Of a stretch of 25,930 nucleotides of DNA, positions 1 to 25,930 are shown piece by piece; the stretch's first letter is position 1; the number at the start of each line of letters is the position of its first letter. This DNA is from a virus: positions 1 to 25,930 of the IMG/VR virus record IMGVR_UViG_3300021424_000211; one strand, given 5' to 3'. Position numbers and translations under genes: made by a program. The notes under the pieces are model-generated. The model did no database searches. It was not told the DNA's origin and was given only the letters and a program-made list of their open reading frames with translations.

Positions 1-74
1 ATTACCTATATGCAGGTGATCACGGCACGGATAATTTTATGGAGGTTATCCAGAAAATAGAGAAGAACAAGTGA
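1..74 (+). CDS. 3' end of an unidentified gene (partial)
   Basis: The third forward frame is open from the window edge and stops with TGA at 72-74. The last residues read YLYAGDHGTDNFMEVIQKI followed by EKNK. The hydrophilic, Lys/Glu-rich end looks like a genuine C terminus. The other two frames stop or give unlikely peptides. The family cannot be told from about 23 residues. It precedes the tagged gene at 106 by about 30 bases on the same strand. Confidence 0.5.
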   Translation, partial: YLYAGDHGTDNFMEVIQKIEKNK

Positions 75-105
75 TTCTTTCCAGGCGGAGATATATTTAC
101 CAATC

Positions 106-405
106 ATGAAGATCACAGTTTCACAACTACGTAAAATCATCCGTGAAGAAGTGGAGAAGAACCTTACCGAATCGAGCTCATCACCCCTAAAGGATGGCGG
201 TGTTGTGAACCGCGATTCCGGCCAGATTCTCTATATGGATAGCGTTCCTCAAAAATACCTTCCTCACACTGAGGTTGATGAGATGGGCTACACCACGCTC
301 CCAAATGAACAATTCGAGAAACTCCGCGGGGAACTAAAAGGCTTATCCGCAGGAAAACCAAAGAAACAACGGAAAGCCCCCTATCAACTTAATAAGATGG
401 GTTGA
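106..405 (+). CDS. Tagged virion-type protein (LRKIIREE N terminus)
   Basis: This 99-residue protein opens with MKITVSQLRKIIREEVEKN, an amphipathic helix shared, with variations, by the proteins at 4047-4661, 5578-5781, 20002-20532 and 20862-21416. The motif ends in I-R-E, the I/L-x-E pattern cut by the T4 prohead protease gp21, and resembles the T4 capsid-targeting sequence, which ends F-I-A-E. After the tag comes a Ser run (residues 22-26), a mixed middle section, and a basic C terminus (KPKKQRK). I infer an internal capsid protein or one packaged with the DNA. The body of the protein is not recognised. No strong Shine-Dalgarno is visible; the upstream stretch is AT-rich (GATATATTTACC). Confidence 0.75.
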   Translation: MKITVSQLRKIIREEVEKNLTESSSSPLKDGGVVNRDSGQILYMDSVPQKYLPHTEVDEMGYTTLPNEQFEKLRGELKGLSAGKPKKQRKAPYQLNKMG

Positions 406-448
406 TCCACACAAAGAGTAACCGGGGGTTACCTTCCGTGCAACACCT

Positions 449-685
449 ATGAAACCCGGGGACCTCGTGAGGCTCAGGTCGGACATCGACTTCCCGGTGG
501 ATCTATACTCGACATGGGGCTCGAACTCCATCATCAACGAAGTCGGAGAAATGTCGTTCAGCGATGTGGGATTAGTGCTTGATTTTATTGATACCCACTG
601 GCGAATTGCAGGCGTACGAATCTCGGTGGGCGGAGTTACAGGATGGACTTATGCGGAGTTCTTAGAGGAGATCAAGGGAGGGTGA
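449..685 (+). CDS. GDLV-family small protein, copy 1
   Basis: A 78-residue protein that opens with MKPGDLVRLRSDIDFP, has a central DVGLVLDFID segment and ends GVTGWTYAEFLEEI. This layout (GDLV, then a [DG]xGxV strand, then G-W-x-x-x-x-L-E-x-I) is the family signature shared with at least nine other genes here. The pattern of short strands with conserved glycines suggests a compact SH3- or KOW-like beta barrel, but that fold is inferred. No catalytic motif is seen. It starts the run of small genes at 449-2142. Just upstream, 418-432 can form a 6-bp hairpin (GTAACC/GGTTAC) without a T tract, so it is not a terminator. Confidence 0.75.
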   Translation: MKPGDLVRLRSDIDFPVDLYSTWGSNSIINEVGEMSFSDVGLVLDFIDTHWRIAGVRISVGGVTGWTYAEFLEEIKGG

Positions 686-695
686 TCACATTGCG

Positions 696-1055
696 GTGCA
701 ATGCTTGGCAAAGATGGTATATACTGATATAGTGAGAAAGCCTCGCCTGAAGAAGGGCCAACCAAAACGATTTCGTAGAGGAAACCTCGCGAAGGTCGTA
801 GAGAAGAAGAGAGACTTCGTATCCGACCTCGTTGCCCTGTGGAGCTCGCACCCGCTCTATGATCAGGACGGCGGCGTGTTAGACTGGGGTGGTGAGGTAC
901 GCGTCTCGTCTCATGTGATGCAGCAGGACATCTTATTGGTAATTGACGTCCACAACCTAACTCATCCTAGCAAGCACCAGTACTGTCGCGTGATGTGCTT
1001 CAGGACCAACGAGTCGGGTTGGGTCTCTTCAGAACACCTGGAGAAGATTCAGTGA
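696..1055 (+). CDS. GDLV-family small protein, diverged copy
   Basis: A 119-residue frame that appears to be a diverged family member. It has FRRGNLAKVV in place of the GDLV strand, a DILLVIDVHN segment in place of DVGLV, and ends ESGWVSSEHLEKIQ, matching the G-W-x-x-x-x-L-E-x-I end of copy 1. An N-terminal extension rich in Lys and Arg (KPRLKKGQPKRFRR) is unlike the other copies. The start is uncertain: GTG at 696 lies after a GGGAGGG stretch, and ATG at 714 is an alternative. Its TGA overlaps the GTG start of the next gene (1052), so the two are probably translationally coupled. Confidence 0.65.
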   Translation: MQCLAKMVYTDIVRKPRLKKGQPKRFRRGNLAKVVEKKRDFVSDLVALWSSHPLYDQDGGVLDWGGEVRVSSHVMQQDILLVIDVHNLTHPSKHQYCRVMCFRTNESGWVSSEHLEKIQ

Positions 1056-1258
1056 AACCAGGGGACCTTGTCGTGGGAAAAGCTCCCGATGGTTTAAGGA
1101 ATATGTCACCATTCAAGCCATTCAGGGCTGTGAAAGGAATCCTCTTAGAGAGAATTCACTATAAAAGTCCTAATAAGTGGTGGTCGGTCCTCTGCGATGA
1201 TGGTCTCGTTGTTGAAGAAACAGAAGAGTACATAGCGCTTCTGAGCGAGGCACCGTGA
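1052..1258 (+). CDS. GDLV-family small protein, copy 3
   Basis: 68 residues starting at GTG 1052, giving VKPGDLVVGKAPDG (Met at initiation). The start was chosen because it overlaps the previous stop as GTGA, has GGAG about 8 bases upstream, and places GDLV at the family's usual position. The middle reads AVKGILLERI and the end VEETEEYIALL, consistent with the strand pattern of the family. The function is unknown. The stop overlaps the next GTG start, so this gene sits inside a chain of coupled genes. Confidence 0.75.
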   Translation: MKPGDLVVGKAPDGLRNMSPFKPFRAVKGILLERIHYKSPNKWWSVLCDDGLVVEETEEYIALLSEAP

Positions 1259-1464
1259 AGAATAATAGGATCGACAAGATAAATGTGGGTGACATGATCA
1301 CCTGGACGAGTGCTAGGGGACATGCTTATTTTGACGGTCCAAAACATCGCGGCATTCTTCTAAGAAAACTAGAGGAGTACGAATATTGGATCCGTGGTGA
1401 CGTTCTCGATGAACAAGGAAAGGTTGATAGAGTAATGTTGTACAAGGAAGAAAATCCGTTATGA
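1255..1464 (+). CDS. GDLV-family small protein, copy 4
   Basis: 69 residues, GTG start overlapping the preceding TGA by the usual GTGA arrangement. The N terminus reads KNNRIDKINVGDMITWTSA, so GDM takes the place of GDLV and is shifted about eight residues inward. A RGILLRKLEEYEYWI segment follows, matching GILLERI in the gene before it. The final third (DEQGKVDRVMLYKEE) fits the last strands of the family. There is no enzymatic motif. The stop overlaps the ATG of the next gene as ATGA. Confidence 0.7.
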   Translation: MKNNRIDKINVGDMITWTSARGHAYFDGPKHRGILLRKLEEYEYWIRGDVLDEQGKVDRVMLYKEENPL

Positions 1465-1703
1465 AACCAGGCGATATGGTCGCGCTGCGGCCCGACAGAG
1501 TTGCTATCAATCTTTTGAGTGATTCGCTAGAGAAAAGTACTAATGTAAAAAAGCTGGTTTTTTCTCCCGACGATTGGCGGTCATTTCGCAGGGGAGAAAC
1601 CGCGATAGTCGTGGAGATCGATCAAAAGAATGCAGGAAGAGTGAAAGTGTTGTATGATTCTGGCATGTGGTGGTGTAACGACGCTGACATTGTGCGCCTA
1701 TGA
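1461..1703 (+). CDS. GDLV-family small protein, copy 5
   Basis: 80 residues, ATG overlapping the previous TGA. It shows the family signature clearly: MKPGDMVALRPDR at the start, then FRRGETAIVVEIDQ, then RVKVLYDSGMWWCNDADIV at the end. The last part is typical of the family: a V-x-V-L-Y strand, a turn with Asp or Gly, and a Trp-containing strand ending in a short hydrophobic helix or turn. An insertion (about residues 15-40) separates the first strand from the rest. The role is unknown; a binding module is a reasonable guess. Confidence 0.75.
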   Translation: MKPGDMVALRPDRVAINLLSDSLEKSTNVKKLVFSPDDWRSFRRGETAIVVEIDQKNAGRVKVLYDSGMWWCNDADIVRL

Positions 1704-1727
1704 CAAGCTGTGATGCGGAGCTGTGAC

Positions 1728-1964
1728 ATGAGTTGGAATTATAGGGTTTTTCGAAAAACTTGTGCGGGGCACGCATTTTACGAGATTCACGAAGTTTATT
1801 ATCGATTAGATGGCACTATAAAAGGGTGGACAGAAAATCCAATTAATCCATCAGGTGAAACCCCTGAAGAATTAAAACAAGATTTTTCTAAGCAGCTTCT
1901 AGCCTTCGAGAGTCCTATTTTAGATTATGACCAGTTAGCGCGGGCGTCGAATGAAGAAGGGTGA
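1728..1964 (+). CDS. Small conserved protein, MSWNYRVFRK type
   Basis: 78 residues from ATG 1728; an ATG at 1710 would add six residues, but MSWNYRV is the natural N terminus. The sequence MSWNYRVFRK, then YEIHEVYYRLDGTIKGWT, then NPSGETPEELKQDF resembles a family of short bacterial proteins of unknown function that read as a small antiparallel sheet followed by a helix. I recognise the pattern but know no biochemical role. It is unrelated to the GDLV genes around it, and its 3' end overlaps the start of the next gene by 14 bases. Confidence 0.7.
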   Translation: MSWNYRVFRKTCAGHAFYEIHEVYYRLDGTIKGWTENPINPSGETPEELKQDFSKQLLAFESPILDYDQLARASNEEG

Positions 1965-2142
1965 TTTAGTTCATTTTGAATACGTGTCCAGACATCCTTC
2001 CGGAGTCGGTTGGGAATTTCACAAGGGCATCGGTGTGATTGTTGATTACAGACCAGAAAGCGATTCTTATAAGATAATGACGAGCGACAACAAAATTTTA
2101 GATCGCCTCGACATGCATCTTCAGTTAGTTCATAAAACATGA
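1951..2142 (+). CDS. GDLV-family small protein, copy 6
   Basis: 63 residues starting MKKGDLVHFEYVSRHPS, then KGIGVIVDYRPESDSYKIM, then a hydrophobic end (LDMHLQLVHKT). This is the most compact statement of the family: GDLV strand, G-x-G-V-I-V strand, Y-K-I strand. The start lies inside the previous gene (14-base overlap), which suggests translational coupling. It is the last gene of the overlapping run; the 137 bases after it are non-coding. Confidence 0.75.
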   Translation: MKKGDLVHFEYVSRHPSGVGWEFHKGIGVIVDYRPESDSYKIMTSDNKILDRLDMHLQLVHKT

Positions 2143-2177
2143 AATGATAATTACATGTCTGTCTCAGCATCTAGATA

Positions 2178-2206
2178 TTGTTATTTGTATGTGAGGACTA
2201 TATATA
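2178..2206 (+). promoter_or_regulatory. Candidate sigma70-type promoter
   Basis: TTGTTA at 2178-2183 and TATATA at 2201-2206 are separated by 17 bases, each matching 4 of 6 consensus positions. It lies in the non-coding stretch 2143-2279, about 75 bases before the GTG start at 2280. The region is AT-rich, so chance matches are likely. Confidence 0.35.
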
Positions 2207-2279
2207 GTTAGCAAAAGATTTATCAGCACATACTCGACGCACTTAACTTAATGGACTAAAATAATTTGGAAATTATAGC

Positions 2280-2498
2280 GTGAAAACGGGTGATTTGGTA
2301 AAAATAAAACTCCAATTTAAGAGCCAGCCGCAAGTAATAATCGGTACTGTCTTGTCTATAGAACATAATTCTTCACATGTTACAAAGCCTTTACAACCCG
2401 GACCTGTCTATCAAGTAAAGATTCTCACAAATGAAGGCAGCATCTGGGAATCCTGGATTGATCAAAGAGACTATGCAGAAATTTTGTTGTCTCACTAA
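2280..2498 (+). CDS. GDLV-family small protein, copy 7
   Basis: 72 residues from a GTG start, reading MKTGDLVKIKLQF, then VIIGTVLSIEHNSS, then VYQVKILTNEGSIWESWID and a final AEIL. It has all family strands, with a loop of about 12 residues (SSHVTKPLQPGP) between the second and third. The only Shine-Dalgarno-like sequence is a weak GGA about ten bases upstream. Unlike copies 1-6 it stands apart, after a 137-base gap with a possible promoter. The broken copy at 9661-9830 aligns best with this one. After the stop, 2497-2519 holds an AT-only inverted repeat (AAATTTA/TAAATTT) of doubtful meaning. Confidence 0.75.
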   Translation: MKTGDLVKIKLQFKSQPQVIIGTVLSIEHNSSHVTKPLQPGPVYQVKILTNEGSIWESWIDQRDYAEILLSH

Positions 2499-2603
2499 AA
2501 TTTAAACTATTTTAAATTTCTGAATAATGCCGCTGTCTCATTAAAACTAAATTAAACCTGCGGGTCTTTGTAATTTTAAATCATAAATTCATCTACAACT
2601 ACT

Positions 2604-2870
2604 ATGACAACATCTCAAATCAAAGTTAAATACAGAATTCGTGATATGGTCACGGGTCTCTATCAGAAAAGTGGTCATCTAAAGCGAGGATTTCACTCTG
2701 AGGCTGTATGGTCAGACAAAGGTAAGACTTGGAAAGATATAATTGAGCTTAAGCGTCACTTAAGCGCTCTTCAAGAACAGCACGTCACAATTTCTCCGCT
2801 TTGGCAGATCGTTGAACTTGGACCAAAGAATGTCGAGCGCGACTGTTATCCAGCTTCTGCTTTAACTTAA
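2604..2870 (+). CDS. Small phage protein of unknown function
   Basis: 88 residues, beginning MTTSQIKVKYRIRDMVTG. The middle reads WSDKGKTWKDIIELKRHLSA, a pattern seen in small proteins of T4-like phages where a displayed or modified target appears as W-S-x-x-G-K-x-W followed by a short helix. I do not know its function. It stands alone between AT-rich spacers; the upstream spacer has no convincing Shine-Dalgarno. Coding is supported by the length, by the absence of a better frame, and by normal amino-acid composition. Confidence 0.65.
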   Translation: MTTSQIKVKYRIRDMVTGLYQKSGHLKRGFHSEAVWSDKGKTWKDIIELKRHLSALQEQHVTISPLWQIVELGPKNVERDCYPASALT

Positions 2871-2879
2871 GATCGTTCT

Positions 2880-2888
2880 TGATATAAT
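2880..2888 (+). promoter_or_regulatory. Extended -10 promoter candidate before the cupin gene
   Basis: TGATATAAT is a perfect extended -10 (TGnTATAAT). It ends only seven bases before the ATG at 2896, so transcription would begin about at the start codon. No Shine-Dalgarno is present, which would fit a leaderless mRNA. No -35 hexamer is evident. Confidence 0.4.
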
Positions 2889-2895
2889 TGACATC

Positions 2896-3237
2896 ATGAA
2901 AAAAGTAGACAAACCCTGGGGGTATGAGCTAATCTGGGCGCACACTGACAATTATGTTGGCAAAGTCTTGCACATAGAGAATGGTTTTTCTTTGTCTCTG
3001 CAGTATCATAAGGTCAAAGAAGAAACAATAATGGTGAAGAAGGGCGTGCTCACACTAGAGGTTGGTGGTGAGGAAAATAGAAATTTTCTTACGCTAGGTG
3101 AAGGCGACGTTTACCACATACAGCCGGGTTTAATTCACAGGATGTCTGCACTGCACGGTGAAGTCGACGTCTTCGAGGTCTCAACACCAGAGCTTGATGA
3201 TGTCATTAGATTGGCTGATAACTACGGAAGAGTTTAA
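2896..3237 (+). CDS. Single-domain cupin, sugar-phosphate isomerase-like
   Basis: 113 residues forming one cupin domain. It begins KKVDKPWGYELIWAHT, the usual opening of the cupin part of type II mannose-6-phosphate isomerases / mannose-1-phosphate guanylyltransferases. Cupin motif 1 is spread over LQYHKVKEETIMVKKG (His and Glu ligands) and motif 2 is GDVYHIQPGLIHRM (the PG-x-x-H core). The metal site therefore looks intact, although motif 1 has one His rather than H-x-H. Known relatives act on sugar phosphates or nucleotide sugars; the substrate here is unknown. It may serve phage or host surface polysaccharide metabolism. A perfect extended -10 lies directly upstream. Confidence 0.8.
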   Translation: MKKVDKPWGYELIWAHTDNYVGKVLHIENGFSLSLQYHKVKEETIMVKKGVLTLEVGGEENRNFLTLGEGDVYHIQPGLIHRMSALHGEVDVFEVSTPELDDVIRLADNYGRV

Positions 3238-3267
3238 TTTGAAACAAATAAAGGGGCGCTTTCTATT

Positions 3268-3780
3268 ATGAACAACATGTTAGATCCAAATCTTAAGCTC
3301 TGCTTTGTCAAGAGAAATTTTGCCTGGTTTACATCATGTCCGATCGCTTATCAGCGGGGTGACGATTGGGATGATGCTCCCTATGAATTCAGCGCTGGTG
3401 ATCCTTACACGTTTCACGAGACAAAAGACGGGAAAAAGCAGTCTCATACTGTCGTAAAAGTCTTCTGGGAAGCGTCATACATCACGCCTGACATGCTTGA
3501 AGAAAAATCAAGTTGGTCTGCAAAATCAATTAATCGAGGCAATGTTCCATGGCTCAGTGCATCCCCATGGGCCGATCAAGAGTTGTCTCCCATTCATTCT
3601 GGTACTGCACTTGGTGATTTTATCAAGCACATTAAAAATGCAGGAGGTGAAGTGTACACACCTGCGTGTGAAAATCTGTCCTTGACTACGTCTGAATTAG
3701 CCAGAGAGACGCCTGTTGAGGAAAAGAAAGATCGCGCTGAGAGCAAGAGCAAGCCTAAGAAAAAGAAGAAGTCAAGGTAG
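3268..3780 (+). CDS. Conserved phage protein with poly-Lys tail
   Basis: 170 residues. The first two-thirds (AWFTSCPIAYQRGDDWDDAP, then EFSAGDPYTF, then VVKVFWEASYITP) resemble a family found in many phages that I cannot assign a function. A second part has SAKSINRGNVPWLSAS, then a segment in which HSGTALGDFIKHIKNAGGEV suggests a helix packed against a sheet. The last 25 residues are highly charged and end KKKKKSR, as in three other window proteins, which suggests nucleic-acid contact. Its 3' end overlaps the convergent gene at 3772 by nine bases. Confidence 0.7.
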   Translation: MNNMLDPNLKLCFVKRNFAWFTSCPIAYQRGDDWDDAPYEFSAGDPYTFHETKDGKKQSHTVVKVFWEASYITPDMLEEKSSWSAKSINRGNVPWLSASPWADQELSPIHSGTALGDFIKHIKNAGGEVYTPACENLSLTTSELARETPVEEKKDRAESKSKPKKKKKSR

Positions 3781-4053
3781 TCTAGTTATTTCGACCACTA
3801 GTTCACTACATTCTTTTTTTCTGATGACTCTGTGCCACGTGCACTTTTTAATAATGTAGGTTTCACCCGGTACCATCAGCAGGGGTAGTTCATTGTCTCT
3901 TTGAAAATACCACCCATCACCTTTCAGTACACGAATAGATCGGTCCTCTGCATCGCGGTGCCAGATCAGTTCTTCAGTGTGTGCTGAAGCTTTAAAAGTT
4001 CTAATCTTAATATTTTTGTCAACTTCCCTTTCATCAAAGGGAAGCATCACCAC
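3772..4053 (-). CDS. Small cupin-like protein
   Basis: 93 residues on the minus strand. A cupin-like series of strands is visible: EELIWHRDAEDRSIRVLKG with a His and acidic residues, then WYFQRDNELPLLMVPGETY, then IIKKCTWHRV with a motif-2-like His. The motif G-x-x-W-x-F-Q-x-D-x-x-L-P is typical of small phage-encoded cupins. Metal binding is possible but not certain. The start overlaps the end of the upstream tagged gene by seven bases, so both are probably translated from one message. Function is unknown. Confidence 0.7.
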   Translation of the reverse strand: MVMLPFDEREVDKNIKIRTFKASAHTEELIWHRDAEDRSIRVLKGDGWYFQRDNELPLLMVPGETYIIKKCTWHRVIRKKECSELVVEITRLP

Positions 4054-4661
4054 CAGCCCGGTATATTTCTACCAAAAAACTTAGTAGATCTACAAGCCCA
4101 ATAGCCAGGTTTTGTTCTGTCTTTTTTATTAGCACAGTCGTGCCTGTTTCCAAAAGATTTTCTTCTTTTTCGAGCGGCGTCGGAGTCTCCCATAGCGTCT
4201 GGCATTGACGATCCAAAAGAAACTTTTTTCACATTTCCTGATTTTGGGTCCCTAACGTAAACGTGTGCTTTTCCACCTGAGCTTCGTTTGGGTTTACCTA
4301 GTTGGACCTCGCGTCCACGGTACTTCGCTTCGCTTAAACTATCTTCTTCTTTCATGGGAAAGTCGAGAGGCACTATTTGACCCTCATACAAAGCCCATTC
4401 TCCGATGTTAGATTCAAGTAAATCTCTTTCAAAATCGCTAGTGGGTTCATATGAACCGAGCGTGTAAAGCGCCCTAGCTTCTCTCATGAGAGAGAAGTAT
4501 TTCTCAGATCCAGCTCTGTAGACAGGTTTGTCAAAAGCAACACCTTCCTGCAAGTGCCATCTCACGCCGCTCGAGACCGTCGGTGACTTATTAAGCTGTG
4601 CTGAGACACATAAGAATTCTTCTCTGATGATCTTTCGAAGATTGATTTCAGAAATTGACAT
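4047..4661 (-). CDS. Tagged virion-type protein with conserved basic C-terminal domain
   Basis: 204 residues. The N terminus MSISEINLRKIIREEF carries the same tag as the gene at 106, ending I-R-E. The middle (residues about 30-105) is not recognised. From about residue 110 (LSEAKYRGREVQLGKPKR) to the end lies a basic domain with VYVRDPKSGNVKKVSFG and RRKSFGNRHDCANK and KPGYWACRSTKFF. That domain, with its Cys and His spacing, is common in proteins of marine T4-like phages and giant viruses and is annotated only as a domain of unknown function. I infer a virion or core protein released from its tag by the maturation protease. The upstream AATAAATA at 4667-4674 is only five bases from the ATG. 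Confidence 0.8.
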   Translation of the reverse strand: MSISEINLRKIIREEFLCVSAQLNKSPTVSSGVRWHLQEGVAFDKPVYRAGSEKYFSLMREARALYTLGSYEPTSDFERDLLESNIGEWALYEGQIVPLDFPMKEEDSLSEAKYRGREVQLGKPKRSSGGKAHVYVRDPKSGNVKKVSFGSSMPDAMGDSDAARKRRKSFGNRHDCANKKDRTKPGYWACRSTKFFGRNIPGWW

Positions 4662-4711
4662 GTCTATATTTATTGCTCAAGACCCAATAATGTTAAAATT
4701 CGTAAAATAAC

Positions 4712-4720
4712 TGTTATACT
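4712..4720 (+). promoter_or_regulatory. Extended -10 promoter candidate before the SpeD-like gene
   Basis: TGTTATACT fits the extended -10 form TGnTATAmT. It lies 34 bases before the ATG at 4755, leaving room for a leader of about 27 bases that contains AAGAAG near the start. No clear -35 is seen. Confidence 0.4.
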
Positions 4721-4754
4721 TAAGATTCTTAAGTGCGGTAGAACCAAGAAGAAA

Positions 4755-5147
4755 ATGAAACACGGCGCAGGCCTTCACATCATCCTGGACGGTTACGTCA
4801 AAGATCCAAGCGTTTTCAATGGACCATCTCTGAAGAATGCATTTGAAAAACTTGCTGAAGAACTAGAAATGAAGATCATCATGGGACCGGACTTTCTCGA
4901 AGTCGATCTTGATCCTTCAAAGCTTCAGTCAGACGTCTTCCAAGATGAGGGCGGAATCACCGGAATGTGTGTCATCTCCACGTCTCACATGTCCATCCAC
5001 TGTTGGCCAATCCGCAAGTGTTTCTCAATGGATGTGTTCTCGTGCAAGGATTTTGATGGCAACAAGGCTAAAGAAATTATTTGGGATCTTCTCGGTGTAG
5101 AAGAAGGTAACATAGTTGCTGTCAATCGTTATTTTCCTAGACGATAA
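4755..5147 (+). CDS. speD: S-adenosylmethionine decarboxylase-like protein (SpeD family)
   Basis: 130 residues, the usual length of the bacterial single-domain proenzyme. The core GITGMCVISTSHMSIHCWPI followed by SMDVFSCKD aligns with bacterial ISESHLTIH...DVYTCGD. SpeD enzymes cleave themselves before a Ser to create a pyruvoyl cofactor; here that Ser would be S77, with H82 and C97 matching the processing His and catalytic Cys. Two differences stand out: the residue before the Ser is Thr76, not Glu, and the Pro after the second His is followed by Ile, not Glu. Phage SpeD homologues are known and some have changed substrate to arginine or ornithine, so AdoMet specificity should not be assumed. 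It would act in cytosolic polyamine synthesis. Confidence 0.85.
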   Translation: MKHGAGLHIILDGYVKDPSVFNGPSLKNAFEKLAEELEMKIIMGPDFLEVDLDPSKLQSDVFQDEGGITGMCVISTSHMSIHCWPIRKCFSMDVFSCKDFDGNKAKEIIWDLLGVEEGNIVAVNRYFPRR

Positions 5148-5175
5148 ATTTTTATAATCTCGCGAGTCTTTGTAG

Positions 5176-5181
5176 TATACT
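5176..5181 (+). promoter_or_regulatory. -10 element before the lipoprotein gene
   Basis: TATACT lies 38 bases upstream of the ATG at 5220. The leader ends with AAGGAAAGG, the strongest Shine-Dalgarno in this part of the window. The gene has its own terminator downstream, so it is likely a single-gene transcription unit. Confidence 0.4.
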
Positions 5182-5219
5182 GGGACTTCTAGCCGATCGG
5201 CTTTTAAGGAAAGGTACGT

Positions 5220-5486
5220 ATGAACAAGAATCTATTCACAATCGTTTGTTTGTCTGCCGCACTTGTCGCATGCGAGGACAAGAAGGAAGAGACGCAAGGC
5301 AGCACTTCTGCTTCAACCGCATCAGCTGGTGGATCACAGGGGCAAGGTGGCTCGACCGCTTCTTCAGGCGGCGCGCCAGGCACGGGTGGTTCGACTGCAA
5401 CAGCTGGTGGTCAGACCGGTCAAGGCAGCGCGGGCCAGGGTGGTGATGCCAGCACTGCAACAGCTGGTGGCGCAGGCGGTAAGTGA
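5220..5486 (+). CDS. Gly/Ser/Thr-rich lipoprotein
   Basis: 88 residues. A signal peptide (NLFTIVCLSAALVAC) ends in the lipobox L-V-A-C, so Cys18 should be lipidated and the mature protein anchored in a membrane, as in Gram-negative hosts. After a short charged stretch (EDKKEE) the rest is low complexity: Gly, Ser, Thr, Ala and Gln, with repeats of the form STATAGG. The DNA repeats a 17-base unit (starting ACTGCAACAGCTGG) at about 5395 and 5455. No globular domain is visible. It may decorate the infected cell surface, perhaps blocking superinfection; that is inference. Strong Shine-Dalgarno, own promoter and own terminator. Confidence 0.75.
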   Translation: MNKNLFTIVCLSAALVACEDKKEETQGSTSASTASAGGSQGQGGSTASSGGAPGTGGSTATAGGQTGQGSAGQGGDASTATAGGAGGK

Positions 5487-5512
5487 CACAATAAAATTGC
5501 TCAATTAAGCAG

Positions 5513-5539
5513 GCCTCGGTTTTTTACCGGGGCTTTTTT
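5513..5539 (+). terminator. Rho-independent terminator after the lipoprotein gene
   Basis: A 7-bp stem (GCCTCGG with CCGGGGC, one G-T wobble) encloses a 7-base T-rich loop and is followed directly by six T. It lies 26 bases after the stop at 5486. Confidence 0.85.
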
Positions 5540-5577
5540 GTTTCTAAAGCTAGATACTTACCCATCAAAGGAACGAC

Positions 5578-5781
5578 ATGATGAGAATCAAGATTTCACA
5601 GCTAAGATCTTTGATAAGAGAAGCTATTGAAGAAAGTGAATTTACTTGGAAAATTGCGAAGGCTGCAAAAGACGGAAAAAAGAAAGTAAAAGTAGGAGAT
5701 AAAGAATTTCCTGTAAAAATGTCAAAGAAAAAAGCTGATGATATTCTTGACGAAGAAGATGTAGACGAAGGTTCTACGTGA
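5578..5781 (+). CDS. Small tagged virion-type protein
   Basis: 67 residues. MMRIKISQLRSLIREAIEES is the shared tag, ending I-R-E followed by Ala, as in the T4 site. After it come FTWKIAKAAKDGKKKVKVGD and a short acidic end (DEEDVDEGST). The two neighbouring Met codons make the start uncertain by one residue. AAAGGA lies eight bases upstream. The middle is strongly basic and the end strongly acidic, a charge pattern expected for an internal or scaffold-like virion peptide. An A AAA AAG heptamer occurs at 5676-5682, but the -1 frame closes after seven codons, so it is not meaningful here. Confidence 0.75.
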   Translation: MMRIKISQLRSLIREAIEESEFTWKIAKAAKDGKKKVKVGDKEFPVKMSKKKADDILDEEDVDEGST

Positions 5782-5792
5782 GGCTCATAAAG

Positions 5793-5874
5793 AACGACAG
5801 TTTGTCGTTGTAGTCAAATAGTCGCGGCACAAGGCCATGACCTTGGAACTCGGTTACTCGTGAATCGAAGCGAC
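5793..5874. other. Candidate structured RNA in a 100-base intergenic gap
   Basis: The gap 5782-5881 can fold into several stems. AACGACA/TGTCGTT (5793-5809) gives 7 bp with a 3-base loop. A closing stem GTCGC/GCGAC (5821-5825 with 5870-5874) encloses two hairpins: CAAGG/CCTTG (5830-5834 with 5841-5845, 6-base loop) and CGGTT/AATCG (5851-5855 with 5863-5867, 7-base loop). It is not a normal tRNA on either strand: no TTCRA T loop and no U before a possible anticodon. It could be a small RNA or part of the 3' ends of the convergent genes on either side. Confidence 0.25.
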
Positions 5875-5881
5875 GTAACGA

Positions 5882-6232
5882 TCAACGTTTATTTAATTCT
5901 TCAGCAATAAGTTCAGCGATTAGATTACGTAGTTTTGATTCTTCGATAGATTTTTCTATTCTTTTATCGTCGCCTGTTTTAATTGCGCTGGTAATTTTTC
6001 TAAATCGCATTAACATTTTAGAAATATCAGCGGACATGCCAAGTACGGCGGCTCGCGATACGGGTGTAGAAAAAGACGATTGAATTTCTTGTAACTTCAT
6101 TGCGGCATCATACATCGATTTAACTAAATTGTCGAGTACAACATTACTAGCCGGCGAGACGATCGCTACTTCTTCGCGAATTTTTTTCGTTTTCACTTCT
6201 TTTTTCTTTTTGATTTCTTTACGACTGCCCAA
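5882..6232 (-). CDS. Minus-strand reading frame, probably the -1 frameshift extension of the 6193-6756 gene
   Basis: This 116-residue frame overlaps the gene upstream by 40 bases. Its only start that covers the overlap is TTG at 6232, with no good Shine-Dalgarno. From residue 12 it continues exactly in the -1 frame of an A AAA AAG heptamer in the upstream gene, so it may be made mainly as a fusion: 186 residues of the upstream protein plus about 105 of this one. The frame is helical (residues 35-90), and ends IEESKLRNLIAELIAEELNKR-like, i.e. a Leu/Ile-Ala-Glu repeat resembling the capsid tag but at the C terminus. Function is unknown; a role in the virion or its scaffold is possible. Confidence 0.6.
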   Translation of the reverse strand: MGSRKEIKKKKEVKTKKIREEVAIVSPASNVVLDNLVKSMYDAAMKLQEIQSSFSTPVSRAAVLGMSADISKMLMRFRKITSAIKTGDDKRIEKSIEESKLRNLIAELIAEELNKR

Positions 6233-6756
6233 CTCTTAGACGGGTTTGCAGAGTTTACACGGGCCATCGCCCATTGGTGTTGCGACATGCCTTTTCTTGA
6301 TCCGGACGATGCCCAAGCTGCTAAACCTTTTTTGTATTCTGATTCTACAGAACCCGGAGTCAGACCTCTCTTTTTCGCTTTTTTCTTTAACGTAGCTTTC
6401 GTTTTTGCGCTTAATTCTTCTTGTAGTATTTCGTTTATTAATTCGGCGATGAGTGGCAACAAGTTATTTTCTTCTATCGATTCACGCTTAGCTGATTTTG
6501 AATCAGATCGAGGTTTATTTTCCCACCCGGGTTTTTCTCTTTCGCCTTTTTCCATTTTTTCGCGACGATTATAAGCCCTTTGTATTCTTTCGGGATCGCC
6601 ACTCTCAAGGTCAGCTTTAGTCATGTCGAGTTGTTTATCCCGTTTGCTACCTTCAGGTGCTTTATACTGTTTTGGGTGTTTATTTTTATTTTCTACTAAA
6701 ATTTTTTGCACCATTGTTCGTATATCACTAAGTGTGCTTAAGATCATGTCGTTCAT
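6193..6756 (-). CDS. Phage protein with tag-like internal helix and basic C-terminal domain
   Basis: 187 residues. The N terminus is a hydrophobic helix (MILSTLSDIRTMVQKILVEN), followed by a charged, probably disordered section rich in Lys, Arg and Glu. At about residues 95-118 comes ENNLLPLIAELINEILQEEL, a relative of the shared tag with I-A-E and I-N-E sites. The rest (TKATLKKKAKKRGLTPGSV, then YKKGLAAWASSG, then HQWAMARVNSA) is a small domain of unknown function common in phages. The end KKSKRKKK is encoded by an A-rich tract that holds an A AAA AAG slippery heptamer directly before the stop. Confidence 0.8.
   Translation of the reverse strand: MNDMILSTLSDIRTMVQKILVENKNKHPKQYKAPEGSKRDKQLDMTKADLESGDPERIQRAYNRREKMEKGEREKPGWENKPRSDSKSAKRESIEENNLLPLIAELINEILQEELSAKTKATLKKKAKKRGLTPGSVESEYKKGLAAWASSGSRKGMSQHQWAMARVNSANPSKSWAVVKKSKRKKK
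6199..6205 (-). other. Candidate -1 programmed frameshift site (A AAA AAG)
   Basis: On the minus strand the in-frame codons AGA AAA AAG AAG TGA contain the heptamer A AAA AAG in the correct phase, the same as the E. coli dnaX site. A -1 slip continues with GAA GTG AAA and stays open for about 105 codons to 5882. A clear downstream hairpin or upstream Shine-Dalgarno-like stimulator was not found; only a 4-bp TAGC/GCTA pairing is visible about 30 bases downstream. Confidence 0.5.
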
Positions 6757-6765
6757 AACTTTAAT

Positions 6766-6771
6766 TATACT
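6766..6771 (+). promoter_or_regulatory. -10 element in the divergent gap
   Basis: TATACT at 6766-6771 is centred in the 58-base gap between divergent genes and would drive the gene starting near 6815. No -35 hexamer is evident at the expected distance. Confidence 0.35.
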
Positions 6772-6814
6772 TTAACAAGAAATAAAAACTTTAATTGAAC
6801 AGGTGAAAAAGTCT

Positions 6815-7096
6815 ATGTACAATACTTTCAAGAGGTTTTATATGTCAAATGATAGTTTAGAAGAAAAAACATTACAAGAAGAGACGAAGACAAACACGCA
6901 GAGACAAGAATTGCTTTGCAGAGTTGTCGACGTTGAACTTTCTCTTCTCACAGCATTTAAGCGATTTGTCGAGGAAGAAAAATCTTCGCTTGAAGACATG
7001 ATGAATCTTGCAAGAGAAGAACTCTCTAAGATGGAACTATTCGCACCTAAGGTTACTGACGATACATCTGATGAAGTTCAAATAGAATCAGTCTGA
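6815..7096 (+). CDS. Small helical protein of unknown function
   Basis: About 93 residues. Three starts compete: GTG 6803, ATG 6815 (AGGTG nine bases upstream) and ATG 6842 (AGAGG six bases upstream); I chose 6815. From 6842 the protein reads MSNDSLEEKTLQEE and continues with heptad-like helices (LCRVVDVELSLLTAFKRFVE, then SSLEDMMNLAREELSKM). It is acidic and likely a coiled coil. No domain is recognised. It lies first in the long plus-strand block, with a possible promoter 40 bases upstream. Confidence 0.6.
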   Translation: MYNTFKRFYMSNDSLEEKTLQEETKTNTQRQELLCRVVDVELSLLTAFKRFVEEEKSSLEDMMNLAREELSKMELFAPKVTDDTSDEVQIESV

Positions 7097-7108
7097 CCTA
7101 GTATAACT

Positions 7109-7210
7109 ATGCACACCTATGTCAAGGGATTTTGTGATAGATACGCGTGTGTTGGCAGAAAATTCAAGCATGTTCGTTTAAGAAGATACAATGACAACGG
7201 ACCAAACTGA
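7109..7210 (+). CDS. Possible 33-residue basic peptide
   Basis: ATG at 7109 opens MHTYVKGFCDRYACVGRKF followed by a basic end (KHVRLRRYNDNGPN), with TGA at 7208-7210. The composition is protein-like, and it fills a 94-base gap otherwise without a gene, but there is no Shine-Dalgarno and it overlaps the start of the next gene by 20 bases. TATAAC lies just before the ATG. It may be a real small gene or chance. Confidence 0.3.
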   Translation: MHTYVKGFCDRYACVGRKFKHVRLRRYNDNGPN

Positions 7211-7403
7211 ATTACTAAATGTAGATGCTACCGTAAAGATCGATGCATATCGTGTCATTGATGTTGCAGTTGAGAATGCTATTAGTTATGGCTACTCAAG
7301 AGCTTTTAAGTACACTGATAGCCCAACAAAAGATCATATCATAGATGAAATTCATAGAAGTGTGATGAATAATCTCTGCGATATCTTAAAATTTGACGAG
7401 TGA
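7191..7403 (+). CDS. Small conserved phage protein
   Basis: 70 residues. The segment VIDVAVENAISYGYSRAFKY followed by TDSPTKDHIIDEIHRSVMNN resembles a family of short helical proteins in T4-like phages (pattern: valine-rich helix, G-Y/W-x-R-A, K-Y/H-T-D-x-P-T, then a second helix ending in M-x-x-L-C). No function is known to me. AAGAAG lies eight bases upstream of the ATG. The stop overlaps the GTG start of the following GDLV-family gene (GTGA), so they are probably coupled. Confidence 0.7.
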   Translation: MTTDQTELLNVDATVKIDAYRVIDVAVENAISYGYSRAFKYTDSPTKDHIIDEIHRSVMNNLCDILKFDE

Positions 7404-7747
7404 AGAGAAGAAGACAAGATTTTAGTGTTAATTTTTGTCTTGGCGACTTAGTCAAGGGAGATTTTGACAATGATTTTATCTATACATTTTCAAGAGCTGC
7501 AGAGACTCAACAGGGATCTTTTTGCGGCGACGGACCTAAATTTTGCAGAAATGATGTGGGATTGGTCATCGGAATAATCTCAACACCAGAATCTTTTTAT
7601 TCATCAGGATTCTGTAAATTATTATTTAACTCAGGAGAAGTCGGTTGGTTACCACATCGCTGGCTGATTAGAGTGGATGATGTAAATAAAACTTCTAGAA
7701 TTTTTAAGAGTATTCGCGCGAGCAAAAAGTTAAAGAGTAATGTTTAA
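7400..7747 (+). CDS. GDLV-family protein with N- and C-terminal extensions
   Basis: 115 residues, GTG start in a GTGA overlap with the previous stop. It is a distant copy of the family at 449: FCLGDLVKGDFDND, then FCRNDVGLVIGIIST, then FNSGEVGWLPHRWLIRV. The DVGLV and G-W-x-x-x-x-L order matches copy 1 closely. It has an insertion rich in Phe and Cys (residues 29-50) and a basic C-terminal tail (SIRASKKLKSN). It lies about 5 kb from the main cluster, showing that the family is dispersed as well as tandem. Confidence 0.7.
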   Translation: MKRRRQDFSVNFCLGDLVKGDFDNDFIYTFSRAAETQQGSFCGDGPKFCRNDVGLVIGIISTPESFYSSGFCKLLFNSGEVGWLPHRWLIRVDDVNKTSRIFKSIRASKKLKSNV

Positions 7748-7914
7748 GCAAATCGACAGGGACAAGACAGCGCTGGAAAGACAGCGCTCAGAACGCTTGA
7801 CATGTTATGACACAATTGCTCAGGTCTATCTGTGCAAGCAATCACCCAAGAGTTAAGTTAGGCTCATTGATCTTCACACCAGCGTGAGTTTGCTTCATAA
7901 TTATTTTCTATCAA

Positions 7915-7923
7915 TGTTATAAT
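7915..7923 (+). promoter_or_regulatory. Extended -10 promoter before isocitrate lyase; description of gap 7748-7953
   Basis: TGTTATAAT is a perfect extended -10 lying 30 bases before the ATG at 7954. No -35 hexamer sits at a normal distance (TTGCTT at 7890 is 22 bases away). The remaining gap holds no convincing gene. It contains AGCGCT twice (7769-7774 and 7783-7788), each self-complementary and so also able to pair as a 6-bp hairpin, within a direct repeat of GACAGCGCT. It could be an operator, but nothing proves it. Confidence 0.45.
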
Positions 7924-7953
7924 TTTTAAACTAATGCGATAGTATTCAACAAC

Positions 7954-9198
7954 ATGAAAGACAGATTTACCGGAATCAAAAAGTTGTATAGTAACGAAGA
8001 CGTTGCACGCCTCCGCGGAAAAACCAGGGTAGAACATACCCTAGCAAGATTAGGCGCAGAAAGGCTTTGGAAATTGATAAATGAAAAGCCTTATGTTCAC
8101 GCTCTAGGAGCATCAACAGGTGCTATGGCTGTCCAACAAGTAAAAGCAGGACTGGATGCGATCTATCTTTCTGGGTGGCAAGTCGCAGCTGATGCTAACT
8201 TGTCAGGAAACACATACCCAGATCAAAGCTTATATCCCGCAAACAGCGTTCCATCCATCGTAAAAAGAATCAATAGTGCGCTGCTAAGAGCAGAACAAAT
8301 TGATCACGCAGAAAACAAGAACAGCGATAAACACTGGTTAGCTCCGATTGTAGCAGATGCAGAAGCAGGATTCGGAGGACCCTTGAACGCTTTTGAATTA
8401 ATGAAAGCTATGATTGAAGCCGGCGCAGCTGCAGTACATTGGGAAGATCAACTAGCATCTGAAAAGAAGTGCGGTCACCTCGGAGGAAAAGTCCTCGTTC
8501 CAACATCACAATTTATTCGGACTCTTACTGCAGCTCGTTTAGCAGCTGATGTCATGGATGTTCCCACCGTGATCATTGCACGAACAGATGCAGAGTCTGC
8601 AAATTTAATCACAAGCGATGTTGATCCATACGATCATGACTACATCGAAGCAGGCAAACGTACACCCGAAGGGTTCCATTACCTCTGCAGGACAGGAATG
8701 GAAAGATGCGTTGCGAGAGGTCTAGCATATGCTCCTTACGCTGACATGCTCTGGATGGAAACTTCAACACCTGACCTAGAAGAAGCAAGGGTCTTCGCGG
8801 AAGGCATTCATGCAAAATTTCCAGGTAAACCTTTAGCATACAATTGCTCGCCGTCTTTCAATTGGAAGAAGAATCTTGACGATGCAACCATCGCAAAGTT
8901 CCAAAGAGAACTTGGAGCCATGGGCTACAAATTCCAGTTCGTGACATTAGCAGGATTCCATTCACTTAACCATGGAATGTTCGAACTAGCTAGAAAGTAC
9001 AGAGATCATGGAATGTCTGCTTATTCAGAGCTTCAACAAGCGGAATTTGATTCTGAACAGTTTGGATACACTGCTACAAAACATCAACGTGAAGTTGGAA
9101 CAGGTTACTTTGACGAGGTATCAAAAGTAATCTCAGGTGGTAATTCTTCAACTCTAGCGCTTAAAGAATCAACAGAAGCACGCCAGTTTGATAAGTAA
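7954..9198 (+). CDS. aceA: Isocitrate lyase
   Basis: 414 residues, close to the 434 of E. coli AceA and apparently complete. It splits isocitrate into succinate and glyoxylate, the first step of the glyoxylate shunt. The catalytic loop [14 protein letters not shown] holds the active-site Cys173. Other family blocks are [68 protein letters not shown] and [10 protein letters not shown], all intact, so the enzyme should be active. The N terminus is about 15 residues shorter than E. coli. No malate synthase is in the window. A perfect extended -10 lies upstream, suggesting transcription by the host polymerase. In a phage it would be an auxiliary metabolic gene redirecting acetate- or fatty-acid-derived carbon. 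Confidence 0.96.
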
Positions 9199-9202
9199 TA
9201 GC

Positions 9203-9529
9203 ATGAGACTATTAAAGGGATTATCAACAACACTATTTGTCGCTACAGCAGCAGGTTGCATAACTCAACTCGGCACTGTGCCGCTTCAAGACGACAATGA
9301 GAAATCTGTAGATAAATCTTCAGTTTCTCCCGCGCATCAAGAAGAGAAACAGAGCTTAGATGACTGTGGTTATCAAGAGATAGTTGTTGATAATCCTGAT
9401 AAAACCAAGACTATCATTGTCGTACCGCTCGAATGTGTAGACGAACCTGTAGATATTGTTTGCGATCCTGATCTAGAAGATCCCACTAAACAATATGAAG
9501 TTGGTGCTACAGAAAAGATTAATCTTTGA
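9203..9529 (+). CDS. Small lipoprotein
   Basis: 108 residues from ATG 9203, chosen because it gives a clean signal peptide: MRLLKGLSTTLFVATAAGC with the lipobox A-A-G-C. The mature part is acidic and has four further Cys residues, including YQEIVVDNPDKTKTIIVVPL and then ECVDEPVDIVCDPD. The Cys pattern suggests disulphides and a periplasmic or surface location. It is too long and of the wrong composition for an Rz1 spanin. It starts five bases after the isocitrate lyase stop, so they probably share a message. No family is recognised. Confidence 0.65.
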   Translation: MRLLKGLSTTLFVATAAGCITQLGTVPLQDDNEKSVDKSSVSPAHQEEKQSLDDCGYQEIVVDNPDKTKTIIVVPLECVDEPVDIVCDPDLEDPTKQYEVGATEKINL

Positions 9530-9638
9530 TGTACAGCCACCGCATAAATGCAGAAGCTAGAGCAAGTCCAAGAAAAATCTTAAATAATAACTCGAGAAAC
9601 ACGTCGAACAAATTTTGAAATATCTTTTCCAAGTTCAT
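9519..9638 (-). CDS. Tiny membrane protein on the minus strand
   Basis: A 39-residue frame, ATG on the minus strand at 9638 and TAA at 9519-9521. It reads MNLEKIFQNLFDVFLELLF, then KIFLGLALASAFMRWLYIKD. The central run KIFLGLALASAFM is hydrophobic enough to span a membrane, flanked by an amphipathic helix. It overlaps the 3' end of the convergent lipoprotein gene by 11 bases. No Shine-Dalgarno is seen. The composition and the filling of an otherwise empty stretch support it; the small size keeps it uncertain. Confidence 0.4.
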   Translation of the reverse strand: MNLEKIFQNLFDVFLELLFKIFLGLALASAFMRWLYIKD

Positions 9639-9660
9639 GTAAATATGTAATAATCAAGAC

Positions 9661-9830
9661 ATGGTCGCTGTGGGTGATTTAGTTCTTTATCCTAAAATTT
9701 AGATGAACAAATTATTATGACTGTAGTTAGAGTCTCATCTAATGATGTCTATCAACTCTGCAACCTCTTGTCCTGCGACGGCACGATGCTAAAAGAAATT
9801 TGGATAGGCTGCCTTCAAATTATTTTCTGA
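9661..9830 (+). pseudogene. Broken GDLV-family copy (frameshift)
   Basis: ATG at 9661 gives MVAVGDLVLYPKI and then TAG. The -1 frame picks up at once with NLDEQIIMTVVRVSSNDVYQ, then LSCDGTMLKEIWIG, ending at TGA 9828-9830. Joined, these match copy 7 at 2280 (VIIGTVLSIEHNSS, VYQVKILTNEGSIWESWI). A one-base change in the run CCTAAAATTT (9691-9700) would explain the break. The local sequence does not fit a standard -1 slippery heptamer, so a mutation or sequencing error is more likely than programmed frameshifting. An ATG at 9717 could still allow the second half to be made. Confidence 0.65.
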
Positions 9831-9917
9831 ATAAAGACATAATCTTAAAAATCTTTAATGTTTTTTAGGACTAAATCTCTCTGTGTTAGACATACTTAAA
9901 GCTCGGAAGACGCACGT

Positions 9918-10103
9918 ATGTCATCCCGAAAAGAAGAACTTGTTGAGCAGCTTGAGATCATCAGTGCTCAGATAAATCAATTGAGAAAAATTGCTTCAAA
10001 AAACAGCAAGGAAGCTAAAGAAAAATCTCGACTGATGAAACTCATGACCGCGTTGATCATCGAACTAGACTCCTTGAAAGATCCCGAAGATTCAGAAGAT
10101 TAA
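9918..10103 (+). CDS. Small coiled-coil protein
   Basis: 61 residues, nearly all helical: SSRKEELVEQLEIISAQINQ, then LRKIASKNSKEAKEKSRL, then a second helix and an acidic end (DPEDSED). The heptad spacing of Leu and Ile suggests a coiled-coil hairpin. The sequence LRKIA resembles the tag motif but lies internally and lacks the I-x-E site. It has no recognised family. The spacer before it (9831-9917) is AT-rich, with CATACT about 28 bases upstream as a weak -10. Confidence 0.55.
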   Translation: MSSRKEELVEQLEIISAQINQLRKIASKNSKEAKEKSRLMKLMTALIIELDSLKDPEDSED

Positions 10104-10154
10104 TTTGATTTTACTGAGTGTACTTTTGTTTCTTCAAAGCGTTTAATAGACTAC

Positions 10155-10715
10155 ATGACTAATCTTGAGAAACCGATTCCTAGAAATTTATTTTTAGCGC
10201 AACAAGTCGACCAAGACACAATGAACGTGCTATCAAAATCGATCTTGGAGATTCGTGAGCACGACGTGCATCTTGAAGGGTATTTTAAGTTACACGATTT
10301 AGAATATAAGCCGAAGCCCATCATTATACACATCGACTCGTATGGTGGCGCAGTCTATCAGTGTTTTGGTCTGCTGTCTATCATGAAGTCAAACGGAACA
10401 CCAGTCAATACTGTTGTTACAGGATGCGCCATGTCTTGTGGATTTATGATCGCAATTCACGGCGCGCATCGATCAATTCATAAGTACGGCACAATGATGT
10501 ACCACCAAGTGAGTTCGGCTGTTTGGGGGAAAGTTGCAGAGATGGAAGAGGATTTAATTGAAACTAAGCGCCTTCAGAAACAAATTGAAGAGATGACACT
10601 CGGTAACACAAAGATCACTAAAGAAAAATTACAAAAGGTCTACAAGAGAAAGCAGGACTGGTACATCGACGCAAAAAACGCGCTCAAATGGGGCTGTGTC
10701 GACGAGATTGTCTAG
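10155..10715 (+). CDS. clpP: ClpP-like serine protease
   Basis: 186 residues, close to bacterial ClpP (about 195-205). The catalytic triad is visible: Ser94 in GCAMSCGFM, His117 in TMMYHQVSS, and Asp172 in WYIDAKNALKWGCVDEIV. The oxyanion-region strand (IIIHIDSYGGAV) matches the ClpP/SDH fold. Many phages carry ClpP-like genes; some act in head maturation and others are thought to work with host Clp ATPases. No Clp ATPase is nearby, and it is not next to a portal or capsid gene, so either role is possible. It could be the protease that cuts the I-x-E tags described here, but that is speculation. Confidence 0.88.
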   Translation: MTNLEKPIPRNLFLAQQVDQDTMNVLSKSILEIREHDVHLEGYFKLHDLEYKPKPIIIHIDSYGGAVYQCFGLLSIMKSNGTPVNTVVTGCAMSCGFMIAIHGAHRSIHKYGTMMYHQVSSAVWGKVAEMEEDLIETKRLQKQIEEMTLGNTKITKEKLQKVYKRKQDWYIDAKNALKWGCVDEIV

Positions 10716-10761
10716 CAGCTATCTATTAAATTCTCTTAATTAAGACGTGGTTTTTTGTGTT

Positions 10762-10866
10762 CTATTTTTTAGATTTTTTCATGGTTCCATCAATGCTCAG
10801 CGTTCCAATGAATATAAAAAACGCAGTTGAGACAATGAAGAAACCAGCTGCTAATGTTAAAATCAT
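10762..10866 (-). CDS. Tiny membrane protein on the minus strand; description of gap 10716-11068
   Basis: A 34-residue frame, ATG at 10866 on the minus strand, TAG at 10762-10764. It reads MILTLAAGFFIVSTAFFIFI, then GTLSIDGTMKKSKK: a single transmembrane helix with a basic cytoplasmic end. It lies in a 353-base gap that otherwise holds only AT-rich sequence and the palindrome CTTAATTAAG (10738-10747). There is no strong Shine-Dalgarno. It resembles the 39-residue protein at 9519 in size and orientation. Small phage membrane proteins of this kind are often lysis or superinfection factors. Confidence 0.42.
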   Translation of the reverse strand: MILTLAAGFFIVSTAFFIFIGTLSIDGTMKKSKK

Positions 10867-11028
10867 GCATCTTTATTTATTCTGCGGATTTTAAATTGAC
10901 AATTTTAGATGCAAGTTTTTGCATGGGCATTGTAGATTCTATCTATCTTAAAAAATGTATTAACATCTAATAAGACGCAGGATGCTTCATATCTACACTT
11001 AATTAATATATTATATGCGCAGGTGAAA

Positions 11029-11047
11029 CTGAGGATGAAGCCCTCAG
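11029..11047 (+). promoter_or_regulatory. Leader hairpin before the 11069 gene
   Basis: CTGAGG (11029-11034) pairs with CCTCAG (11042-11047) around a 7-base loop, 21 bases upstream of the ATG at 11069. The upstream sequence is AT-rich with several -10-like hexamers near 11005-11015. There is no T tract, so it is not a terminator. It may affect translation or message stability. Confidence 0.3.
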
Positions 11048-11068
11048 AAGTAACCCACTTATCTTGCT

Positions 11069-11848
11069 ATGACAACGACCCAATTCCCAGAAAATCTAAA
11101 GAGTAGAGAGATCTTCATCTTTGATCAGATCTTGGCAGGCAATTTTGAGGCGATGTGGACCGAGATCACCCACTACGTAGATGGTAAAGAAGTCAAACTT
11201 CACGTAATGGAAGACGCGCTCTTTGTGGGTGGTGTCCGAGTCAATGTGTCTGCAAATCTTGAGCAAAAAATTGCTGATCTTTTCGACGCATCTCTGCCCA
11301 CCGCGATGGTAGCTGACATGATGTACTTATCTGCCATTAGAAAAATTGGGCCGTGTCCAATGCCTATCTCATCTACTGTGAGCGCAATGACTACTCATTC
11401 TAATGCTGTAACAAAACAGTTGACCTCACAGATAGGTCTTGCATCTACTACCGGCAAGCACTGGATTTTAGACAAGAAGCTTGAACTTAATCCGAAAAGA
11501 GCGTGTAATTACGGCTGGCACTTCACGGGCCCAACATACAAGGGAATTAAGGGGTATCCTGCTGCATCGAAGATCGCAAGCAAGATTGCAAATGTGATTC
11601 AGCCTAACGCGATCGCCCACGATGCCCTACACACAGATTACTCTCAAGTGTGTCAGCTAGTTTCTCAGCGCTGTTGGATCAATGGCTCTGAGCAGCGCTT
11701 CTCTGATGTCGTAAAAGATCCACAACTTGCCAAGCTAGTATCACATACGGGTGCTCTTAAATTCGACAGACAACCCGGTACTGCACTCTACACAGGATGC
11801 AAGCTCACGCTGCCTTTTAGAATTCCTGCTTCTTGTCCCGCTGTATAG
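11069..11848 (+). CDS. Conserved protein of unknown function (bacterial-type)
   Basis: 259 residues. The second half, with NYGWHFTGPTYKGIKGYP, then IQPNAIAHDALHTDYSQVCQ, then LVSQRCWINGSEQRFSDVV and LVSHTGALKF, follows a pattern I recall from uncharacterised bacterial and phage proteins (GWH...PIQP...DYSHG-RLVS...V-DG...DVL-DP-LA-LLSDEG). The first half carries LPTAMVADMMYLSAIRKI, also part of that pattern. Conserved His and Asp residues suggest an enzyme, perhaps a hydrolase, but none is proven. There is no signal peptide. It follows a leader hairpin and precedes the zinc-ribbon gene by seven bases, so the two are probably co-transcribed. Confidence 0.7.
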   Translation: MTTTQFPENLKSREIFIFDQILAGNFEAMWTEITHYVDGKEVKLHVMEDALFVGGVRVNVSANLEQKIADLFDASLPTAMVADMMYLSAIRKIGPCPMPISSTVSAMTTHSNAVTKQLTSQIGLASTTGKHWILDKKLELNPKRACNYGWHFTGPTYKGIKGYPAASKIASKIANVIQPNAIAHDALHTDYSQVCQLVSQRCWINGSEQRFSDVVKDPQLAKLVSHTGALKFDRQPGTALYTGCKLTLPFRIPASCPAV

Positions 11849-11855
11849 GTGAACC

Positions 11856-12050
11856 ATGCCAACGTACGACTACGGTTGCTTAGTTTGCAACAAAGAGTTT
11901 GAAGTTCAACAATCAATTAAAGACGAAAAGGGTGCTGAGTGTCCGCACTGCAAGACATTCTCCTGCAATCGCCTCATTTCTAAGGGAACTTCTTTCACTT
12001 TGAAGGGAACTGGGTGGGCCGCAGACAACTATACGTCTTCTAAGACTTAG
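11856..12050 (+). CDS. FmdB-type zinc-ribbon protein
   Basis: 64 residues. MPTYDYGCLVCNKEFEVQQS and then GAECPHCKTFSCNRLISKG give two C-x-x-C pairs that should hold one zinc, in the order and spacing of the FmdB family (MP-x-Y-x-Y-x-C-x-x-C). Family members are small proteins found widely in bacteria and phages; a link to amidase regulation gave the name, but their function is generally unknown. GTGAAC lies just before the ATG and the gene follows its neighbour by seven bases. Confidence 0.85.
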   Translation: MPTYDYGCLVCNKEFEVQQSIKDEKGAECPHCKTFSCNRLISKGTSFTLKGTGWAADNYTSSKT

Positions 12051-12070
12051 ATCACACAAGAAAAATTAGC

Positions 12071-12100
12071 TTGTAAAGAACTAAAGACTTAGATTAGTAT
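12071..12100 (+). promoter_or_regulatory. Weak promoter candidate before the tRNA
   Basis: TTGTAA (12071-12076) and TAGTAT (12095-12100) are separated by 18 bases, each matching 4 of 6 consensus positions. Transcription would start around 12107, 38 bases before the tRNA. Evidence is weak in this AT-rich stretch. Confidence 0.25.
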
Positions 12101-12144
12101 TGCTAATATCTGGTGGAAAGGAAACAAACCAACAGATAAGACAC

Positions 12145-12229
12145 GCAACGGAAGTCGTATCGGTGGCAGACATCAATCTCATAAATTGAAGGAGAAATCC
12201 CCTTGTGGGTTCGAGTCCCACCCGTTGCA
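12145..12229 (+). tRNA. Class II tRNA with CAU anticodon (likely tRNA-Ile2 function)
   Basis: 85 bases. Acceptor GCAACGG (12145-12151) pairs perfectly with CCGTTGC (12222-12228); discriminator A12229. D stem GTC/GAC (12154-12156, 12169-12171) with GG in its loop. Anticodon stem TCAAT/ATTGA (12173-12177, 12185-12189) and loop CTCATAA, with anticodon CAT at 12180-12182 and U33. Variable region 12190-12204 is 15 bases and can form a small stem (AAGG/CCTT). T stem GTGGG/CCCAC with loop TTCGAGT. CCA is not encoded. The three-base D stem, long variable arm and T arm look like tRNA-Leu, including T4 tRNA-Leu, yet the anticodon is CAU, as in Met or Ile2. The adjacent TilS gene suggests C34 becomes lysidine and the tRNA reads AUA. 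Confidence 0.88.
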
Positions 12230-12246
12230 CTAAAAACGAGGATATC

Positions 12247-12840
12247 ATGATCCGCTTTCTCGGAAAGATTCCTAATAAATGTACGGTAGCTTTTTCAGGT
12301 GGAGTCGATTCCGTCGCAGTAGTCGACTTTCTATTGAATGGTAAAAAACAAGTCGACCTGGCTTTCTTCCATCACGGCACGAAGACATCGGATGAAGCTC
12401 AGTTTTTTGCAGAATGTTTTGCTTCCGAACGAAACCTGAATCTTCGCATCGGAAAGATCACTCGAGAAAAGTTGCCCGAAGAATCGCAAGAAGAATACTG
12501 GCGAAACGAACGGCATAAGTTCTTCGCCACCTTCGACAAGCCTATCATCACTGCCCATCACCTAGATGACGCAGTTGAGACCTGGATCTTCACGTCCCTA
12601 CATGGTGAATCACGATTGATTCCATACACAAGTGGAAATGTGGTTCATCCGTTCCTCATCACACCGAAAGCCGAGTTTGTTTCTTGGTGCGAGAGGAAGA
12701 ACCTGAGATGGATCGAGGACGGTTCGAACTGTGATCTGCGGTTCATGCGCAACCTGATCAGGCATCGAATCGTGCCTGAAGCCCTGCGAGTCAATCCAGG
12801 CTTGCACAAGGTCATCAAGAAGAAGTACCTCGATCTTTAA
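12247..12840 (+). CDS. tilS: Minimal tRNA(Ile)-lysidine synthetase
   Basis: 197 residues from ATG 12247 (GAGG six bases upstream; a start inside the tRNA at 12205 is excluded). TilS uses ATP to attach lysine to C34 of tRNA-Ile(CAU), so that it reads AUA and is charged with Ile. The PP-loop is SGGVDSVAVVDFL (residues 17-22 are SGGVDS); further TilS blocks are ITAHHLDDAVETWIFTSLHG, HPFLITPKAEFVSWCERKNL, and RWIEDGSNCDLRFMRNLIRH. All N-terminal-domain motifs are present, but the C-terminal domains are missing (bacterial TilS is about 310-430 residues). The gene begins 17 bases after the tRNA, an arrangement that strongly suggests they act together. Confidence 0.9.
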   Translation: MIRFLGKIPNKCTVAFSGGVDSVAVVDFLLNGKKQVDLAFFHHGTKTSDEAQFFAECFASERNLNLRIGKITREKLPEESQEEYWRNERHKFFATFDKPIITAHHLDDAVETWIFTSLHGESRLIPYTSGNVVHPFLITPKAEFVSWCERKNLRWIEDGSNCDLRFMRNLIRHRIVPEALRVNPGLHKVIKKKYLDL

Positions 12841-13532
12841 GAAGCTTTTGTCCTTAAGAGTTCAAACACTTCACGTGGAACTTTTGTCTTAGGATCATCA
12901 CCCAAAGAAAGACAATTTTGACTTGCAAACTGAGTCAAACCACTTAAAGTGCCCGGGCCCCAAACGCCGTCTATGCTCTTATCATACAGACAAATCTTTT
13001 TTAAATATTCTTGTGCTTCTTTAAGCGAATTTTTATCCCATATTACAGAGTCATCCTTGTTTGGTTTAGCAGCGTCGATTGTCTTCATGAATAGTTGAGA
13101 TTCTGATTTTCTTCTGCTCAGCAGACCTTTGTTGACCTTCATGACACCACCGACGCGAAACTTGCACCACGCTTCTAACTTCGCAGGAACGCTAGCAAAA
13201 TCTCTTGAATTAACAGCCTTTTGCACGCCCGTGTTGACGATTCCTCCTTCGCCTGTGTTAAAGATGAAACTAACTAGCGCGTCGAATTGGTTCTGGTTGA
13301 GGGGCACAGTTATGTGTTTCTTGACAGCGCTTTCGAATCGCTCTACGTCTTTTGCGAGAATAACCAGTGCTTGTTCTTTTGTGATTTCTTGATAATTTTC
13401 ACCCGGGAGAATAACGTGTCCCACTCCGATTGTGGGCTTGCCGGCCGGGCAGATGTAACGCTTAAGCACCAATCCTTCCCATTTTGTGATGTGTTCTAGA
13501 CCATGTGCGGAGATTTTTAGATGATCATTCAT
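12837..13532 (-). CDS. Endolysin: GH24 lysozyme with C-terminal peptidoglycan-binding domain
   Basis: 231 residues. The N-terminal part is a T4/P22-type lysozyme (muramidase). Catalytic Glu19 sits in ITKWEGLVLKRYICPAGKPT, followed by Cys28 (8 residues between) and Thr34 (5 between), the E-8-C-5-T form in which Cys replaces the T4 Asp20. GVGHV follows, then FDALVSFIFNTGEGG. Residues about 170-231 form a PG_binding_1-like domain (AQEYLKKICLYDKSIDGVWG and TLSGLTQFA). There is no signal peptide or SAR helix, so a holin elsewhere would release it. Its stop overlaps that of tilS by four bases. GATATTTATT lies just upstream of the start as a possible late promoter element. Confidence 0.93.
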   Translation of the reverse strand: MNDHLKISAHGLEHITKWEGLVLKRYICPAGKPTIGVGHVILPGENYQEITKEQALVILAKDVERFESAVKKHITVPLNQNQFDALVSFIFNTGEGGIVNTGVQKAVNSRDFASVPAKLEAWCKFRVGGVMKVNKGLLSRRKSESQLFMKTIDAAKPNKDDSVIWDKNSLKEAQEYLKKICLYDKSIDGVWGPGTLSGLTQFASQNCLSLGDDPKTKVPREVFELLRTKAS

Positions 13533-13594
13533 ATTACTAATAAATATCTCTTTTGCAACTCAGCGACCCGTTGTTGTATAAATCTTAATACAGT

Positions 13595-13966
13595 ATGTCT
13601 ATCGACAAAAAGATGCTGAGAGTGGCAGCGCTCGCGGCTTTGCAAAATGACGAGAGGGGCAATGACATTAGGACTTTCTTTCTTGGTTGCGTCGGCCTAA
13701 GAAATGATGGCGTTCTTGTTGCCTCAAGAAATGTTGCATCACGCGATGTAGCTCTGAGCCACCATGCTGAAGCGCGTCTATCGCGCAAACTTACGCCCCG
13801 CTCTGAAGTCTGGGTGGCACGAATTAGAAAAAATGGCGAGTGGGCCATGGCAAGACCATGTTCAAGTTGTCAAAGCAAATTACGTATGGCGGGTGTCTCC
13901 CGAGTCGTATACACTCTTGCGCCCGATGAGTGGGGCGTCATAGATTTAAAGGAATCAAGAAGATGA
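13595..13966 (+). CDS. Cytidine deaminase-like zinc enzyme
   Basis: 123 residues with the signature of the zinc-dependent deaminase superfamily: HAE at residues 57-59 (SHHAEARLSRKL) and P-C-x-x-C at 88-92 (RPCSSCQSKLRMAGVSRVVY). Family enzymes deaminate cytidine, dCMP, adenosine or guanine in free bases or RNA. The protein is shorter than phage dCMP deaminases and lacks their extra zinc site, so the substrate is open. It overlaps the start of the receiver-like gene by ATGA and is followed by a third overlapping gene. TATAAATC (13577-13584) is close to a T4 late promoter but only ten bases from the ATG. Confidence 0.85.
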   Translation: MSIDKKMLRVAALAALQNDERGNDIRTFFLGCVGLRNDGVLVASRNVASRDVALSHHAEARLSRKLTPRSEVWVARIRKNGEWAMARPCSSCQSKLRMAGVSRVVYTLAPDEWGVIDLKESRR

Positions 13967-14361
13967 ACATTTTAATATTAGATGATGACGCTGTGCGACA
14001 TCAAGCATTTGACAATTATTATAGAGCATACGCACCCATAACACACACTTACCGCTACAGCGACTGCATTAAGAATCTAAAGCTAGGCGGTTGGGATATC
14101 GTACATCTTGACCACGACTTGGGTGAAGAAATTGGCGATCCTGACATGAGGGTTGATGGTTGGGGCAAAGCAGTGCAGTTCAATGGGCTCGACGTCGTAA
14201 GATGGCTGGTCGATCGGGTAGACGAACCGCTTGCACTGAAAATCATAGTTCATTCCATGAATCCGGCCGGTGGACAAAAGATGTATGATGAGCTATGCCA
14301 CGCAGGCTTTGATGCAGATTACATTCCGTTTGTCGAGGTTTATTCAAAATTTCTCAAATGA
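13963..14361 (+). CDS. Cyclic-phosphate processing receiver-like (cREC) protein
   Basis: 132 residues from ATG 13963, overlapping the deaminase stop. It has the layout of a response-regulator receiver without an output domain: MNILILDDDAVRHQAF, then WDIVHLDHDLGEEIGD, then NGLDVVRWLV, then LKIIVHSMNPAGGQKMYDEL. LDHDLG, GLDVVRWL and VHSMNP match the cREC subfamily, predicted to act on cyclic phosphates at nucleic-acid ends rather than to receive phosphate from a kinase. No histidine kinase is nearby. Coupling to a deaminase suggests a nucleotide- or RNA-handling role. The catalytic idea comes from published family predictions, not direct data here. Confidence 0.75.
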   Translation: MNILILDDDAVRHQAFDNYYRAYAPITHTYRYSDCIKNLKLGGWDIVHLDHDLGEEIGDPDMRVDGWGKAVQFNGLDVVRWLVDRVDEPLALKIIVHSMNPAGGQKMYDELCHAGFDADYIPFVEVYSKFLK

Positions 14362-14585
14362 AAAAAGACAATATCATCTCTCTAGTTGATCGACTTGAAC
14401 GCTGGCGTCACGTCTACACTTCACCAAATGGTGAATTTAATGTCACAGTTTCATCTCGCGGATACTTAAAGGTTTCATTCAGGGAGGATCAGAAAGATAC
14501 TATCTGTCTTGATTTCTTTGAATCTGTGAGATTTATGTCTGAAGTCTCAAAAGGATTTGAGATGATTGTGATGGATGCAAATTGA
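14358..14585 (+). CDS. Small protein of unknown function, third gene of the deaminase operon
   Basis: 75 residues; ATG overlaps the previous TGA. It reads MKKDNIISLVDRLERWRHVY, then TSPNGEFNVTVSSRGYLKVS, then a helix (DFFESVRFMSEVSKGFEMIV). The strand-turn-strand section followed by a helix is compatible with a small alpha/beta fold. No family or active site is recognised. Its position in a three-gene coupled unit suggests a related job. Confidence 0.65.
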   Translation: MKKDNIISLVDRLERWRHVYTSPNGEFNVTVSSRGYLKVSFREDQKDTICLDFFESVRFMSEVSKGFEMIVMDAN

Positions 14586-14654
14586 CGCGTAGAGAAATTA
14601 TAAAACTATAGGGGTTCACGCCTCAAAAAACAGTAATTAATTAAAGAAAAAAAC

Positions 14655-14966
14655 ATGTCTAACAAGAAGAAAAACAACTTTTACAGCCACAAACTTCAAC
14701 TCAACACTGACAGCTTAGCTTACGCGCCCGATGAGGAGCTTCGAAGTCTTCACGACTCTCTTCAGCGCGAGAGAGACATGACGCTCCGAGAAGATCATGA
14801 TTCTCGTAGTGTTGAAGACTCTATCAGCTACGTACAGCGCGAACTTAGCATCAGAGAAAAGCGTCGGTGCGCTCATGCAAGCTATTTGAAACTTAGCGGC
14901 TACGTCGAGCTCGCTGAGGAGACACAACAACACGCGGTGCCTGCTCCTGCAGATCAAAATAACTAA
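14655..14966 (+). CDS. Small charged helical protein
   Basis: 103 residues. A basic start (SNKKKNNFYSHKLQLNTDSL) is followed by two long charged helices (DEELRSLHDSLQRERDMTL, then SRSVEDSISYVQRELSIREK) and a loose Ala/Pro/Gln end. It appears to be a coiled coil and has no known domain. It lies just upstream of the sigma factor gene and may share its message. The preceding gap (14586-14654) is AT-rich with ACTATAGG and no clear promoter. Confidence 0.6.
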   Translation: MSNKKKNNFYSHKLQLNTDSLAYAPDEELRSLHDSLQRERDMTLREDHDSRSVEDSISYVQRELSIREKRRCAHASYLKLSGYVELAEETQQHAVPAPADQNN

Positions 14967-14983
14967 ATTATTGAAAGTAGCTT

Positions 14984-15760
14984 ATGGATAGTATCATTCA
15001 AGATTATCTTAAAGACTTAAAATCTTTTTCACTACTCAAACATCCTGAAGTCGTAACTCTTTTTAAAGATTATGTCGAAGGTGATTCTGCGTCTGCAAAA
15101 AAAGCAAAGAAAAAGCTAATTGAAAGTAATCTTCGACTAGTCATATCAATTGCCAAGAAGCACAAGGGGCACAACATTCCTCTTGAAGATCTTATTCAAG
15201 AAGGTAATTTAGGCTTACTCAAAGCGATTGATCGCTTTGATTATAAACGCGGTTTTAAGTTCTCTACTTACGCAACTTGGTGGATTAAGCAGGCCATTTC
15301 TCAGCATATACTTAAAAGAAAAAGAATGATTCGCCTGCCGGCACATGCTGCATCAGTACAGAAGAAGATCGTACAAGCTGCAGATGAATATCGCTCAATG
15401 ATGGGCTGTGAACCTTCAAATGATGAATTGTTGGACTTGATCGATGCGTCTGAGACTGTTGTGAAGGCGACCATCGCTTCAGGAAGAAACACTGTATCTC
15501 TTAATCAAACTTTGTCTTCTGATCCTGATTCAGGCACCATAGACGAAAAGATTAAAGATGAAGATGAAAATGTCAATCCTTTTCACGTCACTTCTTCTAA
15601 GGAACTCTTATGTATTGTGCAAAAAGTTCTTCAGACGCTGTCAGAAAAAGAGTCTGCAATTTTGCGATTGAGATTTGGTCTTTTTGACGAGAACATGGAC
15701 ACTACAGACTATGTAATTAACGAATCAGACATAGATAACCTTTTAAATTCTAAAATGTAA
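14984..15760 (+). CDS. Sigma70-family factor lacking region 4.2
   Basis: 258 residues. Region 1.2-2.1 runs through [18 protein letters not shown]; regions 2.2-2.4 are [39 protein letters not shown] and [17 protein letters not shown], so core binding and -10 recognition look intact. Region 3 follows (residues 120-175) and region 4.1 is [20 protein letters not shown]. The protein then ends after 25 more residues ([20 protein letters not shown]) where the helix-turn-helix of region 4.2 should be. The other frames downstream hold no hidden HTH. It would bind host core RNA polymerase but could not read a -35 box by itself. Two genes downstream an HTH protein resembles the missing part. Confidence 0.9.
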
Positions 15761-15764
15761 ATAG

Positions 15765-15992
15765 ATGCGCTACATAGACTTTTTTTTAATTGTGTCAAAT
15801 TTTCTTACGCTGACATTGTTAATCATTCTTAAACATAAAATTAATAAACAATTAAAAGAAATTGATAGTGTACGTGAATGCTTGACAAAGCGTAAAGATG
15901 TTGAACATGACTACATGCAATCGTTGATGACAAGACTGGGTGACGTTCAACGTACAAGATTTTCAAATTATTTTAAAAATCACGGAGATTAA
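15765..15992 (+). CDS. Single-pass membrane protein with coiled coil
   Basis: 75 residues. IDFFLIVSNFLTLTLLIIL forms one N-terminal transmembrane helix, followed by a basic stretch (KHKINKQLKEIDSVRE) and a long charged helix (residues 25-65). It sits four bases after the sigma gene and two before the next one, so the three are co-transcribed. The topology (short outside, helix in the cytoplasm) recalls i-spanins and other small phage membrane proteins, but no family is clear. Confidence 0.65.
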   Translation: MRYIDFFLIVSNFLTLTLLIILKHKINKQLKEIDSVRECLTKRKDVEHDYMQSLMTRLGDVQRTRFSNYFKNHGD

Positions 15993-15994
15993 AC

Positions 15995-16309
15995 TTGAAT
16001 CAATTATATTGTAAAAAAGAAAAATCACAATATGCCACTGTCACAGAAGATGGAACTAATTATAGAGAAATCGCTGACATGATGACCACGATCGGCTACA
16101 AAATGAATCATTCTTCAGCAAGAAATTACGTATTGCGTGTCATGAAAAAATTTGCGCATGCAATCACCAAGAATTGGAATATTGATCTATCAGAAGACAG
16201 ACTCGATCAAATCATCAAAGATCCTCAATTTCAAGAGGGCATTAGTGATATTCTTCAAGAAATTGAAGCAAATAGAAAGCTAAATCAAGCGGAGATTAAC
16301 GCAAAATGA
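15995..16309 (+). CDS. HTH protein resembling sigma region 4.2
   Basis: 104 residues from TTG 15995, an unusual start supported by GGAG eight bases upstream. Residues about 23-54 read NYREIADMMTTIGYKMNHSS followed by ARNYVLRVMKKFAHAI. This follows the region 4.2 pattern of sigma factors (L-x-E-I-A/G...V-T/S-x-x-R-V/A-x-x-I/L-x-x-x-A-L-x-K-L), with a three-residue insertion in the turn. The rest is helical (LSEDRLDQIIKDPQFQEGIS). As the sigma factor encoded 235 bases upstream stops before region 4.2, this protein may supply it in trans, like T4 gp33 with gp55 or Bacillus RsoA with SigO. Its stop overlaps the next gene by ATGA. Confidence 0.72.
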   Translation: MNQLYCKKEKSQYATVTEDGTNYREIADMMTTIGYKMNHSSARNYVLRVMKKFAHAITKNWNIDLSEDRLDQIIKDPQFQEGISDILQEIEANRKLNQAEINAK

Positions 16310-16698
16310 GACTGCATCAAAGAAGTATTTCAAAAGTCACGTTGCTTAATGTTCTTAAGCGAAGAAAATCGGATCTAAAGAGATTCTTAGCAGAAACTGG
16401 AATTGTTACATATGAACTACTCAAGTCACGATGTAATTCAATGGGAGTAATCCCGCCAGAAGAGAGAGAATTTCTTGACACAATTGAAGCAGATTACACT
16501 GGTACCGCTTCAGTGTCTTCACCTGCTGAAGGCTTGATCGTTCTGGATCCTCCAAAGATCATTAATGAATTAACTGGTAAAGAAGTAGAAATGCCGCAGA
16601 TCGATCCTTTGGCAGAGCTGCCTGAGCCTGTCTTAGATGAGCCGAGCGCAGATACCACAAACGAAGAGAATTCATCTAAGAAAAAGAAAAAGAAGTAA
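16306..16698 (+). CDS. Protein of unknown function with poly-Lys tail
   Basis: 130 residues. A basic helical start (RLHQRSISKVTLLNVLKRRK) is followed by a helix-rich part (SDLKRFLAETGIVTYELLKS) and a long Pro/Glu/Asp-rich, probably disordered section (residues 75-122). It ends in six Lys. The mix of an acidic linker and a basic tail could bind polymerase and DNA, which would suit a partner of the split sigma system with which it is co-transcribed; that is only suggested by position. No family recognised. Confidence 0.65.
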   Translation: MRLHQRSISKVTLLNVLKRRKSDLKRFLAETGIVTYELLKSRCNSMGVIPPEEREFLDTIEADYTGTASVSSPAEGLIVLDPPKIINELTGKEVEMPQIDPLAELPEPVLDEPSADTTNEENSSKKKKKK

Positions 16699-16735
16699 GT
16701 TGCAATCGCTCGACGTCACATGTTAAATTTGACAC

Positions 16736-18079
16736 ATGACGACAGTTATCGATATTCTCGAAGCTCTTGAATCTGACAATTCACGTCTCTTCAAAGAGGA
16801 AATCTTAGAGGTCCATGGCAAGAATAAACTTCTCCGTGAGGTCTTCAAGATTGTTGGTGATCCATACACAAATTTTTACATCAGTAAGTTCAAGATGCCC
16901 AAGGCCGAAGGAAATGGCGCCGACGATCTTGTTCTAGAACATTTCCTAGAGGATATCCACGAAAAACTCTCCACCCGCAAAGTGACCGGCAACGCAGCGA
17001 AGGACCTTGTAGCTCGACTATTCGCTGACATGACAGGACCGCAGCAGAAGTGGTGCCAGCGCATTCTACTCAAGAATCTACGATGTGGTGTTTCGACTAC
17101 TACAGTAAACAAGCTGTGGCCGGGAACAATCGTCGGTTTCTCTGTGCAGCTTGCAGAATCTTTGAAGACTCGGCACGAACTAGGCAAGGGAATCATCATC
17201 GAAGATGAAATCACTTATCCGGCTAGAATCGAACCCAAGCTCGACGGACTCCGCTGTATTGTGGTAAAGAAATCCGGTGAAGTTACAATGTTCACTCGAA
17301 GCGGCTCTGTCCTCGAGACGCTGCCTCGAATCAAGTCTTACATCGAATCAGCACCTTGGGACAATTTTGTCCTTGATGCCGAAGTGATGGGTGCAGACTG
17401 GAATGAGACGGCCTCTGTTGCGATGTCTTATAAACGTGGCAAAGATGACTCGTGCATGTTTCTCCACGTCTTTGACGCTATGACGTTTGACGATTGGCGC
17501 GACCAAGATTCTACGTTAGATCTGCAAGATCGTATTGAACTTGCTGATGAACTTGTTTCACAAGTCAACAATGCCTGCGTGGTCACTGTCCCCGGCAAGA
17601 CTGTCAACAATCTAAAAGAACTTCTTGAGTTCTATAATGATTCTATGGAAGATGGTTACGAAGGTATCATGTTGAAAGAACTGAACGCGAAGTATGCGTT
17701 CAAGCGGTCTAAGGCAGTTCTCAAGATGAAACCGGTCACCACCTACGAGGGTGTGATCGTGGGTCACTACCTTGGAAATGTGGGTTCTAAGCGAGAAGGT
17801 CTTTGGGGCGGTTTCAATGTAGTGATGCCCAATGGCGTGGTGACACGTGTGGGCGGCGGTTACACCGACGTTCTGAAGGCAGAGATTGGAATTGAGCCAG
17901 ACATGTACATCGGTAAAATTGTGGAAGTGGAAGGACAGCCCGACCCGCTTACTGACGATGGACTCACTCGTGACGGCAAGGTCCGTTTCCCGGTATTCGT
18001 CAGGTTCCGTAGTGATAATGACGTTGATAGTAAGGTCGTTCAGGCAGGACGTAATTATCTCGACAGAAAAGATGTCTAA
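16736..18079 (+). CDS. ATP-dependent DNA ligase
   Basis: 447 residues. It seals nicks in DNA through an enzyme-AMP intermediate. Motif I is EPKLDGLRC with the adenylated Lys168. Motif Ia/III-like blocks are MFTRSGS and NFVLDAEVMG, motif IV is DGYEGIMLK and motif V is AVLKMKP. An N-terminal helical domain (residues 1-160) precedes the nucleotidyltransferase domain, and an OB-fold (residues about 340-447, VRFPVFVRFRSDND near the end) follows. The size and layout match T4-like phage ligases (T4 gp30 is 487 residues). The second half is visibly more GC-rich than the AT-rich genes before it. It is an isolated gene with short spacers. Confidence 0.93.
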   Translation: MTTVIDILEALESDNSRLFKEEILEVHGKNKLLREVFKIVGDPYTNFYISKFKMPKAEGNGADDLVLEHFLEDIHEKLSTRKVTGNAAKDLVARLFADMTGPQQKWCQRILLKNLRCGVSTTTVNKLWPGTIVGFSVQLAESLKTRHELGKGIIIEDEITYPARIEPKLDGLRCIVVKKSGEVTMFTRSGSVLETLPRIKSYIESAPWDNFVLDAEVMGADWNETASVAMSYKRGKDDSCMFLHVFDAMTFDDWRDQDSTLDLQDRIELADELVSQVNNACVVTVPGKTVNNLKELLEFYNDSMEDGYEGIMLKELNAKYAFKRSKAVLKMKPVTTYEGVIVGHYLGNVGSKREGLWGGFNVVMPNGVVTRVGGGYTDVLKAEIGIEPDMYIGKIVEVEGQPDPLTDDGLTRDGKVRFPVFVRFRSDNDVDSKVVQAGRNYLDRKDV

Positions 18080-18137
18080 GTTATTGCAATCATTAGAAAA
18101 AACAATTTTGCAATATTGCGCGAGGACGTGTTAGTAT

Positions 18138-19445
18138 ATGAATATGTTCAAGGCTTGCCAAACCGATTTCAACCTGGACCGTCACCTGGTGTCTTTCCTG
18201 CAGGACTCCCCCTTCTTCGCGGAGCTCTCTCGACACATCACCAAGATTCCGACGGAAGACATGCCCACGGCGGCTGTGGCCTTCGATCAGAAGCGCGACG
18301 ACCTCGTGCTCTATTGGAACCCACAGTTCTTCTCGAGCCTCTCACCGCGAGAGATTCGGGGTGTTCTCATCCACGAGTTCTACCATCTCGTGTTCGGGCA
18401 CCTGTACGGTCGCAAGCGCACTCCTCCGCAGCTGTGGAATATTGCTACTGATCTAGCCATCAATTCCATCATCCTCGACCCAAATCGCGCCGGCTCGAAC
18501 CACTTGGAAGGTGAACGGCTTCTACCCGACTTCGCTCTTGTTCCTGGCAAGGTTCTCAAGCATCCCGAGGGTCGCGAATGGTCCGAGGACGAGAAGGCTT
18601 CCATGAAGCTCTCTCAGATCATTGCTGAGCTTCCGCCCATGCAAGCTTCAGAGTGGTACTTTGAGAAGATCTACGACAAGACCAAGGACGACCCGGACTT
18701 CGAGGATGCGATGGATTCGATCGGTTCCATGGACGACCATGGAGGCTGGGACCAGCTTCCCGACGAGGTCAAGGAGTACGTGGAAGGAAAGGTCAAGTCG
18801 GTCGTCGAGAAGGCCGTGAAGACCGCTGATTCTCAAGCTAACGGCTGGGGTAACATTCCCAGTGAGCTGGTCGAATCTATCCGAAAGTCGGTGTCAAATG
18901 TCATCAATTGGCGCAAGGTGCTTCGACAATTTGTGGGTCAGCTAGTTCGAGGAGGTCGGACCAGCACGATGAAGCGCATCAACAAACGCTACCCTTACAT
19001 TCATCCAGGCACGAAGCGTGGCTACGAAGCAAAGCTTCTCGTCGCCATCGACCAGTCGGGTTCTGTTCACAACGAGATGCTTGCCGAGTTCTTTGCCGAA
19101 CTTGGAAGTTTGACCAAGAAAGTCACCATCGACGTCCTACCCTTCGACTGCGACGCTGACGTTCGAGATGTCTACGAGTGGCGACGCGGTTCGAACGTCG
19201 CAGCTAAGCGGCTCCGAGCCGGAGGCACTGACTTCAATGCTCCCACTGCAGTGGTCAACGATCCCAAGAACCGCGGCCGCTGGGACGGCATGCTCATCCT
19301 CACCGACGGAGAGTGCAATGCTCCCGGTCCGTCTCGAGTCAAGCGCGGTTGGGTCCTCGGTCGAGGTTGCAAGCTCCACTTCAACACCTCCGAGCTGACC
19401 ATCTCGATGCAGGACGGCGGAGAAGCTAAGGGTGCATGGCGCTGA
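18138..19445 (+). CDS. VWA-like metallopeptidase-fold protein (DUF2201 type)
   Basis: 435 residues. The first part has a zinc-peptidase-like motif HEFYHLVFGH (His79, Glu80, His83) and NIATDLAINSII, as in the N-terminal domain of putative metallopeptidases of the DUF2201 family. The C-terminal part (from residue 298) is von Willebrand A-like: LVAIDQSGSV gives the MIDAS D-x-S-x-S (Asp305, Ser307, Ser309), then GGTDF and ILTDGE. The middle is acidic and probably linker-like. Known relatives often sit beside a MoxR-type AAA ATPase; none is in this window. The activity and target are unknown. The gene is more GC-rich and uses more C-ending codons than its surroundings, hinting at separate origin. 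A strong terminator follows. Confidence 0.88.
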   Translation: MNMFKACQTDFNLDRHLVSFLQDSPFFAELSRHITKIPTEDMPTAAVAFDQKRDDLVLYWNPQFFSSLSPREIRGVLIHEFYHLVFGHLYGRKRTPPQLWNIATDLAINSIILDPNRAGSNHLEGERLLPDFALVPGKVLKHPEGREWSEDEKASMKLSQIIAELPPMQASEWYFEKIYDKTKDDPDFEDAMDSIGSMDDHGGWDQLPDEVKEYVEGKVKSVVEKAVKTADSQANGWGNIPSELVESIRKSVSNVINWRKVLRQFVGQLVRGGRTSTMKRINKRYPYIHPGTKRGYEAKLLVAIDQSGSVHNEMLAEFFAELGSLTKKVTIDVLPFDCDADVRDVYEWRRGSNVAAKRLRAGGTDFNAPTAVVNDPKNRGRWDGMLILTDGECNAPGPSRVKRGWVLGRGCKLHFNTSELTISMQDGGEAKGAWR

Positions 19446-19477
19446 TCTAAGCCGCCCAGATTAATCCCTTAAATAGG

Positions 19478-19502
19478 GGCGAGGTTTTTTACCTCGCCTT
19501 TT
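19478..19502 (+). terminator. Rho-independent terminator
   Basis: A perfect 7-bp stem GGCGAGG/CCTCGCC (19478-19484 with 19492-19498) with a T-rich loop, followed by TTTT. It lies 32 bases after the stop of the VWA gene and ends the plus-strand block before the convergent gene at 19509. Confidence 0.88.
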
Positions 19503-19508
19503 CTGCAT

Positions 19509-19910
19509 TTATTCCTGCTGTTCAGGAGTTGAAGCAGGCGCTTCTTGAGCAGCCTCTTGAGCGTGAGCCCGAGAATTCACCATGTCAGTCATGTCTTTCT
19601 TGATGAATTCTGCAGCTCCTAACTTTACGTAATAGTTCTTTATCGATTCTTCTTCTACTGACCGCAAAGAACTCATGACGTTGTTGAGAACTTGGTGTCC
19701 CACATCGCATGACTCTTTTGTGATCTTGTCAGAAGATAGCAAATTCTGCAGTTCAGCGCTTTGAGTGCTGACGAATCTCTGAATGTACAGCAGCGTATCT
19801 TTAGCGCAAACAGCATAGGCTTCGAGCTTCTTTAACTCTTCGACGTGCTGATTAAGTTCATCGCTTCTCTTTGCAAGTAATTGGCTGTAGAAATCATTAA
19901 GGGTAGACAT
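19509..19910 (-). CDS. Helical protein of unknown function
   Basis: 133 residues, almost entirely helical: MSTLNDFYSQLLAKRSDELN, then HVEELKKLEAYAVCAKDTLL, then EEESIKNYYVKLGAAEFIKK. The C terminus is an Ala/Gln/Glu/Pro-rich tail (EAAQEAPASTPEQQE). A long three-helix coiled coil is likely. No domain is recognised. It lies downstream of the tagged gene at 20002 on the same strand, separated by a terminator, and may have its own promoter in 19911-19942. Confidence 0.65.
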   Translation of the reverse strand: MSTLNDFYSQLLAKRSDELNQHVEELKKLEAYAVCAKDTLLYIQRFVSTQSAELQNLLSSDKITKESCDVGHQVLNNVMSSLRSVEEESIKNYYVKLGAAEFIKKDMTDMVNSRAHAQEAAQEAPASTPEQQE

Positions 19911-19942
19911 ATGGGTTAAAATAATGTCAAAAAAAGAAAAGT

Positions 19943-19968
19943 AAAAAGCCTCGAAACAACTTCGAGGC
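19943..19968 (-). terminator. Rho-independent terminator (minus strand)
   Basis: A perfect 8-bp stem GCCTCGAA/TTCGAGGC (19948-19955 with 19961-19968) with a 5-base loop. On the minus strand it is followed by TTTTT. It ends transcription of the tagged gene at 20002, 34 bases after its stop. Confidence 0.85.
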
Positions 19969-20001
19969 CCTAATTTAATTTTACCTATCTTTTAGATTTA
20001 T

Positions 20002-20532
20002 TTATTTTTTCTTCTTTTTCTTCTTGCCAACATTTAATGTTTTTGGATAACCTTTTTGACCCGGCTTCAGCGGCGGCTTATTTGCGCGTCGGCGGGCGTG
20101 AATGTTACGCCAGAGACTTTCGTCTAGATCTTCTTCTTTTGCTTCGTAATCAACAAAACCTTCTTCAAAGCCATCTTCAAGATCATCTTCGTCACAATAC
20201 ATATGCATCTTTGGTTCCATATATGATAAAACCTGATTTAAATTTTCATATGCTGTTGTGACGTGAGCTTGAACCCAAGCAGGAAGTTGATCATCATTAT
20301 CTAACATGTCGCAGAGCATGATAGAAATTTCTTTTACTCTATGCAGCTGAGATTTTGCCATTAAACCTTCAGCATCGTTTGCATGACCATCTTCATGTCC
20401 ATGCAAAAAAAATTCTGAATCATCTTCGTCGTCTAGGTATTCGTCGTAGTGTTCAAAGTTGTGGTCATCACTAAGGTTCGAAGCTGCAGCTTCGCTTATT
20501 AATTTTCTTAATTGCTTTGCTGTGAGTCTCAT
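20002..20532 (-). CDS. Tagged virion-type protein with conserved helical domain and poly-Lys tail
   Basis: 176 residues. MRLTAKQLRKLISEAAASNL is the shared tag, ending I-S-E followed by Ala. A very acidic section follows (DEYLDDEDDSEFFLHG). The core (residues 55-115: LMAKSQLHRVKEISIMLCDM, then DQLPAWVQAHVTTAYENLNQ) resembles a helical domain widespread in marine phage and virus proteins (AKSQLY-x-I...DD-x-QLPEWVQSKIT). The next part, ESLWRNIHARRRANKPPLKP, is another recurring segment, and the end is seven Lys. I infer an internal or scaffold-type virion protein. Its message ends at the terminator at 19943-19968. Confidence 0.8.
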   Translation of the reverse strand: MRLTAKQLRKLISEAAASNLSDDHNFEHYDEYLDDEDDSEFFLHGHEDGHANDAEGLMAKSQLHRVKEISIMLCDMLDNDDQLPAWVQAHVTTAYENLNQVLSYMEPKMHMYCDEDDLEDGFEEGFVDYEAKEEDLDESLWRNIHARRRANKPPLKPGQKGYPKTLNVGKKKKKKK

Positions 20533-20611
20533 GTAATTCCTTGAAGAAAAAATATAATCTTGACATAAATATACAGCCTACTAAGTGTTTAGGCTTGTTT
20601 TAACGCTAACT

Positions 20612-20884
20612 GTGAAGAATAAAATTCAATGTAAAAAATTTAACAAAGGAGACATGTTAGTCGTAAAAACTTTTGATGGACGCAACGCGCACGTCTGGTC
20701 GATGTCTTACGTGCCCAATCCAGACGTGGATATAGTAGACAGTCTTGAGGATGGGGACGTGTGTTTGTGTATATCTCATAGCCCGTATTTTAAGGGTTAT
20801 GCGATTGTGTTGACACACAATGGATTTTTAGGTTACGTGCATGAAGACTGCCTTAAAGACATTAATGAGTTATGTGTCGTGTGA
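20612..20884 (+). CDS. GDLV-family small protein, copy 9
   Basis: About 90 residues from GTG 20612; GTG 20585 is an alternative. The family start is KFNKGDMLVVKTFDGRN, the middle LEDGDVCLCISHSPYFKGYA, and the end LTHNGFLGYVHEDCLKDIN, parallel to the V-x-V/L...G...G-W/Y-x-x-x-x-L order of the other copies. It carries an insertion (residues 25-45). No clear Shine-Dalgarno. It lies far from the tandem cluster and is convergent with the HAD gene, overlapping its stop by 23 bases. Confidence 0.6.
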   Translation: MKNKIQCKKFNKGDMLVVKTFDGRNAHVWSMSYVPNPDVDIVDSLEDGDVCLCISHSPYFKGYAIVLTHNGFLGYVHEDCLKDINELCVV

Positions 20885-21416
20885 TTATTTTAACGTCTGG
20901 GTATTTGATCTTGAGGCGACTCACGGCGTCTATATTCTTTTGGCTGTCGTCAAAAAATTCTACAATATTAATCCCCTCATTTATCCTAGTCTCGATGTAA
21001 TCAGCTTTGGCTTGAGGATCTGAGCTACCTAGTGCAACTATTTGTGACACAGGAAGTTTGGCATCATTAAGAAACTCTTGTATCGGTGCAGCGTCCCCTC
21101 GCGCCGTTAAAATAACAGCTTCACCACCTGCGGTCAAAACATTGCGAAGAATTTTTACAGTCCACTTGATCTCTTTGGGATTTATGAGCTTAGAAAAGTC
21201 GCTGTAGTCAAACTTATCACCCATTCTAGGCTCGTACACGGCGTATTCACCGGGTGTTAGATCGAACTGTCTACCTAAAGCGTCTGACACATGGATCAAT
21301 GATGAAGTCTTCACTAACGTATCATCAAAGTCAAAAACACGAAGTTTTCTAAGGGTTTTCTTGACTTCTTTTTCTATTGATTCTCTAATGAATTTTCGAA
21401 GAAGCGTAGCAGACAT
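20862..21416 (-). CDS. HAD-family phosphatase with capsid-type N-terminal tag
   Basis: 184 residues. Residues 1-23 are the shared tag (MSATLLRKFIRESIEKEV, ending I-R-E). From residue 26 begins a HAD phosphatase: motif I RVFDFDDTLVKT (nucleophile Asp29, Asp31), motif II VILTARG (Thr104), motif III Lys137 in QAKADYIE, motif IV EFFDDSQKN (Asp156, Asp157). The LTARG motif and short cap resemble polynucleotide phosphatases such as the T4 PseT C-terminal domain, so a nucleic-acid 3'-phosphate is a fair but unproven substrate. The tag directly before a complete enzyme suggests it is packaged in the capsid and delivered with the DNA. Confidence 0.88.
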   Translation of the reverse strand: MSATLLRKFIRESIEKEVKKTLRKLRVFDFDDTLVKTSSLIHVSDALGRQFDLTPGEYAVYEPRMGDKFDYSDFSKLINPKEIKWTVKILRNVLTAGGEAVILTARGDAAPIQEFLNDAKLPVSQIVALGSSDPQAKADYIETRINEGINIVEFFDDSQKNIDAVSRLKIKYPDVKIITRHITH

Positions 21417-21496
21417 GTTTCTTTAAATAACTAATTAAATTGTAGATTTTATCATTTTAATTTTACAAATTATTCTGGTTGAATTCCATAAACACT

Positions 21497-21943
21497 ATGA
21501 CAAGGTTGGACGTCATTCAGGAGAGATCTTGCGGAGAGTGCACTAAATGCTGTGAAGGCTGGTTGTCTGCCAACATTCGCGGACACGAGATGCATCCAGG
21601 CAAGCCCTGTTTCTTCTTGGCTGACGGCAAGTGCACTGACTATGAAGCGCGGCCCAATACGTGCAAAGTCTACAACTGCGCGTGGAAGACTGAACCTGAA
21701 GTGTTTCCGGCGTGGATGAGACCCGACAGAATTGGCGTGATCATCAGCAAGATTGTGTTACCGTCTCGTGCTGATCTTTCTCACTACGAAGTCGCTGAAA
21801 GCGGTGGTAAGCTCGATGTGAAGACCCTCAACTGGCTTGTTCAGTGGAGTTTAGACAAGAATATCAACCTCTTCTACGAGATCGAGGGTAAACATCACGC
21901 AATTGGTAGCCCTGCATTCAAGCAGTCGATGTCTGGGAAGTGA
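21497..21943 (+). CDS. YkgJ-type cysteine-cluster protein
   Basis: 148 residues from ATG 21497 (a TTG at 21479 would add six). The N-terminal CGECTKCCEGW is the C-x-x-C-x-x-C-C motif of the YkgJ family of putative zinc- or iron-chelating proteins. It continues with KPCFFLADGKCTDYEARPNT and CKVYNCAW, the other conserved cysteines. Bacterial relatives are common but poorly understood; an Fe-S or zinc cluster is expected. The C-terminal part (residues 75-148) is phage-specific. No Shine-Dalgarno is evident. It overlaps the convergent gene at 21918 by 26 bases. Confidence 0.82.
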   Translation: MTRLDVIQERSCGECTKCCEGWLSANIRGHEMHPGKPCFFLADGKCTDYEARPNTCKVYNCAWKTEPEVFPAWMRPDRIGVIISKIVLPSRADLSHYEVAESGGKLDVKTLNWLVQWSLDKNINLFYEIEGKHHAIGSPAFKQSMSGK

Positions 21944-22400
21944 CCCACCAATCAGGTGCCTTGCTGAATCGCCACCGAGCGAAACGAACTTTCTCACCGA
22001 TGTAATAGGCGCGGTACGACGACACAGGGTCTCCTCTATGATACTGTTTGTCTTTAATAGCTATCGCAAAAGGAGTCATGGGAATAACAGGCAGATTTTT
22101 CGGAATATTCTCAGCACACCACACAGCAGCATCATGAGCCTTGTGGCGCCTTCCGTAACGTCTTGTATACTCTTCGAAGAGAGACAGCGCGTGCTTTGAC
22201 AGCCACTTATAGTTTTCCACAGAACTTCTCGTCCACACAGTGCACGGGTGATTGTAGTGAGTTCTCTTCCACGGAGCATCACCGGGTGGGTGAGCAGCAC
22301 ACAGCATTTGTGTGGCTTCTAGACACATTTTTACAACGTGTTTATCGCAGTGGTCCCGCGCCGCCAGATCGGGATCAAGATTGAGAACAAAGATATTCAC
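21918..22400 (-). CDS. Pyrimidine-dimer glycosylase-like phage protein
   Basis: 160 residues from GTG 22400; the frame extends upstream to 22520 but that part overlaps the divergent gene and looks non-coding. It reads NIFVLNLDPDLAARDHCDKH, then VVKMCLEATQMLCAAH, then YNHPCTVWTRSSVENYKWLS, then EEYTRRYGRRHKAHD, and later TPFAIAIKD. This family is common in marine phages and often annotated as pyrimidine-dimer DNA glycosylase-like because of distant similarity to T4 DenV; the activity is not certain. Conserved His, Cys and Arg residues suggest an enzyme. A role in DNA repair would suit sunlit waters. Confidence 0.75.
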   Translation of the reverse strand: MNIFVLNLDPDLAARDHCDKHVVKMCLEATQMLCAAHPPGDAPWKRTHYNHPCTVWTRSSVENYKWLSKHALSLFEEYTRRYGRRHKAHDAAVWCAENIPKNLPVIPMTPFAIAIKDKQYHRGDPVSSYRAYYIGEKVRFARWRFSKAPDWWVTSQTSTA

Positions 22401-22458
22401 TTGTTCTATTGTAGGCGAGAGAGAGGTACAATGTACTAACGAGTTAAGTTTTAGAATC

Positions 22459-22698
22459 ATGCGCATAGCAAAGGGCGACCTCGTGGTCGTGAGCAAGAAC
22501 GTCGAGCGAGGAAACAACACGATGTCTCAATTTAACATCGACAATCAAAAGCTCGACATCTTAAAGCTGGAAAAAGGCAGTATAGGCATCGTGTTAGAAG
22601 CACACGAGAGATCCGGCTGGATGTCAAAATATAAAGTGCTATTCGAGTCTGGGTGCTCTTTTTGGCTGTGGAACGAAGAGATTGAACTTGTCAAATGA
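22459..22698 (+). CDS. GDLV-family small protein, copy 10
   Basis: 79 residues from ATG 22459, chosen because it places RIAKGDLVVVSKNVER at the start as in the rest of the family. The middle is LEKGSIGIVLEAHERSG and the end KYKVLFESGCSFWLWNEEIE, a near-perfect match to copy 5 (RVKVLYDSGMWWCNDADI). An insertion at residues 18-38 is rich in Asn and Gln. TACAAT (22427-22432) is a possible -10. It overlaps the convergent gene at 22691 by eight bases. Confidence 0.75.
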   Translation: MRIAKGDLVVVSKNVERGNNTMSQFNIDNQKLDILKLEKGSIGIVLEAHERSGWMSKYKVLFESGCSFWLWNEEIELVK

Positions 22699-22948
22699 TG
22701 TCTTGATTGATATTTGAGTTTAATAAACTGTAAAGAGTGCTTTTCACTGAATCATATAGCGCTTGCTCAAATTCTACATCCACCAAGTCTATCTTATTAT
22801 TTTCTTTCACAATAAAGTTACCTGACGTATCTATGAAACCTAAAGAATAGTGAATTGTAACTTGACGACTCTCAGGTGTGACTGTAAATTGAGTTATTTT
22901 GGCTGTGTCTATAACGACGGTTTGTGGTGTGTTGAGTGTTAATGGCAT
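22691..22948 (-). CDS. Small protein beside the tail fibre gene
   Basis: 85 residues, mainly beta: MPLTLNTPQTVVIDTAKITQ, then FTVTPESRQVTIHYSLGFID, then a helix at the end (EQALYDSVKSTLYSLLNS). The strand-rich first part resembles small structural proteins or fibre-associated proteins of T4-like phages. It lies 29 bases downstream of the large fibre gene on the same strand and is probably expressed with it. No known family. Confidence 0.65.
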   Translation of the reverse strand: MPLTLNTPQTVVIDTAKITQFTVTPESRQVTIHYSLGFIDTSGNFIVKENNKIDLVDVEFEQALYDSVKSTLYSLLNSNINQDII

Positions 22949-22977
22949 ATATGTTTAGTCGAGTGTTCTTTTGCTCG

Positions 22978-25281
22978 TCATGCTCCGTGATATGTGCAAC
23001 AAATTAGAACTGATTTATAACCTCGTACTGGGTCAATTGGAACTGCCGAAAAATCAACTGCTTCGGTTGCTTTTGCTACGGTATAGCTATGCAACAAGTC
23101 ATCATCTTGCTTCATTCCATGCCCAGGCATGTCTGATGAGCAGATAAAGTCACCAATGTTAATGTTGCCACCTTGGTCCGTGACCAAAATGTGACCGTCA
23201 CCCAAGCAGAATATACTGTGGTAGTCTCTTAGAGATTCATCGGGAGCACTTGAAAAATCACCTGAATATGCTCCGAACACGGCAGGATCTTTAGCGGTTG
23301 ACGTTTTTTCGACGATGTACTCTACTTTCTTACTGCCAGCTGCTGACGTAGAGGCACTCACAATTTTTAAAATAGTTCCATATAATTTTTCCGTGCCAGA
23401 GTCGATTATCTTTGCATAATGGTCGCCTGTAAAAGCGCCGTAAGTAACTGTCGCACCAGAAAATGTTATATAACCTATATTATCACCATTTCCATCATGA
23501 ATACCTACAGCATAGTTTGTACCAGTTGATGCATCAGTGCCAGATTGAATATATAATCCATATCTATCTGCATTATTTCCATCATTAAATATACGAGCAG
23601 CCCAATTTGCAGAATGATTTGAAATTACATCTAATTTAACAGCTGGAGAGCTTGTTCCAATTCCAACTTTACCGCTTGAAGACGCATTGGATGTACCAAG
23701 AACAACTGTATTGTCAGAATTGCCTATACTTACTGTTCCGGCGCCGTTTATTCCAATATTAATATTATCACCATGAATTGCGCTAACACACGTACCAGCT
23801 CCAGTTCCATAATTTCCAATATTTATAGTTGTAACTGTTGACCCAGCACTATTTCCTAAATTTATAGCTTGTGTTGCTGCTGAGATGGAAGTCCCTATAT
23901 TAATAGTGCGAGAAGAGGCAGATGTTCCAATTGCAATAGCTCCAGTACCAGAGTCAAGTGTTAAAGATGATGCGCCTGTTGTTGCTCCAATAGTGACCGT
24001 TGATCTGCCTGCGCCGGCGCCGATGTTAATGGTTTGATTATTAAGAGTACTATTACCTGCGTTTCCAATGCTAATCGTATTTGCTGCTGTCGATTGACCG
24101 ACAGTGATTGTTCCTGTGCCGGATGATGATCCAATAGAATAAGTCGTAGTCGTGGCACCGGTTAAAGATATATTGGCAGTCCCAGCTGTCAGGATTAGGC
24201 CAGAAGCCCCGATAGCATTTCCAATGCTCACGAGCGCTTTCCCAGTACCTGTAGCCGATGTTGCTATGTTGACTGTCTGCGTAGCTCCCGACGCGGTCGT
24301 ACCAGCTCCTATGCTGATCGTATTAGATGCAGTTGACTGACCTATAGTTATTGTGCCTGTTCCGTTCGACGCGCCTACTGTGTAATTGCTACCTGGGGAT
24401 CCTGTCAAGATGAGATTTGAAGATCCCGCAGAGAGTGAAACTGGGCCGCCGCCCGCTGCACTAAAGACGTCTGTTTGATCAGACGTAAATAATCTGTAGC
24501 CGTCGGAGCTAGTGTTAGCAATCTTAAATGCGCCGCCAATTTGCCCTATACTCCAGTGCACAACGTTGGTGTCCCCCAATTTTATTCCTGTTCCATTTGT
24601 AATTGTCTTCGAATTAAGAATATCTCCTACTCGAATCCACGCCCCTTCAACTTCTAACGTTGGGTACGTGGTTGCATCTACTGAACCGGACACGTGTAGA
24701 GGCGAGTTTTGTGTACCGGTGTTTCTAATACCAACGTTACCAGTAAATGTAGTGCCGCTGACCGTCGCAACGATCGAATCGTCAATAGATAAGGTAGCAT
24801 CTCCAGATGCTGCGCCACCTGTGAGGCCAGTTCCTGCAATTACAGCAGTGATGTCACCGCTTCCACCACCCCCTGACGCAGTAGACGATATCGTGATAGC
24901 ACCGTTCGAGGCAGAAGATATAGAGACATTGCTGCCTGCGATCAGATAAGAAGTCCCATCAGAAAGCTTCGTGAGAGAACCGCTGAGACCTGCACCAAAT
25001 GTTGCAGGCATCTGAAAAGCTGAAATTCCTGCAACTATAAGTGTGTCGCTAGACGAATCGCCAAGCGTGACGTTGCCATCCGTCACAAGTGAGCCAGAAA
25101 TTTTAGCTGCCCCACCAAAGACAGACTTTGAAGATTCTGAACCCGACACGAAGAAAACTGCATCTGAGCCGAGTCTCGGAAACTGTGCGCTGGGTGAGTT
25201 AGAGATGACGACGCTGCCCGTGATGCCTATCTTAGAACTATCGCCGCTTGACCCAGAAATATTGTTCGTTATTAGAGCCAT
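22978..25281 (-). CDS. Large repetitive tail fibre protein
   Basis: 767 residues, rich in Gly, Ser, Thr and Ile. Short strands of the form T-I-x-I-G or V-x-I-G recur every 10-15 residues between about 290 and 540 (for example TINIGAGAGR, TVTIGATTGA, TISIGNAGN), which suggests a trimeric beta-helix or beta-prism shaft. One unit of about 81 residues is duplicated. The N-terminal part (residues 1-130) has similar repeats (TDGNVTLGDSSSDTLIV). The C-terminal 120 residues (GHILVTDQGGNINIGDFICS, then GMKQDDDLLHSYTVAKATE) resemble the end of other marine phage fibres, a likely trimer tip. It would bind a host receptor. The gene is followed by a small neighbour and separated upstream from the next fibre by a terminator. 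Confidence 0.88.
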   Translation of the reverse strand: MALITNNISGSSGDSSKIGITGSVVISNSPSAQFPRLGSDAVFFVSGSESSKSVFGGAAKISGSLVTDGNVTLGDSSSDTLIVAGISAFQMPATFGAGLSGSLTKLSDGTSYLIAGSNVSISSASNGAITISSTASGGGGSGDITAVIAGTGLTGGAASGDATLSIDDSIVATVSGTTFTGNVGIRNTGTQNSPLHVSGSVDATTYPTLEVEGAWIRVGDILNSKTITNGTGIKLGDTNVVHWSIGQIGGAFKIANTSSDGYRLFTSDQTDVFSAAGGGPVSLSAGSSNLILTGSPGSNYTVGASNGTGTITIGQSTASNTISIGAGTTASGATQTVNIATSATGTGKALVSIGNAIGASGLILTAGTANISLTGATTTTYSIGSSSGTGTITVGQSTAANTISIGNAGNSTLNNQTINIGAGAGRSTVTIGATTGASSLTLDSGTGAIAIGTSASSRTINIGTSISAATQAINLGNSAGSTVTTINIGNYGTGAGTCVSAIHGDNINIGINGAGTVSIGNSDNTVVLGTSNASSSGKVGIGTSSPAVKLDVISNHSANWAARIFNDGNNADRYGLYIQSGTDASTGTNYAVGIHDGNGDNIGYITFSGATVTYGAFTGDHYAKIIDSGTEKLYGTILKIVSASTSAAGSKKVEYIVEKTSTAKDPAVFGAYSGDFSSAPDESLRDYHSIFCLGDGHILVTDQGGNINIGDFICSSDMPGHGMKQDDDLLHSYTVAKATEAVDFSAVPIDPVRGYKSVLICCTYHGA
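23905..24390 (-). repeat. Tandem duplication of about 243 bp inside the fibre gene
   Basis: Two successive units encode parallel sequences: SNYTVGASNGTGTITIGQST and TYSIGSSSGTGTITVGQST, followed by TISIG and then GASGLILTAGT against GASSLTLDSGT. The matching Tyr codons are at 24384 and 24141, a period of 243 bases or 81 residues. The copies have diverged at the DNA level. Boundaries are approximate. Confidence 0.7.
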
Positions 25282-25330
25282 GAGAATTATTCGTCTATTG
25301 TATTTATTCTCTAAGAGACAAATAGAGCCA

Positions 25331-25363
25331 CAAAAACAAAAAGGGACAGCTTACGCCGTCCCT
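25331..25363 (-). terminator. Rho-independent terminator between the two fibre genes
   Basis: On the minus strand, AGGGACGGC pairs with GCTGTCCCT (9 bp, one G-T wobble) around a GTAA loop and is followed by TTTTTGTTTTTG. It lies 25 bases after the stop of the partial fibre gene at 25388 and just upstream of the 25281 start. Confidence 0.92.
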
Positions 25364-25387
25364 CTCTGTCAGTAGCCTAGACTAGTC

Positions 25388-25930
25388 TCACTCGGCGGGA
25401 TCGGGATCAACGATCTCTTCGAGAACGAACTTGTACATCTTACCGGTGTGGTTGTTGCGGATGGAGAGGTAGGATTCCTCTTCGATCACGGTCCAATTTC
25501 CTCTCTCGTTGCGGAGGTGTAAGTCGCCCGTGTATATGTTGTTCCACCTTGCAGAGGGTGACCCTAAGTTATAGAGTCTGTCTGAAGACGGTAGAACGTT
25601 TGAAGCCACCACGCCGTTAAAGGTAACAAGATCGTCAGATGCGTTACCTAGTGTAGTTGAACCTCCAACAGTTAAGTTTCCGGAGATCGATCCGTGGCCT
25701 TCTAAAGTTGTCGTCACAGCTGCACCCACGAAGGTGGTCGTTCCGTTGACTGTGACTGTGTCGGCCGCGGCATCGCCGAGAACAGTGTTGCCAGTAGAAG
25801 TCAACGTTGTTGTAGAGATACCTCCGTTGTGTGTTGTTTGGCCGGTGAAGGTCGAGGTGCTAGAGGCTAAGACTCTACCAAAAGAGCCAGTAGCTGCTGT
25901 GATTGTCGAACTTGGTGAATTTACACCGCC
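25388..25930 (-). CDS. Tail fibre protein, C-terminal part (partial)
   Basis: The minus-strand frame is open from the window edge (25930) to the stop at 25388, so at least 180 residues of a longer protein. It is made of repeated short strands: TTTFVGAAVTTTLEGHGSIS and NLTVGGSTTLGNASDDLVTF. The C-terminal section DRLYNLGSPSARWNNIYTGD, then NERGNWTVIEEESYLSIRNN and TGKMYKFVLEEI, is a very common ending of fibres in T4-like marine phages. It is followed by a strong terminator. It should form the distal part of a tail fibre or whisker; the N-terminal attachment part is outside the window. Confidence 0.9.
   Translation of the reverse strand, partial: GGVNSPSSTITAATGSFGRVLASSTSTFTGQTTHNGGISTTTLTSTGNTVLGDAAADTVTVNGTTTFVGAAVTTTLEGHGSISGNLTVGGSTTLGNASDDLVTFNGVVASNVLPSSDRLYNLGSPSARWNNIYTGDLHLRNERGNWTVIEEESYLSIRNNHTGKMYKFVLEEIVDPDPAE

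Follow-up and report, generated by a model that had tools for sequence, protein, structure and literature searches.

A class II tRNA-Ile2(CAU) gene beside a catalytic-domain-only tilS in a phage genome, a probable cassette for the decoding of AUA

To our knowledge, textbooks reserve the class II body in bacteria for the tRNAs of leucine, serine, and tyrosine (and selenocysteine). The isoleucine determinants of Escherichia coli tRNA include C4-G69, U12-A23, and C29-G41. The tRNA(Ile)-lysidine synthetases (TilS) fall into type I (>400 aa) and type II (>300 aa), and carry CTD1 with or without CTD2, the domains by which the studied enzymes touch the anticodon stem and the acceptor stem (PMC12514573). 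In phages MIJ3 and PA5oct, no tRNA was annotated beside TilS, and the enzyme was suggested to help maintain host viability (PMC6892783). Leucine identity rests on A73 and A14 in E. coli, and the Aquifex LeuRS needs the U8:A14 pair (PMC9976931). The nematode nev-tRNA-Ile, a eukaryotic tRNA with a UAU anticodon and no lysidine, is leucylated in vitro (PMC4300185).

The window analyzed here is the whole stretch of 25,930 nucleotides of a virus record (IMG/VR IMGVR_UViG_3300021424_000211, positions 1 to 25,930). The locus under study has the following features.

12145..12229, plus strand: tRNA gene, class II, anticodon CAU, A73 (ARAGORN; RF00005; covariance model R2, 80.4 bits)
12152..12158, plus strand: A8 (12152) and U14 (12158), the reverse of the U8:A14 of tRNA-Leu (sequence; invariant family columns)
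12154..12171, plus strand: D arm, stem GTC/GAC (3 bp) and loop GTATCGGTGGCA (12 nt) (sequence)
12178..12184, plus strand: anticodon loop CTCATAA, with CAT at 12180-12182 and C34, the expected lysidine site, at 12180 (sequence; ARAGORN)
12190..12204, plus strand: variable arm AGGAGAAATCCCCTT, 15 nt (sequence)
12238..12242, plus strand: GAGGA, putative tilS ribosome binding site within the 17-nt spacer (inferred from sequence)
12247..12840, plus strand: tilS, tRNA(Ile)-lysidine synthetase, catalytic N-terminal domain only, 197 aa (TIGR02432; PF01171)

Elsewhere in the window, positions 7954-9198 encode a full isocitrate lyase (PF00463, E 2e-100), an unusual metabolic cargo whose gene is conserved in the relatives G001, G005, and G006.

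ARAGORN called one tRNA in the whole window (12145-12230, plus strand, anticodon CAT), and Rfam RF00005 matched 12145-12229 with 49.5 bits (cut-off 29). The gene is intact, and the original prediction of an 85-base class II tRNA with a perfect acceptor stem (GCAACGG/CCGTTGC, 7 of 7 paired), a 3-bp D stem, a 15-base variable arm, and the anticodon CAT in the loop CTCATAA was borne out by both programs and by the sequence itself. The anticodon stem is TCAAT/ATTGA (5 bp), the T arm is GTGGG-TTCGAGT-CCCAC, and CCA is not encoded. CAU, A37, A38, and A73 are those of tRNA-Ile2, and the paired G1-C72 sets the molecule apart from fMet; the 15-nt variable arm departs from a class I body. RNA folding alone did not recover the cloverleaf of this tRNA. 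Annotation tools name such class II CAU genes tRNA-Met.

The tilS gene starts with ATG at 12247, and its product matched the NCBIfam model TIGR02432 (TilS_N) with 105.2 bits (cut-off 93.6; positions 2-189 of 189), PF01171 (PP-loop domain) being its sole domain, in agreement with the earlier description of a 197-residue TilS with only the PP-loop domain 17 bases downstream of the tRNA. It shows SGGVDS (PP-loop), HHLDDAVET, RNLIRHRIVPEAL, and RNLIRH, so that the SGGxDS, HHxxDxxE, and RNxIR motifs are all intact, and S17, G18, G19, D21, S22, H104, D108, E111, R168, N169, and R172 are invariant across 19 phage TilS. PDB 1wy5 (Aquifex TilS) matched with E 1e-24; an AlphaFold2 model gave a confident TilS catalytic-domain fold (pLDDT 93.5), whose best Foldseek match was 2e21 (A. 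aeolicus TilS, E 7e-14). Without CTD1 and CTD2, the protein is a catalytic-domain-only variant, and is predicted to form lysidine on a CAU tRNA. It had been called minimal, which is correct as to its domain content, but this is the normal form in phages, since all relatives checked have 196-240 aa and the MIJ3 enzyme has 203 aa.

Viral contigs were scanned with anticodon-loop plus long-gap patterns and with ARAGORN, and among the matches listed long-armed CAU tRNAs are numerous in phages. One phage group has the design of the window tRNA, with A8, U14, and a GCC-GTATTGGTTGCA-GGC D arm, and A8 and U14 are invariant in it. The same class II pattern occurs at 115 loci in bacterial genomes; the 80 of these listed with titles all belong to Burkholderiaceae (Paraburkholderia, Burkholderia, Ralstonia, Cupriavidus, Trinickia, and relatives). 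At 100 of the 115 loci, the tRNA follows rpoD on the same strand, 99-330 nt past the end of that gene; E. coli ileX stands near rpoD as well. The D arm of the Burkholderiaceae form reads GCC-GTGTTGGTTGCA-GGC as against GTC-GTATCGGTGGCA-GAC in the window, and the variable-arm core GGAGAAATCCC of the window tRNA is identical in some Paraburkholderia class II tRNA-Ile2.

The covariance model R2, built from the class II A8/U14 family without the tRNAs of the window and of locus L007, scored these two at 80.4 and 83.7 bits, as against at most 63.7 bits for tRNA-Leu and 50-57 bits for other TilS-linked class II CAU tRNAs; the window tRNA therefore belongs to the class II family of Burkholderiaceae and phages. 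This covariance-model comparison, which had been proposed together with the original prediction, speaks against one part of the latter, namely that a leucine tRNA was converted by an anticodon change: the nearest family is a pre-existing class II tRNA-Ile2 with A8/U14. In an order-level search with R1, the top matches inspected were mostly tRNA-Leu(CAA) (the Ralstonia genome itself aside), and R1 is therefore non-specific at loose E-values. Our literature searches found no text on class II tRNA-Ile2; the class II form downstream of rpoD in Burkholderiaceae was found here, and its long arm is unmentioned in the papers searched.

The function of this family is most evident in the bacteria. Among 299 Burkholderiaceae genomes surveyed for the GGGC-type CAU tRNA, it was class I in 69 (33 of the standard form and 36 of an A8 form), class II in 54, and both in none. 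The A8 class I form shares its acceptor and T arm with the class II form, and also stands downstream of rpoD, at the same place (L642). Because this form occupies the same rpoD site and the two classes never occur together, class II replaces class I in place, and no other evidence for function is as strong as this replacement. The remaining CAU tRNAs found in five class II genomes were all fMet-like or of a class I GGCGAAT type with C3:G70, a pair reported for the tRNA-Met of B. cenocepacia (PMC12514573), and the class II family coexists there with separate fMet and Met genes. A search of eight Burkholderiaceae genomes with the class I pattern TAGCTCA...GAGC...CTCATAA found nothing, because the tRNA-Met loop there is AUCAUAA. 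The B. cenocepacia tRNA-Ile2 was considered as a class II form and rejected, since its reported D loop has 11 nt and that of class II has 12 nt; the 11-nt loop agrees with the A8 variant of class I (3-bp stem, loop TAACTGGTATA), and the published lysidine measurements (PMC10128029, PMC12514573) therefore miss the class II form.

Cupriavidus plasmids also bear class II tRNA-Ile2 copies. Extra copies away from rpoD were seen on plasmids and contigs of this genus (L624-L636; plasmids H38-H46), up to four per genome, and these are possibly integration sites of mobile elements.

Locus L007 has the gene order of the window, with ~70-79% DNA identity across aligned blocks, and carries a window-type tRNA at the matching place ahead of tilS. 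The two tRNAs are 96% identical, differing at 3 of 85 bases, two of which form a compensatory exchange of the 2-71 pair (C-G to G-C) and one of which lies in the T loop. Because this compensated copy sits at the same place between flanks of 71-80% identity (apart from the tilS start), the tRNA is not a chance occurrence. The dN/dS of tilS is 0.06-0.12 (window against L004, L006, and L007), and from these values and the higher identity of the tRNA than of its flanks it follows that both genes are maintained; tRNA and tilS are both under selection, which for tilS is purifying.

The survey of TilS relatives covered 55 viral loci, 14 of which are close and include the DNA ahead of tilS. Thirteen of these 14 have a CAU tRNA no more than 1.2 kb upstream of the gene, and the tRNA body varies: class II with A8/U14 in the window, L002, L003, and L007; a different, Leu-like class II in L004, L005, and L011; class I with the acceptor and T arm of the window tRNA in L006 and L008; class I of a GGAACC type in L014, L015, and L056; and class I interrupted by a group I intron in L012 and L013. 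The TilS of the window, L004, and L006 are 93-95% identical, yet stand beside three different tRNA alleles, each of which is shared with a more distant TilS (L007, 80%; L011, 72%; L008, 78%). The tRNA alleles have therefore been exchanged beside a stable tilS, and the loop CTCATAA is unchanged across all of them.

Such swapping among close relatives is what one would look for if the tRNA were a decoy or stand-in against anticodon nucleases, with its body varied to dodge cleavage and AUA supply only secondary; phage tRNAs have been proposed to escape these nucleases by mutation (PMC10264068), and other large phage contigs hold long-armed tRNAs of many isotypes. However, the identical loop is exactly where anticodon nucleases cut, and the link to TilS points to decoding; we regard a decoy as quite unlikely.

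The linkage is not universal. L009 is syntenic and retains a tilS (TilS 78% identical) with no tRNA at the site, and in G009 (222 kb, TilS present) the only tRNA found is tRNA-Leu(UAA); a phage TilS can therefore be retained without a linked tRNA-Ile2. In G009 (L019) and G010 (L017), this sole tRNA-Leu(UAA) lies directly downstream of tilS and AUA makes up ~45% of Ile codons; TilS there presumably serves a host tRNA. In a 204-kb relative, ARAGORN found no other tRNA, and the contig ends inside tilS. Most viral-contig members of the class II A8/U14 family are without TilS. Among 71 further records with long-armed CAU tRNAs, a TilS-type domain scored above the cut-off in only four: in G019 the tRNA begins 37 nt past tilS, in G074 and G075 it begins ~60 nt past it, and in G041, whose TilS is distant, it lies ~2 kb from tilS. 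At least three phage lineages other than that of the window thus have class II CAU tRNAs next to TilS or in its vicinity; because these four tRNAs are outside the window family, the pairing probably arose more than once.

Retention of tilS without a CAU tRNA in L009 and G009 would suit a scheme in which the window tRNA stays unmodified as an extra methionine tRNA and the adjacent tilS acts on the host tRNA-Ile2 only, and unmodified tRNA-Ile2 is indeed a substrate of MetRS (PMC12514573, PMC11938285). We consider this unlikely, as 13 of 14 close relatives keep the tRNA-tilS linkage despite changes of the tRNA body, the linkage is seen again in other lineages, and the Burkholderiaceae relatives replace tRNA-Ile2, not tRNA-Met.

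Several of these loci have other elements near the tRNA. Group I introns interrupt the anticodon loop of the tRNA-Ile2 directly ahead of tilS at L013:2678-2992 and L012:225-530, and occupy two different positions in it (after U36 and after U33); RF00028 scored 87.8 bits for L013 and 39.2 bits, below the cut-off, for L012. Related reverse-strand genes are found between the CAU tRNA and tilS at L004:1983-2927, L011:2105-2998, and L056:2105-2908; they resemble free-standing homing endonucleases and gave no Pfam match. A terminator hairpin (AAAGGAACCTTTAGATTAATC..TCTAAAGGTTCCTTTTTT) is conserved just 3' of the tRNA in L004, L007, L008, L011, and L012, and is absent from the window, where tilS follows the tRNA directly.

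Long arms also occur on other phage tRNAs. Large phage contigs (L404, L348, L389, L323, L303, and L320) hold class II-length variable arms on many isotypes (Asn, Thr, Lys, Glu, Gln, His, Cys, and Ile), with several different long-armed tRNAs in L404, and long arms have seemingly spread across entire tRNA complements of phages. Phage tRNA-Ile(UAU) of 86-92 nt (L232, L282, L404, L416, L288, L371, L127, and L250) have a recurring variable-arm loop close to YAGATNRG, and initiator-like tRNAs (TGCGGG or CGCGGG, 1-72 unpaired) with long variable arms were seen in L127, L133, L168, L109, L131, and others.

The meaning of AUA was read from homologues. The sigma gene of the window starts at 14984, and its codon 54 (15143-15145) is ATA, as had been noted earlier, and the homologue has Ile there; the comparison now extends beyond this one codon. 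In the window, G003, and G005, genomes with class II CAU tRNAs, AUA codons align with I at 0.40, V at 0.17, and L at 0.18, a profile like those of AUU and AUC and unlike those of Leu codons, and with one residue per site Ile is favored over Leu by 102 bits on average. Since AUA codons stand at Ile positions, AUA means Ile in genomes with such tRNAs. The fitted Leu share at AUA is 0.08, as against 0.05 for the AUC control; a first draw had given 0.16, but the values from 20 resamplings, 0.02-0.14, lie inside the AUC control range. This argues against recoding and does not prove the charge of the phage tRNA, because the host tRNA-Ile2 could suffice. The window phage uses AUA at 12.2 per 1000 codons; B. 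cenocepacia uses it at 0.6 per 1000 (PMC12514573).

A leucine tRNA body with CAU could still be charged by LeuRS, so that AUA (or AUG) would be partly read as leucine. This is favored by the long variable arm, by A73, and by a T arm that matches phage tRNA-Leu, as well as by the indifference of bacterial LeuRS to the anticodon and the precedent of the nev-tRNAs (PMC4300185). However, Leu at AUA positions does not exceed the AUC control, and the same tRNA takes the place of tRNA-Ile2 in Burkholderiaceae. A73 is present in the window tRNA, but A8 and U14 stand where a tRNA-Leu has U8:A14 (PMC9976931), and both A14 and this pair are lost in the whole A8/U14 family. Isotype HMMs trained on phage tRNAs with the anticodon masked, which are good for Leu, His, and Tyr and weak for Ile and Met, did not clearly assign the window tRNA to Leu (Ser 20.0, Leu 19.5, Ile 10.5 bits; L007 likewise); a Leu-like body fits other TilS-linked tRNAs (L004/L011 and L169). 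We therefore hold leucylation of the window tRNA to be highly improbable. Of the original prediction, the AUA-reading pair of a class II CAU tRNA with its own modifying enzyme stands, the reading of AUA as Ile now holds statistically, and the leucine-tRNA origin finds no support; the window tRNA very probably reads AUA as isoleucine.

We infer, as the likely function, a class II tRNA-Ile2 whose C34 is converted to lysidine by the adjacent TilS and which serves the AUA codons of the phage. The locus would be a two-part AUA-decoding cassette, composed of a class II tRNA-Ile2(CAU) and a catalytic-domain-only TilS. The tRNA would be transcribed together with tilS or just before it, and the phage (or host) TilS would join lysine to C34. 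With this change, the tRNA would read AUA in place of AUG and be charged with Ile in place of Met, letting the phage translate its AUA codons quickly in a host where they are scarce. The one-domain TilS would read the tRNA without the domains touching the acceptor and anticodon stems; recognition centered on the anticodon loop would fit the common loop and the varied bodies. Several points weigh against such a lysidine cassette: TilS is without CTD1 and CTD2, the tRNA has A4:U69 and not the C4:G69 used by E. coli TilS (C5:G68 is kept), and several E. coli Ile determinants (C4-G69, U12-A23, and C29-G41) are absent. The tilS genes without linked tRNA-Ile2 (L009, G009) and the many viral family members without TilS count on the same side, and the host tRNA alone could sustain AUA as Ile.

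A broader and rather doubtful idea is that the AUA tRNA, in phages as in Burkholderiaceae, repeatedly switches between class I and class II, in either direction, with the anticodon loop fixed (and, within a lineage, the acceptor and T arm); phage alleles might be swapped beside near-identical tilS as a catalytic-only TilS reads little beyond the loop, so that the body could change and thereby evade homing elements, defenses that target tRNAs, or mischarging with Met or Leu. In part of the Burkholderiaceae, a class II tRNA-Ile2 is the only reader of AUA that was found, and phages with a one-domain TilS use this form as well, which raises testable questions: how IleRS and TilS recognize it without the usual body or C-terminal domains, how it escapes LeuRS, here perhaps via A8/U14, and why phages carry a tRNA plus its modifying enzyme.

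The nematode nev-tRNA-Ile(UAU) (PMC4300185) resembles the window tRNA in its long variable arm and Ile (AUA) anticodon, while the window tRNA has CAU, has lost the Leu determinants, and is accompanied by TilS. The TilS of phages MIJ3 and PA5oct (PMC6892783) is similarly short, and is 44% identical to that of the window. The bacterial tRNA-Ile2(CAU)/TilS systems (E. coli ileX, B. subtilis, and B. cenocepacia) share the CUCAUAA loop, A37/A38, A73, the SGGxDS PP-loop of TilS, and the reading of AUA as Ile, but the window tRNA differs from them in its class II body, A8/U14, and A4:U69, and in being phage-borne and adjoining a tilS whose product has neither C-terminal domain. The closest counterpart is the class II tRNA-Ile2 downstream of rpoD in Paraburkholderia, Ralstonia, Cupriavidus, and Trinickia, which is 68% identical to the window tRNA and shares its architecture, A8/U14, 12-nt D loop and, in some cases, the variable-arm core; the window tRNA is distinguished from it by its acceptor (GCAACGG versus GGGCCGG) and anticodon stem, by being phage-borne, and by being paired with its own tilS.
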